Origin: Flavobacteriales bacterium
Lineage (GTDB): Bacteria; Bacteroidota; Bacteroidia; Flavobacteriales_D; Crocinitomicaceae
NCBI GenBank assembly: GCA_947500875.1
Contig: CANMUN010000008.1
Coordinates: 1-64,000 of the forward strand
Direction: 5' to 3'
DNA: 64,000 nt
How positions within the stretch are numbered: position 1 is the stretch's first letter; every line of letters begins with the position of its first letter. The notes beneath the pieces are model-generated. The model saw only the letters and a list, made by a program, of their open reading frames with translations, did no database searches and was not told where the DNA came from. Shown piece by piece: positions 1-64,000 of the stretch. The position numbers were made by a program, and so were the translations under genes.

Positions 1-3000
1 ATTCAACGAAGGCGTTGTATAGTTTTGAGCCTGTCCAATCGTTGCTCCTCCGGCAGGTACTGTATACCAGTTCGCATTGGCAGAAGCGTTAATGGTCGCT
101 GTCTGACCAGCACAAATCGAAGGGTTATTTGCCGATGGAGCGGCTGGAAGGGCATTCACTGTGATATTTACAGGTACTAAATTAGATGAACACCCATTGG
201 AGGTCGCTTGTACATAATACGTCGTATTTGAATTCAATCCAGGAGTAGTAAAGGAAGCGTTGGATCCTACTTGACCCGTTCCATTTGCGTTGGTAAACCA
301 TGCATATCCGTTAGGACTACCGCTTGCGGTCAAAGTTGTTGTACTGCTTCCGTTGGAACAAACCGTGGTATTACCGGAAACTGAGGGTGAGGCCAATGGA
401 TTGACCGTAACTTGAACGGGAACCACATTGGAAGTACAAGCGGGAGAGCCCGATTGATAGGATATGGTGAAGTATGCTTGAAATGCAAATCCACAGATAT
501 TGTCGACACTACACGATGAATTAAACGAAAGATTGATGGAACCATTCGCAACCCAATTACTTAAAGTAGCCTGTGAAATATTATAGGTAGCACTTAAAAA
601 CCCTCCGCATTGAGAACCGCCCCATATATTACCTAGAAAACCTGTTTCGCTGTTAACGGATACTGTTTCACTGGGCGAATTAATATCACCCCTGACATAA
701 ACCGTCAGTGTCGCACCAGAGGATGCCGCTGGGGTTGAAGGAACCACAAAATTTGCTGCACCACAATTGTTATAAACCGATTGTGTAGCCGAAGTATGGC
801 TAAAATTAGAGACTCCTCCACCCGTAATCGATGCCACATAGTACGTAGTATTGTTATTCAAAGCTGGAGTAGTGAAATTTGCGCTATTACCTACTTGACC
901 GGTCGCATTAGCGTTGCTGAACCATGCGTACCCGTTGGCTCCTGAGGCGGTTAATGTCACAGGAGAACCGCAACTTGTATTGGCATTTTGAGCAGAGGGA
1001 ACGGCAGCATTTGGGGCAGCAGTAATCGGTACTAATTGAGAAGCGCACGCGCCTGTACCTGCTTGCACATAAACGGTTACTGGAGCATAAATCGCCTGCC
1101 CAGAAGTGTAGGAGTTACCCGTACCAATCTGACCTGAACCGTTGGCATTGCTGAACCAGTAAATCGGTGAATTAGCGCTTGCGGTGAGGGTTGCGGTAGC
1201 ACCACAATTCACCGATGAATTATTGACGGATGGAGCTTGTGCCTGAGGCACTGAAACCGTGACTGGTACCAATTGAGAAGCGCACGCACCTGTTCCAGCT
1301 TGCAAATAATAGGTTGTATTGGCAGTTAGTACTGGAGTAGTATACGAGGCCCCTGTGCCGACTTGACCTGATCCATTGGCATTGCTAAACCAATACAGCG
1401 GTGAATTGTTGGCTCCCGCATTCAAGGTGGTTGCCGTTTGGCAGTTGGTAGATACGTTGTTGGCGCTCGGCGCTTGTGCCTGAGGCACTGAAACCGTGAC
1501 GGGTACCAATTGAGAAGCACACGCACCAGTTCCAGCTTGCAAATAATAGGTTGTATTGGCAGTTAGTACCGGAGTAGTATACGAGGCCCCTGTACCGACT
1601 TGACCCGATCCATTGGCATTGCTAAACCAGTATAGCGGTGAATTATTGGCTCCAGCATTCAAGGTGGTTGCCGTTTGGCAGTTGATAGATACGTTGCTGG
1701 CGCTTGGTGCTTGAGCCGCAGAAACCGTTACTGTTACGGGTACCAATTGAGATGCGCACCCTCCAGTTCCAGCTTGCATATAGTACGTTGTATTGGCAGT
1801 TAGCGCAGGAGTAGTATAATTGGCTCCAGCGGCTAATTGTCCGGAACCGTTGGCATTAGCGAACCATGTTATAGGTGAGCTTGAAGATCCGCTGATGGTA
1901 GCTGCAGATTGGCAATTCACCGTTAGATTAGCGGCAGACGGGGCTTGAGCTTGGTTAACAGTCACCAAAACAGGTACCAACGGTGAAATACACGGTTGGT
2001 TTTGATAGGTTACCGTTACGCGTGCAAATTGCCCCGAAAGAGCACCGTTCCCATTAAAAAGGCCAAGACAATCGTTGTAATTAAACCTGAATTGATTAGC
2101 TCCTCCTACAACATACTGATTCCCAGGGAAATTTAATGTAAAAATTCCATTATTTGTACCACTACAATTGCAATGTGCATTTGGAGTAATGGAAGAACCG
2201 TTATTGTTATTAAGAAGGGTTTGTAAAGAACCGTTAGAACATTTTACCCCAAAACTTAACTGGATTTGAACATTGGTGACTACTGTGCCTGCGGGTAAAT
2301 TATCGTTCCAATTAAACCCACGTAAACCACCACCGCAATTATAAAACGATCCTGCCCCACACGATGAACCCATATTGAAAAGCTGTGCGGTTGATGTAAT
2401 TGCATATACTTGAGTAGAGCTTTGAGCAGCAGCGCTTGCTCCACCAACATAGTAAGTCGTATTGGAATTCAACACGGGGGTGGTAAAGTTTGCAGCGTTC
2501 CCCACTTGGTTAGTACCTGCAGCATTCGAATACCACACATACGAATTGGCTCCTGAAGCCGTAAGTGTTGCCGTTGTAGCACAATTGGTAGATACGTTGG
2601 AAGCCGATGGTTGTTGTACGTTTGGAGCTGCCGTCACAGGAACAATTTGTGACGCACAAGCACCTGCCCCGGCTTGTAGGTAATAGGTTACTGGAGCATA
2701 AATTTGAGGCGTAGTGTAGGAATTACCCGAACCAATTTGTCCGGTTCCGTTGGCGTTACTGTACCAAATTATTGGGGCATTGGAACTTGCGGTTAACGTG
2801 GTTGTTGATCCACAATTCACCGAAGCATTATTCACTGACGGATTGCTTGCAGGGTTAACCGTAACTGTTACGGGAACAAGCTGTGAGGCACAAGCTCCTG
2901 TGCCCGCTTGAATGTAATAGGTCGTATTGGACGTAAGGACAGGGGTCGTGTAGTTAACTCCTGTTCCAACCTGACCCGTTCCATTGGCGTTGCTGAACCA

Positions 3001-6000
3001 ATAGAGCGGAGAATTATTGGCTGCTGTGCTCAAATTGGCCGTTGACTGACAGTTGATACTTACATTATTAGCTGAAACCTGCGCCTGAGATACGGTTACC
3101 GTAACAGGCACCAATTGGGATGCGCATGCACCTGATCCAGCTTGTAAATAATAGGTTGTATTGGAAGTCAGGATCGGGGTACTGTAAGATCCTCCTGTAC
3201 CGATTTGACCCGATCCATTGGCATTCGAATACCAAACAATCGCGGAGTTGGAACTTGCAGAAAGGGTGGCAGTAGTTTGACAGTTAATGGTTGTATTACT
3301 TACCGAAGGATTACTTGCCGCCGTAACGGTAAGGGTTACAGGAACCAAAGAAGAAAGACAAGGCGTATTCGACCATGTGATTTTCACAACACCGTTACCA
3401 GCGTTTCCGTTCATATTACCTCCAGCTGGGTTCGGCATAGAAGCATTTCCTGCAATGGTAGAACCGTTCGTTACTCCTCCGATGTACGAAGAACCGCCGC
3501 CGCCTCCATCGTCTCCATAGGCAGCGCCTCCACCGTAATAACCACCGCCGCCGCCACCGCCATCGCCGGTTTTGTGACCGCCTTGACCCAGGGACCCTGG
3601 ATTACTTCCAGCGCCTCCTGCGGCTTGCGTTCCTCCAAGTCCGCTACCGTTGATCCCAACCAAACCGCCGCCGGCACCCGCTTGAATTGAATTTCCACCG
3701 CCGCCGCCGCCGCCCGCAACTATTACTCGGTCGTTGAGTGAGTTTCCTCCGATTCTCACGTCAGTAGCGCCTCCACCTCCACCAGAGCAACCTGCATTTC
3801 CTGCATTACCCCCTCCGTTCCATCCTCCTCCAGAAGCAGCGTTACAACCAACACCCTGACCTCCGACATATACGTTAATCACTTGACCAGACGTCAACGA
3901 CACCTGACCTGTAGCATACCCTCCGTTGGCTCCGGGTAAACCATCATTTCCTCCGCGTGCGCCCCAAACTTCGAGGGTATACGAACCTGTGAAAGGGGCT
4001 GTAAACGTTTGGACGTTTCCTGTGAAATTAAACGTTTGCGAGTTGCCTGCTCCAATCGCAGTTGAAGATGCTAAATAATAAGTTGTAGTTGCGCCCAGTA
4101 CGGGTGGCGTAAAAGTGGCACCTGTACCCACTTGACCGGTACCGTTCGCATTGGAAAACCACGTGTACCCGGTACCGTTACCTCCCTGTGCATTAAGCGC
4201 TGCTGTTTGACCGCAATTGACGGTTGCACCTGTGCCGGAAGGAGCAGCAAGGGCATTGACGGTTACAGTAACAGGAACAATTTGCGATGCGCAGCCAGCG
4301 GAGCCCGCCTGAACATAAAACGTAGTGTTTTGTGACAAGAGTGTCGTTGTGTAATTTGACCCCGTACCCAATTGTCCTGTACCGTTGGAATTGCTGTACC
4401 ATGTAAGTCCCCCGTTGGAACTGGCGCTTAAAGAGGCGGTCTGACCGCAATTAATGGACACGTTGTTCGCTATAGGCGTTGAAGGAGCATTGGCCGTTAC
4501 TGTAACAGGAGTAAGGGCAGAAACGCACCCTGATACCGTTTGATTGACGTAGTAGGTGGTGCTGGAATTGAGCACTGGAGTCGTGTAATTGGCTCCAGTA
4601 GCAAGTTGCCCTGTGGCATTGCTGTTCGCATACCACGTAATGGAACCGTTTCCAGAGGCCGTTAATGCGGCCGTTTGTCCGCAAAAAATGGATACCGGAT
4701 TTGCCGTTGGTGCAGCCGGAGCGCCTGATACGGTAACCGTGGTTGATGCGCAACCGTTGCTGAAATAACCGTTAGCATAATTTCTACAGAAATAGGTGGT
4801 GGTACTGTTTGGATTCACGTTAATGCTCGTTCCAGTTCCTATAAACGTTGAGCCACAACCTCCCGTGTACCAATAAATGGTTCCGATTGGATTAGAGGCG
4901 GTTAAGGTAACGGTTTGACCTGGGTTACAAACCGGATTTACATTGCTGTTAGCCGCGCTTGGGTCAGCTGGCACATCGATATAATTGACGTATACGTACA
5001 AATAGTTTCTACGTTGGTAAGAGGTATTACAACAACAAGCAGAACCCCATGTGCGGTAACCTCTCCACCAAAACGTCATGGTTCCTCCACCCCAGTTGCC
5101 GTTGTTGTTGGTGTAGGTAGGTGTGTTTACATTATAAGTTCCGCCATTACCTGCTCCTTGAAATTGTCCCTGGTAAGCAGCATTTAAACCGATTTGGGAT
5201 CGGCCTTCGGACATCCAACCTCCCCCTGTGGCCGTCACCTGCCATTGGGCATACCAACCGGTGATGGTTCCTGCGGGCACATTCACGCCCACGGTGTAAC
5301 TGCAACCGTAATTATACCGCTCAAAAGGATAAATTCCTCCTTGATAGCTGGAGGCGGTTGGATCAACTACTACAGGGAAAACCCGTGCATCATCCAAAAT
5401 CCATGACGCTGGAACAACCGTGGTTAGATGCAATTCATTTCCAGTGATTTGGTAAACGTATTCCCCCAAGATTGGGCGTGTCGTTTTACCGTATTTCTCG
5501 GATAGGTAGGTTTGATCATAACAAATAGGAAGGTTGAAAAGCACTAAATCCTCGCCATTTGCATCGCGCAACGTTAACTCTCCCTTGAATCCAAAAAGTC
5601 CGTTTTCGCCCACCCCTTCAACGATGCTTGCACCGCTTGGTATTTGATAAACTTCCGTAAAATGCACGAACTGATCTTGGGTGAGCCACGAGGGCTTGCT
5701 GTTGAATACATAATCGGTTTCAACCTCCGATAAATCAAATTTTATCCGACGGTCTGTTCCCTGCCAATAGTTTTGTTGGGTAATGCGGTTGGCCTCCTGG
5801 TCGAAACGAAGGCTGGATAGGTTGCGGTCGGAGGTGCTGTTTACCACATTGCCTGCCTTATCCGTGATTTTGAAGGACGTTTTCTGACCAAACAAAAGCC
5901 TTCCGCCGGATTTATTGTATCCAAAAATGGTGGCACCATCCGAAGGGTTAAAAGAGATAGGAACATCGGTTTTCTCAATGGTGTATATTCCCGTTTTTGC

Positions 6001-6279
6001 AAGCGTCATTTGCTTGTCATAGGTGTGCCATTGGCCTTCATTCCCACGGTAGTGCATTGGGAAATCACTGCTTTGTTTCGTATAAACACCTTCTGAGTTG
6101 AGGTAGGTCTTCGAATACTCATCACGAAGATCTATGATTTCTTCGGAAACCAGTTCAGAATTCGGGTCGCTTTTCACCGTGTAAAGGCCCGATTCCAAAT
6201 GGGGTTTAACGGTTTTTTGGGCATGCCCCATGAAAATCACACAAGAAATAACAAAAAATAAAGATAGCTTTTTAGTCAT
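1..6279 (-). CDS. Giant secreted Ig-repeat (CHU_C-associated) surface protein, C-terminus beyond window
   Basis: An uninterrupted minus-strand frame of 2093 codons starts at ATG 6279 and runs off the left edge, so the stop and any T9SS sorting domain are not visible. It opens with a signal peptide (MTKKLSLFFVIS...GHAQ). Residues about 22-420 form a unique N-terminal region ending in a 'FPVVVDPTASS' motif, then an Asn/Trp-rich part. From about 435 there are roughly 15 Ig-like repeats of ~78 residues with the pattern NC-G-T-L-A...WY/WFSNANGTGQVGTG..YTTP.L..NTTYY.QAG.G.C.S.LVPVTVTV, resembling the Ig-like family found next to CHU_C sorting domains. Three repeats hold inserted guest domains (see separate entries). 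It is presumably exported by the T9SS as an adhesin or surface fibre; cargo status is inference because the C-terminus is missing. The -7 box at 6304-6311 supports the start. Confidence 0.9.
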   Translation of the reverse strand, partial: MTKKLSLFFVISCVIFMGHAQKTVKPHLESGLYTVKSDPNSELVSEEIIDLRDEYSKTYLNSEGVYTKQSSDFPMHYRGNEGQWHTYDKQMTLAKTGIYTIEKTDVPISFNPSDGATIFGYNKSGGRLLFGQKTSFKITDKAGNVVNSTSDRNLSSLRFDQEANRITQQNYWQGTDRRIKFDLSEVETDYVFNSKPSWLTQDQFVHFTEVYQIPSGASIVEGVGENGLFGFKGELTLRDANGEDLVLFNLPICYDQTYLSEKYGKTTRPILGEYVYQITGNELHLTTVVPASWILDDARVFPVVVDPTASSYQGGIYPFERYNYGCSYTVGVNVPAGTITGWYAQWQVTATGGGWMSEGRSQIGLNAAYQGQFQGAGNGGTYNVNTPTYTNNNGNWGGGTMTFWWRGYRTWGSACCCNTSYQRRNYLYVYVNYIDVPADPSAANSNVNPVCNPGQTVTLTASNPIGTIYWYTGGCGSTFIGTGTSINVNPNSTTTYFCRNYANGYFSNGCASTTVTVSGAPAAPTANPVSIFCGQTAALTASGNGSITWYANSNATGQLATGANYTTPVLNSSTTYYVNQTVSGCVSALTPVTVTANAPSTPIANNVSINCGQTASLSASSNGGLTWYSNSNGTGQLGTGSNYTTTLLSQNTTFYVQAGSAGCASQIVPVTVTVNALAAPSGTGATVNCGQTAALNAQGGNGTGYTWFSNANGTGQVGTGATFTPPVLGATTTYYLASSTAIGAGNSQTFNFTGNVQTFTAPFTGSYTLEVWGARGGNDGLPGANGGYATGQVSLTSGQVINVYVGGQGVGCNAASGGGWNGGGNAGNAGCSGGGGGATDVRIGGNSLNDRVIVAGGGGGGGNSIQAGAGGGLVGINGSGLGGTQAAGGAGSNPGSLGQGGHKTGDGGGGGGGYYGGGAAYGDDGGGGGSSYIGGVTNGSTIAGNASMPNPAGGNMNGNAGNGVVKITWSNTPCLSSLVPVTLTVTAASNPSVSNTTINCQTTATLSASSNSAIVWYSNANGSGQIGTGGSYSTPILTSNTTYYLQAGSGACASQLVPVTVTVSQAQVSANNVSINCQSTANLSTAANNSPLYWFSNANGTGQVGTGVNYTTPVLTSNTTYYIQAGTGACASQLVPVTVTVNPASNPSVNNASVNCGSTTTLTASSNAPIIWYSNANGTGQIGSGNSYTTPQIYAPVTYYLQAGAGACASQIVPVTAAPNVQQPSASNVSTNCATTATLTASGANSYVWYSNAAGTNQVGNAANFTTPVLNSNTTYYVGGASAAAQSSTQVYAITSTAQLFNMGSSCGAGSFYNCGGGLRGFNWNDNLPAGTVVTNVQIQLSFGVKCSNGSLQTLLNNNNGSSITPNAHCNCSGTNNGIFTLNFPGNQYVVGGANQFRFNYNDCLGLFNGNGALSGQFARVTVTYQNQPCISPLVPVLVTVNQAQAPSAANLTVNCQSAATISGSSSSPITWFANANGSGQLAAGANYTTPALTANTTYYMQAGTGGCASQLVPVTVTVSAAQAPSASNVSINCQTATTLNAGANNSPLYWFSNANGSGQVGTGASYTTPVLTANTTYYLQAGTGACASQLVPVTVSVPQAQAPSANNVSTNCQTATTLNAGANNSPLYWFSNANGSGQVGTGASYTTPVLTANTTYYLQAGTGACASQLVPVTVSVPQAQAPSVNNSSVNCGATATLTASANSPIYWFSNANGSGQIGTGNSYTSGQAIYAPVTVYVQAGTGACASQLVPITAAPNAAVPSAQNANTSCGSPVTLTASGANGYAWFSNANATGQVGNSANFTTPALNNNTTYYVASITGGGVSNFSHTSATQSVYNNCGAANFVVPSTPAASSGATLTVYVRGDINSPSETVSVNSETGFLGNIWGGSQCGGFLSATYNISQATLSNWVANGSINLSFNSSCSVDNICGFAFQAYFTISYQSGSPACTSNVVPVQVTVNPLASPSVSGNTTVCSNGSSTTTLTASGSPNGYAWFTNANGTGQVGSNASFTTPGLNSNTTYYVQATSNGCSSNLVPVNITVNALPAAPSANNPSICAGQTATINASANANWYTVPAGGATIGQAQNYTTPSLN
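455..840 (-). other. Guest domain 3 inside an Ig repeat: unidentified beta-rich domain
   Basis: About residues 1813-1941 of the giant adhesin. The host repeat is interrupted after TTYYVASITGGG and resumes at PACTSNVVPV. The ~128-residue insert contains NNCGAANFVVP, ATLTVYVRGDI and a CSVDNICGF cysteine pair. It looks like a jelly-roll or CUB-like beta domain, but no family is assigned. Confidence 0.65.
1028..1972 (-). repeat. Tandem 237-bp coding repeats (Ig-like units)
   Basis: Four consecutive units begin at the anchor GGTAC(C/T)AATTGAGA at 1028, 1265, 1502 and 1739, exactly 237 bp (79 codons) apart; the next anchor, at 1973, is 234 bp on. Units 1265-1501 and 1502-1738 differ at about 13 positions over their first ~210 bases by eye. 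They are in-frame Ig-like repeats of the giant adhesin. The near identity suggests recent duplication or gene conversion. Confidence 0.9.
2005..2445 (-). other. Guest domain 2 inside an Ig repeat: unidentified, Cys-rich
   Basis: About residues 1278-1425 of the giant adhesin. The host repeat is interrupted after TTYYVGG and resumes at PCISPLVPV. The ~147-residue insert has several cysteines (SSCGAGSFYNCGGG, VKCSNG, NAHCNCSG, NDCLG) and alternating beta-type hydrophobics. I do not recognise the family. Confidence 0.65.
3365..4072 (-). other. Guest domain 1 inside an Ig repeat: glycine-rich domain
   Basis: About residues 736-971 of the giant adhesin. It lies between the TTTYY strand of one Ig repeat and the C-S-LVPV strand that closes it. 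The insert begins with a beta-rich stretch (QTFTAPFTGSYTLEVWGARG) and continues into poly-glycine tracts (GGGGGG, SGGGGGATDVRIGG) and GGGGGSSYIGG. This resembles the Gly_rich family also seen in ALK-type receptors; the family assignment is from motif memory only. Confidence 0.7.
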
Positions 6280-6303
6280 GCTGCGATCATTTTTGTAATT
6301 AAT

Positions 6304-6311
6304 CAAAAATA
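6304..6311 (-). promoter_or_regulatory. -7 box TATTTTTG of the giant adhesin
   Basis: Exact match to the Bacteroidota -7 element TAnnTTTG, 24 nt upstream of ATG 6279. No TTG was found at the usual -33 spacing. Confidence 0.6.
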
Positions 6312-6567
6312 AGGATCTCGAGGGATTATGAACCCTCGAATTGACAAAAACTCGATTTTGTTGAGCATTTAATTGGGTTTGTCGAATAAACCCATTCGAA
6401 GAAAGGTAACGTAGGCAATTGAACATAGTGTAAGTTTAGGTTCCGTAAAATTCTCTCAAAATGACCTTCATACTTTAGTATTGGGGGTGCATTTCTTCGA
6501 AATTTCCGCACCTATACGTAAGACGATTTAAATGGTTTCACTTAGCCTTTAATAATTCACTGCTGAG
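6312..6567. other. Non-coding gap between recJ and the adhesin, with two palindromes
   Basis: No convincing gene is present. There are two perfect hairpins: TCGAGGG/CCCTCGA (6318-6324 and 6333-6339, 8-nt loop) and TGGGTTT/AAACCCA (6374-6380 and 6388-6394, 7-nt loop). Neither has a strong U-run on the minus strand, so a role in ending recJ transcripts is only possible. A 61-codon minus-strand frame here looks accidental. Confidence 0.5.
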
Positions 6568-8292
6568 TCATGATTCCACTGGCTTGATGTCCTTTACCTC
6601 CAATTGAAGGGTTTTATTTCCCCTAAATTCATTCACTTCCAACGTGTAGGCGACATCAAAGGCCAAACCTTCTGCGCAGCAATCTTCTTTTTCTGCAGCA
6701 TTAAAGGCTATTCCCGGAAGGGAAATTGGATGTCCGGGTTGCTGCAGGGTCAATTTAAGGTGCAAGTCTTTTAATAATCGGCAATGGGTAGCATACACTC
6801 CTCTCGAGACAAATACGGGCTTGGGGTTGCCGGGACCAAAGGGCTCAAATTGCTCCAAAATGCGCATTAGCTTGGGTATGCTTGACGTTGATTCGTTGAC
6901 AAAAATTTGTTGAAAATCCAATTCCGCGTCGTACACCAATTCGGGTTGCTTTGAATGGGTTTCAAAATAGGTTGCAGCAAGGGAATTCATCTTTCGTTTA
7001 AACTTCTCGAAATCCTCCTTCTTCAAGGACAATCCCGCTGCATGCTGATGTCCACCGAATTGAATCAAGAGTTCCTCGCATGATGTGAGTGCCTCATGGA
7101 TATCAAATCCCATAACCGTACGTGCCGATCCGGACAAAACACCCTCTATTTCGGTGAGAACAATGGTAGGAAGCGGCGATGATTCCATTAAACGAGAAGC
7201 AACGATTCCAACGACTCCTTTATGCCAGGAAGCGTCATAGAGGATATTCACCGAGCGCGTTGGGTCTTCTGCTTCCAACAATTCCAACGCATGCTGGGTA
7301 ATTTTGTGATCCAGGTTTTTTCGGGTGGCATTGTCTTCTTCGATGGCCTTGAGTAACTCATCCAGGTTGGTATTTGAAAGGTCCAACATGCATTCAACGG
7401 CCGTTCTTCCCGTGCGAATTCTACCCGCGGCATTAATCCTGGGTGCAACCCCAAAGACAAGATCGCTTAAGACAAAGGGCGATTTCTTGTTCGCAGCCGT
7501 TAGCATTTTTTTAAAAGCCAATCTCGGATGATCGTTCAACCTTTTCAAGCCATGAAAAGCATAAATACGGTTCTCATTGGTTACAGGAACAATATCAGCG
7601 GCGATGCTTAAAGCCAACAAATCCCACTGTTCCAATAGTTCATCGTTGGACCATGTGTTAAAAACGAACAGTCCTTCCAACAATTTCATTCCCACCCCGG
7701 CTCCTGAAAGCCCATCAAAAGGATAATTTTCTCCGGGAATTTTAGGGTCCAGCAAAATCGCGTTGGGCAATTCAGGGCCCGGTTCGTGGTGATCGCACAC
7801 TATTACTTGAATTCCCTTATCTCTTAGTTGTTGAATCAAATCCACGGATCGAATACCGCAATCCAAGGTAATAAACAATTGGACGCCATCGTTAATCGCG
7901 GCATCAACCCCTCGTTGACTCAAGCCATAGCCTTCTGAATATCGATCGGGGATGTAGTAATCCAATCGATCGGTTTTGTTGCCCAGTACGTTCATCATGA
8001 TGGCAACCGCGGTAGTACCGTCCACATCGTAATCTCCGTACAAGCGAATTTTATGCTTTTCCAGAACGGCCTTATTCAGCGCTTCGACGGCCTTAGGCAT
8101 TTGCCGAAACAAGAATGGGGCGTTGATTTGGGAAATCTTTGGGCGAAAAAAATGTTCTGCATCTTCATAGGTAGTAATGCCTCGTCGAACCAACAGTGCA
8201 GCAATCAATGGATCAATTTTGATGCTTTTCGAAAGAAAATCAATTTGCTCCGCAAACGCAAGATTATCGTGTGCTTTCCATGTAAAATTCAT
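6568..8292 (-). CDS. recJ: Single-stranded-DNA-specific exonuclease RecJ
   Basis: 574 residues, the usual size for bacterial RecJ. The DHH phosphoesterase core is intact: DYDVDG at residues 87-92, DCG at 144-146 and DHH at 167-169, the metal-binding motifs for 5'-3' degradation of ssDNA. These are followed by the DHHA1 part with GVVGIVASRL and FGGHQHAAG, and a C-terminal OB-like domain. The family acts in recombinational repair (RecF pathway), mismatch repair and base excision repair in the cytoplasm. ATG 8292 is well placed and the gene is transcribed alone, away from the lipoprotein gene at 8376. Upstream is TAATTTTA, one mismatch from the -7 box, 4 nt before the ATG. Confidence 0.97.
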   Translation of the reverse strand: MNFTWKAHDNLAFAEQIDFLSKSIKIDPLIAALLVRRGITTYEDAEHFFRPKISQINAPFLFRQMPKAVEALNKAVLEKHKIRLYGDYDVDGTTAVAIMMNVLGNKTDRLDYYIPDRYSEGYGLSQRGVDAAINDGVQLFITLDCGIRSVDLIQQLRDKGIQVIVCDHHEPGPELPNAILLDPKIPGENYPFDGLSGAGVGMKLLEGLFVFNTWSNDELLEQWDLLALSIAADIVPVTNENRIYAFHGLKRLNDHPRLAFKKMLTAANKKSPFVLSDLVFGVAPRINAAGRIRTGRTAVECMLDLSNTNLDELLKAIEEDNATRKNLDHKITQHALELLEAEDPTRSVNILYDASWHKGVVGIVASRLMESSPLPTIVLTEIEGVLSGSARTVMGFDIHEALTSCEELLIQFGGHQHAAGLSLKKEDFEKFKRKMNSLAATYFETHSKQPELVYDAELDFQQIFVNESTSSIPKLMRILEQFEPFGPGNPKPVFVSRGVYATHCRLLKDLHLKLTLQQPGHPISLPGIAFNAAEKEDCCAEGLAFDVAYTLEVNEFRGNKTLQLEVKDIKPVES

Positions 8293-8324
8293 TGGGTAAA
8301 ATTAGAGGTAAAACGCAAAATACG

Positions 8325-8354
8325 TTGATCATTGAAAATAATTGCTTATTTTCG
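8325..8354 (+). promoter_or_regulatory. Promoter of the YqaE-type lipoprotein gene
   Basis: TTG (8325-8327), a 19-bp spacer and TATTTTCG (8347-8354, one mismatch to TAnnTTTG), 21 nt before ATG 8376. The spacing fits the Bacteroidota -33/-7 arrangement. Confidence 0.55.
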
Positions 8355-8375
8355 GACAACTTTAAATCTTTAATT

Positions 8376-8945
8376 ATGAAAATGAAAAATGTACTTTGGG
8401 TAGCGCTGGTAGGTGTTGCCGTATCTTGCACCGTAAGCAAGCGAATTGACCGATGGGGATACCGCGTTTCTTTTGATAAAAAGAAACAATCAGAGCTTAT
8501 CAACGAGGAGGTAGCTGCCGTTCCAATGACCGATGAAAATCGCTCAACATTGCAAGTGGCTGAAAATGTGCCAGTTGTTTCCTTGGTTGAAACTGTGCGT
8601 GTAGAACCAACCGCAGAGGTAAATACACCATTAGTTAAAGCAGATGTTGTAATAAAGAATAATGCGAATCAAGCGAATGCCTTAGCTGCCGTTAAATTGA
8701 ATAAAAAGGCGGAGCGAATAATGGCTAAGCTCAATGCAAATGAAGCAAAGACGAGTGATTCAAACCGTGCCGAAAATTGGGTTTATATTTTACTTATTTT
8801 GTTGGTTCCCTTTGGGACGACCATTTCCATGTATTTATATGAAGGAAGTTGGACAAAGCGAGTGACAACAAATTTGATTCTGACCTTACTTTGCGGTTTA
8901 CCAGGATTTATTCATGCTTTAGTTGTGATTTTTGGTAACAAATAA
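8376..8945 (+). CDS. Lipoprotein with C-terminal YqaE/Pmp3-like membrane domain
   Basis: 189 residues from ATG 8376; a longer frame from a TTG at 8292 is rejected because the lipoprotein signal (MKMKNVLWVALVGVAVSC, lipidated Cys at 18) starts here. Residues ~30-130 are a polar, Ala/Val/Lys-rich linker. The last ~55 residues form two membrane helices, the second reading NLILTLLCGLPGFIHALVVI, very like the YqaE/Pmp3 signature (LLTLLGYIPGIIHALYVI). Pmp3 proteins are small membrane proteins linked to membrane potential and stress in yeast and plants; the role of the Bacteroidota lipoprotein form is unknown. It is monocistronic and ends at a hairpin terminator. Confidence 0.85.
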   Translation: MKMKNVLWVALVGVAVSCTVSKRIDRWGYRVSFDKKKQSELINEEVAAVPMTDENRSTLQVAENVPVVSLVETVRVEPTAEVNTPLVKADVVIKNNANQANALAAVKLNKKAERIMAKLNANEAKTSDSNRAENWVYILLILLVPFGTTISMYLYEGSWTKRVTTNLILTLLCGLPGFIHALVVIFGNK

Positions 8946-8964
8946 TTAGCCCTTTCCGAAGGTT

Positions 8965-8994
8965 AAAGCCGGGAATTTAATTTCCGGCTTTTTT
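8965..8994 (+). terminator. Rho-independent terminator, shared by convergent genes
   Basis: AAAGCCGGGA and TTCCGGCTTT form a GC-rich stem followed by a T-run on the plus strand; the complementary A-run at the start gives a U-run for the minus strand too. The TAA stop of the convergent gene (8977-8979) lies inside the loop. Confidence 0.85.
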
Positions 8995-9369
8995 ATTGAA
9001 CTCCTCTAAGGATCCTATAGAGGCACTTATGCATTGAGCATGAACCTCTTGGGAATACCGAACAATGTTCCATTCATCGGCATCCTTTCGCAACACATTG
9101 AAACGGTCAAAAAAGTCAACGTTTAATTGTTGCCCTAATCCTTTAACTAAATGCGTGATTTTGTCAATAGAACAACCCGATGCTTTGGCAACTAACTCGT
9201 CTGCAGCAAACACGATGGCTGCTTTTTCAAAACAAAAAGCGGAGGCTTTCAACGGGGTGCCGTGCGAGGACCAGCTCCTAACAAAATCGTGAAGCGCATT
9301 TTCCACTTGCGCTGATTCTACGTCGGTAAGTTTGCGATTGGCGACAAAAATCCAGGTTCTTAAATCCAT
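8977..9369 (-). CDS. Conserved Bacteroidota protein of the group mislabelled 'ABC transporter ATPase'
   Basis: 130 residues. It has the typical opening WIFVANRKLTDVE..V...L..FV.SW.SHGTPLKAS and the GCSIDKI motif of a small soluble family widespread in Flavobacteriia. Databases often call this family an ABC transporter ATPase, but there is no Walker A, signature or Walker B motif here, so that name is not supported. This copy seems shorter at the C-terminus than the ~160 residues I remember for the family. It is the last gene of the minus-strand cluster, 8 bp after the CCG-domain gene, and ends inside the bidirectional terminator. Function unknown. Confidence 0.75.
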   Translation of the reverse strand: MDLRTWIFVANRKLTDVESAQVENALHDFVRSWSSHGTPLKASAFCFEKAAIVFAADELVAKASGCSIDKITHLVKGLGQQLNVDFFDRFNVLRKDADEWNIVRYSQEVHAQCISASIGSLEEFNKKAGN

Positions 9370-9377
9370 AACATGGT

Positions 9378-10166
9378 TTAAAGGTCTGCTGCTTGAGCAA
9401 TTAACTCGGCTACATCTAGCACCTGAATTTCGGCTTCTTTATTAAAGTTTTTAACCCCATCGGTCATCATAGTATTGCAAAAAGGACATCCCGTTGCAAC
9501 TATTTGGGCATTGGCCGCCAAGACATCTTCGGTGCGTTCAATATTAATTTCTTTGTTCCCTTTCTCTGCTTCCTTAAACATCTGAGCACCACCTGCGCCG
9601 CAACAAAGCCCGTTAGATTTACAACGCTTCATTTCTACTAATTCACCGTCGAGCTTTTCAATTAAGGCCCTTGGCGCCTCGTAAACCTCATTGGCTCTTC
9701 CAAGATAGCATGGATCGTGGAATGTAATTTTCTTTCCTTTAAATGCGGTACCTCCTTCTAAGGCAAGTTTCCCTGTATTGATTAAATCCTGAATTAACTG
9801 GGTATGATGTAGCACCTCATAATTTCCGCCTAACTCAGGGTATTCATTTTTGAGCGTATTGAAGCAATGCGGACAGCCCGTTACAATCCGTTTAACCTCG
9901 TAACCATTGAGCACTTGAATGTTCATTTGGGCTTGCATTTGAAAGGTGAATTCATTTCCCGCCCTTCGAGCTGGATCACCGGTGCAAGACTCTTCGGTTC
10001 CCAAAACGGCAAACTTCACCTTACAGTGCGTAAGAATTTTCGCAATGGCTTTGGTTATTTTTTTAGCTCGATCATCGAAGCTACCAGAGCACCCAACCCA
10101 AAACAGCACTTCGGGGGTTTCGCCTGCGGCCATCAAATCGGCCATCGTTGGAACTTGCAAATTCAT
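9378..10166 (-). CDS. (Fe-S)-binding protein with two CCG domains (HdrB/GlcF/LutA-like)
   Basis: 262 residues, soluble. It has two cysteine-rich CCG-type modules: WVGCSG...C...C...GCPHC in the first half, and FHDPCYLGR...CKSNGLCCGAGG...GCPFC in the second. Such modules bind an unusual Fe-S cluster in heterodisulfide reductase HdrB, glycolate oxidase GlcF and lactate-utilisation LutA. The next gene upstream (10171-11478), only 4 bp away, supplies the membrane anchor and two 4Fe-4S sites, so the two probably form one membrane-bound electron-transfer complex. The electron donor and acceptor cannot be read from the sequence. Confidence 0.88.
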   Translation of the reverse strand: MNLQVPTMADLMAAGETPEVLFWVGCSGSFDDRAKKITKAIAKILTHCKVKFAVLGTEESCTGDPARRAGNEFTFQMQAQMNIQVLNGYEVKRIVTGCPHCFNTLKNEYPELGGNYEVLHHTQLIQDLINTGKLALEGGTAFKGKKITFHDPCYLGRANEVYEAPRALIEKLDGELVEMKRCKSNGLCCGAGGAQMFKEAEKGNKEINIERTEDVLAANAQIVATGCPFCNTMMTDGVKNFNKEAEIQVLDVAELIAQAADL

Positions 10167-10170
10167 TCGT

Positions 10171-11478
10171 TTAATTTTCTTCGGTCCATTTCATTCGATC
10201 CGCTGGGGAGAACTGCCAAGGCGCACCGTTATTTTCAATATTCGTGAGCATCCCCGTTAATTCGGATGGAATTTTTGATTCTTCCATCACTAAGAACCTT
10301 CTCAGATCCACAATGATGGAAAGAGGGTCGATGTTCACAGGACATTCTTGTACACAGGCATTGCAACTCGTACATGCCCACAACTCTTCGGGGGTAATGT
10401 AGTCACCTAATAAGGATCTACCGTCCTCAAGATTCATCTTGTTATTTCCTACCTCACTTAAACGGTCCCGAGTATCCATCATGATTTTTCGGGGAGAAAG
10501 CAACTTACCCGTTTGATTGGCCGGACAAACGGAGGTGCATCTTCCACACTCTGTGCAAGAGTAGGCCTCCAAAAGTTGTTTCCACGTAAGGTCTTGAACA
10601 TCTTTCGCACCGAAACGCTGAGGCGCAGCATCGTTTGCTGGCGCAGCATAAGGATCCGCATTCGGGTCGAGCATCAACTTAACCTCATTCTCAACACTTT
10701 CCATGTTGGAAAACTTCCCTTTGGCATCGAGGTTTGAAAAATAGGTATTGGGGAAGGCAAACAAAATATGCAAATGTTTCGAGTAAGGTAAATAGTTAAG
10801 AAAAATAAAAACCATGATGAGATGTCCCCACCAACCAATCTTTGAAAGAACATCAAGCGTGTCTAAATTGCCCAATGCATCTGCGAGTAAAGGTCCGATG
10901 AATTGACTCACGGCAAAAGAATAGGAATCATTCGAAAGGATGTTTAGCCTAGCCTCATCAGCGCTATTCATTAAAAAAATAAAGCCAATAAGCAATAATT
11001 CAAAAAATAGAATAAGGTTGGCATCGTTTCTTGGCCAGCCTTTTAATTCGGCCATCGTGAAACGCGGCAACCGGATGATATTACGGCGGGAGAAAAATAT
11101 AAGCGTTGCGATAAACGTGAGAACGGAAAGCACTTCAATGGAACTGATCACCGCCGTGTAAAAACGGCCAAGACCCGCATGAAAAAAGAAACGATGGGAC
11201 CCAGAGAAACCGTCGATAAAGACCTCAATTAACTCGATTTGGGTAATGACAAAAGCGACATAAAAGATAAAATGCAATACCGCAACGAGCGGCCGAGTAA
11301 ACATCTTTTTCTGACCAAAAGCCACCAAAAGCATCACCTTCCAACGGTCTGCTTTACGGTTGGACCTATCCACAGATTTGCCCAACTTAATTTGAGCGAC
11401 AATGGATTTCATTTTCCAAGCGAATAATCCGATGGAGGCTACGGAAATTAGGATAAAGACAAGGGCCGATAACGTCAT
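10171..11478 (-). CDS. Membrane-bound 4Fe-4S dicluster electron-transfer protein
   Basis: 435 residues. The N-terminal half has about five hydrophobic segments (around 3-20, 62-82, 108-130, 155-171 and 215-232), in the style of NarI/HdrE-like membrane subunits. The soluble C-terminal half holds two ferredoxin motifs, CTECGRCTSVCP (Cys 308, 311, 314, 318) and CTSCNACVQECP (Cys 369, 372, 375, 379). It is 4 bp from the CCG-domain partner and 1 bp from the MCE gene, so co-transcription is likely. It is presumably a respiratory-type module passing electrons between a quinone and an unknown partner. Confidence 0.88.
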   Translation of the reverse strand: MTLSALVFILISVASIGLFAWKMKSIVAQIKLGKSVDRSNRKADRWKVMLLVAFGQKKMFTRPLVAVLHFIFYVAFVITQIELIEVFIDGFSGSHRFFFHAGLGRFYTAVISSIEVLSVLTFIATLIFFSRRNIIRLPRFTMAELKGWPRNDANLILFFELLLIGFIFLMNSADEARLNILSNDSYSFAVSQFIGPLLADALGNLDTLDVLSKIGWWGHLIMVFIFLNYLPYSKHLHILFAFPNTYFSNLDAKGKFSNMESVENEVKLMLDPNADPYAAPANDAAPQRFGAKDVQDLTWKQLLEAYSCTECGRCTSVCPANQTGKLLSPRKIMMDTRDRLSEVGNNKMNLEDGRSLLGDYITPEELWACTSCNACVQECPVNIDPLSIIVDLRRFLVMEESKIPSELTGMLTNIENNGAPWQFSPADRMKWTEEN

Positions 11479-11479
11479 A

Positions 11480-12517
11480 TTAATCGGGAATAGAATCTAA
11501 AATTCGCTTTAACTTAAGTTCTTGTTTGTTGGTAAGTTCCACGCCTTTATTTTTTCTTCCTAAAGCAGAAATATGAATGTAGCGCTGAGGATTTGCTTGA
11601 AGGTCATCAACGAGTTCCTGCAATTCATTATTGGTTTCCACTAATTCCGTGTATAATTTATCATCTTTCACCAATTTCCCTAAGGTGCCTTTACCTTGAT
11701 TAATGTCTTCCAGGGCAAAGTTCAGTTTTTTCAAAGTGGTTTGCGCTTCTAAAATGGTTCCTTTGAAATCCGCACTCACTAAATCGTCCGTGATTTTTTT
11801 AGAATTCCCAATGATTTGATTGACCGCCTCGTTGCTTTTCTTTATGTTGGAGGTAATGCTCTCAACATGATCCATAATTTTGGCAAATTGAACCTTTTCC
11901 TCAGCAACAAATGACTTTATTTCCTGCGCTAAATCTCCGATATTTTTAATCGTAGATTTCAATTCATGAATGCTCTGCGAGATATCATTTGAACCGTTTT
12001 TATCGAAAACGCCTGAAAGCGAATTCACCATGCCGTCAATGTGTAAGATTAAGGACTGCAATTTTTGAGAAATGGGATCGGCGTACTGCTTCACTTGTGA
12101 AAACATATCTGCCGCCATTTTACCGGGTATTTCATCTCCAGACTTAAAGTAACCTTTCTTCGCAGAGATTGGGTAATTTACAATAAGTCCTTTTTTTAAC
12201 AAATCAAGGGAACCTAATTCAACGACGGTGCCTTTGGGTAAGGTAATGTCCGATTCACTGATGCTGAATTTAATTTTAACGCGGCGATTCTCAGGATTCT
12301 TAGGAATGTTTTGGATATCCAAAACTTTACCAATGATTACTCCGTTCAACGTAACATCGCTTGACACCATTAATTGACCTGAATTGGAAAAATAAGAGTA
12401 GTACGTATTATCACCTCCAAAAAGACTGTACCCTTTTAAAAAGTTAATCCCAATCACCAATAAAACAATGGAGACCAAGGCAATTAATCCTGCTTTAATT
12501 TCTTTTGTAAACTTCAA
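11480..12517 (-). CDS. MCE-domain protein (MlaD family)
   Basis: 345 residues, one N-terminal membrane anchor (residues ~10-28), then a single MCE domain (NTYYSYFSNSGQL...SDVTLNGVIIGKVLDI, residues ~38-115) and a long helical tail (~130-320) with coiled-coil character. MCE proteins bind lipid in the periplasm and shuttle phospholipids between membranes. The start is TTG 12517; the family normally begins M-K-F-(S/T)-K-E-I-K, which matches exactly, so the TTG is accepted. It lies 3 bp after the amidase gene. No MlaE/MlaF permease or ATPase is next to it. Confidence 0.92.
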   Translation of the reverse strand: MKFTKEIKAGLIALVSIVLLVIGINFLKGYSLFGGDNTYYSYFSNSGQLMVSSDVTLNGVIIGKVLDIQNIPKNPENRRVKIKFSISESDITLPKGTVVELGSLDLLKKGLIVNYPISAKKGYFKSGDEIPGKMAADMFSQVKQYADPISQKLQSLILHIDGMVNSLSGVFDKNGSNDISQSIHELKSTIKNIGDLAQEIKSFVAEEKVQFAKIMDHVESITSNIKKSNEAVNQIIGNSKKITDDLVSADFKGTILEAQTTLKKLNFALEDINQGKGTLGKLVKDDKLYTELVETNNELQELVDDLQANPQRYIHISALGRKNKGVELTNKQELKLKRILDSIPD

Positions 12518-12520
12518 CGC

Positions 12521-13675
12521 CTATTTTTCTGCTAATTTAATGGCTTTTTCGATACTAATGCGCTCTCCTTGCGAGAATGCTATAACAAAAGCGCTGGAAA
12601 AGCCCTTTTCCTGCATGGATACTTTATGTTTCTTCGCACCTTCCAAATCCTTGACAAAGATTCCGGTAAAATATTTATACAGATTATCTTGATAATACTC
12701 GTACACCTTTTCTCCTTTGAACTTCTCTGAAGCCAAATCGATTCGTTCCGCAGAAGAAACTACCTGAACGCTGAAAAACACCTCTGATGACGGTGCCTTT
12801 TGCGTTGTGTCTTTGACCACAGGAGGAGGTGTAATTACACTTTGATTGTTGGGAACCTCGGAGGCAGTTTTCCCTTCATAGCTTAATTTATACGAGCTGA
12901 ATGCATTAAACATGGCTTTTGCCATTTTATCTTGACCATCTGTTTTACCGATAAAGGCCTCTTCAGTGGGATTCGTTAAAAAACCGGTTTCAATGAGCAC
13001 ACTTGGCATTGCGGTTTTGTACAAGACCAAAAAACCTGCTTGTTTTACGCCACGATCGTAACGCCCTATACCCTTAAACTCTTTTTGAAGCGCACTGGCA
13101 AATTTGATGGCATTATTGAGATTCACATTTTGCTGCAATTGAATGGCGATCATAGCGTCTGGGGTTAAGTCGAAATCTTTGTATTTAGCACCTTTGTCGT
13201 CTTCCAAAGAAATGATCGAGTTTTCTCGTTCCATTACTTTCTTTTGGGATTCGGTACGGTGCAAGCCCAGCACATAGGTTTCCGTGCCGTAGGCAACCGT
13301 GCTACCCGCGTTGGCATGAATGCAAATGAACAAATCAGCATTCGCTCGGTTTGCTATATTAGCGCGCTCAATGAGTTCTACAAACACATCGGTTTCTCGG
13401 GTATACTTGACGGAAATTTCAGGGAACGACTCTTGAATCAACTTACCTAATTTTAGGGCCATCGACAAGCATACCTCTTTTTCGTTGGAATATCCCCCAT
13501 GACAACCCGGGTCTTTACCACCATGACCGGCATCGATCACCACGGTTTTGAGTTTGGCGGTTGTCAAGTTTTGACTGAATACCAAGGATGGTATCAGAAA
13601 ATGGAAGGCCAGGATTGGTCCTAAAAAACCCCTTGAATTCCTGCCTTTTTTTAATAGTTTTGTAAAATTCTGCAT
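12521..13675 (-). CDS. N-acetylmuramoyl-L-alanine amidase with SPOR-like C-terminus
   Basis: 384 residues from ATG 13675, chosen over a longer frame to 13720 that would overlap the divergent lptD start. A signal/anchor segment (GPILAFHFLIPSLVFSQ) precedes an Amidase_3 domain with zinc ligands DAGHGG, NEKE and CIHANAG, and the catalytic Glu in SVLIETGFLTNP. It cuts the bond between MurNAc and the stem peptide, as in AmiC-type cell-separation enzymes. After a Pro/Ser linker, the last ~85 residues (FSVQVVSSAERIDL...) look like a SPOR fold that binds denuded septal glycan. It is the first gene of a five-gene minus-strand cluster, divergent from lptD. TATTTTCG at 13684-13691 is a one-mismatch -7 box. 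Confidence 0.93.
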   Translation of the reverse strand: MQNFTKLLKKGRNSRGFLGPILAFHFLIPSLVFSQNLTTAKLKTVVIDAGHGGKDPGCHGGYSNEKEVCLSMALKLGKLIQESFPEISVKYTRETDVFVELIERANIANRANADLFICIHANAGSTVAYGTETYVLGLHRTESQKKVMERENSIISLEDDKGAKYKDFDLTPDAMIAIQLQQNVNLNNAIKFASALQKEFKGIGRYDRGVKQAGFLVLYKTAMPSVLIETGFLTNPTEEAFIGKTDGQDKMAKAMFNAFSSYKLSYEGKTASEVPNNQSVITPPPVVKDTTQKAPSSEVFFSVQVVSSAERIDLASEKFKGEKVYEYYQDNLYKYFTGIFVKDLEGAKKHKVSMQEKGFSSAFVIAFSQGERISIEKAIKLAEK

Positions 13676-13713
13676 AACGTGTTCGAAAATACCTTTCACA
13701 CCCACCCAAATTG

Positions 13714-16230
13714 ATGCCAATCCGATTTTTTTTCTTCGTTGGAGTGTTGATAATGTTTACGGCACTGAATGGTCAAGGCTTATATCAAGACACCTTATAC
13801 CAAGACCAATCCAATATCGATGAAATTATCCGTTACGGAGCGCGAGACTCCAGTTTTTACGATGTAAAGACCCAGCGGGCTTATTTGTACGGTGGTGCTT
13901 ACCTTGAAACCCAAACTTCGAAGTTAACATCAGGCATGATGGTCATTGACCTGGCCAATAATGAAATTGAAGCCACTTATGTAACGAATCAACAAGGAGA
14001 AGAAACCGAATATCCCGAATTAACGGAAGGTTCGGAAACCTTAACGTGCCGCAGCATTCGAATGAACACCAATACCAAGAAAGCGTACATCGAGGCCCTC
14101 AACGTAAAACAGGAAGAGCTTTATTTTCACATGGGGGTAGCAAAACGGTTTCCAACGGAGGATATTCATTTGAAAAAAGGAAGGTTAACCACGTGCGACC
14201 AAATTGAACCTCACTACCATTTTCAATTATCCCGGGGTGTCGTTGTTCCAGATCAGCGCATTGTTACAGGACCAATGAATTTGTGGATCAGTGGTATACC
14301 CACCCCATTTGGGTTGCCTTTTGCCTTTATTCCTCAACAAAAAGAGCGGAATCGGGGAATCCTATTTCCGGAAATTGTTCCTACTTCACCGCTCGGTTTT
14401 GGATTTCAGAACCTCGGTTATTTTATTCCCATCAACGATCATTTACAAACCTCGGTGTACGCGAATTTATACAGCCGTGGAAGTTGGGGTTTACGCAATG
14501 AAGTGGATTATGCCAAACGCTACGGATATACGGGAAGAATCGGGATCGGTTTTCAACAATTCAACAACGGTTTTCCCAATTATACCCGCAACCAGAAAAT
14601 AACCGTATCATGGTCTCACAACAAGCAACAGAAGTCAAATCCGCTTTGGCAGTTTAACTCCAATGTAAATTTTATATCGGACAATACTGCGAAAAACAAT
14701 CCCGACCCCATTAATCCCGAGTACTTCAATAACAGTTTCAACTCGGATATTAATTTGAGCCGCATTTTTCCGGGAAAACCTGTAACCATGGGGGCTAAAA
14801 TATCGGTACGTCAGAATTCTTTAGCACAAAACGTTGCGCTCGTTGCTCCGGTATTCAATGTTAACATGACTCGAATTTTCCCCTTTCAGAAACTCATTGC
14901 ATTGCCACGAACGGAATGGGGAAAAGCACTTCAAAGAATCGGCATTACTTATAACATGGAAATGCAAAATAAAAGCACGTTCAGCGACAGTTTACTTCAA
15001 AATTTCAGTGCATCCGGAATTGGCACTTCTTTTTTCAATGGTGTAAACCAAGGCATGAGCTTACAAACGACATTTGGCATGTTTAAAAACGCCATAAAAA
15101 TCACTCCCAGCATGAATTTTGCGAATAAATTGAATTTTCAACAAATCGATAAAAATTACTCGTTACTCACCAATTCCACAGTAACTGATACACTTCAAAA
15201 GCTCGGATTTGCCCATGAACTCAATGCAAATTTAAACGCAACCACCGTCATCTACAGTTACTATAAATTCATCGGGAAAAACAAGCCTGTTTTACGGCAT
15301 TTATTGACTCCAACCGTCGGATATCGCTATGTCCCGAAGCTCAATGATTTGATCAGTAAAGCCGCAGGCCCTAATCAAAACATGCTGGTTTTTTCTCCTT
15401 TTGAGCGGAGCATTTATACTGTTGGAAATACCCAAGCGTCTTCATTCCTGAACTTTGGCGTTAATAACACGCTGGAATTAAAGGTTAAATCGGACAAAGA
15501 TACGGTCAGCGGATATCGTAAAATCCGCCTTGTGGATCAATTTTCAATCAGCGGAAATTATGATTTTCAAAGGGACTCCATGCGCCTTTCGGATCTTTCG
15601 TTAAACCTCAGAATAAGTCCATTTTCTTGGATGAACTTCGTAGCGAATGGTTCGTTCAGCATGTACTCTTGGGATCAAATTTCAGGTAAAACCAATACGT
15701 TTTATGCTTGGGAAAATGGGCAAGGTATTGGACGAATCATGAATACTGGATTAAATACCACCATAACGCTCAGTCCTAAAAAAAGCCGAGCCATTATTGA
15801 GCAGAAAAAAGAAGCATTAAGTACCGTTTGGAATGCTGATTTCTCCTATTTCGCTTTGCATCCGGAACAAGCGATTTATTTTGATATTCCCTGGAAGATC
15901 AATCTTTCTCACGTCTATTCGCTTGTAACCAATACCAACAAAACGGCTGTGAATTCCAACGAGTGGAGCGTTGTACAAACCTTGGCGCTGAACGGAGATG
16001 TATCCTTTACGAAACGTTGGAATTTAGCAACCAATATAAACCTCGACGTAAAGTCTCAAAGCATAACCAATATGAATCTTTCGTTAAACCGGAACATGCA
16101 TTGTTGGGCCCTTAGCTTTTATTGGACGCCCATAGGCGGCAACAAAAGTTTCTTGTTAAGCATTCGCAATACCTCTTCGCTTTTCAAAGACGCAAAAATC
16201 GAAGTTCGAAAACCACCTTCTTTTTTCTAA
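13714..16230 (+). CDS. lptD: Putative LPS-assembly outer-membrane protein LptD
   Basis: 838 residues from ATG 13714; the frame can be extended to a TTG at 13711 but MPIRFFFFVGVLIMFTALNGQ is a proper signal peptide. An OstA/LptD N-terminal region (~30-150; YGARDSSFYDV, AYLYGGAYLET, LTCRSIRMN) is followed by a long beta-barrel region with alternating amphipathic strands and a terminal aromatic (PSFF). The family inserts lipopolysaccharide into the outer leaflet of the outer membrane together with an LptE partner, which is not in the window. The conserved LWISGIPTPFGLPFAFIP segment is typical of Bacteroidota LptD. Divergent from the amidase with 38 bp between the start codons. Confidence 0.9.
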   Translation: MPIRFFFFVGVLIMFTALNGQGLYQDTLYQDQSNIDEIIRYGARDSSFYDVKTQRAYLYGGAYLETQTSKLTSGMMVIDLANNEIEATYVTNQQGEETEYPELTEGSETLTCRSIRMNTNTKKAYIEALNVKQEELYFHMGVAKRFPTEDIHLKKGRLTTCDQIEPHYHFQLSRGVVVPDQRIVTGPMNLWISGIPTPFGLPFAFIPQQKERNRGILFPEIVPTSPLGFGFQNLGYFIPINDHLQTSVYANLYSRGSWGLRNEVDYAKRYGYTGRIGIGFQQFNNGFPNYTRNQKITVSWSHNKQQKSNPLWQFNSNVNFISDNTAKNNPDPINPEYFNNSFNSDINLSRIFPGKPVTMGAKISVRQNSLAQNVALVAPVFNVNMTRIFPFQKLIALPRTEWGKALQRIGITYNMEMQNKSTFSDSLLQNFSASGIGTSFFNGVNQGMSLQTTFGMFKNAIKITPSMNFANKLNFQQIDKNYSLLTNSTVTDTLQKLGFAHELNANLNATTVIYSYYKFIGKNKPVLRHLLTPTVGYRYVPKLNDLISKAAGPNQNMLVFSPFERSIYTVGNTQASSFLNFGVNNTLELKVKSDKDTVSGYRKIRLVDQFSISGNYDFQRDSMRLSDLSLNLRISPFSWMNFVANGSFSMYSWDQISGKTNTFYAWENGQGIGRIMNTGLNTTITLSPKKSRAIIEQKKEALSTVWNADFSYFALHPEQAIYFDIPWKINLSHVYSLVTNTNKTAVNSNEWSVVQTLALNGDVSFTKRWNLATNINLDVKSQSITNMNLSLNRNMHCWALSFYWTPIGGNKSFLLSIRNTSSLFKDAKIEVRKPPSFF

Positions 16231-16232
16231 GG

Positions 16233-17159
16233 TTACTCGCCGGAATTGTACAAGAGAATTTTTGGCCCTACCACCATTCGAATGGTGGTAATTCTCCTGT
16301 TGGGATTGTTTTTTCGTGCATCCTCCACTTGATTAGGAGGGAGGTCTTCTCCTTTACCTTCGTAGGCGATTCGGTACGATAATTTCCACGTTACTCCTAG
16401 CGCCTTGAGTTGTTTTTCAAACTCGGCAGCCACGGCCTTTGCCCTTGACTGTGAAAGTTCATAATTCCTAAGTGCTCTTGTTTTTTCATCTCCTGAACCT
16501 TGTTTATCAGAATAACCAGAAATAATAAGAATGGTTGAATATTCCTCATCTGAGAAAATCATTTCGTTGTGGTTGTCCAAATAGGATCTCCAGTTTTTAA
16601 CATCGGTTTTTACAGAATCCAGTAAGGTTGCGATCATCTTTACCCCTTCTGCACTGATGACAGAGCTCCCCGTTTCAAAGCTGATATCTGCTGCGATGTT
16701 CTTTAGTTCTTTGTTCGCAGAAATAAGTTCCCCCATGGGTACCACGTAGGTGTAGAGCAAATCGTTCAACTCCTTTGCCAAGCCTAAAGTCTTCTCATGG
16801 CCTTCGGGGGAATAAGGATCTGTCTCATTGAGTTCTTTCACAATTTGTTGGCTCCTTGCCAACAAACGGTCAAGCTGAACATCGATTTCCTTGATGCGCT
16901 CTGTTGAATCAATGGAATAGAACATTTTCTTTTGTTGCTCTAACATAGCAATGGCCTGTTCTGCTTTTTCAATTTCCGCCGCTAAGCTCTTTTCGCGCTC
17001 GGCTTGTTTACGGTTGAAGGCATTCACTTCCGTATCTCCTCGTTGACCATGAAAAAGGGTTGTTGAGTACTTTGGTTTGACCAATACTCCGGAATCTTTG
17101 CAGGCAAATGCCAAAAACAGAACTCCGAAATACAACACATATACTACCTTTATTTTCAT
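16233..17159 (-). CDS. OmpA-like lipoprotein with coiled-coil region
   Basis: 308 residues. The lipoprotein signal ends at Cys20 (LFLAFACKDSG). Residues ~45-120 are rich in Glu/Lys/Gln with a heptad pattern (AEREKSLAAEIEKAEQAIAMLEQQK), suggesting a coiled coil. The C-terminal half resembles an OmpA/MotB peptidoglycan-binding domain: ISFETGSSVIS, IISGYSDKQG, LSQSRAKAVAAEF and NNPNRRI. It probably links the outer membrane to peptidoglycan. Last of four close minus-strand genes, 6 bp after the YihY/BrkB gene, and convergent with lptD with 2 bp between the stops. Confidence 0.82.
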   Translation of the reverse strand: MKIKVVYVLYFGVLFLAFACKDSGVLVKPKYSTTLFHGQRGDTEVNAFNRKQAEREKSLAAEIEKAEQAIAMLEQQKKMFYSIDSTERIKEIDVQLDRLLARSQQIVKELNETDPYSPEGHEKTLGLAKELNDLLYTYVVPMGELISANKELKNIAADISFETGSSVISAEGVKMIATLLDSVKTDVKNWRSYLDNHNEMIFSDEEYSTILIISGYSDKQGSGDEKTRALRNYELSQSRAKAVAAEFEKQLKALGVTWKLSYRIAYEGKGEDLPPNQVEDARKNNPNRRITTIRMVVGPKILLYNSGE

Positions 17160-17165
17160 AACTAT

Positions 17166-18014
17166 TTATTTGGTTTTATCAAGATGTTTATCGTAAATAT
17201 AAGTAAATTTTGCTCCGAAGAAAATTACCTGTGCCGAATAAAACACCCATGCCATGAGGATAAAGATAGAGCCAATAAAATCTCCTTTACCTAAAAAGAA
17301 ATAATGTTGAAGGTACCATTTAATCATTAACTGACTGAAAAATAACAATACTGAAGTTAATAAAGCTCCTTTAAAAGCTAAATTCCAAGAAATGTACCCG
17401 TCGTGGTTGTATTTAAAAACAAACGAAATCACAAGGAAATTCAATGCGATCGAAAAGAAATATTGCAAGAATAAATAACCGAAATGCATCGATGTAAACC
17501 ATGAGGAAAGGATGCTGAATGCAAAAACCTGAAGAAAATACACCGTAAATATAATCAACGCAATCAACGCCAAATACGACAAGGAAAGAAACCTGAATTT
17601 AAGCAATTCAAGGAAAACATTCAATTTCCGTTGCCTATTAGGTTCGATATCGAAAAAATCATTCATGCTATGTTTCAAGGACATCATAAATGCAGAACAA
17701 GAGTACAGTAACACCGCAAGCATGCTAAGGTTCAACAACCACGAACGCGATTGTTGGTTTATGTTTTTTAAATAGTCCGTGAATAGGTGAATATCGTTCA
17801 AGCCAATGTTGTTTTTAAACAAATCGGTTATCACTTGGATGCAGAATTCTTCGCCAAAAATTCTTCCAAAGCTCACGACCAAAAGATAGAGCAAAGGAAT
17901 CATTGCAAACAAAGTGTAGTAAGATATCGTTGCTGCATGCAAATGAGCACGCTCTTCAAAGAATGCTGCGAAGGTTTCCTTGAAAACGGTTGATATTTTT
18001 TTACGCGAGATCAT
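17166..18014 (-). CDS. YihY/BrkB-family inner-membrane protein
   Basis: 282 residues with about six membrane helices and the family opening (KETFAAFFEERAHLHAATISYYTLFAMIPLLYLL). These proteins were once wrongly called ribonuclease BN; no enzyme activity is established and a transport role has been suggested. The end GSIFILMAWVFYSAQVIFFGAKFTYIY is typical. The start overlaps the ABC ATPase gene by 14 bp, pointing to one transcript and perhaps coupled translation. Confidence 0.9.
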   Translation of the reverse strand: MISRKKISTVFKETFAAFFEERAHLHAATISYYTLFAMIPLLYLLVVSFGRIFGEEFCIQVITDLFKNNIGLNDIHLFTDYLKNINQQSRSWLLNLSMLAVLLYSCSAFMMSLKHSMNDFFDIEPNRQRKLNVFLELLKFRFLSLSYLALIALIIFTVYFLQVFAFSILSSWFTSMHFGYLFLQYFFSIALNFLVISFVFKYNHDGYISWNLAFKGALLTSVLLFFSQLMIKWYLQHYFFLGKGDFIGSIFILMAWVFYSAQVIFFGAKFTYIYDKHLDKTK

Positions 18015-18924
18015 CTGTTTTGGGAATTATGGTAACTAACGTGGGCAAGGGTGCGGCGTGGTATAAAATTATTTCCTCCTTATTCGCCGATAGAAAGCGG
18101 TGTACGTACAGCATTCCATTGAACCAAGAGCGCAACAATCTGAGTTCTACTCCATCACTCGAAAACGAAAAACAGGTGGGACGAAAGTGCATCCTTTCTC
18201 CATTCCATATCATAGTATTCAGCGGTCCGAGCAATTTTGCTGACCTTAAATTGGATAAATCGAAGTATTTCTTGAAGGGATCTTCGAACTTGGAGAGGAG
18301 GCCATTTGTATTTAAAATGGCGATTTTATGGCAAATACCCATCATTTCTTGAACATCATGCGATACCATTAAAACGCTGTAAATACCTAGGTTAAATAAC
18401 TGGTGTAATAGTTTCTGTTTTTGAACGAAATCCAGATGTCCCAACGGTTCATCTAAAAGAAGCCATTGCGGATTAATTGCGATTGCGCGAGCAATGGCTA
18501 GACGCTGTTTCTCTCCGTCCGACAAACGTTTTGCCTGCATATTTCCAACGCGTTTTAGCGACAATCCCAGCAGCAGTTGTTCGACGCGTTTTTCCCGTTT
18601 TACCACGGGCCAACCTAATATCGCTTCGCGGATGTTCTCTAAACACGTATGGTTCCAGTCGAGGTTGTACATGGATGAAACCAGGGCTATTTCTTTTACT
18701 CCGGGTATAAGCCTTTGTGAACTTTTAGGCAATGCCATACCGTTTAGCGTTATCAAACCTTGGGTTGAATCTTGATATCCTGCAATGATGTTCAGTAAAC
18801 TGGATTTTCCAACTCCACTGGGTCCAAGAACTCCATAGATTTGGCCAGGCGCCAGCTTAAAACTCAAATTATTGAAAATACTGCGTTCTTCAAACTGAAG
18901 GCTTAGTCCCTGAATTTCAAGCAT
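18001..18924 (-). CDS. Orphan ABC-transporter ATP-binding protein
   Basis: 307 residues from ATG 18924 (an upstream alternative at 18957 is less likely because MLEIQGLSLQF is a standard beginning). Walker A GPSGVGKSS, signature LSDGEKQRLAIARA, Walker B LLLDEP and the switch His (VSHD) are all present. A ~95-residue C-terminal extension after ~215 could be a TOBE-like regulatory domain. No permease or binding protein is adjacent; the only membrane protein in the cluster is the YihY/BrkB gene next to it. It overlaps the upstream hypothetical gene by 8 bp. Substrate unknown. Confidence 0.88.
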   Translation of the reverse strand: MLEIQGLSLQFEERSIFNNLSFKLAPGQIYGVLGPSGVGKSSLLNIIAGYQDSTQGLITLNGMALPKSSQRLIPGVKEIALVSSMYNLDWNHTCLENIREAILGWPVVKREKRVEQLLLGLSLKRVGNMQAKRLSDGEKQRLAIARAIAINPQWLLLDEPLGHLDFVQKQKLLHQLFNLGIYSVLMVSHDVQEMMGICHKIAILNTNGLLSKFEDPFKKYFDLSNLRSAKLLGPLNTMIWNGERMHFRPTCFSFSSDGVELRLLRSWFNGMLYVHRFLSANKEEIILYHAAPLPTLVTIIPKTDDLA

Positions 18925-19363
18925 TTTTAAGTTCACTTGGTATATCGCGGTTGGCAATATATACTCCAGCTATTGGGTTAATAAAGGGTTCATCATCTTT
19001 TAACTCGATGTTCAATATATACGCTTCCGATGTTTCTTCAAGCGAAAATGAACTTACCAAACGCTCTGAAACTGCGATGGTAGCGTGCTGACTTCCTTCA
19101 TGGCACAGGTTAACCACTCGCATGTGAGCTATAGCATAGGTAAATTTTTCATCAGATGGATGTATTCCTGTTAAATCATAGGTATTTGAATCAGATACTT
19201 GAATGTTTTGAATTCCCCTTACCAATAATTCATCCTCCCATTGAAACCTGGTATTGTCTTCCGATTCTTCTCCGTTTTGCATTGAGTCCGCCAAAGCTTG
19301 GGAAAACAAACCATTTAACAAAGAGCATTTAACAACACAAATCTTTGATGAGGTAGGTTGCAT
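18917..19363 (-). CDS. Hypothetical protein
   Basis: 148 residues from ATG 19363; a TTG two codons upstream is less likely. No signal peptide or membrane helix is seen, and I do not recognise a family. The second half (FTYAIAHMRVVNLCHEGSQHATIAVSERLVSSFSL) looks like a small alpha/beta domain. It is first in the cluster leading to the ABC ATPase, overlaps it by 8 bp, and has a good -7 box 23 nt upstream, so it is probably a real gene. Confidence 0.65.
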   Translation of the reverse strand: MQPTSSKICVVKCSLLNGLFSQALADSMQNGEESEDNTRFQWEDELLVRGIQNIQVSDSNTYDLTGIHPSDEKFTYAIAHMRVVNLCHEGSQHATIAVSERLVSSFSLEETSEAYILNIELKDDEPFINPIAGVYIANRDIPSELKNA

Positions 19364-19386
19364 GTGCAAAGTTTCTACGAAGGTAG

Positions 19387-19394
19387 CAAAACTA
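19387..19394 (-). promoter_or_regulatory. -7 box TAGTTTTG of the ABC/YihY cluster
   Basis: Exact TAnnTTTG match, 23 nt upstream of ATG 19363. It is the likely promoter for the four genes down to 16233. Confidence 0.55.
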
Positions 19395-19473
19395 GCTCAA
19401 GCAGTTTTGAAAAAATGATGTAATTATTTTTATGATAACGTCACGAAAATGGAAAACTTCCTAATTTAGTACT

Positions 19474-20838
19474 ATGAACACACGATTTATTCTTACTTGC
19501 TTTGCGTCCTTATTATGGACAGTACATGTCTGCGGGCAGAAAAAGCTAACCTCTTCCGAAAAAACCAATTTCACGCGTTTCCTTAATAAAGGGATTGAAT
19601 CTTTTCAAGCCGAAAGGTCCAACGATGCGCTGGAGTCCTTGAAAAAAGCGGAAGCAATAGACCCTGACAATTGGAAATTGAATTATTGGATGGCGGCATG
19701 CCACCATGATCTTAGCTCCTATCTGACCGCCGAAGTGTACATCAACAATGCCAAAAAAAACTTGGGTGAAAACGAAGAGGGGGATGCTGAATTCTATGAA
19801 TTGGATGGAAAAATTAACCACCGACTTGGTCAAATTGAAAACGCATCCGGTGCTTACAAAAAAGCTGCCATTATCATGGGGGCCAAAATGGCCAAAGAAT
19901 ACGGTATTTTGCAATATTTGGAACAGTGCGAACTGCTCCTAAAAGACCGTAAGCAAGGCATTGAACTTTCAAGAAAACCCTTAGCGGCAAAAATCAACAC
20001 CGTTGAGGATGAATACGCGCCCATTTTGACAAAAAACGGAGAAGTATTGTTTTTTACCGCGCGTAGACCCGAAACCAAAGGTGAGAATTTAAACCCAGAT
20101 GATTTAAGGTATTTTGAGGACATGTATCGCGCTAATTGGAATTCAAAAACTCAGCAGTATGAAATGGATTACACGTTCTTCAACGAAATCAATACCAACG
20201 GTTTTGACGCGCTTTCGCATGTAAATTCCTCTGGGACATATGCGCTTCTTACCATTAACACTTCGTTGGCGGAAAAAACCACGAAGAGTTCCGATATTTT
20301 TGAAATAGTGAGTGAAGATACGTTGACTTGGGAGAACCCAACGGTCATCAAAAGCAAAGGGTTAAACACCGATTATTTTGAGGGAGGAGCTTGTGCTTCG
20401 GAGGGTGCCGAAGACGGCGATTTTATCGTATTCATCAGTGACCGAAAGGCTGACGTTTCCGGAACCGACTTGTTTACCTGCAAAAAAAATGAAACAGGTT
20501 ACGGTGAAGTTTCACCCTTGCCCAAGAACATTAACAGCCCAGGAAATGAAACAACTCCATGGTTAAGTCCCGACGGCAAGTATTTATTTTTCAGCAGCGA
20601 TGAATTGCCTGGATACGGAGGTTATGACGTTTTTTATTCGGTAAATGAATCAGGCGTTTGGTCTGCCCCGGTTAATTTAGGATCATCTGTTAATACCGTC
20701 AATAACGACACCCACTTTCGATTGGTGGGAACAGAAAACAGAGCCATTTACGCCTCGTTAGCAGAACAAAGCGGATTTTTTTCTTATGACCTATTCGAAT
20801 TGGATTTGAAAGGGGGAAATTATCCCTTTCTAAAGTAG
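19474..20838 (+). CDS. Secreted TPR plus PD40 beta-propeller protein
   Basis: 454 residues with signal peptide (MNTRFILTCFASLLWTVHVCGQ). Residues ~35-150 are TPR-like (NKGIESFQAERSNDALESLKKAEAIDP). From ~165 there are PD40/WD40-like propeller blades: APILTKNGEVLFFTAR, DFIVFISDRK..GTDLF, TPWLSPDGKYLFFSS..GGYDVFYS. This is the layout of PorE/SprE-type periplasmic T9SS and gliding components, but the peptidoglycan-binding OmpA domain is absent. It converges with the PorP/SprF gene (1 bp between stops), so the neighbours suggest a T9SS link. TAATTTAG (19462-19469), 4 nt before the ATG, is a one-mismatch -7 box. Confidence 0.83.
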   Translation: MNTRFILTCFASLLWTVHVCGQKKLTSSEKTNFTRFLNKGIESFQAERSNDALESLKKAEAIDPDNWKLNYWMAACHHDLSSYLTAEVYINNAKKNLGENEEGDAEFYELDGKINHRLGQIENASGAYKKAAIIMGAKMAKEYGILQYLEQCELLLKDRKQGIELSRKPLAAKINTVEDEYAPILTKNGEVLFFTARRPETKGENLNPDDLRYFEDMYRANWNSKTQQYEMDYTFFNEINTNGFDALSHVNSSGTYALLTINTSLAEKTTKSSDIFEIVSEDTLTWENPTVIKSKGLNTDYFEGGACASEGAEDGDFIVFISDRKADVSGTDLFTCKKNETGYGEVSPLPKNINSPGNETTPWLSPDGKYLFFSSDELPGYGGYDVFYSVNESGVWSAPVNLGSSVNTVNNDTHFRLVGTENRAIYASLAEQSGFFSYDLFELDLKGGNYPFLK

Positions 20839-20839
20839 A

Positions 20840-21883
20840 TTATCGTACCCGGACCCTTTTACCGTTAATGTTGTTCACATTATAGCGAATAAACATTTCG
20901 AAACCGCCCTTAAAGTTAGAAACCAGGGACAACCTCGATACATTAATATCGTAAGCAAATCCGGTTGAAAAAGGACCATAAAAAACCACGGACTTCACCA
21001 CAATAGCATCTCTTAAACGGCTAAATAATCCCAAACTGAATGCAATCTCTTTTATTTTATCGGTTTCAACGGATGCCTTACGAATCAATTGTTTGTAGCT
21101 AACCCCGTACAGTAGCTCGTTGGACTTCTTTTGTCTCTGAAAATATGCCGCAGGTTGTAATACACCGTTGGTACGGGCTAAACCAATATTACCGTTCACA
21201 AAAAGAGAATAGCGAACCGCCAAATTTTGGATGCTTGAATTGTAGAATGAATATCTTGGGTTATTCACATGGTAGGCAGCAAAACCAACGCTAAATCCTT
21301 TGTCAGGTACGCTGGTAATGTTCTCAAGCTCCGTTTGGTAGGTGTAAACTGCTCCTACCCCCAAATCAAAATAGCTAAAACTTTGCTGGTAAAAATTCTC
21401 CCCACTCGCAATAGAAGGATTAAAGGCAGTTCCGTCATACTGTGACCCCCATTGTCCTGCACCTGGATTGGCAGCACATTGACCGAAGGTAGAATTTAAA
21501 CCAAGAGCCACTTTATTAAACCTGCTCACCTTTAAGTGATATGCCAGGTTCAATCCAATGGTGGTTTGATTAAAAAATCCATCCCCCATTCGGTCGTTGT
21601 AGAAACTCAATCCACCGCCTAATACGCCATTAGCATTTTTAACTCCGGCCGACAATCTTCCGTCAAAGGATCCTAAAAATGTTTTGTACGGAGTAGCAAA
21701 ACTTCCGTACTGACTTCTATACATCGCGACACCGTTAAACGTTGCACTCGCGCCTGCTAGAGCAGGATTCAAGGTAAGCGGTGAAAAGTCTGTTTGCGAG
21801 AAATGTACATCTTGAGCCATCAGATGATCGGTTCCAAGTACCGCTATCCCACAAACCAATAAAAACACATAGGACTTCATCAT
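20840..21883 (-). CDS. PorP/SprF-family outer-membrane protein
   Basis: 347 residues, signal peptide (to MAQDVHFSQ), then the family pattern QDVHFSQTDFSPLTLNPALAG, SFDGRLSAG and a barrel of about 14 strands ending SNFKGGFEMFIRYN. PorP/SprF proteins bind a particular T9SS cargo and hold it at the cell surface; in Flavobacterium johnsoniae SprF is needed for SprB export. Its ATG overlaps the TGA of the type B adhesin gene by 4 bp (ATGA), so the adhesin at 21880-23994 is almost surely its cargo. Confidence 0.93.
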   Translation of the reverse strand: MMKSYVFLLVCGIAVLGTDHLMAQDVHFSQTDFSPLTLNPALAGASATFNGVAMYRSQYGSFATPYKTFLGSFDGRLSAGVKNANGVLGGGLSFYNDRMGDGFFNQTTIGLNLAYHLKVSRFNKVALGLNSTFGQCAANPGAGQWGSQYDGTAFNPSIASGENFYQQSFSYFDLGVGAVYTYQTELENITSVPDKGFSVGFAAYHVNNPRYSFYNSSIQNLAVRYSLFVNGNIGLARTNGVLQPAAYFQRQKKSNELLYGVSYKQLIRKASVETDKIKEIAFSLGLFSRLRDAIVVKSVVFYGPFSTGFAYDINVSRLSLVSNFKGGFEMFIRYNVNNINGKRVRVR

Positions 21884-23994
21884 CGTACTAAAGTTAAGCT
21901 ACCTGATTTACGAATGATTGAATCATCGTAAAGTTGTAGGTTTAAATCGTAAACAAAATTGCCTTCTTGTGCTGGTCTTCCTTTGTAAAAACCATCCCAT
22001 GCCATGTTTATACTCACGGATTCAAATACCTTTTGCCCCCATCTATCGTAGATAACAAAACTAAAATCCTTGATGCAAACTTCTTTTCCGAACACTCGAA
22101 GCGTATTATTCGCATCCGGACCGGTACCGTTTGGACTAAAAATAGTTGGGACAAAATACTCTCCGCACAACAATTTAACGGTTACAAGCATGGAATCTTC
22201 TCCCAAACAACCATTATCATCGGATACATTGACGTAATACAGGGTAGTCGTATCCGGCGTTACCAATGGATTTGGGCAATCATCGCACGAGAGACCTTGA
22301 GAAGGGGACCAATTAAAATTAGTTCCTACGTTTACGTTTGCGGTAAAAAACGTTCCAGGATTTATCGTTGTGTCTCCGGGTGATATTATGGTCTGTAAAT
22401 CGTTGATAATACCAATGGACGAGGAAAAGCTCACTTGACATCCGTTGGTATCAGTAACTACAACGCTATAATTACCGATGTTGAGGTTGAAAATGCTATC
22501 CGTACTTTGACCGTTCGGCGACCACAGATACGAGTAGGGTCCCGATCCTCCAGTTACCGTTACATCCATCGTTCCTAATTGCCCTGTTGCACAGTTGATG
22601 GGCGTAGAATCACCCATAATGGCCATTGATGTTGGCTGTGAAATGGTTACCGACTGGATTACAACGCATTGCAATGCATCTACCACAACGAAATTATAGG
22701 TCCCTGGGGATAAATTGGTAGCAGTGTCGTTGGCGATGGACACGGGCGACCAAGAATAAACGAACGGCGGGGTTCCTAACGAATCAACCTGTCCAACCGC
22801 CCAACCATCGTTGGAACCAAAACAAGTTACATTGTGCACTTCAGGTATGCTGATCGCTGGTGGCTGAGGGGTGGGATTAACAACGTAGGTTGAAACAGAA
22901 GGTGTGATGCACCCTGAACCAGTTTCTTGAACGTACAAGGTGTAGATTCCTCCCGGCACATTCGTGAAAGTCGTAGAACTTTGAAAATTCGTTCCGTTAA
23001 TGGAATAAACATACTGTGCTCCGATGGGTCCAGTGAATGCAATGGTTCCAGTAGGTAACGGACACGTAGGTTGGGTTACCACAGCCGTTGGCGGCGGTGC
23101 AATGGTCAAAGCATTATTGATGCATACCGAAGGGGAAAATGCCGATGTACAATTATTGGTATCGGTTACGGTGAATAAGTAACAAATTCCCGGAGTTAAA
23201 TTTGAAAAAGTTGCGGTTGTGCCAGTTCCATTAAACGCCCCACCGCTCGGAAGGGTTTGATTGGGAGAAGCGTTAATGGTCCATTGCATACCAGAGGGTA
23301 AATTATTAAAGGTAACTGAACCAAAATTGGCTGCGCAAGTAGGCTGAGTTACTTGAAATATGTTAAGGGTATCTGGGTTGGTGGGTGCGAACATGGTAAT
23401 GGACGTACCTGCCGAAACGCATGAATCAATGACCCGGGTTACGGTAAACTGCCACATTCCCAAACCTAACCCACACATAGTGTAGGTACCGCCCAACTGA
23501 TTCGGAGTTACAATTGAACCTGAAGGTCCAACGGCGGTTATAAACCAAGCACCCGACAACGGGAGGTTTCCTAATGAGACGCAACCAGTAGTGACGCCAG
23601 GTGCACAATTGGGTTGATTTACCGCCAAGATATTGGGGGTTGCTGGAGGCGATGGAACCACATTAACGTTTACCGTATTCGACACCCCTGAGGTGCAGAC
23701 AGGAGACGCTTGGATGTAAGCAAACTCATAGCCGCAACCTGGGGTTAGGCCGGTTATCGAAGCGGAGGTACCTGTTCCGGAAAGGTTAACTGTGACTCCA
23801 GGGCATCCGGCCGTGGGGGTAGCGGTTAAAGTCCATGCCCCACTTGGGAGTCCGGTAAGGTTCACCATACCAAAGTTATTGTAACAGGTGGGTTGATTTA
23901 TTGAGTTGATGGTTGGAGGAAAAGGGCATTGAGCATTGACCTGCATGCCAAATAACAACAAAATTAGACCAATAAAAAAACGTTTTTTGTTCAC
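21880..23994 (-). CDS. T9SS type B adhesin with PKD/SprB-like repeats and CHU_C domain
   Basis: 704 residues. Start is GTG 23994, which gives the signal peptide MNKKRFFIGLILLLFGMQVN. The body is repeats of ~85 residues that recur with the motif QPTC...G.V.LPSG.W and, from ~385, SprB-type repeats (NVTCFGSNDG...PPFVYSWSP, PINCATGQLG..GPYSYLWSPNGQ). The end is a type B gliding-motility-associated sorting domain: YFVPTIFSPNG..NNTLRVFGK, FVIYDRWGQKVFES, AWDGFYKGRPAQEG. It is exported by the T9SS and kept at the surface by the PorP/SprF protein encoded directly downstream. Confidence 0.94.
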   Translation of the reverse strand: MNKKRFFIGLILLLFGMQVNAQCPFPPTINSINQPTCYNNFGMVNLTGLPSGAWTLTATPTAGCPGVTVNLSGTGTSASITGLTPGCGYEFAYIQASPVCTSGVSNTVNVNVVPSPPATPNILAVNQPNCAPGVTTGCVSLGNLPLSGAWFITAVGPSGSIVTPNQLGGTYTMCGLGLGMWQFTVTRVIDSCVSAGTSITMFAPTNPDTLNIFQVTQPTCAANFGSVTFNNLPSGMQWTINASPNQTLPSGGAFNGTGTTATFSNLTPGICYLFTVTDTNNCTSAFSPSVCINNALTIAPPPTAVVTQPTCPLPTGTIAFTGPIGAQYVYSINGTNFQSSTTFTNVPGGIYTLYVQETGSGCITPSVSTYVVNPTPQPPAISIPEVHNVTCFGSNDGWAVGQVDSLGTPPFVYSWSPVSIANDTATNLSPGTYNFVVVDALQCVVIQSVTISQPTSMAIMGDSTPINCATGQLGTMDVTVTGGSGPYSYLWSPNGQSTDSIFNLNIGNYSVVVTDTNGCQVSFSSSIGIINDLQTIISPGDTTINPGTFFTANVNVGTNFNWSPSQGLSCDDCPNPLVTPDTTTLYYVNVSDDNGCLGEDSMLVTVKLLCGEYFVPTIFSPNGTGPDANNTLRVFGKEVCIKDFSFVIYDRWGQKVFESVSINMAWDGFYKGRPAQEGNFVYDLNLQLYDDSIIRKSGSLTLVR

Positions 23995-24029
23995 TTAAGT
24001 TTTTTAATTCAATACTCAATAAGGCTTGG

Positions 24030-24060
24030 CAAAGTTACAATTATCTCTAAATATATTCAA
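24030..24060 (-). promoter_or_regulatory. Full -33/-7 promoter of the adhesin-PorP operon
   Basis: On the minus strand, TTG (24058-24060), a 20-bp spacer and TAACTTTG (24030-24037), an exact match to the Bacteroidota consensus. The leader to GTG 23994 is about 30 nt. Best-formed promoter in the window. Confidence 0.8.
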
Positions 24061-24138
24061 CATACTAACCAATTCTTCAACGATTGAAACATCAGTTCGT
24101 TGCTTTTTAAGAGAAATAATCGAACTTTACCTCCGCGT

Positions 24139-24861
24139 ATGAAGCGAATTCATCTTGAACTATCTTATTGCGGTGGGGCCTATGAAGGATGGCAAATCCA
24201 ACCGAATCGAACAACCGTTCAAGGAACGGTTGAAGAAGTCCTTTCAAAGCTCAACGGGAACGAACCCATCCGAATAACCGGTTGCGGTAGAACGGACACG
24301 GGGGTACACGCGCAACAGTATTTTGCCCATTTTGAAGGAGAATTCTCCGAATTAGATCAACTCAAGTACAAGTTAAACAAAATGCTTCCCAACACCATCG
24401 TAATTCACGCTGTTTGTTACAATGAATTGCATGCGCGGTTCGATGCCAGGCGGAGGACCTATAAGTACTTCATTTGCAAACACAAGGACGCATTTTCGCA
24501 TCCATTTCGGTGGGTTTTTGAGCGACCATTGGACCTTACGGCAATGAATGAAGCATCTAAATTCCTTCAAGGTATTCATGATTTTGCTTCATTTGCAAAG
24601 GCAGATACCGATGTTAAAACAACGCTCTGCGAGGTGTTTGAAATCGGTTGGGAAGAAACCGAGCATGAATATATCTACACCGTTTGTGCAAACCGTTTTT
24701 TACGCAACATGGTGAGGGCCATGGTGGGCACCTTTGTTGACGTTGGTTTGGGGAAAATACCGCCGAACGAACTGCCAAAAATTCTCGCTAAGCGGAACAG
24801 AAGCGAGGCATCTGAATCGGTTCCTGCGCAGGGATTATTTTTGTGGAAGGTGGAATACTAA
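24139..24861 (+). CDS. truA: tRNA pseudouridine synthase A
   Basis: 240 residues from ATG 24139; an upstream TTG at 24100 adds only a non-conserved leader. It makes pseudouridine at positions 38-40 of the tRNA anticodon stem-loop. The catalytic Asp is D53 in GCGRTDTGVHA, and the family motifs MLPNTIVIHAV, HARFDARRRTYKYFI and FLRNMVRAMVGT are all present. The start KRIHLELSYCGGAYEGWQ is standard. Convergent with the plug-domain gene, overlapping its end by 4 bp. Confidence 0.96.
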   Translation: MKRIHLELSYCGGAYEGWQIQPNRTTVQGTVEEVLSKLNGNEPIRITGCGRTDTGVHAQQYFAHFEGEFSELDQLKYKLNKMLPNTIVIHAVCYNELHARFDARRRTYKYFICKHKDAFSHPFRWVFERPLDLTAMNEASKFLQGIHDFASFAKADTDVKTTLCEVFEIGWEETEHEYIYTVCANRFLRNMVRAMVGTFVDVGLGKIPPNELPKILAKRNRSEASESVPAQGLFLWKVEY

Positions 24862-25556
24862 TTGCGTTCCCTTAATAAATCGAAATAACCGTAGGTCTCT
24901 ACAACGATTGCTCCTCCCAGCGTGTCCCCATATTTAGCAGGAAGGCCTCCGGTGTAAACCATCATTCGATTGATTGCGCAGCTTGGCACATTATAAACCT
25001 CCGGTAGTTTCACACCATCCACTACGTAAATCATATCGCCTTTTCGTGCTCCACGAAACATCAGCTCTCCGTCATCCGCCATTTTAACCTCCGAAGAAAG
25101 CTGGGTCGCCATGGTAGCAATGCTGAACTTATTGGGATTGTGCTCGATTTCCTTGTGGGTTAATTCTGGCATTGGCAACTCTCCCATGCGCAACCTCAGC
25201 CTTTCTTTTACTACCACTTCATCTTTACTTACGCCGAACGGTTTAAACTCGACCGATCCGATATTTGCATAAGATTCAATAGGAACCTCAACCTTGTAAT
25301 TTTTCGAAGTGTCGGGGCCAAAAACCAAGAATAAATCATAAGTACCTGCAGGAATTGCTGAAATCCTAAAGCGTCCGTCCTTGTCCGTTAACGCTTGGTA
25401 TTTTTTGCCTTGATCTTTGATAATGGCCTTCACGAACTCCATCGGTTGTTTTGAATCAGCATCGATTACCGTTCCTAAGGCATCGCCTGTCACCGATTGA
25501 GCTTGAAGTCCCCAAAAAACAACAATGAAAATGGCTGAAAATAGTTGGTGCTTCAT
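24858..25556 (-). CDS. Carboxypeptidase-regulatory-like domain plus TonB plug domain, no barrel
   Basis: 232 residues. A signal peptide (MKHQLFSAIFIVVFWGLQAQS) is followed by a CarbopepD_reg-like beta sandwich (ALGTVIDADSKQPMEFVKAII...DGRFRISAIPAGTYDL, ~28-90) and a region like a TonB-receptor plug: ATMATQLSSEV, GELMFRGARKGDMIYVVDGVKLPEVY, MMVYTGGLPAKYGDTLGGAIVVET. The ORF then ends, whereas TonB-dependent receptors continue for ~600 residues of beta barrel. The final strand (ETYGYFDLLRERN) leads to a clean stop and no barrel-coding sequence follows, so it is either a stand-alone plug protein or an old truncation. Confidence 0.85.
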   Translation of the reverse strand: MKHQLFSAIFIVVFWGLQAQSVTGDALGTVIDADSKQPMEFVKAIIKDQGKKYQALTDKDGRFRISAIPAGTYDLFLVFGPDTSKNYKVEVPIESYANIGSVEFKPFGVSKDEVVVKERLRLRMGELPMPELTHKEIEHNPNKFSIATMATQLSSEVKMADDGELMFRGARKGDMIYVVDGVKLPEVYNVPSCAINRMMVYTGGLPAKYGDTLGGAIVVETYGYFDLLRERN

Positions 25557-25606
25557 GGGTAATAAATGTTAAAGTTTTAACTTACAAACGCCATTAATAC
25601 GAAAAA

Positions 25607-26491
25607 CTAACCTATGCTTGCGGAAGAAGTAACTACATCGCGGTTAATCTTTTTGAAAAGACCTTGAAGCACTTTTCCTGGGCCGACCTCTACCACCTCC
25701 GTAATTCCAATTTCATTCATGGTCAACATGGTTTGTGTCCACTTTACGGGAGCGGTCAACTGGGCCAGCAAGTTCAATTTTATTTCAGTTGGATCCGTTA
25801 CTGCTTGAGCATTTACGTTTTGATAAATCGCACAACGGGGAGTATGAAACTTGGTGTTTTCTATGGCTAGCGCCAAAACTTCTCTTGCGGGCTCCATGAG
25901 AGGTGAGTGAAATGCTCCTCCAACTTGCAGCACAAGCGCACGTTTAGCACCGGCTTCGGTCAATTTTGCACAGGCCTCTTCCACCGCGGGAACCGTTCCA
26001 GAAATGACCAACTGTCCGGGACAATTGTAATTTGCAGGTACAACCACTCCCTGAACAGTTGTACAAATTTCTTCAACCACGTGATCTTCTAGTCCTAAAA
26101 TTGCGGCCATGGTAGAGGGGGTTATTTCGCACGCTTTCTGCATTGCCAGGGCACGGGCGCTAACCAATTTTAAACCGTCTTCAAAATTCAAACAACCCGT
26201 GGCAACCAAAGCCGAAAACTCTCCTAAAGAATGTCCTGCTGCTGCATCCGGTTGGAATTGTTCTCCGAGCACTTCTGCAAGAATGGTTGAGTGCAGAAAA
26301 ATAGCAGGCTGGGTTACTTTGGTTTGTTTTAATTCATCTTCGGTGCCTTCAAACATGATTTTAGAAATTTCAAAACCCAAAATTTCATTGGCTTGATGAA
26401 AACGTTCTTTGGCTTTTAGATGGTTATCGTAAAGCTCTTTACCCATTCCGCTGAATTGGGCACCTTGTCCTGGGAATACATATACCTTCAT
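25607..26491 (-). CDS. fabD: Malonyl-CoA:ACP transacylase
   Basis: 294 residues, normal FabD length. It moves malonyl from CoA to acyl carrier protein in fatty-acid synthesis. The nucleophile is Ser88 in GHSLGEFSAL, the catalytic His is H195 in GGAFHSPLM, and the oxyanion motif FPGQGAQ is at residues 6-12. VVEVGPGKVLQGL near the end is typical. It lies 5 bp downstream of the MORN-repeat gene and is probably co-transcribed with it. Confidence 0.96.
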   Translation of the reverse strand: MKVYVFPGQGAQFSGMGKELYDNHLKAKERFHQANEILGFEISKIMFEGTEDELKQTKVTQPAIFLHSTILAEVLGEQFQPDAAAGHSLGEFSALVATGCLNFEDGLKLVSARALAMQKACEITPSTMAAILGLEDHVVEEICTTVQGVVVPANYNCPGQLVISGTVPAVEEACAKLTEAGAKRALVLQVGGAFHSPLMEPAREVLALAIENTKFHTPRCAIYQNVNAQAVTDPTEIKLNLLAQLTAPVKWTQTMLTMNEIGITEVVEVGPGKVLQGLFKKINRDVVTSSASIG

Positions 26492-26496
26492 ATGCG

Positions 26497-27330
26497 TTAA
26501 TTTTGACCTATTGAATGAAACTTACCTTCTTTAAAAATCTTAATCTGCTTAAGCAAGCCATTGTTGGAATAGATGTAAACTTTTCCATCGTACAGCTGTC
26601 CTTCCTTAAAGTTGCCGTCCAACCAAATTTCATCGTTTTCATTGTAAACCTTGTTGTATCCTTCTGGAAAAAACGTTACACCTTTGGTTATGGGATTCTT
26701 AACGGTAGGAGGTTTTTCATTGGAATCGTTCGATGAAAAAGCCTCTGTATTTTTTGAACTGGTAACTTTTAGGGTTTCTGAAATTTTACCCTCGCTCATT
26801 CGGTAGGAGAATTTAACGGTTCCATCCTCATTGAATTGCTTATAGATTCCGTTCAACTTTCCCTCTTTCAAGGCATATTCGGCTTGAACCGCTCCGTTTT
26901 CAAAATAATGCCGAACGGTTCCTGTCTCCTGGCCTTGATCTCCGTAATTTGCTTGATACGAAATTTGACCGTTCTTGTAATATTTTGTGAGGGTTCCTTG
27001 TTGTTTTTCCTCGATAAACGTTCCGGATTCTTTGATGTTTCCATTGACATAATAGCGCGTGTAGTTTCCGCTTGGCCTATTGTTTTCGTAATTTCCTTTC
27101 AATTTTACGGTTTTACCGTCCTTATGAAATTTCAACCAGGTGCCTATTTTTCGGCCGTGCGAATACGTTCCTTTTTCAACCACTGCGTCATCCGCATATC
27201 CAAGGTTGGGCTTATCCTTTCCACGAACGACCCATTTTCCATGTTTCTTTCCGTTATTATCCTTGGCGTTTTGCGCCATGGTTAACGAAAAGGCTGCACA
27301 GCAAAAACAAATAGACCAAAAACGTTTCAT
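26497..27330 (-). CDS. MORN-repeat protein (YwqK-like)
   Basis: 277 residues from ATG 27330. Two ATGs are adjacent (27333 and 27330); the -7 box ends only 2 nt before the first but 5 nt before the second, so the second is preferred. After a signal peptide (FWSICFCCAAFSLTMAQ) come MORN-like repeats of ~22 residues: GKWVVRGKDK, GTWLKFHKDGK, GNYTRYYVNGNIKESG, GTLTKYYKNGQISYQ, TGTVRHYFENGAVQ, NGIYKQFNEDG. Databases often call such proteins 'toxin-antitoxin YwqK antitoxin', but no toxin is nearby and export to the periplasm argues against it. Function unknown. Confidence 0.85.
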   Translation of the reverse strand: MKRFWSICFCCAAFSLTMAQNAKDNNGKKHGKWVVRGKDKPNLGYADDAVVEKGTYSHGRKIGTWLKFHKDGKTVKLKGNYENNRPSGNYTRYYVNGNIKESGTFIEEKQQGTLTKYYKNGQISYQANYGDQGQETGTVRHYFENGAVQAEYALKEGKLNGIYKQFNEDGTVKFSYRMSEGKISETLKVTSSKNTEAFSSNDSNEKPPTVKNPITKGVTFFPEGYNKVYNENDEIWLDGNFKEGQLYDGKVYIYSNNGLLKQIKIFKEGKFHSIGQN

Positions 27331-27335
27331 CATTG

Positions 27336-27343
27336 CAAATGTA
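27336..27343 (-). promoter_or_regulatory. -7 box TACATTTG of the MORN-fabD unit
   Basis: Exact TAnnTTTG match. The gap to ATG 27330 is 5 nt, so the leader would be about 0-5 nt. It helps choose between the tandem ATGs. Confidence 0.65.
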
Positions 27344-27409
27344 AAATTAAAATGCTTGTTTTGTTAATAAGAATCGAGAAGGGTTTAATTATTCGAAATC
27401 GAAGATTCG

Positions 27410-27417
27410 TAATTTTG
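27410..27417 (+). promoter_or_regulatory. -7 box TAATTTTG of the flavin reductase gene
   Basis: Exact TAnnTTTG match, 5 nt before ATG 27423; suggests a leaderless or nearly leaderless mRNA. Confidence 0.65.
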
Positions 27418-27422
27418 AAGGC

Positions 27423-28316
27423 ATGATAGAAATCATCCCTAAAGACATCTCGGTTCAGCGCTTGCACCATTATTTATTGGGATCTATTGGCCCAAGGCCG
27501 ATTGCCCTCGCTTCTACCATCGATGCGGCTGGGAATCCAAATTTAGCCCCTTTTAGTTTCTTTAATGTCTTTAGCGCCAATCCCCCAATCCTTATTTTTT
27601 CTCCTGCGAGATCGGGACGTACGAATAGCCTAAAAGACACCTATTTTAACGTGAAAGAAATACCCGAAGTCGTCATCAATGTGGTGAATTTCGCCATAGC
27701 AGAATCGGTTAGCCTAGCAAGTTCGCCATACGCCAAAGGCATCAGTGAGTTCGAGAAATCGGGGTTAACTCCGCTCCCCTCTCACACCGTACAACCCTTC
27801 AGGGTTAAGGAATCTCCGGTTCAATTCGAATGCAAGGTGAATCAGGTGGTTGAACTCGGCACGGAAGGGGGTGCGGGAAATCTCATCATTTGTGAAGTGC
27901 TAAAAATCCATATCGAAGAATCAATCACCGACAGCGATGGAATGATTGATACCTTAAAGATAGACCTTGTTTCCCGCATGGGAGGAGACTGGTATTGCCG
28001 CGCAAATGCCGCAAATTTATTTGAGATTAAAAAACCGATAACAACCTGTGGAATTGGATTTGATGCGCTTCCCCAAGATATTGTAAACAGCAAAGTCTTG
28101 GACACTCAAGATTTGGCTCGACTGGCAGGAATAGAGTCGCTTCCCGATGAAACAGAAGTCAATGAATACAAACTGCTTGAATTGAGCGATGTTTTCTTGT
28201 CGCTGTCCGATCACCCTTCTAAAATGGAAGAAACGCTGCATTCGATAGCAAAAGAATTATTAAAAAAGCATCTAATTAAAGAAGCTTGGTTAACTTTATT
28301 GAGCTTTAACGATTAA
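27423..28316 (+). CDS. Flavin reductase-like FMN-binding protein
   Basis: 297 residues. The N-terminal ~200 residues are an FMN-binding split barrel of the flavin reductase family: GSIGPRPIALASTIDAAGN, NLAPFSFFNVFSANPP, GRTNSLKDTYFNV. The C-terminal ~90 residues (LARLAGIESLPDETEV...) are an extension seen in Bacteroidota homologues and are helical. Such proteins reduce flavins with NAD(P)H or act as flavin oxidoreductases in the cytoplasm; the partner is unknown. The DUF3127 gene follows after 10 bp and probably shares the transcript. Confidence 0.88.
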   Translation: MIEIIPKDISVQRLHHYLLGSIGPRPIALASTIDAAGNPNLAPFSFFNVFSANPPILIFSPARSGRTNSLKDTYFNVKEIPEVVINVVNFAIAESVSLASSPYAKGISEFEKSGLTPLPSHTVQPFRVKESPVQFECKVNQVVELGTEGGAGNLIICEVLKIHIEESITDSDGMIDTLKIDLVSRMGGDWYCRANAANLFEIKKPITTCGIGFDALPQDIVNSKVLDTQDLARLAGIESLPDETEVNEYKLLELSDVFLSLSDHPSKMEETLHSIAKELLKKHLIKEAWLTLLSFND

Positions 28317-28326
28317 TTAAAATAAA

Positions 28327-28713
28327 ATGAGTCAATTTCAACTAAAAAATGTTCGAATCAAGGTAATTAACCCAACGGTTCAGGTTTCCGATAAATTTTC
28401 GAAAAGAGAATTCGTAGTTACAGATAGCAGCAATGGAAATTACCCCCAAGATATTTTGTTCCAATCCACGCAGGACAAATGTGCCCTTTTGGATTCATTT
28501 CAATTGAATGACCACGTGGATGTCTCCTTCAACATCCGCGGACGTGAATGGACCAGTCCACAGGGAGAAATTAAGTACTTTACTTCCTTGGAGGCTTGGA
28601 GAATTGAACGCGCGAGTAATGCTCCTCCTGCTCCTGAGGATTTTGGAATTCCTTCCGGCGGAGGGAGCCCCCTTGAAACCTCGAACGACGAATCGGATGA
28701 TTTACCGTTCTAA
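28327..28713 (+). CDS. DUF3127 protein with SSB-like acidic C-terminal tip
   Basis: 128 residues. Residues ~10-100 are the DUF3127 domain (FSKREFVVTDSS...YPQDILFQSTQDKCALLD...VDVSFNIRGREWTSPQGEIKYFTSLEAWRIE), which has the strand pattern of an OB fold. A Gly/Pro/Ser linker leads to the last residues ESDDLPF. That tip is nearly the same as the acidic end of bacterial SSB proteins (DDDIPF in E. coli), used to recruit repair and replication enzymes. A ssDNA- or nucleic-acid-binding role is therefore likely but inferred. It follows the flavin reductase gene; its last 4 bases overlap the convergent amidohydrolase. Confidence 0.85.
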   Translation: MSQFQLKNVRIKVINPTVQVSDKFSKREFVVTDSSNGNYPQDILFQSTQDKCALLDSFQLNDHVDVSFNIRGREWTSPQGEIKYFTSLEAWRIERASNAPPAPEDFGIPSGGGSPLETSNDESDDLPF

Positions 28714-29990
28714 TTTCTAACGTCACGGTATTTTTTCTGATACTTTAAGTATAACTCTTCCTGAAAATTCTGGGTTTCTATTACTTTACCATTGACGAGG
28801 ATGGTTGTCACGTTATTGGTCCTCATGTCGAGTGCCGGTCCGCTGGATACAAACAGCGTTGCCGACTTCCCCACTTCAATGGAACCGTATTGACTTTCGA
28901 TTCCCATGATTTCGCAGGGGGAGAGAGTTATGGATCTCAATGCTTCAAGTTCTGTTAGCCCATAGGCTTGTGCGGTTCCAGCAAGAAAGGGTAAATTTCG
29001 AGTATTCATGGCTTCCATACCGCCTGCATTTTGTAAAGCGAAAGGCACCCCCATCTTTGACAATAATGCAGGAAGACAATACGGTAAATCAATGGGATCT
29101 TCATCCCTTTCTGGGAGGCGATGCAGGCGTTCTAGCATGATGGGTATTTTCGCGTCCACGAGCCTTTGCCCTAATAAATATGCATCATTTCCACCAATAA
29201 TTACCGGATATTTTAAAGCAAATACGGAGCAAAACTCGAGAACATCCGTAAGTTGCCGAAGGTCGTTGGCATGAAAGTATGTCCGTTTGCTTCCTTTGAA
29301 ACAGTTTTTCATGGCTTCTAAGCGCAAGTCCTGATCCACGCCTTGACCTTCGGCATAGACGCTTGCAAGTTTGAAAAACTGCTGCAGCGATCTGAGCTCA
29401 TTCAGGTAGCGCTGTTCCCGATTCAAGGCGTCCTCGTCGCCGTTTCTTGGAATATTCCAAGGAGCATTAGGCCAATTGACATGAATGCCATCATCGCTTA
29501 ACACCGTCGCATCTTCCCAATTCCATCCCCCCGTGGTCATGAGCGAAGAACTACCGGAAATGTAGCCTCCCCGTGGGGTTGATTGCACCAATAACACTCC
29601 ATTCGTTTTCACGGTTTCAAGAACCTTAGACTCGGCATTAAAGGCAATCTGAGAACGAATATGAGGGTTAAAATCCCCGACCTCGTCGTAATCATTGGTG
29701 GCTCGTACGGCGTCTATTTCGGTGAGGCCCAGAGTACTATTGGCTGCAACAAACCCCGGGTATACGTGTTGGTTGGTGGCGTCAATGATGGTATCCCAAT
29801 CCTTGGCGTTGTAGGAATTGCTTAACGCATTTTTAATGGCAATGATTTTCCCATTTTCAATTTCAATGAGGCTTGAAGTAATTTCTTGGCCTTCGACCGG
29901 ATGCAAGTGCCCGTTAACCAATAAAATTCTCTGGCTATAAGAGCTCCCCAGCCATCCAAGAATCCATATTAAACACATAATTCGTTTCAT
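28710..29990 (-). CDS. Amidohydrolase-fold protein lacking the HxH metal motif
   Basis: 426 residues, signal peptide (MKRIMCLIWILGWLGSSYS). The start is ATG 29990, overlapping the stop of the upstream gene by one base (TGATG). It has the amidohydrolase frame: N-terminal beta domain (LLVNGHLHPVEGQ), YPGFVAANSTLGLTEID where active members have PG.ID.H.H, and a C-terminal ALRSITLSPCEIMGIESQYGSIEVGKSATLFVSSGPAL. The two His of the metal site are replaced by A-N, so hydrolysis by the usual mechanism is doubtful. Probably a structural or regulatory partner of the larger amidohydrolase beside it. Confidence 0.82.
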   Translation of the reverse strand: MKRIMCLIWILGWLGSSYSQRILLVNGHLHPVEGQEITSSLIEIENGKIIAIKNALSNSYNAKDWDTIIDATNQHVYPGFVAANSTLGLTEIDAVRATNDYDEVGDFNPHIRSQIAFNAESKVLETVKTNGVLLVQSTPRGGYISGSSSLMTTGGWNWEDATVLSDDGIHVNWPNAPWNIPRNGDEDALNREQRYLNELRSLQQFFKLASVYAEGQGVDQDLRLEAMKNCFKGSKRTYFHANDLRQLTDVLEFCSVFALKYPVIIGGNDAYLLGQRLVDAKIPIMLERLHRLPERDEDPIDLPYCLPALLSKMGVPFALQNAGGMEAMNTRNLPFLAGTAQAYGLTELEALRSITLSPCEIMGIESQYGSIEVGKSATLFVSSGPALDMRTNNVTTILVNGKVIETQNFQEELYLKYQKKYRDVRN

Positions 29991-32900
29991 CAATGCAGGT
30001 TTTCGTTGGAGGTTCCTTCTTCGCCCAAGGTATCACAATGGTAAAATTTCTTCTTTCGAGGAAATAGAGTCCTTTTAGCATCGCTTGTGGAGGAATTTTC
30101 GCTCATTTTCAATATCAAACGCATTTTTTCCTCGGTATTTTTGCGCTGTAATTCGGCATTGTTTTCTTCACTGTAATAGACAACGCCTTCTATCATGGTC
30201 ATTTTAACTTTGGACAAAATGGAAAGTGGGTTATCGGACCAAAGGACTAAATCGGCATCTTTACCTACGGATACGCTGCCCATTCGGTTATCAAGATGCA
30301 AGAGTTTAGCCGGGTTCAAGGTCACCGTTTTCCAAGCTTCCTCCTCGGACATTCCACCGTACTTAACGGTTTTTGCTGCTTCTTGATTGAGCCTTCGCCC
30401 CATTTCGGCATCGTCCGAATTAATTGCCACCGTAACTCCTTGCTGATGCATGAGCGCTGCATTATAAGGAATTGCATCGTTCACTTCGAATTTATATGCC
30501 CACCAATCCGCAAAGGTAGATCCTCCAACGCCGTGTGCTTTCATTTTATCCGCCACCTTATAACCTTCAAGGATATGCGTGAAAGTATTTACCTTAAATC
30601 CCATTGAATCAGCCACTTTCATAAGCATATTTACCTCACTTTGAACGTAGGAATGGCAAGAAATAAAACGCTTTGAGTCTAGAATTTCTCCGATAACCTC
30701 CAACTCAAGATCTTTCCTAGGAGCCATCGCCTCGCTTACCTTCTGCTGCCGGTATGCAGTCCATGCGGTTTGGTACGCCTTGGCCCTAAAAAAAGCATCG
30801 TAAAAGACTTGCTCCACTCCCATTCGGGTTTGGGGAAATCGGATTACGTTTCGGTCGCCCCAATTGGTCTGTTTAACATTTTCCCCTAGGGCAAACTTGA
30901 TGAACCCCGGAGCACCCTGTATTTTCATTTCTTCCGGTGTTGTACCCCACTTCAATTTAATTAAGGCCGATTGGCCTCCAATGGCATTTGCTGAACCGTG
31001 CAACAGTTGTGCCGCGGTAACTCCACCGGCCAGTTGCCGATAAATGGATATATCTTCAGGAAAAACGACGTCCCCAATGCTCACTTCGGCGGAAACCGAT
31101 TGTCCTCCTTCATTCACCCCTCGTGAAATGGCAATGTGCGAATGCTCATCAATGATTCCGCTGGTAAGATGTAGGCCTCGACCGTTCACTATCTTTGCAT
31201 CGGGTGGATAGTTGGGTTTCGTAGTCCCTACACTGGTAATAACTCCATTTTGAACCACAACATATCCCTCCTGAATTATTCCTTTACTGTCATTCGTCCA
31301 AACGGTAACGTTCTCAAAAACCGTTGTTCTTTTCGTAGGTAATTGATCATAGCCATAGGCCATATTAGGAAACCAATGGGTAGGAATGGATTCAATCGAT
31401 ATTTTTATTTTTCCCGACGTATCCGAAGTACGGAATTTGCGAATTGCCGACCATTGTCCCCAACTTCCATTTGGATAGACCAAATCTCCTTCCCAAACGC
31501 TCCCATTCCCGACAATTTTACCCCTTAGAAGGTAGGGTTCAACTTTTTCTTGATTCTTGAGGGTAAACTGCAGGTTGACATTCGTTTCAGACACCGAAAA
31601 GTTGACCGAAGTTTTCAACGTGTCGCGCTTGTAAAGTTTAAGTTTAGCATCCCAGATATCTTTCAACTCAATCAAGGAAACCGTCGGTTTTTGGGGGTTA
31701 CCGCTCACCACCATTTCGTATCGCGCGTTGCTTAAATTCAAGTTATACTTACCCAGGGTATTGGAAATAAAGGGTTTAATCACCTCGGGTTGTCCCAGAG
31801 ACCACATTTCATGTAAATCCGATTCAAAATAAAAAGGATCCTTGTTGTATACACCAAAACTTGCTAGAGCCCCGGGATTCAAGTGCCCTATCAAAGAATC
31901 TAAACCCAAGAAGGAAGCCGGGACTTGCGTCAATGCAGCAAGGACATCTTCGGGCTTTGCTCCGAGGGATATCAATTTACGGAGCGAACTCCAAACCGAG
32001 GAGGACGGGGTACTTTGAGCAGATATGGCCACGGAAAGCCCTTTATTTCTCAGCATGATGAAATTAAAAGGTGCCGACTCCCAATGTTTTAGTTCTTCAA
32101 TTGAAAGGTTACGTGCTGTGTATGGGTCATTGATGTTGTAAGGTTTGGGGAAATTCAAGGGAATCACCAAGGATGCATTGATCTCCTTGAGTTTATCGGC
32201 AATTGCGTATTCATCTCCGGTGGTTAAATACACGAACTTTTTATTAAACTCTTGTGAGAGGCGTTCAGCTCGAAGGATATCCCATTTATCGTTTACCTTG
32301 AAAAAAGATGGCAACTTATCTGCGATCATCCAGGCTTCCATGGATTGTTTTCCCAGAGGTGCATCCGTGTGCAATTTAAAGTGCTGGAGATCATAAAATC
32401 CTTGACGCAAAAGAGCAATGGAACCCATAAGCGAAGAAGGATACGTTTGTTGAGACACTCCTTTATTAAAAGAAAAGTGGGTGGTTAATTCCGTCCGAAG
32501 AACAAAATCGCTTTCTTTGGATGCGCCAATGGCAATGAGTGGTGCAATCCCTTGGACTATTCCGTCGTTTTGAATGGGGGTAACAAAGCCAAAACCCAGT
32601 TTTTTCAATTCATCGAAACGTCCATCCTTGGGATTGAGCCCCTGAACCCCTCTCACCTCGGGATGAATTGCTTCGTTCCAATAATAATCGCCTTTTTTCG
32701 CCGATTCCAACTGTGGGTAATACCCTTGATATTCGGATTTTGCGTTGCTTGCCCCCGCAACGGAATTGGTTTCAACGAAAGCGGGCACAATGGTGTAGCC
32801 TTCCCGATTTACCTCAACGTATCCGTCGGGAATTTTAATGGATTGACCAATCGCAACAATTTTTTTGTCCGATATCAGAAGGGTGGCATCCGTAAGCTTT

Positions 32901-33043
32901 TGTGAAGGGCTCACATAAACTTCGGCATGGGTGACTGCGATTTTATTGAATTCTGTAGGTGGAACACCGTTTTCTGGACGATATTGAGCGTTTAGAGCCG
33001 TACCCCAAGCTACGAAAAGACCTAGAAATAATCCAATTCTCAT
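29990..33043 (-). CDS. Large two-module amidohydrolase
   Basis: 1017 residues, signal peptide (MRIGLFLGLFVAWGTALNAQ). The first ~430 residues are a degenerate amidohydrolase module (VPAFVETNSVAGASN in place of the HxH motif). The second module, from ~575, looks active: LTSGIIDEHSHIAISRG around residue 633, CHSYVQSE, FTHILEGY, and VAINSDDAE with the catalytic Asp, ending TLNPAKLLHLDNRMGSVSVGKDADLVLWS. Such enzymes cleave amide or related bonds of imidazolonepropionase/dihydroorotase-like substrates; the substrate is unknown and the site is periplasmic. ATG 33043 lies 4 nt after a perfect -7 box. Translationally coupled to the smaller amidohydrolase. Confidence 0.88.
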   Translation of the reverse strand: MRIGLFLGLFVAWGTALNAQYRPENGVPPTEFNKIAVTHAEVYVSPSQKLTDATLLISDKKIVAIGQSIKIPDGYVEVNREGYTIVPAFVETNSVAGASNAKSEYQGYYPQLESAKKGDYYWNEAIHPEVRGVQGLNPKDGRFDELKKLGFGFVTPIQNDGIVQGIAPLIAIGASKESDFVLRTELTTHFSFNKGVSQQTYPSSLMGSIALLRQGFYDLQHFKLHTDAPLGKQSMEAWMIADKLPSFFKVNDKWDILRAERLSQEFNKKFVYLTTGDEYAIADKLKEINASLVIPLNFPKPYNINDPYTARNLSIEELKHWESAPFNFIMLRNKGLSVAISAQSTPSSSVWSSLRKLISLGAKPEDVLAALTQVPASFLGLDSLIGHLNPGALASFGVYNKDPFYFESDLHEMWSLGQPEVIKPFISNTLGKYNLNLSNARYEMVVSGNPQKPTVSLIELKDIWDAKLKLYKRDTLKTSVNFSVSETNVNLQFTLKNQEKVEPYLLRGKIVGNGSVWEGDLVYPNGSWGQWSAIRKFRTSDTSGKIKISIESIPTHWFPNMAYGYDQLPTKRTTVFENVTVWTNDSKGIIQEGYVVVQNGVITSVGTTKPNYPPDAKIVNGRGLHLTSGIIDEHSHIAISRGVNEGGQSVSAEVSIGDVVFPEDISIYRQLAGGVTAAQLLHGSANAIGGQSALIKLKWGTTPEEMKIQGAPGFIKFALGENVKQTNWGDRNVIRFPQTRMGVEQVFYDAFFRAKAYQTAWTAYRQQKVSEAMAPRKDLELEVIGEILDSKRFISCHSYVQSEVNMLMKVADSMGFKVNTFTHILEGYKVADKMKAHGVGGSTFADWWAYKFEVNDAIPYNAALMHQQGVTVAINSDDAEMGRRLNQEAAKTVKYGGMSEEEAWKTVTLNPAKLLHLDNRMGSVSVGKDADLVLWSDNPLSILSKVKMTMIEGVVYYSEENNAELQRKNTEEKMRLILKMSENSSTSDAKRTLFPRKKKFYHCDTLGEEGTSNENLH

Positions 33044-33047
33044 GTTT

Positions 33048-33055
33048 CAAAAATA
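33048..33055 (-). promoter_or_regulatory. -7 box TATTTTTG of the amidohydrolase pair
   Basis: Exact TAnnTTTG match, 4 nt before ATG 33043; predicted leaderless transcript. Confidence 0.6.
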
Positions 33056-33067
33056 AGCAATCTAAGC

Positions 33068-33739
33068 CTAACCCACATATTTTAGTGCCTCACGCTTGGC
33101 TAAACCTTTCAGCTCCTCCTCTTCCACGACCTCTTTAACCCAGTGGGGATTCCATTTTGAAACTTCGCGCAAACTCCACCCGATGGCTTTCTGGATGAAA
33201 AATTCTTGGTCCGATTTGAAGGATTGGATGAAATGCTGCAACAATGCTAAATCGGGTTCTTGGCGGTAGCGCAATTGAAAAATAAGGCACGACCGTCGAA
33301 TCCAAAATGATGGATGGTTCTCCCACACGTTCCACACCTCCTTCATTTTATCGGGAAAACGCTTTGCATACTTTCCGATCAGATTGGGGGCTATTCCATC
33401 AACCGTATCCCACCAAGATTTGTGTGTAATTAACCATTCAAAAAAATGAATATCCTCGAGCATTAGTGCTTTTACATTCCATTTCATCATCCACTCCAGT
33501 GCCAGCAATTGACATTCTCGTTGTTCCTCTTCCCAAAGCAAACGAACCAGGGACCGCTTATCCTCCTCCGATAATACATCAAGCCAGTCCTTTTTAAATG
33601 TACCTAGAATTTCTTTTCGAGGAATACTCATCACTCCATAAAAAGCGAATTGGTTTCTTAAATAATTCTCCATTTGTGTTGCTCTCAGCGGATTTCCTGC
33701 AGCATGGAGCGACGATTTTATGTGGGTTAACGCAGTCAT
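33068..33739 (-). CDS. AlkD-like DNA alkylation repair protein
   Basis: 223 residues, all helical HEAT-like repeats. The start is ATG 33739 (MTALTHIKSSLHAAG); a longer frame from 33760 would begin at a TTG inside the end of rnpB. AlkD-type glycosylases remove N3- and N7-alkylpurines; the key residues of the Bacillus cereus enzyme (Trp109, Asp113, Arg148) correspond to HKSWWDTVDGIA and SFWIRRSCLIFQLRY here, so the enzyme should be active. The gene starts only ~16 bp beyond the 3' end of rnpB. Confidence 0.9.
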   Translation of the reverse strand: MTALTHIKSSLHAAGNPLRATQMENYLRNQFAFYGVMSIPRKEILGTFKKDWLDVLSEEDKRSLVRLLWEEEQRECQLLALEWMMKWNVKALMLEDIHFFEWLITHKSWWDTVDGIAPNLIGKYAKRFPDKMKEVWNVWENHPSFWIRRSCLIFQLRYRQEPDLALLQHFIQSFKSDQEFFIQKAIGWSLREVSKWNPHWVKEVVEEEELKGLAKREALKYVG

Positions 33740-33748
33740 TATAATTTC

Positions 33749-34140
33749 AAAAAAAGGCAAATCATAAGCCGGGTTCTGTTCGTATTGTCACACGTGACGC
33801 AACTGCCTATCATTTATCTAGCACTGACGTCACCGCCAGCGTCGATCGACCTACCCTCCGGAATCGGGCGAGCAACCCTTAATGTCCAGGACATGCTCCG
33901 GTATACATGGTCTTTCAGCTCGTAAGGTTTACCCTGCCAACAACATTGCTGTTGAAGCGGTGAGCTCTTACCTCGCCTTTTCACCTTTTCCCCAACGATG
34001 CAAGCATGTTGAGGTAGTTTATTTTCTGCGGCACTTTCTGTATTCGCTTGCGCGAACCCTTCCCGTTAGGAAGTACGATGCTCTGTGCTGCCCGGACTTT
34101 CCTCCCTCCCGTAAACGGGACAGCGATAGGCCGATTTGCC
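33749..34140 (-). ncRNA. rnpB: RNase P RNA
   Basis: Catalytic RNA that matures the 5' ends of tRNAs. Read on the minus strand, the 5' part GGCAAATCGGCCTATCGC begins at 34140 and pairs with the 3' end GATTTGCC (33756-33763) to form P1. The universal GAGGAAAGTCCGGGC core lies around 34090-34104 and the conserved 3' motif ACAGAACCCGGCTTAT at 33764-33779. Total ~385 nt, normal for the class A bacterial form. A U7 run (33749-33755) after P1 can serve as terminator. The frames that cross this region are rejected as coding. The promoter box at 34145-34152 agrees with a 5' end near 34140. Confidence 0.97.
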
Positions 34141-34144
34141 GCAC

Positions 34145-34152
34145 CAAAGGTA
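34145..34152 (-). promoter_or_regulatory. -7 box TACCTTTG of rnpB
   Basis: Exact TAnnTTTG match. The RNA's 5' end, set by P1 pairing at about 34140, is 4 nt past the box, which calibrates start-site spacing in this genome. The -33 region falls within the last codons of the upstream T9SS protein gene (stop at 34156-34158). Confidence 0.8.
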
Positions 34153-34155
34153 CGA

Positions 34156-35235
34156 TTACCATTTAACTATTGGAAATTCTTTGGAGGATTGGTTGTTGTG
34201 GAGCACGATGCGGTAAACACCTTGGCTTAGGTGTTCTACATTAATGTTCAAGGCATTCGTATTCAATCCTTGTAAATTCATCACTTGCCGGCCCATGGCA
34301 TCCATGACCTCAACGTAACTTATTTGGGTATTCGATTGAATTTCCACTTCTCCTGAGCTTGGGTTTGGACCAACCTGAACGTCCATGGTAAACTCATCGA
34401 TGGACGCATCGAGTCCTAAGTAATCCTCTTGGTACTCCACTAAATTAATGTTCCCGTTAGTTTCGGTAGCTTTCATTATCCATTCATCTTCTCCGTTGGT
34501 AAACCACTCATATTCTACCCGTTGAATGGGAGGGGCACCAAACCACTGCCCTGCTCCAAAAAAGGTTTGATAAACGGAATCAATTTCATTGATGTCATGA
34601 CGAACTCTTAAGGCAGGAAAGGTGCCTTTCGGAGTAATGATGGTTCCCCAGCCATCCACGAGGGTGGTACGCTGACGGTATTGTTTGATCTTAAAATCGA
34701 TGACTGGATTAAGGTCGATGTAGGTATAGCCTCTTGAGTAGTGTGAATCGTTGTAGTTCAAAGGAAGTTTGTACCGGGTTTCAATGGTGTCTGATTTGAA
34801 CGGAACGCCTTGACCGTTAACGGCAATAGAGTACCCCAAGGAAGTGATGGAATCCGCTGTGCGTTTCGAATATTGGTTCAAATCGCTGAGTTCCACAGGA
34901 AGAAATTGGGATAATTGATCCAAGGGCAGGTCATTGGTAGGGTTAAAATAGGATGCTTGGTAATTGCTCGCGGCAATCGGGCCATAGGTTCCAAAAACCA
35001 AAAAAGAAGCAAAACCAATGGGCTTGAATTCTTTGAGGTATTGGCTGGTTGCAACCAACGAACTATAATCCCACGTAAAATTGGCACCGGTGGACATGAA
35101 ATCCAAATTACCTGCTTGGGCTTGGGAAATGCGAACGGTATCACCCGCCGTTCCGAAATCATTCACCGATAAGGTAAGCTGCGCTTCGGCACTACAACAA
35201 ATCAAAGAAATCAATACGAGTAGTTTAGTTTTCAT
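34156..35235 (-). CDS. Secreted protein with T9SS type A sorting domain
   Basis: 359 residues: signal peptide (MKTKLLVLISLICCSAEAQ), a ~255-residue unknown beta-rich domain (TLSVNDFGTAGDTV...WDYSSLVATSQY...VEYEWFTNGEDEWIMKATE), then a C-terminal Por secretion-system type A domain (VGPNPSSGEVEIQSN, SYVEVMDAMGRQVMNLQG, LSQGVYRIVLHNN, ending IVKW). The sorting domain is removed and the mature protein is released or attached to A-LPS. The function of the main domain is not recognised. It is followed directly by the rnpB promoter. Confidence 0.9.
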   Translation of the reverse strand: MKTKLLVLISLICCSAEAQLTLSVNDFGTAGDTVRISQAQAGNLDFMSTGANFTWDYSSLVATSQYLKEFKPIGFASFLVFGTYGPIAASNYQASYFNPTNDLPLDQLSQFLPVELSDLNQYSKRTADSITSLGYSIAVNGQGVPFKSDTIETRYKLPLNYNDSHYSRGYTYIDLNPVIDFKIKQYRQRTTLVDGWGTIITPKGTFPALRVRHDINEIDSVYQTFFGAGQWFGAPPIQRVEYEWFTNGEDEWIMKATETNGNINLVEYQEDYLGLDASIDEFTMDVQVGPNPSSGEVEIQSNTQISYVEVMDAMGRQVMNLQGLNTNALNINVEHLSQGVYRIVLHNNQSSKEFPIVKW

Positions 35236-35252
35236 GAAACAGAATTATCCTT

Positions 35253-35260
35253 CAAAGGTA
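35253..35260 (-). promoter_or_regulatory. -7 box TACCTTTG of the type A T9SS protein gene
   Basis: Exact TAnnTTTG match, 17 nt before ATG 35235. Confidence 0.6.
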
Positions 35261-35267
35261 CATTAAA

Positions 35268-35298
35268 TTGTAGCAAAAAATAAATTGCGGTAAATTAG
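35268..35298 (+). promoter_or_regulatory. Promoter of the helicase gene
   Basis: TTG (35268-35270), a 20-bp spacer and TAAATTAG (35291-35298, one mismatch to TAnnTTTG), 4 nt before the GTG start at 35303. Confidence 0.6.
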
Positions 35299-35302
35299 GG
35301 GC

Positions 35303-38300
35303 GTGAGGTTGGAAAAGCCATTGATATTAGAGGAACTTGAACCCTTTGAAAAGGAATTATCCTTGTTCAATGCCAGCGATTTATTGGTTCAATTTCACCC
35401 TAAAGAAGTACTTGTATGCGAGGCCGGAGAAATTGCGTTAACATCGAGTTTTGTGAAACTCCTAAAAAAAGCCCAACAAAAAGAAGAACAACTGGGATTT
35501 GCTACCTTGAGTGTTGCAGAAGGGTGGATTGAGGGTAAGAATAACACCAACATTCCACTTTTTATCCATGCCATCAACCCCACCGTAAACGGGGTGCAAA
35601 ACACCCTAAAATGGAATGTTAGAGAAGAAGAATGGATGTTGAATCCGCATATTGCAGGGCTCCTGCAAGACGCCCGTTTGAATCCAGCAACCGAGAAAGA
35701 CCTCATCATAGTTCAGTTAAAGGAACTAGGTTATCTGGTGCAAGAACAGGAGCGCTTCGTGGATTTTTTTCATCCTTTTCGATATACCTTACTCAGGGAG
35801 GCCATGGAGTTAAAATCGAAAGACGACTTAAAAGATCTCGATTATTTCTTTGATGGAAGTCAAAGTGTGCCCGAGCAATCCTCCTCCAAAATCTGTCCAC
35901 TTTTGTTCCCATCAGACCAATCTCAATTTGATGCGATACAACTAGGACTTCTACATTCCATGGTCATTCAGGGGCCTCCAGGCACGGGGAAATCCCAAGT
36001 ATTGGCAAATTTATTGGGACTTTTACTCCAAAATCATCAGCGGGTACTGGTATGTTCTTCCAAAAGACAAGCACTTGATGTGCTGCAACAGAGGTTCACT
36101 ACCCACCAAATAGAGGACCTAATTTTCGTGCGCAACGGACAACACAACGCCAAAGAATTGCTTTCCGCCTTACAACACACGTGGAGTTTACTTGAAAACA
36201 CAACGAGGCAAACCGAAGCGATCGAATCCCTATCATCCGTCCATGAATTCAACCAACATCTTGCAGTTTATCATCAGTCGGGAATCATCGGTCGGCTGAG
36301 TCCCAGGGAATTTTTAGAGGAAACTGGGTTAAATCCCCTTGAAAAAAAGACCTTTAACGTTGGTTTACCGACCTATGAACAGTGGAAAAAGGATCGAGAA
36401 ATCTTGGAGAAAATTCCGCTTGAAGCCTTGAAACTGCTGCGACTAATTGCTCCGAACCTCCATTTACAGGTCGAATTCGAAGAACATCTACTCATCTGGA
36501 TCAATAGCAAAGAAGAACTGGAGAGCCTATCCTTACGAAGTTACTCGTTGGAGGAAATCGCCGAACACCATCGCATTTGCCAAGCAGCCCATCTTTTTTC
36601 CGGGGAAAATTATCAGCGATTTATTCCTTTACTCAAACGAAAAAAACAACTATTACAGCTCAAAAACGAACTGGATAAACTAAGCATTCAAAGGCAACCT
36701 CTCAACGATCAAATGGAGGCATGGCGTCAAGTGCCCACCTTGGAAGAATTGAAGTACTTGGAAAGCTCATGGAGCCAAGAGAAGTTTTGGAATCGAAGAA
36801 AGATCAAACAAGAAAAATCCACATGGTTGCGCCTTGAAGGATTAGACTGGGCTGCACTGATTCAGCAAACCCGCGCATTTTATGCCCACAAATCGAAGGA
36901 AAACGCCTTAGATGAGAAATTACACTCCTTTGGTTTTAAGGAGCCAGCCCGAGATTTTGCGGCCTTTACTTCTTTTGTACAATTGCAGCAGAGTGCTCTT
37001 TACGGCCTCTATGAAAAACTAACACCTGAAGAAGTAATATCCTACTCCGAACGTTTCTTTCGTGTGAGCAAATTGCTTTCCACGTTGCAACGCACGCTTC
37101 AACTTTCCGAGAAAACAACAGCGTTCGAAGCGCTGTGCGCATTAACCACGGGGGCCACATACCTTCTCCCCTCACTGCAGTGTTGGGATACATTAAGCGA
37201 AGTCACGAAACGTGCTGTACGAAATTATGATGAATTAGAAGATTTACACGCCGCAATTATTGAAACGGAATGGAACCGTTTCATATCGCAGCATCCCAAC
37301 ATGATTGCTTTTCTTCAAGGGTCAGAAAACGACCTTGATGCCTTAACACGAGGCATGGAATTATCAGCTCAACATCTAGCTTCAAAGTTGTTACAACAAC
37401 GAAAATCAACCTTTGACGATTACCACGAATTATTAGCGAAGCCCAACCGAAAGTTGAGCGAACAACAGCAACAGCAAAAAGAACTTTTGAAAGCAGGAAA
37501 ACGCAAATTGGTCAAATGGTTTGGTAAAAAAAGGAATTTACCCACCGTGCACGAAGTACTGTCCAGTGAAGCGGCTGCTTGGGTGCATTTACTCAAACCC
37601 ATTTGGTTTAGCAATCCCATACAACTAACCCTGGATTTTGAATTAACGGCAAAAATCTTTGATGTTGCATTAATCGATGAAGCAAGTCAAATGCCGCTTT
37701 CCCATGCCCTGGGAACCTTATACCGCTCCAAAAGAATCATCGTAGCGGGAGATCTTATGCAAATGGCCCCCACGTCTTATTTTTCGAGTGGAACTCAGGA
37801 GCGAATGAGTTTATTGGAGCACGCTTCATACCACCTTCCTTCGAGGAGGCTGAACTTTCATTATCGCAGCCGTAATGCCCGTTTGATTGAATTTTCCAAC
37901 GCTCGCTTTTATGAAAATGGGCTCGTGGCTGTTCCTTGTTTTCCCAACTATGCCGCCATAGAGGATCATTTTGTCGGTGGTCTTTACCATGAAGGTGTTA
38001 ATCAACAAGAAATTCACTGCCTAACCGATATCTTATTGAAACGCCGAAAAGAAGGGGTAAAGTCGATTGGAGTTATCGCATTTTCAGACCGTCAACTCAC
38101 CGCTCTTTACGAACATTTACGGAAAGAAAACCTAACCGAACTCTGGCAAGGTATTGCCGACGGCATCATTGTGCTTAAAACTTTGGAACAAATCCAAGGA
38201 GATGAATACGATGAAATGATCCTATCCCTGGGATTCGGAAAAAATGTGGGAGGAAAAGTGGATCTGCGGTTGGGCCCTTTGACCCATTACGGAGGTGAAA

Positions 38301-38638
38301 AGCGATTAAACGTGCTTTTTACAAGGGCTAAATCGAAACTTTACGTAGTGCGGTCGGTGCAATCCTCTGATTTTGGCGTTTTGAACAGCGAAGGCCTTCG
38401 CGTATTAAAAGAATGGTTGTCGTGGTTGGAAAACCTTCAAGCTGAGCTGCCAGAAACCAACTACCCCTTTGGAAAAGTATCGCTACAGGAAGGCATCATT
38501 GAAGTTCGGCGGATTGCCGATTTGGGGAGTAATTACCTCAACCTTCAAGCGTATCGGAGCCTTCTTCAGGAGCGGGGTTGGAAGCTGAGGGTAACATCGT
38601 CTTTCGAGGAACCGGATCGTAACCAAATCCACCCCTAG
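35303..38638 (+). CDS. UPF1/Dna2-like superfamily 1 helicase
   Basis: 1111 residues, GTG start at 35303. Walker [10 protein letters not shown] is near residue 222 and Walker B DEASQ near 791, separated by a ~500-residue helical insert rich in Glu, Gln and Lys. Later motifs are [12 protein letters not shown] (III), NFHYRSRN (IV), [20 protein letters not shown] (V) and [16 protein letters not shown] (VI). This is an SF1B (UPF1/Dna2/AAA_11-AAA_12) enzyme that translocates on nucleic acid. The N-terminal ~200 residues resemble no domain I can name; no nuclease motif is visible. The 3' end overlaps yidD, on the other strand, by 101 bp. Substrate (DNA or RNA) unknown. Confidence 0.88.
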
Positions 38639-38831
38639 GATGGCAACGTGCTATTCGTTTAGTGCCTAAGTATAAGCCTTTTATTGGTCCCCATTCTTGA
38701 ATGGCTTCCACCATATAGGATGAACATGTTGGGGTATAACGGCAGCTAGGCGGAAACAACGGGGAAATAACCCATTGATATATTTTGACGAGAAAAATAA
38801 AGGGTAAACCCATCCAACGGTAAAAGCGCAT
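38538..38831 (-). CDS. yidD: Membrane protein insertion efficiency factor YidD
   Basis: 97 residues from ATG 38831. It has the family core [26 protein letters not shown] and [14 protein letters not shown], with an N-terminal amphipathic/membrane part ([17 protein letters not shown]). YidD helps YidC insert proteins into the inner membrane. It usually sits in the rpmH-rnpA-yidD-yidC cluster; here it stands alone, and its last 101 bp overlap the helicase gene in antisense. A perfect -7 box lies 6 nt before the ATG. Confidence 0.94.
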
Positions 38832-38837
38832 ACGCCT

Positions 38838-38845
38838 CAAAAATA
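38838..38845 (-). promoter_or_regulatory. -7 box TATTTTTG of yidD
   Basis: Exact TAnnTTTG match, 6 nt before ATG 38831. Confidence 0.6.
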
Positions 38846-38922
38846 GTAACTAAAAGCCTTTTGTTGGTAAGTGGAGTAACGAAAAGGAAGAAGATGAGTT
38901 GGAATAGGCTAAATTCGCAATC

Positions 38923-39870
38923 ATGAATTTTAAGATCTTTTTATGGTGCATTGGGCTTTCATTATTACCTTTAAGCGGTATGGCGCAAACGTGGATTAAC
39001 GAGCAACTCGAGGTGAAAACCAAGAACCATTTAACAAGGGTTATGCATTCCGATGCGCTCTTCATGGAACGATGGGTGAACCTACCTCAACCCCAATTTT
39101 GGCGGAGGATTATGCAATTGTCTCCGGATTCCTGCTTGGTCAATGTAGCTCGAACAAGGCAAGTACTCGCCACCCTATCGAACGCCGAATGGTCGAGAAA
39201 TACGGATACGGAAAAGGCAGCATACAAGGCTGAATTGAAACGACAGGTTCAAGTAGATTCGTCTGAAGCGCTTTATGTGACCACGGGTAAAAGTGATTTC
39301 TACCGATTTCATGAAGTGTTTCCTTCCCTTGGCCAAGGCATTAAAGTGTTTGAAGATAACCAAGTAGATCCTTGGTTTGCCCAAGCGATATTATTAATCG
39401 AGAGTCCTGCTCAGCTGAGAAAATCCATCAGTGGGGCATACGGGGCCTTTCAGCTAATGCCTTCCGTAGCGAAAAACTACGGATTAACCGTTAATGCGAG
39501 CATTGACGAGCGCGCAAATTTCTCCAAAAGTGCGTTTGCTGCTTCGCAGTTGCTCAAGCAATCGTGCATACCATCAGCACGAAAAATATTGAACCAAACG
39601 GGAATATTCTATACCGAACAAGAATTGGGCTTTCGCTTACTGGTGATGCACGTTTATCATGCAGGAGCGGGAAATGTAGCGGCGGTGGTCAAAAAAATCA
39701 ATCCCACGACCACGGTCATGGACCTGATCCAATCCATGTGGGTAACGAGCGCAGCAAGCTTTGGGAATAATTCCCAAAATTACTCGCAGCTAGCGTTGGC
39801 TGCTCAATGGCTTCTGCACGATTATATTTATTCTACATGCGATGAAATCTCGCCATGTTCGGGCAAATGA
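38923..39870 (+). CDS. Lytic transglycosylase, SLT domain
   Basis: 315 residues with signal peptide (MNFKIFLWCIGLSLLPLSGMAQ). The SLT/lysozyme-like domain spans ~140-300: the catalytic Glu in AILLIESPAQ, then SGAYGAFQLMPSVAKNYGL, ERANFSKSAFAASQLL and VMHVYHAGAGNV. It would cleave the MurNAc-GlcNAc bond of peptidoglycan with anhydro-MurNAc formation, in the periplasm. The first ~120 residues are unassigned. It converges with menC and overlaps it by 43 bp. Confidence 0.9.
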   Translation: MNFKIFLWCIGLSLLPLSGMAQTWINEQLEVKTKNHLTRVMHSDALFMERWVNLPQPQFWRRIMQLSPDSCLVNVARTRQVLATLSNAEWSRNTDTEKAAYKAELKRQVQVDSSEALYVTTGKSDFYRFHEVFPSLGQGIKVFEDNQVDPWFAQAILLIESPAQLRKSISGAYGAFQLMPSVAKNYGLTVNASIDERANFSKSAFAASQLLKQSCIPSARKILNQTGIFYTEQELGFRLLVMHVYHAGAGNVAAVVKKINPTTTVMDLIQSMWVTSAASFGNNSQNYSQLALAAQWLLHDYIYSTCDEISPCSGK

Positions 39871-40919
39871 TGGGATAAATTCGGGCCAATAAGCTCAAGA
39901 TATGTTGGAAAATTCTCGGTAAATAACCCCCCTGTACCCAACCCTTGAGCCATGGTTAAGGGGTAACTGGCTGCGAATTCTGCGATTGCTTTTAGTCCGA
40001 TATTGGATTCTAAAGCGGAAGTCATCCACCAGCCTATTCCCAATGCTTCCGCCAAGGAAATCCACTCTTGAACGCCGCTGAATCCCCCGTGAAGACTCGG
40101 TTTTAAGATAATGTATTGCGGAAGAATCTTGGACAATAATTCCTTTTTGCTTTCTAAGGTAAAACAGGAAATCAAGGACTCATCTAATGCTACAGGCACG
40201 AGGTTATGCTTGGATAATTCTGCTAAGGTCTGCTGGTGTTCGGGAGCAACAGGCTGCTCAATGGAGTGAATATCGAGGGACCTCAATTGGGTGAGACGGG
40301 CTACGGCATTTTGCGGATTAAATCCACCGTTCGCATCCACACGAATCGTCAATTTACTTGCGGGATAACGTTGTCTTATTTGCGACAAAAACTCCCATTC
40401 TTCCTCCCAAGGCAAGGCGGCAATTTTAAACTTTAGAACGGTGAATCCTGCGGCAATTTTTTGTTCCGCTTGCTCCTGCATCCAAGCAATATCGCCCATC
40501 CAAATGAGACCGTTAATTGGAATGAAAGATAAGCCTCGTGAAAAATCGTTATCAAAAATCACCTCAGGGTTGGGGTTTAACCAATCCAATAATGCCATCT
40601 CGATGCCGCAACGTACAGAAGGTTGCTCCTGAAGCGTTGGAAACCAAGTCAATAATTCCTTCAAGATTTGGCTAGGGCTTTCTGCGATGGTTTCAAGGGT
40701 GCTGATGAGCTCTTTAAGGATGCGCTCATACGATTCGTCGTCGGTATATTCGGGACTTAATCCTTCAATAATACTGCATTCTCCTTTTCCTATTCTCCCG
40801 TCTTGTTCAAATTGGAGGATCCAAAGCTTTTTAAACTTCATGATCCCTCGGCTAGTTCCTGCCGAAAAACGGAACGGCAAGAGGTGTTTTTGAACGGTTA
40901 TTTTGCGTTTTACATCCAT
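39828..40919 (-). CDS. menC: o-Succinylbenzoate synthase (enolase superfamily)
   Basis: 363 residues from ATG 40919. The fold is enolase/mandelate racemase: FTVLKFKIAA (catalytic Lys of KxK), TIRVDANGGF (metal Asp), SIEQPVAPE (metal Glu), VALDES (metal Asp) and YIILKPSLHGG (second Lys). GWWMTSALESNIGLKAIAEF and QGLGTGGLFTENF are typical of Bacteroidota MenC, which dehydrates SHCHC to o-succinylbenzoate in menaquinone synthesis. A dipeptide epimerase is the main alternative. The start overlaps the asparagine synthase gene by 10 bp, so it is probably translated from the same mRNA. Confidence 0.85.
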   Translation of the reverse strand: MDVKRKITVQKHLLPFRFSAGTSRGIMKFKKLWILQFEQDGRIGKGECSIIEGLSPEYTDDESYERILKELISTLETIAESPSQILKELLTWFPTLQEQPSVRCGIEMALLDWLNPNPEVIFDNDFSRGLSFIPINGLIWMGDIAWMQEQAEQKIAAGFTVLKFKIAALPWEEEWEFLSQIRQRYPASKLTIRVDANGGFNPQNAVARLTQLRSLDIHSIEQPVAPEHQQTLAELSKHNLVPVALDESLISCFTLESKKELLSKILPQYIILKPSLHGGFSGVQEWISLAEALGIGWWMTSALESNIGLKAIAEFAASYPLTMAQGLGTGGLFTENFPTYLELIGPNLSHHLPEHGEISSHVE

Positions 40920-42769
40920 CGTTCGTACCACGTTTGAAAGGAATAAAAGTACCAAGTAAACAAGGCATTTGTATCGCTTCCATTTAGAAATTTTTGGATT
41001 TCCTTATGAACTTCTACGGGATGGAAAATTTGCTGATTTAACAGATAATTTTCGGAGGAAAAATGCTGAAGTTCCTCCTTCAAAAAATCCCGCATCCATT
41101 GATTAATAGGGATGGCAAATCCTTTTTTTGGTCCTGCTAACAATGATTCAGGAATGTAATCATGAGCGATGTCTTTTAACAGTATTTTGGTTTGACTTTT
41201 TGTACATTTTAACCTGTCGGGCACCTGCAAAAGTGCTTCATAGAGTTCATGATCCAACAACGGTTCTCGAGCCTCTAGGCCAACTGACATGGTAGCACGA
41301 TCTACCTTATGTAAGATATCGTTGGGCAAATAATTCATGGTATCGTTCAGCATGAGGGTAGTGATGGGACTGTGCGCTTTATAGAAAGGAGATGAAGTTG
41401 TCGAAGCATTGACATACAGTAGGTCAAGGAGGCGTTCTTCGCTCATGGATTGCGTCATTGCCATCATGTAGGATTCCGTGGAGAAATTCCCTACTAATCG
41501 CGAGAATTTTGCGATTCTTTGAGCCCTAAGGCCTTCTAATTTCAGTAAATTCAAGGATTGACTTACGGCCTCCCCCATGAAACGCGGTAAACAATTTACG
41601 AAACCAGGCACTTTGTAATAATAACGGTAGCGGTTATAACCACCAAAAAACTCGTCGCCCCCGTCGGCGCTCAGGGCAACTTTCACTGTTTTTACGGCCT
41701 CTCGGGCTACCAGGCAGGTTGGAATGGCACTGCTGTCCGCAAAGGGTTCGTCGTAAATCGAAGGGAGTTCCTGAATTACCTGAAGTGCCTCATCGATGGA
41801 GCAGGTGATTTCCGTATGGTGTGTTCCGAGAAATTCAGCAATTTCGCGCGCCTTTGGGCCTTCATTGAGGCCAGCATCCGGGACAGATACTGTGAAGGTT
41901 TTAAGTTGAGGAACTTTTTGGGTTAAAATCGCTGCGGTAGTAGCAGAATCGTACCCCCCCGAAAGAAACAAACCGATTGGAACGTCGGCAACAGTTCGTT
42001 GGTAAACAGAATCTTCGATCAGCGGTTTAATTTTTTGCTTTGTTTCTTCTAAATCAACTTTTAAGACAGGGTTCGTGGCATTTGAAATAGTTGCAGGATT
42101 CCAATAACTATGATGGGAAATTGTACCATCGCTCAGGTTCAATTGAAGAAACGAGCCCGGCAATAACTTAAAGGTATTTTCAAAAATAGCGTTGGGGGCA
42201 GGAACGTTTCCGTATAGAAAAAACTGAGAAATTGCGGTTGGATTCAGACGTTTGATAAAGTTTGGATGAAGATGAAAGGCTTTTAACTCACTGGCAAAGA
42301 GGAAAGTATTATCATGGGTATAATAATAGAGTGGTTTAACCCCAAATCGGTCCCGGAACAATAAGAGCTCTTGCGATTGACGGTTAATCAAAGCGATGGA
42401 AAACATGCCTTTAAAGCGATGAACGGCTTCTAAATTCCATTCATAAAAAGCATGCAACAGCACTTCCGTATCGGAATTGGTTTCGAAAACATGTCCGAGT
42501 GTTTGAAGCTCATTCTTCAATTCTCTGTAGTTGTAAACTTCACCGTTAAAAGCCACGGAAAGGTGCTTAAAATGCATGGGTTGATTGCCAGAAACGGTGG
42601 TGTCAATGATGGCTAACCTACGATGAGCTAAACCCACATAACCGTTATTTTTCCATGAAATTTGATCCCCTGAGTCTGGCCCGCGATGGACCAAAGCATC
42701 CCTCATTTTTTGAAGAATTGCATCGTTAGAGGCCCCCGAACGATCTACAATACCGGTAATTCCGCACAT
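40910..42769 (-). CDS. asnB: Asparagine synthase (glutamine-hydrolysing)
   Basis: 619 residues. The Ntn glutaminase domain starts with the nucleophile Cys2 (MCGITGIVD) and carries HRGPD and FNGEVYNY; the synthetase domain has the PP-loop SGGYDS near residue 270 and ADGGDEFFGGYNRY. It makes Asn or amidates a related acid from glutamine-derived ammonia and ATP. Paralogues with this length and place, next to glycosyltransferase and polymerase-like genes, are common in Bacteroidota polysaccharide loci, where they may amidate sugar acids; that role is inferred. Two bases separate it from the upstream membrane protein gene. Confidence 0.93.
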   Translation of the reverse strand: MCGITGIVDRSGASNDAILQKMRDALVHRGPDSGDQISWKNNGYVGLAHRRLAIIDTTVSGNQPMHFKHLSVAFNGEVYNYRELKNELQTLGHVFETNSDTEVLLHAFYEWNLEAVHRFKGMFSIALINRQSQELLLFRDRFGVKPLYYYTHDNTFLFASELKAFHLHPNFIKRLNPTAISQFFLYGNVPAPNAIFENTFKLLPGSFLQLNLSDGTISHHSYWNPATISNATNPVLKVDLEETKQKIKPLIEDSVYQRTVADVPIGLFLSGGYDSATTAAILTQKVPQLKTFTVSVPDAGLNEGPKAREIAEFLGTHHTEITCSIDEALQVIQELPSIYDEPFADSSAIPTCLVAREAVKTVKVALSADGGDEFFGGYNRYRYYYKVPGFVNCLPRFMGEAVSQSLNLLKLEGLRAQRIAKFSRLVGNFSTESYMMAMTQSMSEERLLDLLYVNASTTSSPFYKAHSPITTLMLNDTMNYLPNDILHKVDRATMSVGLEAREPLLDHELYEALLQVPDRLKCTKSQTKILLKDIAHDYIPESLLAGPKKGFAIPINQWMRDFLKEELQHFSSENYLLNQQIFHPVEVHKEIQKFLNGSDTNALFTWYFYSFQTWYERWM

Positions 42770-42771
42770 GA

Positions 42772-44094
42772 TTAGGTTGAAGTTTCTGTGGAAGGTTTAT
42801 CGTGGAGAAGTAAAAGTATCAAAAAGGGCAATGCCACGGATCGAATTCTGACTAAAACTCCGAAAAGAATGGAGGAATAACCGGCCATAAATGCAACCAA
42901 TCCAACAAAAACGAGGGAATATAGCAAAAATTCATCGCGTATAATTTTATTGAATTGAAGAACGGGGTTCATTCGAACCGTAAAACGAACCAAGAGAAAT
43001 ATTAACAACAAACTCTCGATCTGATTCATGATAAAACTTGAACTAACACTATCTAAAAATGAAGGTCGAAAGAGGGCGGTAAAAATCGCAAGGGGAAGAA
43101 TCGATAGAATTTCGAGCGGGGCTCCAGAAGTACTTGGCATTTCGTATTTAGCACCGCTATAAATTGGATTAGAGCTAAAATCGGATTTGGTGATATTGGC
43201 CTCGGCAATGAGCTGTTGCGTCTTTTCGGCATTGATGAGGAGCACCAATGAAAAGAGGATCATGGAATAAATTCCCAAGCGAAAAATCCATAGCAACAAG
43301 GGTCGGTCAGTAAAGCGCTTGACAAATCGACTCATCCAAGCGAGTACTAGGGGTATGCAAAGTGCGTACGCTAAATAGTGCCTAAGGGAATAGACCAAAT
43401 AAATTAAAGCAAAAACTAAAAGGAACTTCAATATACCTCGTGAATTGCCCCATTTTAAAAGGTTAAAAAAAACCAATACCGTAAGAATGCTCAACGAAAA
43501 AGTGAGGCTATCTTTAGTGATTCCTGAACACCAAAAGCTAACGGACGGCACAAAAAACAAGGCTGCAAGAATGGAATTTCTGGAGAACGATTCTTTCACG
43601 TGTAATTGCACTGAAAACAACCAAGTAACCCAAAACCCAAGCGTTGATAATAAAAGGGTAGCTGACCAAAATCCTTTAAACGTTACAATGGCAAAGATGG
43701 AAATAATTTTGGTCGCAAACCACGCCTCTTCCTCTCGCCAAATCCAACCAGGAGGGTAACCGGTAAAGCTGTTAAAGTGATGAGCAACACCTAAAGACCG
43801 ATTGGTATGCAGGAGTTCCGAGAAATAAGCCACAGGATCAGCATAGAACAAATCGGCTAAACAGCTTGCTCCCATCCAATAGGCATTGATATCGCCGCCT
43901 CCAAGTAAGAATAAATACACATAGGCAAATAGCAGCGAAAAGGTCACCTTAAAAAGCCATCCAACGTGAAAGAATGGATTTAATTTATCGCTCGAGAAGC
44001 GCTTTTTTATACGGGCACTGCCTACCCATAAAAATCCCAGATACAGAACGAATATTAGAACATCAATCCCTGAAAAACTGAACAACGCATTCAT
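42772..44094 (-). CDS. Multi-pass membrane protein, polymerase-like
   Basis: 440 residues with about ten membrane helices. It shows no clear family signature, but the topology and the large periplasmic segment (GGDINAYWMGASCLADLFYADPVAYFSELL...GYPPGWIWREEEAW) fit the O-antigen polymerase/Wzy-like or EpsG-like group. It sits between rlmH and asnB in a cluster that starts with a GT2 glycosyltransferase, so a role in glycan assembly is a reasonable guess, not a proven call. Confidence 0.7.
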   Translation of the reverse strand: MNALFSFSGIDVLIFVLYLGFLWVGSARIKKRFSSDKLNPFFHVGWLFKVTFSLLFAYVYLFLLGGGDINAYWMGASCLADLFYADPVAYFSELLHTNRSLGVAHHFNSFTGYPPGWIWREEEAWFATKIISIFAIVTFKGFWSATLLLSTLGFWVTWLFSVQLHVKESFSRNSILAALFFVPSVSFWCSGITKDSLTFSLSILTVLVFFNLLKWGNSRGILKFLLVFALIYLVYSLRHYLAYALCIPLVLAWMSRFVKRFTDRPLLLWIFRLGIYSMILFSLVLLINAEKTQQLIAEANITKSDFSSNPIYSGAKYEMPSTSGAPLEILSILPLAIFTALFRPSFLDSVSSSFIMNQIESLLLIFLLVRFTVRMNPVLQFNKIIRDEFLLYSLVFVGLVAFMAGYSSILFGVLVRIRSVALPFLILLLLHDKPSTETST

Positions 44095-44116
44095 AATTCG
44101 GGCACTTTATACATCA

Positions 44117-44590
44117 TTATTCATGGTGGTATTTTTCCCCTTTCAAAATGGTACAAGCCCGGTACAATTGTTCCAAAAAAATCATGCGCACCATTTGATG
44201 GGAAAAAGTCATTTGGGATAAGGAAATTTTTGCATTTGCTCGTTGGTAAACAGCGTTTGAAAAACCAAAAGCACCCCCAACACAGAACGTAATCCTTTTA
44301 TTTGAAAGAAGAAACTTCGATTGCAACCATTTGGAAAAATTCATAGAGGTGAACTGGTCTCCTTTGTCATCGAGCAATACTAGATAATCTTCCTTCAATA
44401 CTTTTGCGAGCATTGCCTCACCTTCTTTTTCGTTCAATTGTTCCGAATTTAAAGAGCTGGCATTCTTGACATCGTGAAGTTCAATCTTTTCAAAATTCAC
44501 ATAATGCGAAAGCCGTTGAGCGTAGTTTTCTTCCAAATTTCTCAATGAGGCGTCCGTTGTTTTACCGACGACCATTAACCGTACTTTCAT
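44117..44590 (-). CDS. rlmH: 23S rRNA (pseudouridine1915-N3)-methyltransferase
   Basis: 157 residues, a SPOUT-class methyltransferase. It methylates pseudouridine 1915 in helix 69 of 23S rRNA, on the assembled ribosome, using SAM. The SAM-binding trefoil knot is visible in ITFCVGGAFGFS, followed by ISLSQMTFSHQMVRMIFLEQLYRAC and the conserved end GEKYHHE. The start overlaps the upstream glycosyltransferase stop by one base (TAATG). Confidence 0.96.
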   Translation of the reverse strand: MKVRLMVVGKTTDASLRNLEENYAQRLSHYVNFEKIELHDVKNASSLNSEQLNEKEGEAMLAKVLKEDYLVLLDDKGDQFTSMNFSKWLQSKFLLSNKRITFCVGGAFGFSNAVYQRANAKISLSQMTFSHQMVRMIFLEQLYRACTILKGEKYHHE

Positions 44591-46500
44591 TATTTTCCTT
44601 GGCGCACCTCTTTAAGGGTGCTGAAAAATATTACCCCGTAACCGATGGCTAGCATTCCGTGAAATGGAACCATTCCAAAGTCTCCAAAAATCAAGCGATT
44701 GATTGCTGTAAAGGCAAAAACGCTCATGAGTATGCCTTCAGCAATGTTCACGATGGAAAGGCTCTTTTTGTCGTAATGGTTTCCGCTGAATTCATCCTTT
44801 TTGGCAACGTTGAACTTCGGAGTTCTTACGAAGGAACTTTTTATTCTCAAATATCCCTCAATCACTGCAACGGCATTGCTTAGGGATAGGGCCATGGATA
44901 CGGAAAGAAACTGAAAGAAACGCAACGTAAACCGCCATAAATCCGAAAGGAAGCGACCTTTCTTATCCCGATAAGAATTCCAATAATAAAAAGCCAGGAA
45001 TACGGTACTTGAAATGAAAAACGCACCAAACTGTACGAAGAAATTCAAATCAGAAAACGAATCTTTGATGTGAAGTATCGCCAAACTCAACAAGGATAAA
45101 ATGAGAATGAACACAAAAACCGATGAGTTGAAAAGGTGCGCCAAACCATGAATTCGGTCCGAAAAACGAAGGCCTTTTTGAGCAATCAGGCGTCTGCGAA
45201 TTTTGATAAATACTTCAGCTCCACCTTTCATCCAACGGTGTTGTTGGCTTTTAAGCGCCGACATGGTAATCGGTAATTCCGCAGGCGATTCAACATCTTC
45301 TAAATAGGTGAATTTCCACCCCTTCATTTGGGCACGGTAGCTTAAGTCGAGGTCTTCCGTTATCGTATCATGTTCCCATCCCCCGGCATCTTCAATGCAG
45401 GTTTTTCTCCAAATCCCGGCCGTACCGTTAAAATTAATGAAGTGACCTGAGGCATTTCTACCTTGTTGCTCAATGGCAAAATGTCCATTAAGTCCAAAGG
45501 CTTGAAGTTCTGTAAGCACTGAATAGGATTTGTTGAGGTGACCCCAACGGGTTTGTACAACTCCAATGTTCTGTTGGTTGAAGTGGGGAATGGTTCGAAT
45601 TAAGAAGTCTTGATCCGGAACAAAATCGGCATCGAATATCGCAATAAATTCTCCCTCCACTTGATCCATAGCTGCATCCAAGGCCCCTGCTTTATACCCT
45701 GTTCTGTCCACACGATGTACGTGCTGGATGTTCACCCCTTGGGCTGCGATTTCCGCTACTTTTCGCGCTATGATGTCTTTGGTTTCGTCCGTGGAATCGT
45801 CCAATACTTGAATTTGCAATCGGTCTTTGGGATAGTTGAACTTTGCGGTGGTTTCAATGATCCTTTCGGCTACATACATTTCATTGTACATGGGCAATTG
45901 CACGGTAACCTTCGGCGCTGAGGCAGGATCAAAGCTCGGAGTGGGTGCTACACCTTTTTTCTTGGACCTCCGATAATTGATGGCTAAGCTCAATTGTACA
46001 ACGCTGTAGTAAAAAATCATGATGAGGCAAAACCCATAAACCACCAAAATAATTTTCGCCAACAAGTGCGACCAGTAATGTTCTTTTACATAGGTTTTTC
46101 CGTTCGAAAGAGTAACCGTACGATCGCCCCAATTGAAAAACCAGGTAACTTTCAAGCGCGCAGAAAAGGGTTCGTCTTCGCTAAACGTGTAATGAATGAG
46201 GTGCTCTTTGCTGTTGGTTTCAAAGATTGCCAAGGTATCGGACAAATAATCTTTATCCGTTAACAGTAAAAGGTTTTTCCCAATTGGAACGTGTTTGAAA
46301 ATAAACATCCCGTCGTTCGACTCCGTCGTGAAACGTTTGCCTGATTTCAAGGAAATCAATTCAACTTGAACCTTATCCACGCCCGATCGGGTTTTAAAGT
46401 CAACCAAGTATCCTTTAATTTCCTGAGTTTTTAACGAAAGGGTAGATGCTGAAGCCTCAAAAAACAACGAAAATAGGGCAATGGAAAGGATGAATCGCAT
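44590..46500 (-). CDS. GT2 glycosyltransferase fused to N-terminal carboxypeptidase-regulatory-like domain
   Basis: 636 residues. A signal peptide (MRFILSIALFSLFFEASAS) and a beta-sandwich domain (IKGYLVDFKTRSGVDKVQVELIS...DGMFIFKHVPIGKNL, ~25-95) come first; a membrane helix follows at ~143-170. The catalytic GT2 domain has QVLDDSTDET, IFDADFVPD, ITEDLDLSYRAQMKGW and QQHRWMKGG, the D, DxD, TED and QxxRW motifs of processive cellulose/hyaluronan-type synthases. Four more helices follow. Homologues I know begin near the first helix, so the ~140-residue periplasmic N-terminal part is an addition. It is first in a five-gene minus-strand operon and has a perfect -7 box. Confidence 0.9.
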   Translation of the reverse strand: MRFILSIALFSLFFEASASTLSLKTQEIKGYLVDFKTRSGVDKVQVELISLKSGKRFTTESNDGMFIFKHVPIGKNLLLLTDKDYLSDTLAIFETNSKEHLIHYTFSEDEPFSARLKVTWFFNWGDRTVTLSNGKTYVKEHYWSHLLAKIILVVYGFCLIMIFYYSVVQLSLAINYRRSKKKGVAPTPSFDPASAPKVTVQLPMYNEMYVAERIIETTAKFNYPKDRLQIQVLDDSTDETKDIIARKVAEIAAQGVNIQHVHRVDRTGYKAGALDAAMDQVEGEFIAIFDADFVPDQDFLIRTIPHFNQQNIGVVQTRWGHLNKSYSVLTELQAFGLNGHFAIEQQGRNASGHFINFNGTAGIWRKTCIEDAGGWEHDTITEDLDLSYRAQMKGWKFTYLEDVESPAELPITMSALKSQQHRWMKGGAEVFIKIRRRLIAQKGLRFSDRIHGLAHLFNSSVFVFILILSLLSLAILHIKDSFSDLNFFVQFGAFFISSTVFLAFYYWNSYRDKKGRFLSDLWRFTLRFFQFLSVSMALSLSNAVAVIEGYLRIKSSFVRTPKFNVAKKDEFSGNHYDKKSLSIVNIAEGILMSVFAFTAINRLIFGDFGMVPFHGMLAIGYGVIFFSTLKEVRQGK

Positions 46501-46523
46501 GGGTTTCCTAAATTAAATTAAAA

Positions 46524-46531
46524 CAAAGATA
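46524..46531 (-). promoter_or_regulatory. -7 box TATCTTTG of the GT2 operon
   Basis: Exact TAnnTTTG match, 23 nt before ATG 46500. Confidence 0.6.
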
Positions 46532-46533
46532 AA

Positions 46534-48654
46534 TTATTCTTTCATCAAAGTCATTTCATCTACCAGATGCTTTGCGCCAGCATAAATATCCATGACCCAA
46601 AGCACGTAGCGAATGTCTACGACAATGTTACGGCATCGATTGGGATCGAAGAGGTAATCGCTCATGGTGCTTTCCCAAGAACGGTCAAAATTCAAGCCCA
46701 TTAAGTACCCATTTTCATCCAAGACCGGCGAACCCGAGTTTCCCCCTGTGGTATGGTTGGACCCCGTAAAACAAACCCACAACTCGCCGTCTTGTCCGTA
46801 GGGACCATAGTTTTTGGATTTGGCCAATTCCAACATGCGGGGTAAAAGCTCAAAATCCGGATTCCCCGTTGCATTTTTTGCAATCATTCCGTCAAGCGTG
46901 GTGTGTTCCGTGTACGCCATTCCGTCAACTGGGGTTGAGCCTTCCAGTTGACCGTAGGTAATGCGCAAGGTAGAATTGGCATCAGGCCAGTGTTTTTCTT
47001 GTGGGAACATCGCATATTTACCTTCGACATACACTTGCATTAACGCTGTAATCTTGGCTTGGCATTGCCTAAATGCGGGAACCACTTCTTGCACAAAAAT
47101 GGGATAAAAGGTTTGGTAAAATTGATACCCTGGATCTTTTGCCACTTTTTTATAGTTCTTGAGAGAGTACGGCTGGATGAACTTCAAGAAGCGGGTTGAA
47201 TCGGTGAACATGGAACTGGCATAAATTTCTTTCGTTAATTCAAGCACGTTTACTTGATTCCAATTCTTAATGTAGGCGCTTTTTTCCTTTTGGTAGCGAG
47301 CCGTGAGGGCAGCGAAAATTTCCTGATCCACCTGGGCGTTGTAATTCTTAAAAAATGTGCGGGCACTGGCCATTAATTTTGTTTTCTCTGCTTCGAATAA
47401 ATCCGGGGACTTCTCCCAATCTCCGTTGAACAAATCGTTCGAAGCCTTCATCAACTTAAAAAACTCAGGCCCCACAGCAAAATACTCGACGCCCATTGCA
47501 TAACGAAACTCTTTGTCGGCATTCATTTTAATCCATTGATTCAAGGAATCTAACGCGTCAGCATACTTTTTCCATTCAGGCTTAGTAGCCGCTTGCGATT
47601 TATAATTCGTTTCATAGCTTTGTTTAACCGCTATCCCATCCAAATTTTTCAGTCCTTCAACTTGACCAATCCACTTTTTCCAAGCATTAGCAATGGAAGC
47701 TTGTTTCGCGGAGTATTGGATGCGCACAAGGTCCGAAGCTTTCATCCCTTTTCCGATGGCCTCCAAGCTCTCATCACGCATGGCAATACGAGCTGGACGT
47801 TCTTGTTCCATAATAAACTTCAAGTATTCAGAAACCACGTGTTGCTCCGTAACTCCAGGAAAACCATAAACCATGGTGAAGTCTCCCTCTTTACGCTCTT
47901 TGAATGAAATATTCAAGTATTGAATGGGCGTGTAGGGAATGTTGTCTGCTGAATACGGGGCGGGCTTATTGTCTTTTCCGACGTAAATTCGAAACACGGA
48001 AAAATCACCGGTGTGCCTTGGCCAAACCCAGTTATCGGTATCCCCTCCAAATTTTCCGATTGAATTCGGAGGAGTACCAACAAAACGAATGTCTTTAAAT
48101 ACCTCTTTCACCATAAGATAATAAGCGTTCCCATAATCAAAGGCTTTGACTTCGGCTTCGTAATGGGTTCCTTCAACGGCCTTTTTTACCAAGTTCACGA
48201 TGTTCTGGTTCAAGACGGCTTGATCGTTTTTTCCGGAAGCATTGTTCAATACCAAGGCGGTAACGTCTTCGATTCGCACAATCCGCATGGCTGTTAAGCC
48301 CGGGTTCGCCAGTTCCTCTTTTTTTTCTTGTGCCCAAAAACCGTTTTTCAAATAATCGTGTTCTAAGCTTGAATGCGATTGAATTTGCGAATAACCGCAA
48401 TGGTGGTTGGTGAGCAGTAATCCTTGATTTGAAACCAATTCTGCGGTGCACCCTCCTCCGAATTGAAGGATGGCGTCTTTCAAACTGGCTTGATTGACAC
48501 TGTAAATTTGTTCTGCGGTAAGTTTCATCCCTCGGGCTTGCATGTCGGATTCAAAAGCCTTTATCAATAAAGGGATGAGCATGCCTTCATCTGCACGCAT
48601 CGGAGCAACAAAGGTGCACAAAGCGGTAAACACTACAAAAAACCTTTTTAGCAT
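46534..48654 (-). CDS. S46-family dipeptidyl-peptidase (DPP7/DPP11)
   Basis: 706 residues, signal peptide (MLKRFFVVFTALCTFVAPMRA). The serine-protease triad sits in a chymotrypsin fold with a helical cap: His85 in LLTNHHCGYSQ and Ser in TTGGNSGSPVLDENG; the Asp should be near GDTDNWVWPRHTGDF. The family removes dipeptides from oligopeptides in the periplasm, feeding amino-acid users such as Porphyromonas. In GLNFDRSWE an Arg follows FD; as I remember, DPP11 (Asp/Glu specific) has Arg there and DPP7 (hydrophobic) Gly, so DPP11-like specificity is suggested. DIRYVLWVMD near the end is a family signature. Confidence 0.93.
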   Translation of the reverse strand: MLKRFFVVFTALCTFVAPMRADEGMLIPLLIKAFESDMQARGMKLTAEQIYSVNQASLKDAILQFGGGCTAELVSNQGLLLTNHHCGYSQIQSHSSLEHDYLKNGFWAQEKKEELANPGLTAMRIVRIEDVTALVLNNASGKNDQAVLNQNIVNLVKKAVEGTHYEAEVKAFDYGNAYYLMVKEVFKDIRFVGTPPNSIGKFGGDTDNWVWPRHTGDFSVFRIYVGKDNKPAPYSADNIPYTPIQYLNISFKERKEGDFTMVYGFPGVTEQHVVSEYLKFIMEQERPARIAMRDESLEAIGKGMKASDLVRIQYSAKQASIANAWKKWIGQVEGLKNLDGIAVKQSYETNYKSQAATKPEWKKYADALDSLNQWIKMNADKEFRYAMGVEYFAVGPEFFKLMKASNDLFNGDWEKSPDLFEAEKTKLMASARTFFKNYNAQVDQEIFAALTARYQKEKSAYIKNWNQVNVLELTKEIYASSMFTDSTRFLKFIQPYSLKNYKKVAKDPGYQFYQTFYPIFVQEVVPAFRQCQAKITALMQVYVEGKYAMFPQEKHWPDANSTLRITYGQLEGSTPVDGMAYTEHTTLDGMIAKNATGNPDFELLPRMLELAKSKNYGPYGQDGELWVCFTGSNHTTGGNSGSPVLDENGYLMGLNFDRSWESTMSDYLFDPNRCRNIVVDIRYVLWVMDIYAGAKHLVDEMTLMKE

Positions 48655-48671
48655 GGAAGTAAAATTTCCCC

Positions 48672-48699
48672 CAAAAGTACTTCAAATGTTTCAAAACAA
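48672..48699 (-). promoter_or_regulatory. Promoter of the S46 peptidase gene
   Basis: Minus-strand TTG (48697-48699), 17-bp spacer, TACTTTTG (48672-48679), exact -7 match, 17 nt before ATG 48654. Confidence 0.65.
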
Positions 48700-48716
48700 G
48701 GATTCGCGGGAATCTT

Positions 48717-48724
48717 TACCTTTG
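48717..48724 (+). promoter_or_regulatory. -7 box TACCTTTG of ribF
   Basis: Exact TAnnTTTG match, 7 nt before ATG 48732; expected leader of about 0-7 nt. Confidence 0.65.
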
Positions 48725-48731
48725 CCGCTGA

Positions 48732-49661
48732 ATGTTACAGGTAATTTACGATTTATCGCAGTTTAATCCATCTACCCAACCTTTGGTAACCATTGGCACG
48801 TTTGACGGAGTGCATGCTGGACACAAGCAAGTGATCCAACGGTTGGTGGAAAATGCCCAAGAGCAAAACGTGGAAAGCATGTTAATTACCTTCGACCCAC
48901 ATCCCCGGGAGGCTTTAGGTCTGGGAAAAATAGCATTATTGAGCCTGTTGGCGGAGAAAATCAAATTGCTCGAATCTACGAATTTGGATTTTTTACTGGT
49001 GCTTCCATTTACGCACGAGTTCTCGCAATTGACCGCGGTGGATTTCGTCCATGAATATTTGGTTAAACGGATGAATATTTCAGGAATTATTTTGGGTTAC
49101 GACCATAAGTTTGGCAACAAGCGTGAGGGAAGCATTGAGCTATTAAAGGAAGAACTTTTACCCTTGGGCATTGGTGTCGAGGAAATTCCTGCGCAAGCGG
49201 TGGATTCAATCATTGTTAGTTCGACCAAAATTCGCAATGCTTTAACCCTTGGAAATCCGGAGGAAGCCAACCGTTTATTAGGATACAACTACGCATTTGA
49301 GGGCAAGGTGGTTCATGGATTAAAGAACGGAAGAATGCTGGGCTACCCAACCGCCAATCTTCAACCAACTTCCCCCTCAAAACTAATCCCAGGAAAAGGC
49401 GTATATGCCGTGCAGTGTTTTGTCCATGAAATGGTATATAAAGGCATGATGAACATTGGAATGCGTCCAACCCTGGACGGGCTTCAAGAAGTAATAGAAG
49501 TTCATTTTCTTGATTTTAATTCCGACATTTATGGTGCAATGGTTCGCGTTGAATTGCACGAACGCATTCGAGACGAACAAAAATTTAAAGGTTTAAACGA
49601 ATTAAAAGAACAACTTGCCAGAGATGAAAAACACGTTCGGAGTACTTTTCTGCTTTCTTAG
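48732..49661 (+). CDS. ribF: Bifunctional riboflavin kinase / FAD synthetase
   Basis: 309 residues, the usual length. The N-terminal nucleotidyltransferase domain has GTFDGVHAGHKQVI (~23-36) and FDPHPREALG; it makes FAD from FMN and ATP. The C-terminal kinase domain begins near 185 with GRMLGYPTANLQP and has KGVYAV and MMNIGMRPT; it phosphorylates riboflavin. Between them is the VSSTKIRNAL motif. The LRR protein gene starts inside its end (38-bp overlap). Confidence 0.96.
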   Translation: MLQVIYDLSQFNPSTQPLVTIGTFDGVHAGHKQVIQRLVENAQEQNVESMLITFDPHPREALGLGKIALLSLLAEKIKLLESTNLDFLLVLPFTHEFSQLTAVDFVHEYLVKRMNISGIILGYDHKFGNKREGSIELLKEELLPLGIGVEEIPAQAVDSIIVSSTKIRNALTLGNPEEANRLLGYNYAFEGKVVHGLKNGRMLGYPTANLQPTSPSKLIPGKGVYAVQCFVHEMVYKGMMNIGMRPTLDGLQEVIEVHFLDFNSDIYGAMVRVELHERIRDEQKFKGLNELKEQLARDEKHVRSTFLLS

Positions 49662-50193
49662 TTTTTTCGGAACGTCACAACCTGGCCGAACGTACCGTCT
49701 CGCAGACCTCGAAAAAGCGGTAAAGGACAGTGTGTATTCCTTGGATTTAAGGCGCGAAAAACTGTATTATATCCCGCCCGCGGTTTTTGAATTACCGAAT
49801 TTAACCCACTTGAACCTCTCAAAAAACAAATTAGAGCTGATCGGCGATTCATTAGCCCTGCTTGAGAAATTAACGCACTTGGATTTAAGCAACAACAAAA
49901 TGAAAGCCATTCCTTATGCCGTTTTTCAACTTGCATCGCTCACACATTTGTCTTTAGGGTTAAATCAAATTGAACGCATACCGGACGAAATATCGTATTT
50001 AACTCAATTGGAATCCCTCGATGTTTACGACAATGCTATTCAATATTTTTCACCGAACCTAAAAACCCTTCCTAAGTTAAAGAAATTGGATATTCAAGGG
50101 GTCATGTACGGACATTCTATACACAAAAAACTGGTCCAGGATTTTAAACATTGTACCTTACTGATCGATCCTCCATGTTCTTGTATGGATTGA
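49624..50193 (+). CDS. Secreted leucine-rich-repeat protein
   Basis: 189 residues from ATG 49624; the longer frame from TTG 49615 lacks the signal-peptide start. Signal peptide MKNTFGVLFCFLSFFGTSQ, then four to five LRRs of ~23 residues (LTHLNLSKNKLELIGDSL, LTHLDLSNNKMKAIPYAV, LTHLSLGLNQIERIPDEI, LESLDVYDNAIQYFSPNL, LKKLDIQGVMYG) and a Cys-rich end (CTLLIDPPCSCMD). LRR domains bind proteins; the partner is unknown. The start overlaps ribF by 38 bp in another frame, which suggests co-expression. Confidence 0.82.
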   Translation: MKNTFGVLFCFLSFFGTSQPGRTYRLADLEKAVKDSVYSLDLRREKLYYIPPAVFELPNLTHLNLSKNKLELIGDSLALLEKLTHLDLSNNKMKAIPYAVFQLASLTHLSLGLNQIERIPDEISYLTQLESLDVYDNAIQYFSPNLKTLPKLKKLDIQGVMYGHSIHKKLVQDFKHCTLLIDPPCSCMD

Positions 50194-50236
50194 TGTGAAA
50201 TTTTCACCTTCAGGTCACCCAATTGAAGAATCCTTC

Positions 50237-50244
50237 TAACTTTG
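50237..50244 (+). promoter_or_regulatory. -7 box TAACTTTG of the adhesin operon
   Basis: Exact TAnnTTTG match, 4 nt before the GTG start at 50249; predicted leaderless transcript. Confidence 0.65.
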
Positions 50245-50248
50245 AAGT

Positions 50249-52903
50249 GTGAAAGCATGGATTTTTCTACTCTGTACGTCGATGTCTTCGGTATTTTTGG
50301 GGCAGAATTATGTGTACAACGGTGATTTTGAATTGGGTGGACCCGGAATAGGCTTCAACGTCAATGGCAATGGTTACACCTTGATCACCCCGCCCTATGC
50401 TGGAACGACTTCTCCGGGAAATTATACGGTTACGGCTCAACCCGAATTGGTGAATACCGCTTTTTTTCTTCCCATCAACGACCATACCTCAGGGACCGGA
50501 AATATGCTAGTCGTGGACGGAGGAACGGTTGGCGGAAATCAGCCTTTTTGGCAAGCGGGAAGCAACGGTGGGGGAGTTTGCGGTTTAACCCCGGGAAACG
50601 ATTACCTCTTAACCTATTGGTTGCATTCTGTTTCTTCAACGGTTACCAATGCGGCTACACAAGCCGATGTTAAGGCTATTTTCAACAATGCATCCAACAT
50701 CCAAGCACTGACTCAACCCACCACCGCTCCGCTTCCTGCCGCGGGATGGCAATCCTACTCGGTACTCTTTACCGCCAATGCGGCATGCGTCAATGTTGCC
50801 TTGTACGACGATAATCTTTCGACGGTTGGGAATGATTTTGCCATCGACGACATTTCCGTTTTACCGCTGGATAATCCGCTATTTGCCGCAGCCTCTACCA
50901 CCCGTCCCAACTGTTCAGACAGCCTGAGCGGTGCGGTTTTTGTTTACCCGAAAGGAGGAGTTCCACCTTACAGTTTTCAGCTCAATGGCCCCGCAGGATT
51001 GCTTAGCAATAATCAGGGGGCTTTTTGGGGACTTGGAAGCGGAACGTACAGCTGTACGGTAAGCGATGTAAACAATCAAACCATTACCCTACTAAACCTC
51101 CAATTGTATCCAAACAATTATTTAGAAGTAACCCCGAATGATACCGTAATATGTTCTAATGCGTCTGTTAACATAACCGTTACTTCTGATCAAAATCCGA
51201 ACTATTCCTGGTCCGCATCTCCTTCCGACCCTGGATTGGTGAACACGAACAATGACAGCATCAACGTTAGTCCAAATCAAACTACGGTCTATACGGTTTC
51301 GACCAATGACCTTAACTTTAACCAGTTATCCAACGGGAATTTTGAGGTAGGAAACACCGGTTTTTACACCGATTTGACCTTGCTCACGCCCTCTAATCCT
51401 ACGGGAATTCAAAGCGCTTATGGCTTAACTCCCAATGCCAACTTTTGGGAGTCCACCTTTGCCGCTTGCGTCGATCATACGCTGGGAAATGGGCTAGGAA
51501 TTATGATGGTCGTGGATGGGGCTGTTTCAGGAAACAACGTGGTATGGCGCCAAAGTGCGGCGGTTGAGCCTCAAAAAAACTACACGTTTGAATACTATGC
51601 ACAATCGGTGGATCCTGTAAACCCTGCTATTTTACAGGTACGAATCAATGGCCTTCCGGTTTCCACAGACACCCTAAGCAATGTCACCTGCGCTTGGCAA
51701 TCCCACTCCGTTGCATGGAATTCGGTAAATGACACCCTGGCAACGATCGAACTGTTCAATTTAAACCAGGCCGGTATTGGAAATGATTTTGCGTTGGACG
51801 ACCTTTCGTTTTTTACCTTGAAATCATGCACCCGTCAAAGTACAGTAAATGTTCATTTAGGCAACGTAGATTTGGGATTAACCTACCCCACTGAATTGTG
51901 TGCGGGCTTTCCCCCAACAACTCCGCAATTGAACCCAGGAATTCCGAGCAATGGAATTTACACGGCCCAACCGCAAGGGTTAAACATCGATCCCCTTACT
52001 GGAATTCTTTCGAGCAACGGAACGATTTCGGGAACCTATGATATCGTTTATTCCAGCAATTTGTGCGGATCCGTGGTAACGGATACCTTCATGCTTCAGG
52101 TACACGCCTTACCCGTTCTGGTAAGTTTAACCGGGGGAGCCTATGATTGTCCGTCTCAAAGTTTTGATTCAGTCCTATTATACTTAACCGCCCAATTTCC
52201 GGTAAATGTCATTTATTCGGTGAACGGAATCATGGACACCCTTTTGGGAACGTCGAATCCCATGTACCTCGGGAGCAATGTTGGGCTGTATACCTTATCG
52301 CAAGCGATCGACATGGAATGTTCCAACCCCCTGAATGGCTCGCTGCTTTTGGACAGCCTATTGGTGCCTCAACAACCGATCGTAGTTGGGGAAAATTCGA
52401 TGTGCCAAAACGAACCCAGCAGCCTCTTAAGTATCAGTAATTTGAATCCCAATGGGGTTGTTTCATGGTATTCAGATTCGCTGCTTATGCAATATTTGGA
52501 GAGCGGTAATGCCTTTTATCCGAGCAACGACAGCAGTGCGACATATTACGCAGTGCAAAGCGTTGCAGGGTGTTCAAGTCCATGGGCTGCTTTCACCGTT
52601 AACCTCGTGCCTTGTAACCTCGTTGTTCCATCGGCTTTTACACCGGACGGCGACGGGGATAACGATGTTTGGGAAATTGTTGGCTTGGATGCTAAATTTC
52701 CTTTGAACCAAGTTCGGGTATTCAACCGTTGGGGGGAATTGATTTTCACCTCACGGGAAGGCGATTATTCTTCTTCACCGTGGAATGGAACATATGGAGG
52801 GAAAGCGCTTCCCAATGGAAGTTATTATTATGTCATCGAAAAAGCGGTTGATGGAAGCATTGAACCGATTAATGGAACCGTAAGCATTCTACGAAAACCA
52901 TGA
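50249..52903 (+). CDS. T9SS type B adhesin with duplicated jelly-roll domain
   Basis: 884 residues, GTG start, signal peptide (MKAWIFLLCTSMSSVFLGQ). Two related jelly-roll domains, ~20-205 and ~350-530, share the pattern NGDFE/NGNFE, MLVVDG/MMVVDG, YWLHSV/YYAQSV, WQSYSV/WQSHSV and GNDFAIDDIS/GNDFALDDLS, i.e. carbohydrate-binding-like folds. Between and after them are PKD/SprB-like stretches (RPNCSDSLSGAV..PPYSFQLNGP). The C-terminal ~85 residues are the type B sorting domain (VVPSAFTPDGDGDNDVWE, VRVFNRWGELIFTS, NGTYGGKALPNGSYYYVI). First gene of a four-gene plus-strand operon with a PorP/SprF partner. Confidence 0.93.
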   Translation: MKAWIFLLCTSMSSVFLGQNYVYNGDFELGGPGIGFNVNGNGYTLITPPYAGTTSPGNYTVTAQPELVNTAFFLPINDHTSGTGNMLVVDGGTVGGNQPFWQAGSNGGGVCGLTPGNDYLLTYWLHSVSSTVTNAATQADVKAIFNNASNIQALTQPTTAPLPAAGWQSYSVLFTANAACVNVALYDDNLSTVGNDFAIDDISVLPLDNPLFAAASTTRPNCSDSLSGAVFVYPKGGVPPYSFQLNGPAGLLSNNQGAFWGLGSGTYSCTVSDVNNQTITLLNLQLYPNNYLEVTPNDTVICSNASVNITVTSDQNPNYSWSASPSDPGLVNTNNDSINVSPNQTTVYTVSTNDLNFNQLSNGNFEVGNTGFYTDLTLLTPSNPTGIQSAYGLTPNANFWESTFAACVDHTLGNGLGIMMVVDGAVSGNNVVWRQSAAVEPQKNYTFEYYAQSVDPVNPAILQVRINGLPVSTDTLSNVTCAWQSHSVAWNSVNDTLATIELFNLNQAGIGNDFALDDLSFFTLKSCTRQSTVNVHLGNVDLGLTYPTELCAGFPPTTPQLNPGIPSNGIYTAQPQGLNIDPLTGILSSNGTISGTYDIVYSSNLCGSVVTDTFMLQVHALPVLVSLTGGAYDCPSQSFDSVLLYLTAQFPVNVIYSVNGIMDTLLGTSNPMYLGSNVGLYTLSQAIDMECSNPLNGSLLLDSLLVPQQPIVVGENSMCQNEPSSLLSISNLNPNGVVSWYSDSLLMQYLESGNAFYPSNDSSATYYAVQSVAGCSSPWAAFTVNLVPCNLVVPSAFTPDGDGDNDVWEIVGLDAKFPLNQVRVFNRWGELIFTSREGDYSSSPWNGTYGGKALPNGSYYYVIEKAVDGSIEPINGTVSILRKP

Positions 52904-53883
52904 GAAAAACATTTGTTATCCTTTTATCGGTCCTGGGATCTGTAGTAAATGCGCAGCAGTTACCTCAATTTCGGCAGTTTATTTTAGCACCATCGGTCTA
53001 CAATCCTGCAGCGATGGCCTTTCATAAGCAAAGCAGCATTTCTTTAAGCGGACGCTGGCAAATGTCGGGTTTTGGATACGAACCGCGTACTTTAGTATTG
53101 CACGGCCAAACGCTGCTTAAGAAAAAAGTAAAAACCGTTTTTAATCCAGGGAGTCGAATCCAAAGGGACTACACTCCTGTGGCAAAGAACCGGAAAATAA
53201 TCCTTCGACATTTCGTCGGTGGACAGGTGGTGTCCGACAATTACGGTGCTTTTCGTTTTTTAGATATCAACGGAAATTATGCGCTGAATGTCCCCATCAA
53301 TGCTGATTGGAAAGGTAGCATCGGTGTTCGCGCGGGCCTTCGAAATAACACGTTCATTGCGAGCCAGGGAGTTGTACTCAACGTACTGGACCCGCAGATG
53401 GTTTATGCGGGTGGAGACGAAACGTACGATGCTTTTCTGAGTGGAAATCAACGATCCTTAAGTTTTTCTGGAGCTCTAGGCATAGGTTTGAATAACAAAC
53501 GCTGGTTTTTTTCAGCCTCGATGATGCACGGTGGCATTCCCAATTTCGGTCAAAAAACGATCAGTTATTTTGATCCACGACTGCATTGGAATGCTTCACT
53601 GGGTTATAACATACCCATTCGTTCCGGACTGGAAATTCATCCTGCGCTGTTGGTGAAAAAAATGGGAGCAGCTCCCTACTCCTTTGAGTTTTCGACATTG
53701 GCAACCATCAATTACATTTTTTGGGCCGGATTCAATTACCATCATGGATCCTCTGCGGGAATCATGGCGGGCTTGGAAGTATCGGGAAATTTAAAAATTG
53801 GTTATGCCCTGGATTTTATCACCAACCGTTTGAATCAATTCAGCAATGGAGGACACGAAATATTTTTAAGTTATGGATTTTAA
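52900..53883 (+). CDS. PorP/SprF-family outer-membrane protein
   Basis: 327 residues, signal peptide (MRKTFVILLSVLGSVVNAQQ). The family start QLPQFRQFILAPSVYNPAAMAF is followed by a membrane barrel ending NQFSNGGHEIFLSYGF. Its ATG overlaps the adhesin stop by 4 bp (ATGA), so it probably binds that cargo during T9SS export. It differs from the usual members in a Lys/Arg-rich segment (LLKKKVKTVFNPGSRIQRDYTPVAKNRK, ~66-95) early in the barrel. Confidence 0.92.
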   Translation: MRKTFVILLSVLGSVVNAQQLPQFRQFILAPSVYNPAAMAFHKQSSISLSGRWQMSGFGYEPRTLVLHGQTLLKKKVKTVFNPGSRIQRDYTPVAKNRKIILRHFVGGQVVSDNYGAFRFLDINGNYALNVPINADWKGSIGVRAGLRNNTFIASQGVVLNVLDPQMVYAGGDETYDAFLSGNQRSLSFSGALGIGLNNKRWFFSASMMHGGIPNFGQKTISYFDPRLHWNASLGYNIPIRSGLEIHPALLVKKMGAAPYSFEFSTLATINYIFWAGFNYHHGSSAGIMAGLEVSGNLKIGYALDFITNRLNQFSNGGHEIFLSYGF

Positions 53884-55492
53884 TCGGTTCATTCTGGTGG
53901 TTGGTTGTTGCGTATCGATGCCTGTTTTCGGACAGCTGTATGAGTTTTCCAAAGCAGAACGCTTACCCGGTTTGATAAATTCATCGGCCGAGGAAAGCAA
54001 TCCTGTACTGTCCCATGACGGTAAATCCCTGTATTTTGTTCGAACCTTCGACACGAAAAACAGCGGTGGAATATACGATCAAGACATTTGGTTTAGTTCC
54101 CTGATTCACGGGACTTGGATCGCTCCCAAACCGCTCACTCCGTTGAACAATAAATTGCATAATGCCGTCATTTCTACCCACCTGTCTCAAGAAGACAGCT
54201 TGACGCGTATGTATGTTTTATCCAGTTACGCGCAACAGGATGTTCGCAAGGGCATCAGCATTGCTGAGCGAAACAAGGGCGACACTTCTTGGATCTTAAA
54301 AGGCAAACTCCCGATCCCTTCTTTGGATATTTCAGGGAAATATGTCGGGTATTTTCTTTCCAAAGATGAATCGGTATTAATCGTATCTTACGAAGGATCG
54401 GACAGCGAAGGGGAAGAGGACCTCTATTTTTCTATAAAAACGGGAGACGAATGGTCCGATTTGGAAACCATGGGATCAACGGTCAATAGCCCCGGCTATG
54501 AAATTTCCCCCTTCTTGAGTCCAGGAAAAGACACCTTGTTTTTTTCCAGTAGCGGATTCAAAGGACTTGGGGATGCGGATATTTTTTATTCGGTAAGGAA
54601 AAGCAAATGGAATGCTTGGAGTAAGCCTGTTAATTTAGGACCAGGAATTAACACCTCTAATTTTGAGGCCTATTTTTCGCTCAATGGAAATAAAGCCCTG
54701 TGGTCCAGCAATCGCGAGGGAAAAGATTTGGATCTTTGGACCGCATGGGCCATTCCTCCTCCAAAGTTACTGTATACCGTGAGTGTAAAAGACGTTAGCA
54801 CCTTTCAAGGCAACGACGGTTCCATCAATGTTAAGGTTACATCCGGGGTTCCACCCTACAAATTTCAATGGTCGAACGGACAAAGCGCTGGGGATTTAAG
54901 CAACCTGAGAAAAGGGGAATATAAATTAACCATTACGGATTCGATCGGACAAAAAGTTCAAGAAACATTACAAATCAACGAACCTGTAGCGAAAGTAGAG
55001 AGCGTCATTCGTTTTCCCAATATCCAGTATAAATTCGGGAGTTGGGACTTTATCTCAGACAGCACGGTGAATAGTTTGGATTCACTGAAGGCCATTGCCA
55101 AGTTGTTGGAAGATTATCCAAAAATGGTGATTGAACTCATATCCCATACCGATTCACGCGGCGAAGTGCCGCGAAATCAAGTGTTATCGGAAAACCGAGC
55201 TAAAGCTTGCTATAAATACCTTGTCACCGACTTGCACATTGATCCACGAAGAATTGTTCCCGTTGGTAAAGGTGAGTCGATTCCGTCTCAATGGTTTGAC
55301 CCCATGCAAAAAACAAGTGTTGTGTTGACCGAGGAATTCATTCAGCAGCAGAAAGACAATCCCATGCTTTTTGAGTACCTGCATCAATTGAACCGAAGAA
55401 CGGAAGGAAGAATATTGCGCTTGGATTTTGATCCAACGACCGCGCCAAGCGCACCGAAAGAGTACTTAGAATTTCAAGCAATACCGAAGTAA
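53873..55492 (+). CDS. PD40 propeller, SprB repeat and OmpA domain protein
   Basis: 539 residues with signal peptide (MDFNRFILVVGCCVSMPVFGQ). PD40 propeller blades (~35-295) have SNPVLSHDGKSLYFVRTF, DESVLIVSYEGSD..EDLYFS, ISPFLSPGKDTLFFSS..GDADIFYSV and NKALWSSNREGKDLDLW. A single SprB repeat (~300-372; FQGNDGSINVKVTSGVPPYKFQWSNGQ) precedes an OmpA-like domain (~380-485; IELISHTDSRGEV, NQVLSENRAKACYKYL, IDPRRIVPVGKGE). Such an order is close to PorE/SprE-like periplasmic factors that anchor T9SS parts to peptidoglycan, but the SprB repeat in the middle is unusual. It overlaps the PorP gene by 11 bp. Confidence 0.9.
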   Translation: MDFNRFILVVGCCVSMPVFGQLYEFSKAERLPGLINSSAEESNPVLSHDGKSLYFVRTFDTKNSGGIYDQDIWFSSLIHGTWIAPKPLTPLNNKLHNAVISTHLSQEDSLTRMYVLSSYAQQDVRKGISIAERNKGDTSWILKGKLPIPSLDISGKYVGYFLSKDESVLIVSYEGSDSEGEEDLYFSIKTGDEWSDLETMGSTVNSPGYEISPFLSPGKDTLFFSSSGFKGLGDADIFYSVRKSKWNAWSKPVNLGPGINTSNFEAYFSLNGNKALWSSNREGKDLDLWTAWAIPPPKLLYTVSVKDVSTFQGNDGSINVKVTSGVPPYKFQWSNGQSAGDLSNLRKGEYKLTITDSIGQKVQETLQINEPVAKVESVIRFPNIQYKFGSWDFISDSTVNSLDSLKAIAKLLEDYPKMVIELISHTDSRGEVPRNQVLSENRAKACYKYLVTDLHIDPRRIVPVGKGESIPSQWFDPMQKTSVVLTEEFIQQQKDNPMLFEYLHQLNRRTEGRILRLDFDPTTAPSAPKEYLEFQAIPK

Positions 55493-56103
55493 TGAAGGTA
55501 CTTGAATTACTCTTTCAGTTAGGGATTTTATTTTCTGCCTTTGCGTTTCTTTGGTTTTGGATTCAGCTGCTGTTGGTCTTGCTAGTTCCCATGAATGTTC
55601 GTTTGCAATTGCGGTACTTTTTACAACTGCTCCATTCCCTTTTTCTGGGTGCCCTCGTATTAAAATTCATGCAAATGGAAAATCCTCCATTAGGATTTAA
55701 TGCGGTATTGGGTATTGGTATGCTTACCTATTTTCTGTATTTGATTCGCAACATCCGTTCCCGTGATGCTATGATGCGGGTTGAAGTATGCGCCAACTTC
55801 GTTGAACAACTCAAAACCAAGAACGAATGGGAATGGACCTTGGCCTTTATATCTGTTGGAATTTCATTGCTGTGGGTTGCTTACCCCAGCGCCCTGGACA
55901 GCGCAGCTACTTTATGGTTCTATCAACAAACCAAGTATTTAATGGACATTCCCGTTTTGGGATGGATTTTCAAAATCTTTGGATTTTTCTTTGTTATAGG
56001 AACCTTGTTCCGCTTTTTACGGGCAGTATTGTGGCTAATGAATCCAAAACCTAAAACAAGAAGCACCGAAAACGAAGGCTTCGATGATTTCGAGGAACTT
56101 TAA
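55492..56103 (+). CDS. Hypothetical four-to-five-helix membrane protein
   Basis: 203 residues with about five hydrophobic segments (3-35, 40-58, 70-88, ~115-133, ~155-183) and a charged C-terminus (NPKPKTRSTENEGFDDFEEL). I do not recognise a family. The start shares one base with the stop of the PD40-SprB-OmpA gene (TAATG), so it is the fourth gene of the adhesin operon and may support it. It overlaps the convergent MarC gene by 4 bp. Confidence 0.7.
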   Translation: MKVLELLFQLGILFSAFAFLWFWIQLLLVLLVPMNVRLQLRYFLQLLHSLFLGALVLKFMQMENPPLGFNAVLGIGMLTYFLYLIRNIRSRDAMMRVEVCANFVEQLKTKNEWEWTLAFISVGISLLWVAYPSALDSAATLWFYQQTKYLMDIPVLGWIFKIFGFFFVIGTLFRFLRAVLWLMNPKPKTRSTENEGFDDFEEL

Positions 56104-56723
56104 ATACCAGTTTCAAAGAGCATTCGGCCGCTAGCGACAATCATTTGAATACCGATCGACAAAACCAAGAGTCCCATGATTTTCGATAGGGTCCTTAGAC
56201 CCGTTTGCCCTAGATATTTTAAGATAAAGGGCGCTGAGGAAAGAATTAAGTAAATAACGATTGCTACCCCCGTAATTGCGGCAATAATGGTGGCTTTTTC
56301 GTTGAACCCTTTCGATTGAATTCCCAAATTGATCAGCAAGGACATGGAACCGGGGCCCGCCAACAAAGGAAGGGCAAGTGGGCTGAAAGAAATGTCTTCT
56401 TTCAGCCGGGTTTCTTTTTCAATTTCCCCTTGAATGTCCGATTTATGCTGAGAGTTAAGCAATTGGAATCCAGAACGCGAAATGATGATGCCCCCGGCAA
56501 TTTTTAAGGCATGGATCGATACCCCGAAAAAATCAAGAATGAATTCACCGATTAGAAACGAGATAACACAAACCAAAAGCACATAGATGGAAGTTCGACG
56601 AACGGTTCGGTAGAGGTGATCCTTTGGAAAACCGTTGGTAAGCGATATAAATACAGGCATTGCGCTTAGTGGATTAATCAATGAAAAAAGCGAAATGAAC
56701 GAGGAAATAAAGAGTGTTGTCAT
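56100..56723 (-). CDS. MarC-family inner-membrane protein
   Basis: 207 residues with six membrane helices and family motifs FISLFSLINPLSAMPVFISL, ILDFFGVSIHALKIAGGIIISRSGFQLL, SPLALPLLAGPGSMSLLI and LTKIMGLLVLSIGIQM-like LSKIMGLLVLSIGIQMIV. The role of MarC proteins is unknown; despite the name they are not established in multiple-antibiotic resistance. Confidence 0.92.
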   Translation of the reverse strand: MTTLFISSFISLFSLINPLSAMPVFISLTNGFPKDHLYRTVRRTSIYVLLVCVISFLIGEFILDFFGVSIHALKIAGGIIISRSGFQLLNSQHKSDIQGEIEKETRLKEDISFSPLALPLLAGPGSMSLLINLGIQSKGFNEKATIIAAITGVAIVIYLILSSAPFILKYLGQTGLRTLSKIMGLLVLSIGIQMIVASGRMLFETGI

Positions 56724-56830
56724 AAAATTCGGTGCAAAGGTCGTTATAATGAACCAATGGATTTCCTAAGAAATTGTTAACATACTGTAATCTTTGAACT
56801 TAGATTTATTTAATTTCGAATAAAAAAAAC

Positions 56831-57580
56831 ATGAAAACGCACCTTACGTTGTTCACCTTTTTTTCAGCATTTTGCCTACTCGGTCAAGTTAAGTCCAATC
56901 AAATCGCATGGATTGGAAAATCCAACCGTATTTTAAATCCCGGAGCAGAGGCCAACTCAGACGGCGCTCCGTTGCAATGGAAATCGGATTTTACCTTGGG
57001 AGGTGAGTCCAATTGGGTATCGGATTATGGCAGAACGTCCCACGAATGGAACCACGGAGAAAAGAAACTTGGTCTTCCTGTGAACCCGGGAAACAACTAT
57101 TTTCGACTTACGGTCAGCAAACACGAGGAAACGCGTAAACTTAACTTATTCCAGAGTATTTCCTTGAGCGATCTTCAGAACATGCCTCAACAAGACACCG
57201 TTATGGCCGATTTTCAATTTTGGTCTGGGGTTACCTATCCTACCAAAACCAATTGTGCCTTTGCAGAGGTTAAAGTCCTTTTCAAGGATGCCTCTGGGAA
57301 AACCTTAGATTCGATTTATGTTAAAAGAATTCCGGGTGAATTTCGCGACTTGGATGCAGGAACTCCGGAAGCGGAAGAGCGGGGGTTTAATGTTATGCAC
57401 GAAATGCTGTTAACCAAGAAAACACATCAAGTACCCCGAGAAGCCCAATCGGCCTTGGTTCATCTCCAATGTAGCTTTCCTTGTGCAAAGTTTATCGGCG
57501 AAGAGGAAGATGAAACGGAAGGTGAACTCTCCAATACCTTCTTCTTCGATAATTTATCCTTGGGGTTTTATAAAAAATAG
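56831..57580 (+). CDS. Secreted protein of unknown function, jelly-roll-like
   Basis: 249 residues, signal peptide (MKTHLTLFTFFSAFCLLGQV). The body resembles a carbohydrate-binding jelly roll: ILNPGAEANSDGAPLQWK at the start, a central beta region and NTFFFDNLSLGFYK at the end, the usual frame of CBM-like domains. No sorting domain is seen, so it may stay in the periplasm or leave by another route. TAATTTCG at 56811-56818 is a one-mismatch -7 box. It lies 46 bp before the next secreted protein gene on the same strand. Confidence 0.75.
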   Translation: MKTHLTLFTFFSAFCLLGQVKSNQIAWIGKSNRILNPGAEANSDGAPLQWKSDFTLGGESNWVSDYGRTSHEWNHGEKKLGLPVNPGNNYFRLTVSKHEETRKLNLFQSISLSDLQNMPQQDTVMADFQFWSGVTYPTKTNCAFAEVKVLFKDASGKTLDSIYVKRIPGEFRDLDAGTPEAEERGFNVMHEMLLTKKTHQVPREAQSALVHLQCSFPCAKFIGEEEDETEGELSNTFFFDNLSLGFYKK

Positions 57581-57626
57581 CGCCTGCGCAAAATAAATAT
57601 TGTACATTTAACCATTACTAAACTTA

Positions 57627-58955
57627 ATGGAAATGCGCGTACATGTGTTGGTGCTCACTTTTTGTATATGCCAACTATGTTCGGCACAACTTGGTCCGAT
57701 AGATTACGAACCTGCGGGTTATGGCGCTTCGTGGCAATGGACCACCTTCGAAAACGATTTCAATCCGCCCTTAGAAATCATAGCAAATCCCGACCCAAGC
57801 GGGATTAATACCTCCACCACGGTAGCTCGATTTACAGCAAATGTTGCAGGTGCTCCCTGGGCAGGTGTGGAAACCGTTCACGGACAAGGCATAGGAACCT
57901 TTAACCTTACTGCAGCCAATTGTGTGGTAAAAATCATGGTGTACAAACCTGTAATCAGTCCGGTAGGAATTAAGTTTGCAACCCCAGCGGGTGCGTCAAC
58001 CGGAGAGATTTTAGTAAGCAATACCTTAATTAACCAATGGGAAGAGCTCACCTTTGATTTTAGCAACGTGGTAAACGCTCCCTCCTCGAATGGGATTGAC
58101 CAAATCATTATTTTCCCTGATTTTACGCAACGAAGTGATAATCGAATTTGCTTATTTGATCATGTTATTTTATCAAACCAGAACGGGGTCAACCCAATCC
58201 CAATGGGTCCTGCGCCTACCCCAACCTATCCTGAAGCCAATGTGATTTCGTTATTCAGTAACCCCTACCAGAATGTGGCGATTGATACCTGGATGGCCCC
58301 TTGGTCTGTAGCTCAATTAACTAATTTACAGCTTAGTGGAAACGATACGAAACGTTATGACGCCTTGAATTTTGTAGGTATTGAAATGTTAGGAAATAAT
58401 GTTCTCGATGTCACTTCCATGACTCATTTTCGGGTGGATTTTTGGACACCAAACATGACTGAATTCAAGGTCAAATTGGTTGACTTCGGAGGCGACGGTC
58501 AATATGCGGGAGGCGACGATAGCGAAAGCGAATTGAGTTATTCCTTATCGACCGAAGCGTGGCACACCTTAGAAATTCCCTTAAGTTCATTTTCTGGGCT
58601 TGCAGGCATGAACCACCTCTCGCAATTGATTTTCTCCGGAACTCCAAGCGGTTCGGGCACTGTATACATTGATAATGTATTATTTTTCAATAATGAAGGG
58701 GCAAGCATCCTCGAAGAACAAACCAAAAGCATCAAGGCCTTCCCCAATCCAAGTACCGACAACATCTTACTTAGCGCGGAAGATTCACCCATGAATACAA
58801 TTCAAGTCTTTGGACTTGACGGCACCGTATTGATGGAAGATTATCCCCATTCAACACCCCGTACAATCGACCTCTCGAAAATGCCCGCTGGCCTATATTT
58901 AGTTCGTGTTTCTCTAACAAACAGCACGGTAACTTTGCGCATCATCAAAGAATAA
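57627..58955 (+). CDS. Secreted carbohydrate-binding-like protein with T9SS type A sorting domain
   Basis: 442 residues, signal peptide (to QLCSAQ). Two jelly-roll-like regions: ~25-190 (PIDYEPAGYGASWQWTTFEND, WEELTFDFSNVV, RICLFDHVIL) and ~205-355 (NVISLFSNPYQNVAIDTWM, MTHFRVDFWTPNMTEFKVKLVDFG, WHTLEIPLSSFSGL, VYIDNVLFFN), both in the style of domains found with secreted glycoside hydrolases. It ends with a type A sorting domain (IKAFPNPSTDNILL, IQVFGLDGTVLME, MPAGLYLVRVSL). No catalytic hydrolase domain is present. Confidence 0.88.
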   Translation: MEMRVHVLVLTFCICQLCSAQLGPIDYEPAGYGASWQWTTFENDFNPPLEIIANPDPSGINTSTTVARFTANVAGAPWAGVETVHGQGIGTFNLTAANCVVKIMVYKPVISPVGIKFATPAGASTGEILVSNTLINQWEELTFDFSNVVNAPSSNGIDQIIIFPDFTQRSDNRICLFDHVILSNQNGVNPIPMGPAPTPTYPEANVISLFSNPYQNVAIDTWMAPWSVAQLTNLQLSGNDTKRYDALNFVGIEMLGNNVLDVTSMTHFRVDFWTPNMTEFKVKLVDFGGDGQYAGGDDSESELSYSLSTEAWHTLEIPLSSFSGLAGMNHLSQLIFSGTPSGSGTVYIDNVLFFNNEGASILEEQTKSIKAFPNPSTDNILLSAEDSPMNTIQVFGLDGTVLMEDYPHSTPRTIDLSKMPAGLYLVRVSLTNSTVTLRIIKE

Positions 58956-59010
58956 TTCAATTTCAGTTGAACCCATTCCATAGCTAAGGGTATACGTTAG
59001 TGTTTCACTG

Positions 59011-59018
59011 TATCTTTG
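59011..59018 (+). promoter_or_regulatory. -7 box TATCTTTG of the broken MORN gene
   Basis: Exact TAnnTTTG match, 9 nt before ATG 59028. The promoter is intact although the gene has a premature stop. Confidence 0.65.
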
Positions 59019-59027
59019 TATTGAATT

Positions 59028-61262
59028 ATGAAATGGGTTGCCCTGATTTTATTGATTTTATGTCATATTTCTGTCGCATACACACAAGACTGCGACTTTG
59101 ATTATTATCCCAAAAAAGGGGGGCATTACTTGTTCGCTACTTATTACGAGAAAGACCATCAAACCCCGAGAAACGGTCAATGCGACCGAAAAATAGGGGC
59201 TCAATTCTATGCGAGACGTTTCTTTGAAAAAGGTCATATCGTCAGCGAAGAACTCAACTATTACAACGACGGTAAATTCACCCCACATATACGAACCCAA
59301 CTCAACCACTCAACTAAAAAAAACCACCAGCTAGGGTTTTGCAAAGAATACAATGAAATAGGAAGCCTGATACGTCATTTTGAATTTTACACGGATAAGG
59401 CCAGCCGACGCTGCGAGCGAGAAACGGAATACCTACGCACCGGAACATTGCGGTTCATTCGAGAATATGCGTTCATTCGGCTCAGTGAAATTGATTCCTT
59501 TCATTTAAATGAACATCCGCCCCATACGGTAGATGACTTCGGCTACACTAGCCTTCAAGTTCCCTACGGTGTGCACCACTGGTACAACGACCAAGGACAG
59601 CTCATCCGAGAGGAACACTACGACCAACTCACCTTTTATCGGCAAGATGCAGAACACCTGCTGCATGGAAAATTTACGGAATTCCATGACAATGGAAAAC
59701 TAAAAACACAGGGGCAATTCAAGGAAGGAAATCCGGATGGTATGTGGAAGCGATATCATTACAACGGCATGCTATATCAAGAAGGACTTTACCGGAATAA
59801 TATCCAAGACAGCCTCTGGCAACAATGGGATGACCGAGGAAACCTGTCGAAAGAATCGCTCTATGACCATGGATCCGACAATCCCTTTGCCCCAGTTCGA
59901 GAAAAAGAATACAATGCAGCCGGTTTATTGGTAAGCTCCAAAGAAATCAATGCCGAAAAACAAGCTATCCTGCAAGAATGGTCGCCCCAAGGGAAGCTGA
60001 TACGCTATGTGCGATACAGCACTGGAATGCGGATGAACTGGAATAATACCGATTATAGAGAGTTTGAAAAGACCTGGTACGACAACGGTCAAGTGAAATC
60101 CATCCACAACAAGCGATCCGACACCTCGTATGTCAGCTACTTCAGGAATGGCCAAATGGAACAGCTGAACCTCGGACATTGGTACGATGCGCTCCGAAAA
60201 GAAGAAAAAACCGAATGGAATATTCAAGGTACGCGCCTACTCCATATTGAAACAAGTTATGGGGATGGCGATAATCGTCAAGTCATAAAACGCTATTATT
60301 CCAATGGAAACCTCGCGCAACGGTTGGCCACCTAAAACGAGGAACAAGTTGATTTTCGTTACAGCCTGAACGGGATCAGTTATTTAAAATCGAAAACCAT
60401 TCATCAAAAACTACAAGGCAGGTACGAAGAGCGAGATACGATTTATCGACAGGTATTAGTAGGAAACTACGATCAAGGAATACGTCATGGGTTGTGGGAA
60501 CTAACATCAAAGGACAGTGTGATCTTAGAAAAACTCACCTACGATCATGGGTGTGTTCAGGCTCAAACCGCATGGGGATATGCCTCGGAAGATGAAAAAC
60601 GAACTTGGCAGCGACGGGCAAATTATATCATGTACCACCAAAACCAAGCGCCGTGGGAAAACATGAATGCCTGCATAGCATACCGTGATTCAATGGCCCA
60701 TTGGATGCGCCTTTTGAATCAAACCCTGGAAAAAAACGGAGTAAGCACCGATTATGGGCAACTCGAATTTCAGGCTCTTCATTTTGAATTGCCCCACGTA
60801 TATTACCGAAACCTCATCGAAGATGGGATTAAAGAGTACCGAGCCATGCAGCTCCTACACCTCATCGACAGTTTGGGTTGGAAATGGAAAGCGATTCAGC
60901 TCAACAACGGAACCTACGTAGGAACGGTTGAATTCAAGGGCATTTTGAACCCTGCATTTCAATTGAAACTCTTAGGAGCGCACAGCCAATTTTTTTATCC
61001 GGTATTAACCTCTTCAGACGGTCGAAATGAACAAGGGTATCCACATACTTGGGGAACGCCGCCACCCACATCACTTGTCGTGCAATCCAACACGCCTTGT
61101 TATGCAAAAATTCAATATACGGATCACGGGCACAGCACACACGTTGTGGTATATAGCAACGGCGCCTTAGAAATCCTTAACCGTACCATTTCGTGGGAGG
61201 GATGGAAAAAGATTTTAGCGGAACCCTCTCCATATGATCGAGATTTTTATTGGAAGGATTGA
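59028..61262 (+). pseudogene. MORN-repeat secreted protein interrupted by one in-frame stop
   Basis: Codons 1-435 (59028-60335) encode a signal peptide (MKWVALILLILCHISVAYTQ) and MORN-like repeats (NYYNDGKFTPHIRTQ, GVHHWYNDQGQLIREE, GKFTEFHDNGKLKTQGQF, GMWKRYHYNGMLYQEGLY, DSLWQQWDDRGNLSKESLY). TAA at 60333-60335 stops this part. The same frame then continues without another stop through NEEQVDFRYSLNG to TGA-free sequence ending at 61262, giving a further 308 codons with the same style (NYDQGIRHGLWELTSKD) and a unique C-terminal domain (NACIAYRDSMAHWMRLL...VVVYSNGALEIL). Together this is a 744-codon gene with one nonsense codon. The downstream part has no good start of its own. A sequencing error or stop readthrough are the alternatives. 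Confidence 0.8.
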
Positions 61263-61320
61263 GGATACAATCAACCGTAAAAAAGTAAATCACATTAAAA
61301 GAGCCAATGAATTTGTTTTG

Positions 61321-61352
61321 TTGGAGTTCCATTCATAAGATTATCTAAATTT
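61321..61352 (+). promoter_or_regulatory. Promoter of the TlpA-like gene
   Basis: TTG (61321-61323), 21-bp spacer and TAAATTTA (61345-61352, one mismatch to TAnnTTTG), 17 nt before ATG 61370. Confidence 0.5.
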
Positions 61353-61369
61353 ATAAGAAATATAATGCC

Positions 61370-62179
61370 ATGATTTGTTTAAATATCCCACATCTTTTGC
61401 AGCGTCTTGCACTTGTTTTTTTACTTTTTGCGATGGGACAAGCCGTTGCGCAACCTGTATTGGATTCTGTAAAACGGAGTAGCAATCCACTCACTGGGCT
61501 TACCAAAGCTGGTCCGGGGGATATAAAGGAAGGAACACCCTTAATGCTTGACCCAACCATTACTCCGGTGTATACTGATAGCCTCCAATTAATAAGTGCT
61601 GCCGATTTTATGGGTTTTCTGATGGATGGAGAATATATACCAGAACCCTACATTGATGTAAACAAAGCAGTTAAAGCCATCGTAATGCGAAAAGCAACGA
61701 AGGAGGAAAAGGAACGAATGCAGATCATGCAGCAAGAGATGTCGCTTGAAAAAAACACGCTTCTTGGAATGCCTGCGAGCGAATTCATTTTAAAGGATAT
61801 AAAAGGTAAAAAGGTACAACTGTCAGCCTTGAACGGAAAAATTACTGTTTTGAATTTTTGGTTTATCGAATGTAAACCCTGTGTGATGGAAATACCTGAT
61901 TTAAATGAACTTTATTCCTCATACAGCAAAGAGGATGTCGTCTTTATTGCGCTCGCCACCAATGAAAAGAAGCAACTTAAATCCTTTCTAAAAAAAACAG
62001 CATTCAATTACCGGATCATTCCAGATAGTCAAGCGACCGCTGCCTTATATAACATTAAGGGATTTCCAACCAGCATTATTATTGATCAACAGGGTATAAT
62101 TCAATATGTATCCATGGGCATTGGTCCCAATAATAAAGAACGTTTAGCCGAAGAAATAAATAAGTTGATGATTAAGTAA
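61370..62179 (+). CDS. TlpA-like thioredoxin-fold protein
   Basis: 269 residues with signal peptide (ending GQAVAQPVLD). The C-terminal ~140 residues are a TlpA/AhpC-type thioredoxin fold: GMPASEFILKDIKGKKVQLSAL, NFWFIECKPCVMEIPDLNEL with active-site CKPC, and GFPTSIIID with the cis-Pro. These periplasmic thiol-disulfide enzymes reduce or oxidise protein disulfides or haem-binding cysteines. The N-terminal ~120 residues (PTITPVYTDSLQLISAADFMGFL) are an extra domain of unknown role. Convergent with the GNAT gene (1 bp between stops). Confidence 0.88.
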   Translation: MICLNIPHLLQRLALVFLLFAMGQAVAQPVLDSVKRSSNPLTGLTKAGPGDIKEGTPLMLDPTITPVYTDSLQLISAADFMGFLMDGEYIPEPYIDVNKAVKAIVMRKATKEEKERMQIMQQEMSLEKNTLLGMPASEFILKDIKGKKVQLSALNGKITVLNFWFIECKPCVMEIPDLNELYSSYSKEDVVFIALATNEKKQLKSFLKKTAFNYRIIPDSQATAALYNIKGFPTSIIIDQQGIIQYVSMGIGPNNKERLAEEINKLMIK

Positions 62180-62180
62180 G

Positions 62181-62714
62181 TCACCTATTAATCCGATAAA
62201 TTCCTACTGGTTCGTTATTCATCCAGGTCGTACGCGAATCCCAGGTTAATCCATTTTTCTCAGCCACTCGAATAGACGCATAATTCTCGTCATCTATAAT
62301 GGAAATTACGTGATCGGTTTGATTCGAATTAAATGCGAGGTCTATGAAACACTTTGCCGCTTCAGTAGCATACCCTTGCCCCCAATAGGCCGGAAAAATA
62401 TGGTATCCCACTTCAATCTCCTTTTGACCATCAACCTCTTGGAGCAAAAGTCCACAACAGCCAATAAACTCACCCGTTGCTCGATGCACTAATTTTTGTA
62501 GTCCATATCGATGTGCTTTATAACGCTCCAATTGTTTCTGAATCATATGTTGGGCTACGGCCTCATTCGTCGGCAAACCCAAAGACTCGATAAATAAAAA
62601 TCGAATAGCTTCAGGATTCGCAAAGAATGTAGACCAGGCAGGCACATCATCTTCCGTTAAAAACGTAGTTTCCAAGCGCTCGGTTTGCAACTGATCGGGG
62701 TAATGGTAGGACAT
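62181..62714 (-). CDS. GNAT-family acetyltransferase (RimJ/RimL-like)
   Basis: 177 residues. The GNAT fold is clear: LQTERLETTFLTEDDVPAW at the start, GEFIGCCGLLLQEVDGQKEIEVGYHIFPAYWGQGYATEAAKCFIDLAF with the acetyl-CoA pyrophosphate loop (WGQGYA), and NYASIRVAEKNGLTW before the end. RimJ/RimL-type enzymes acetylate N-terminal amines of ribosomal proteins or small amines; the substrate is not predictable. It is monocistronic. Confidence 0.9.
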   Translation of the reverse strand: MSYHYPDQLQTERLETTFLTEDDVPAWSTFFANPEAIRFLFIESLGLPTNEAVAQHMIQKQLERYKAHRYGLQKLVHRATGEFIGCCGLLLQEVDGQKEIEVGYHIFPAYWGQGYATEAAKCFIDLAFNSNQTDHVISIIDDENYASIRVAEKNGLTWDSRTTWMNNEPVGIYRINR

Positions 62715-62759
62715 CGTTAGTATTTATTTTTGAAAATAATCTATTCACTTGGGTTCATT

Positions 62760-62767
62760 TAACTTTG
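62760..62767 (+). promoter_or_regulatory. -7 box TAACTTTG in front of the MFS relic
   Basis: Exact TAnnTTTG match, 4 nt before ATG 62772, the same layout as the other leaderless candidates. Confidence 0.5.
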
Positions 62768-62771
62768 ATCC

Positions 62772-62875
62772 ATGACACTTCAACCAAGCATCGGATAAAA
62801 GCCAATTGGAAACAATTCACTTTATTGGTTGTCGTCAGTGCATTTTTGGGTAATGATATTAAATTTAAGGAATAA
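62772..62875 (+). pseudogene. Relic of the 5' end of an MFS transporter gene
   Basis: ATG 62772 opens a frame of eight codons (MTLQPSIG, then TAA). In the frame that starts at 62774, the text RIKANWKQFTLLVVVSAFLG appears and then degenerates to NDIKFKE and a stop at 62873-62875. This stretch matches the start of a Flavobacteriia MFS transporter as I remember it (...KANWKQFTLLVLVNAFVG...). The likely history is a frameshift within the first codons plus a deletion of everything after the first helix, while the -7 box survives. The relic overlaps the end of the minus-strand T9SS gene. Family match is from memory. Confidence 0.45.
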
Positions 62876-64000
62876 TAAATTTAACCATGTACGACTGTCC
62901 GTGTTGAGATAATTGAATAAAATATAAGCCAGACTGACTCAAATAGAATGTTTTTTGCTCAAAACCATCAAGAAATTCCCTGGTTAGTAGTTGACCACAC
63001 GAATTAAATACACTGCAGGTTGTTGTCGTTTCTGATTTATTGACCAATGATATATAATCCATTTCATTTTTAATTAAAATGTCGAACATATCCATTCCAT
63101 GTTCGCTTAATGAAACGGCCCCTACATTACAAAAAACGGTGTCCTGAAAATCATACATGACATTATCTAACGCAAAAGGATAGTGCTGAAGAGGATGTAT
63201 AATCGGATTGTTTTGAAAGGAAAACTCATTAATATCAGTTACTTGCTGATAATTAAGTGCTAAATCATATGATTCACAATGGCCTTGACCATTTTGATCC
63301 AATAAAGAGATACAACTTCCATCTAGATGAGCAGCATAACTCAATGCGATGAGTTCATTTTGGTTCGTTGTGTATAACCCTTGAGCCGGAACCGTTGATA
63401 GCCAAGACTGTGCATTTAAATGGGGCTCAAACCCTTTACACCAGATTAAATTTCCCCCGGCAGCCGAAGGATTAAACTTCAAAACAAATGCCCTACTGGT
63501 TGGATATGCACTAGGATTATATAAGCTACCCGTTACCAATAACTTGTGGTCGGAAGTTTCGAAAAACGAATTAAACTGAATAGATTCTATCGGATTATTA
63601 GAAGAAAATCGCCATTGTTTAGTTAACGATAGGGAGGTGTCCAAGACCCCTAACACCTTAGTTTCATCATAATCCCAGATACCACTATAATCATTTGCAT
63701 ATTCGAAACTTACAAAGTATTGATTTGAAGACTTTAAAATTCTTGAGGGCATAACTTTGTTAAATTGATGATTTTGGTGAACATATTTTAATGCTTTTCG
63801 GAAAGAACCATTGTTATTAGAAACGACCAAATATCCATAATACTGCGTTGTGTCCTGTACTGGCCCTGTGTTTACTCCCCCTGATATGTAACCGTTTGGA
63901 ATGGCATTATCAAGGGTGTAAACATTTGCATTGTACGTGCCATTATTAGAATATTCAAAGGACCATACCACATTTCCAAAGCGATTGATTTTGGTTAACC
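62865..64000 (-). CDS. Secreted protein with T9SS type A sorting domain, N-terminus beyond window
   Basis: The reading frame is open to the right edge (reading ...LTKINRFGNVVWSFEYSNN), so at least 378 residues of C-terminal part are seen; a GTG at 63971 is only an internal codon. The body has propeller-like or delta-60-repeat-like text with repeated aromatic and Gly patterns (GYLVVSNNNGSFRKAL, SFEYANDYSGIWDYDETKVLGVLD, LLVTGSLYNPSAYPTSRAFVLKFNPSAAGGNLIW). It ends with a type A sorting domain: SLVNKSETTTTCSVFNSCGQLLTREFL, YFIQLSQHGQSYMVKFIIP. Confidence 0.85.
   Translation of the reverse strand, partial: LTKINRFGNVVWSFEYSNNGTYNANVYTLDNAIPNGYISGGVNTGPVQDTTQYYGYLVVSNNNGSFRKALKYVHQNHQFNKVMPSRILKSSNQYFVSFEYANDYSGIWDYDETKVLGVLDTSLSLTKQWRFSSNNPIESIQFNSFFETSDHKLLVTGSLYNPSAYPTSRAFVLKFNPSAAGGNLIWCKGFEPHLNAQSWLSTVPAQGLYTTNQNELIALSYAAHLDGSCISLLDQNGQGHCESYDLALNYQQVTDINEFSFQNNPIIHPLQHYPFALDNVMYDFQDTVFCNVGAVSLSEHGMDMFDILIKNEMDYISLVNKSETTTTCSVFNSCGQLLTREFLDGFEQKTFYLSQSGLYFIQLSQHGQSYMVKFIIP

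Follow-up and report, generated by a model that had tools for sequence, protein, structure and literature searches.

Different guest domains occupy the same hairpin of split Ig-like repeats in a putative Bacteroidota adhesin

The window analyzed here, a stretch of 64,000 nucleotides (nt) from a Flavobacteriales genome, encodes at its very beginning a long protein in which three Ig-like repeats are interrupted at one and the same hairpin, each by a different guest domain. We consider it to be a type IX-secreted adhesin built of Ig_7 repeats, whose guests would act as ligand-binding heads, and give this explanation as a whole a probability of roughly 0.74. According to this reading, tandem Ig_7 domains would form the stalk of a type IX-secreted fiber at the cell surface. 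In some of them, the hairpin between strands F and G would have been opened and a complete, separately folding domain inserted. The ends of the guest would lie close together, so that the Ig domain could close with its last strand and the fiber would remain continuous, while the guest would stick out laterally from the stalk. Most likely, the guests serve as ligand-binding heads, which would place several binding specificities along one fiber.

The open reading frame (ORF) runs on the minus strand from base 6426 to base 1 of the window and is open at base 1. This base is also base 1 of contig C8 (the genome comprises 2.5 Mb in 102 contigs); the gene lacks its 3' end because the contig edge cuts the ORF there, and the available translation amounts to 2142 aa. 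The signal-peptide-like Met50 suggests a gene start near position 6279 (Table 1). The first-pass annotation had placed an adhesin at 1-4980; the repeat array is indeed located there, but the gene reaches beyond 4980, to about 6279. The approximately 415 residues ahead of the repeats matched no Pfam family. In the remaining part, the Pfam profile PF19081 (Ig_7) detected 15 stretches (E 5.9e-150, 488 bits, above the curated cut-off), in agreement with the roughly 15 Ig-like repeats reported before. Each repeat has two conserved Cys residues, one at aa 15 near strand B and one at aa 67 at the start of strand G (repeat numbering). A disulfide between the two could lock a split domain shut.

Table 1. 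Features of the repeat adhesin gene (window coordinates)
Feature	Position	Strand	Residues	Remarks
Repeat adhesin gene	1..6279	(-)		probable start Met50 MTKKLSLFFVISCVIFMGHAQ, chosen by inspection; 3' end missing
N-terminal non-repeat region	4969..6216	(-)	71-486	no Pfam match
Array of 15 Ig_7-type repeats, three split	1..4968	(-)		first divergent, last cut
Split host 1, N-terminal part, up to strand F	4075..4257	(-)	724-784	repeat HMM and model
Guest 1	3361..4074	(-)	785-1022 (238 aa)	ALK/LTK-type glycine-rich domain, PF12810
Split host 1, C-terminal part, strand G	3322..3360	(-)	1023-1035	repeat HMM and model
Split host 2, N-terminal part	2449..2622	(-)	1269-1326	repeat HMM and model
Guest 2	1993..2448	(-)	1327-1478 (152 aa)	Cys-rich, predicted CBM35/BcsB-type jelly roll, no Pfam family
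Split host 2, C-terminal part	1954..1992	(-)	1479-1491	repeat HMM and model
Split host 3, N-terminal part	838..1011	(-)	1806-1863	repeat HMM
Guest 3	439..837	(-)	1864-1996 (133 aa)	beta-rich, undescribed family, conserved GD / E / C
Split host 3, C-terminal part	400..438	(-)	1997-2009	repeat HMM

In 3 of the 15 repeats, a guest separates strand F, which carries the TTYY motif, from the closing strand G with its C-x-S-x-VPV motif. When an HMM of the window's intact repeats was used, twelve repeats gave one continuous alignment each, and the other three were aligned as two segments, the second of which picks up the register again (HMM positions 1-66 plus 64-78, 2-70 plus 64-79, and 2-72 ahead of the closing strand). 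In a MAFFT alignment, the intact repeats spanned guests 1 and 2 with a single gap, located exactly at the F-G point. The original observation of three repeats interrupted at the same point and continuing in register is thus confirmed, and the guest boundaries (3361-4074, 1993-2448, and 439-837) are close to those first proposed. The F-G loop is 7-8 aa long in intact repeats (one of 13) and 134 to about 314 aa long in split repeats; one extracted split repeat (own_C2_315) overran to 328.

We extracted 31 complete split repeats from nine proteins of four genomes of the same genus (G000, G001, G006, and G024). Since this extraction required the F-G hairpin by construction, all fetched ORFs were also scanned with an iterated HMM without this condition. 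Of 53 N-anchored partial matches, 48 stopped at positions 59-68, a few of these being divergent intact repeats and not splits; in the numbering of this HMM, TTYY corresponds to positions 53-57 and the Cys to position 65. Of the remaining five, three were due to contig ends and two were weak. An insertion elsewhere would show up as a repeat match longer than 100 aa, and none was found among the scanned ORFs. Insertions at other Ig loops were considered as well, and the breakpoint scan revealed none, the other endings being contig ends or weak matches. Chance or misalignment of the repeats was ruled out by the register, the one-gap alignment, and the breakpoint scan.

To see how the host halves would pack, two units, each consisting of an intact, a split, and an intact repeat, were modeled with AlphaFold2 from the window sequence and related loci. 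The underlying alignments were shallow (16 and 11 sequences). Model A, which contains guest 2, had a mean pLDDT of 87.6, with strand F at 133-140, the closing strand at 294-301, and the guest between them. Model B, which contains guest 1, had a mean pLDDT of 77.6; low confidence was limited to the glycine-rich guest, parts of which were below 50. The host blocks of both models mostly had a pLDDT of 80-96. In structural alignments, each model matched Ig domains of GhpA over 213-233 residues, several of these hits being a single uninterrupted stretch of three domains, and titin I9-I11 over 209-216 residues; in both cases, the alignment spanned the guest. With no more than about 226-230 residues outside the guest, matches of this length require that, in the models, the halves of the split repeat make up a single Ig domain. 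Packing was judged by these structural alignments and the strand assignment, not from measured coordinates. For hosts 1 and 2, the halves are thus predicted to join into one Ig domain from whose F-G hairpin the guest emerges, and host 3, which shares 66% sequence identity with host 2, probably closes in the same way. A split Ig-like domain projecting another domain is present in both predicted models and in the alignment.

These models bear on the simplest alternative, that the flanking halves are separate domains and the guest is just the next domain in the chain. In its favor, the closing strand comprises just 13 aa and has a weak score when taken alone. This alternative conflicts, however, with the register of the halves, with the one-gap alignment to intact repeats, and with both AlphaFold2 models, and we regard it as highly improbable. 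The packing of the halves as one Ig domain, proposed as a check in the first-pass annotation, was obtained for two of the three split repeats, and neither model placed the halves in separate domains.

Guest 1 matched PF12810 (ALK_LTK_GRD) with an E value of 9.8e-27 (94.9 bits). Its model aligned to structures of the ALK/LTK glycine-rich domain (GRD; 7nwz, 7nx1, and 7lrz) with Z scores of 12.5-13.6 and approximately 28-32% identity over about 180 residues, indicating a shared fold. In ALK and LTK, the GRD is part of an animal receptor kinase, whereas guest 1 occupies the hairpin of an Ig domain in a putative surface protein of a bacterium. Guest 2 had no Pfam family match by sequence. Its model resembled the BcsB binding domain and the binding modules of Xyn30D, GH86 agarase, and CITase (Z 8.9-10, rmsd 2.7-3.5), with which it appears to share a jelly roll; in contrast to those modules, it is Cys-rich and without a sequence family match. 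The predicted fold of guest 2 is therefore carbohydrate-binding-module-like, although a shared fold is no proof of sugar binding. For guest 3, nothing significant was found by sequence in Pfam or among solved structures, whereas relatives are present in other genera (G132, G203, G119, and G076).

All three guest families also occur free-standing, partly right behind a signal peptide. The guest 2 domain directly follows the signal peptide in G099, GRDs do so in several genomes, including the genome of the window (contig C87), and guest 3 forms a tandem N-terminal pair in G076 and is also found within other proteins. By analogy with the split domains of RTX adhesins (see below), ligand binding and adhesion by the guests seem plausible. 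The display role put forward in the first-pass annotation we likewise infer; the fold of guest 2 and the free-standing copies fit it. Alternatively, within the same architecture, the guests could be spacers, stabilizers, or ion binders that stiffen, widen, or space the fiber. A compact glycine-rich fold such as the GRD could have a structural function. Against a spacer function, the guest family varies while the slot stays constant, these domains are also found on their own immediately after signal peptides, where heads would be expected, and guest 2 resembles carbohydrate-binding modules. We therefore judge spacer guests unlikely.

The same hairpin is used in other proteins. Of two paralogs encoded elsewhere in this genome, one carries two guests there and the other four. 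Split repeats were also found in additional genomes of the genus and, beyond it, in G203, which represents a different genus of the family, and in G031 and G034 from other families of the order; in the latter two, the guest is of yet another type. Homologs without a conserved insertion point, the outcome that would have spoken against the first-pass annotation, were not encountered. At least seven guest types can be separated by sequence (GRD, guest 2, guest 3, own-C17_622, C226_84, C168_444, and DNxIGxGGYF types), some of which may have a fold in common. GRDs are rare in the phylum (5 of 395 genomes at E ≤ 1e-10), and several of them are not inserted in Ig_7, suggesting that the use of GRDs as guests is for the most part peculiar to this genus. 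A search of the open-licence literature yielded nothing relevant on bacterial GRDs or Ig_7 insertions. Another GRD-encoding ORF was noticed in the window's genome near a contig end (contig C32, 26747-27364; L039). In a genome of another family (G606, contig C1, 1956511-1988881), six GRD proteins are encoded within about 32 kb (L154, L157, and L159-L162); those looked at have the GRD at the C-terminal end, outside Ig_7. This group is possibly a variable surface gene cluster.

Comparison of hosts and guests shows that their histories are separate. In G001_C168, the N-terminal parts of two hosts are 88% identical, and their guests are unrelated (23%). Similarly, hosts 2 and 3 of the window are 66% identical and the repeats preceding them 74% identical, with unrelated guests. 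The opposite situation was found in G006_C11, where hosts that are 59% identical contain guests that are 96% identical. At the DNA level, identity of this pair is 53-64% outside and approximately 90% inside the guest, with a sharp change at both host-guest junctions; gene conversion between the guests would explain this pair as well as transfer. For the split repeat C17_1306 of the window's genome, the nearest host is that of C226_1606 (72%), and the nearest guest is that of G006_1235 (80%). Among the GRD guests, host and guest distances were only weakly correlated (Mantel r 0.27, n = 20, one ortholog set left out), and the nearest neighbors of host and guest agreed in 0 of 20 cases, a comparison that is noisy since the hosts are short. 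Orthologs keep their pairing: guest 2 of the window and its counterpart in G001_C153 are 87% identical in hosts that are 83-86% identical, and host and guest have also been kept together in the orthologs C226 and G024_C1.

The one-Ig models, the unrelated guests in similar hosts, and the near-identical guests in dissimilar hosts together support the exchangeable site on a scaffold that had been proposed from the window. We lean slightly toward a broader view, in which the Ig_7 F-G hairpin would be a general docking slot of Bacteroidota, with unrelated binding domains swapped as cassettes between repeats, paralogs, and species. The products would be combinatorial adhesins, and the slot would correspond to the CDR3 position of antibodies.

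Evidence for the secretion route comes from the genome and from relatives. The genome of the window encodes the type IX translocon protein SprA and has 89 type IX tail matches, more than 70 of them above the cut-off. The C17 paralog with four guests ends in the type IX tail PF18962 (E 1.7e-11), which, like CHU_C, was taken as a mark of type IX cargo. A complete relative of 2574 aa in G099 contains a signal peptide, a free guest 2 domain, and several split repeats with guests, and its tail resembles a type IX signal by eye. The window protein, whose C-terminal end is cut off by the contig edge, is thus probably secreted by the type IX system and, as we infer, located at the cell surface.

Split Ig-like domains of RTX adhesins were reportedly treated by Graham et al. 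in 2024. In the RTX adhesins AhLap, FrhA, and MpIBP, discontinuous Ig-like domains project ligand-binding domains from the fiber axis (PMC12077191, PMC10865825). These guests comprise a carbohydrate-binding module, a peptide-binding domain, and a beta-roll, with several kinds per protein, and they bind fucosylated glycans and cells (PMC12077191, PMC10865825). The statement of the first-pass annotation that no system with such a layout had been described was thus wrong in principle, since binding domains displayed on split Ig-like domains were already known from RTX adhesins. Both systems have a fiber of Ig-like repeats and discontinuous Ig-like domains that carry several different guests. However, RTX adhesins are type I-secreted, whereas proteins of the window type are probably type IX-secreted, as judged by the paralog. 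We defined RTX adhesins by RTX nonapeptide repeats plus a type I secretion signal, and no RTX family match was detected by Pfam in the available 2142 aa, the 3' end being beyond the contig edge. The guest of FrhA comes directly after the first strand of its split domain (PMC10865825), an arrangement that differs from the window protein, where the guests precede the last strand. Furthermore, unlike in RTX adhesins, the stalk repeats and the split host are members of one family, the insertion site is common to paralogs and genera, and the histories of host and guest are separate. Known before is, in short, the principle of display on split Ig-like domains; new are the phylum, the secretion system (by the paralog), the position of the guest before the last strand, the stalk repeat as host, and a fixed-site exchange documented by sequence.

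The closest solved relative of the stalk is GhpA of Aureispira, a type IX-secreted protein (PMC11205867) with solved structures (PDB 9flp, 9fls, 9g8b, and others). It gave the top whole-model structural matches (Z about 12), and no other protein of solved structure was clearly related in sequence (phmmer E 4.4e-14 for GhpA). Like the window protein, it belongs to Bacteroidota and has a long stack of Ig-like repeats. These likenesses, including the shared secretion route, could be taken to mean that the window protein forms a grappling-hook-like fiber that catches prey or neighboring cells. We consider this quite improbable, as the likeness is confined to Ig repeats, and such repeats occur commonly in the order. 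Moreover, several aligned stretches of GhpA are contiguous and lack guests. A GhpA-like hook would be defined by a heptameric assembly; the relationship found is one at the repeat level.

A design that was previously described for RTX adhesins of Gram-negative bacteria recurs in a phylum with another secretion system, and its guest is placed toward the other end of the Ig fold, which points to a second origin. The sequence rule TTYY ... C-x-S-x-VPV can be used to find further binding domains in Bacteroidota surface proteins of very large size; its value is illustrated by guests 2 and 3, which match no Pfam family. Modular exchange would make it testable how adhesins shift their specificity and yet keep the fiber, and the F-G slot could serve as a trial display scaffold.

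The window contains a second Ig_7 protein at 50249-52903 (+), with a SprB-like repeat (below the cut-off), one intact Ig_7 domain, and a CHU_C type IX signal. Proteins with type IX tails are also encoded at 34156-35235 (-), 57627-58955 (+), and 62865-63971 (-; below the cut-off). On contig C17 of the same genome, a 1580-aa ORF (L038) adjoining the paralog with four guests codes for a further protein of Ig_7-like repeats that has a type IX tail. The named relatives are metagenome-assembled genomes (MAGs) from a pond and from Lake Erken, labeled Cryomorphaceae or Flavobacteriales. A public MAG labeled Chryseobacterium gleum (locus L152, CAMCWF010000011.1) corresponds to G205, a genome that our searches assign to the genus of the window; its label appears doubtful.
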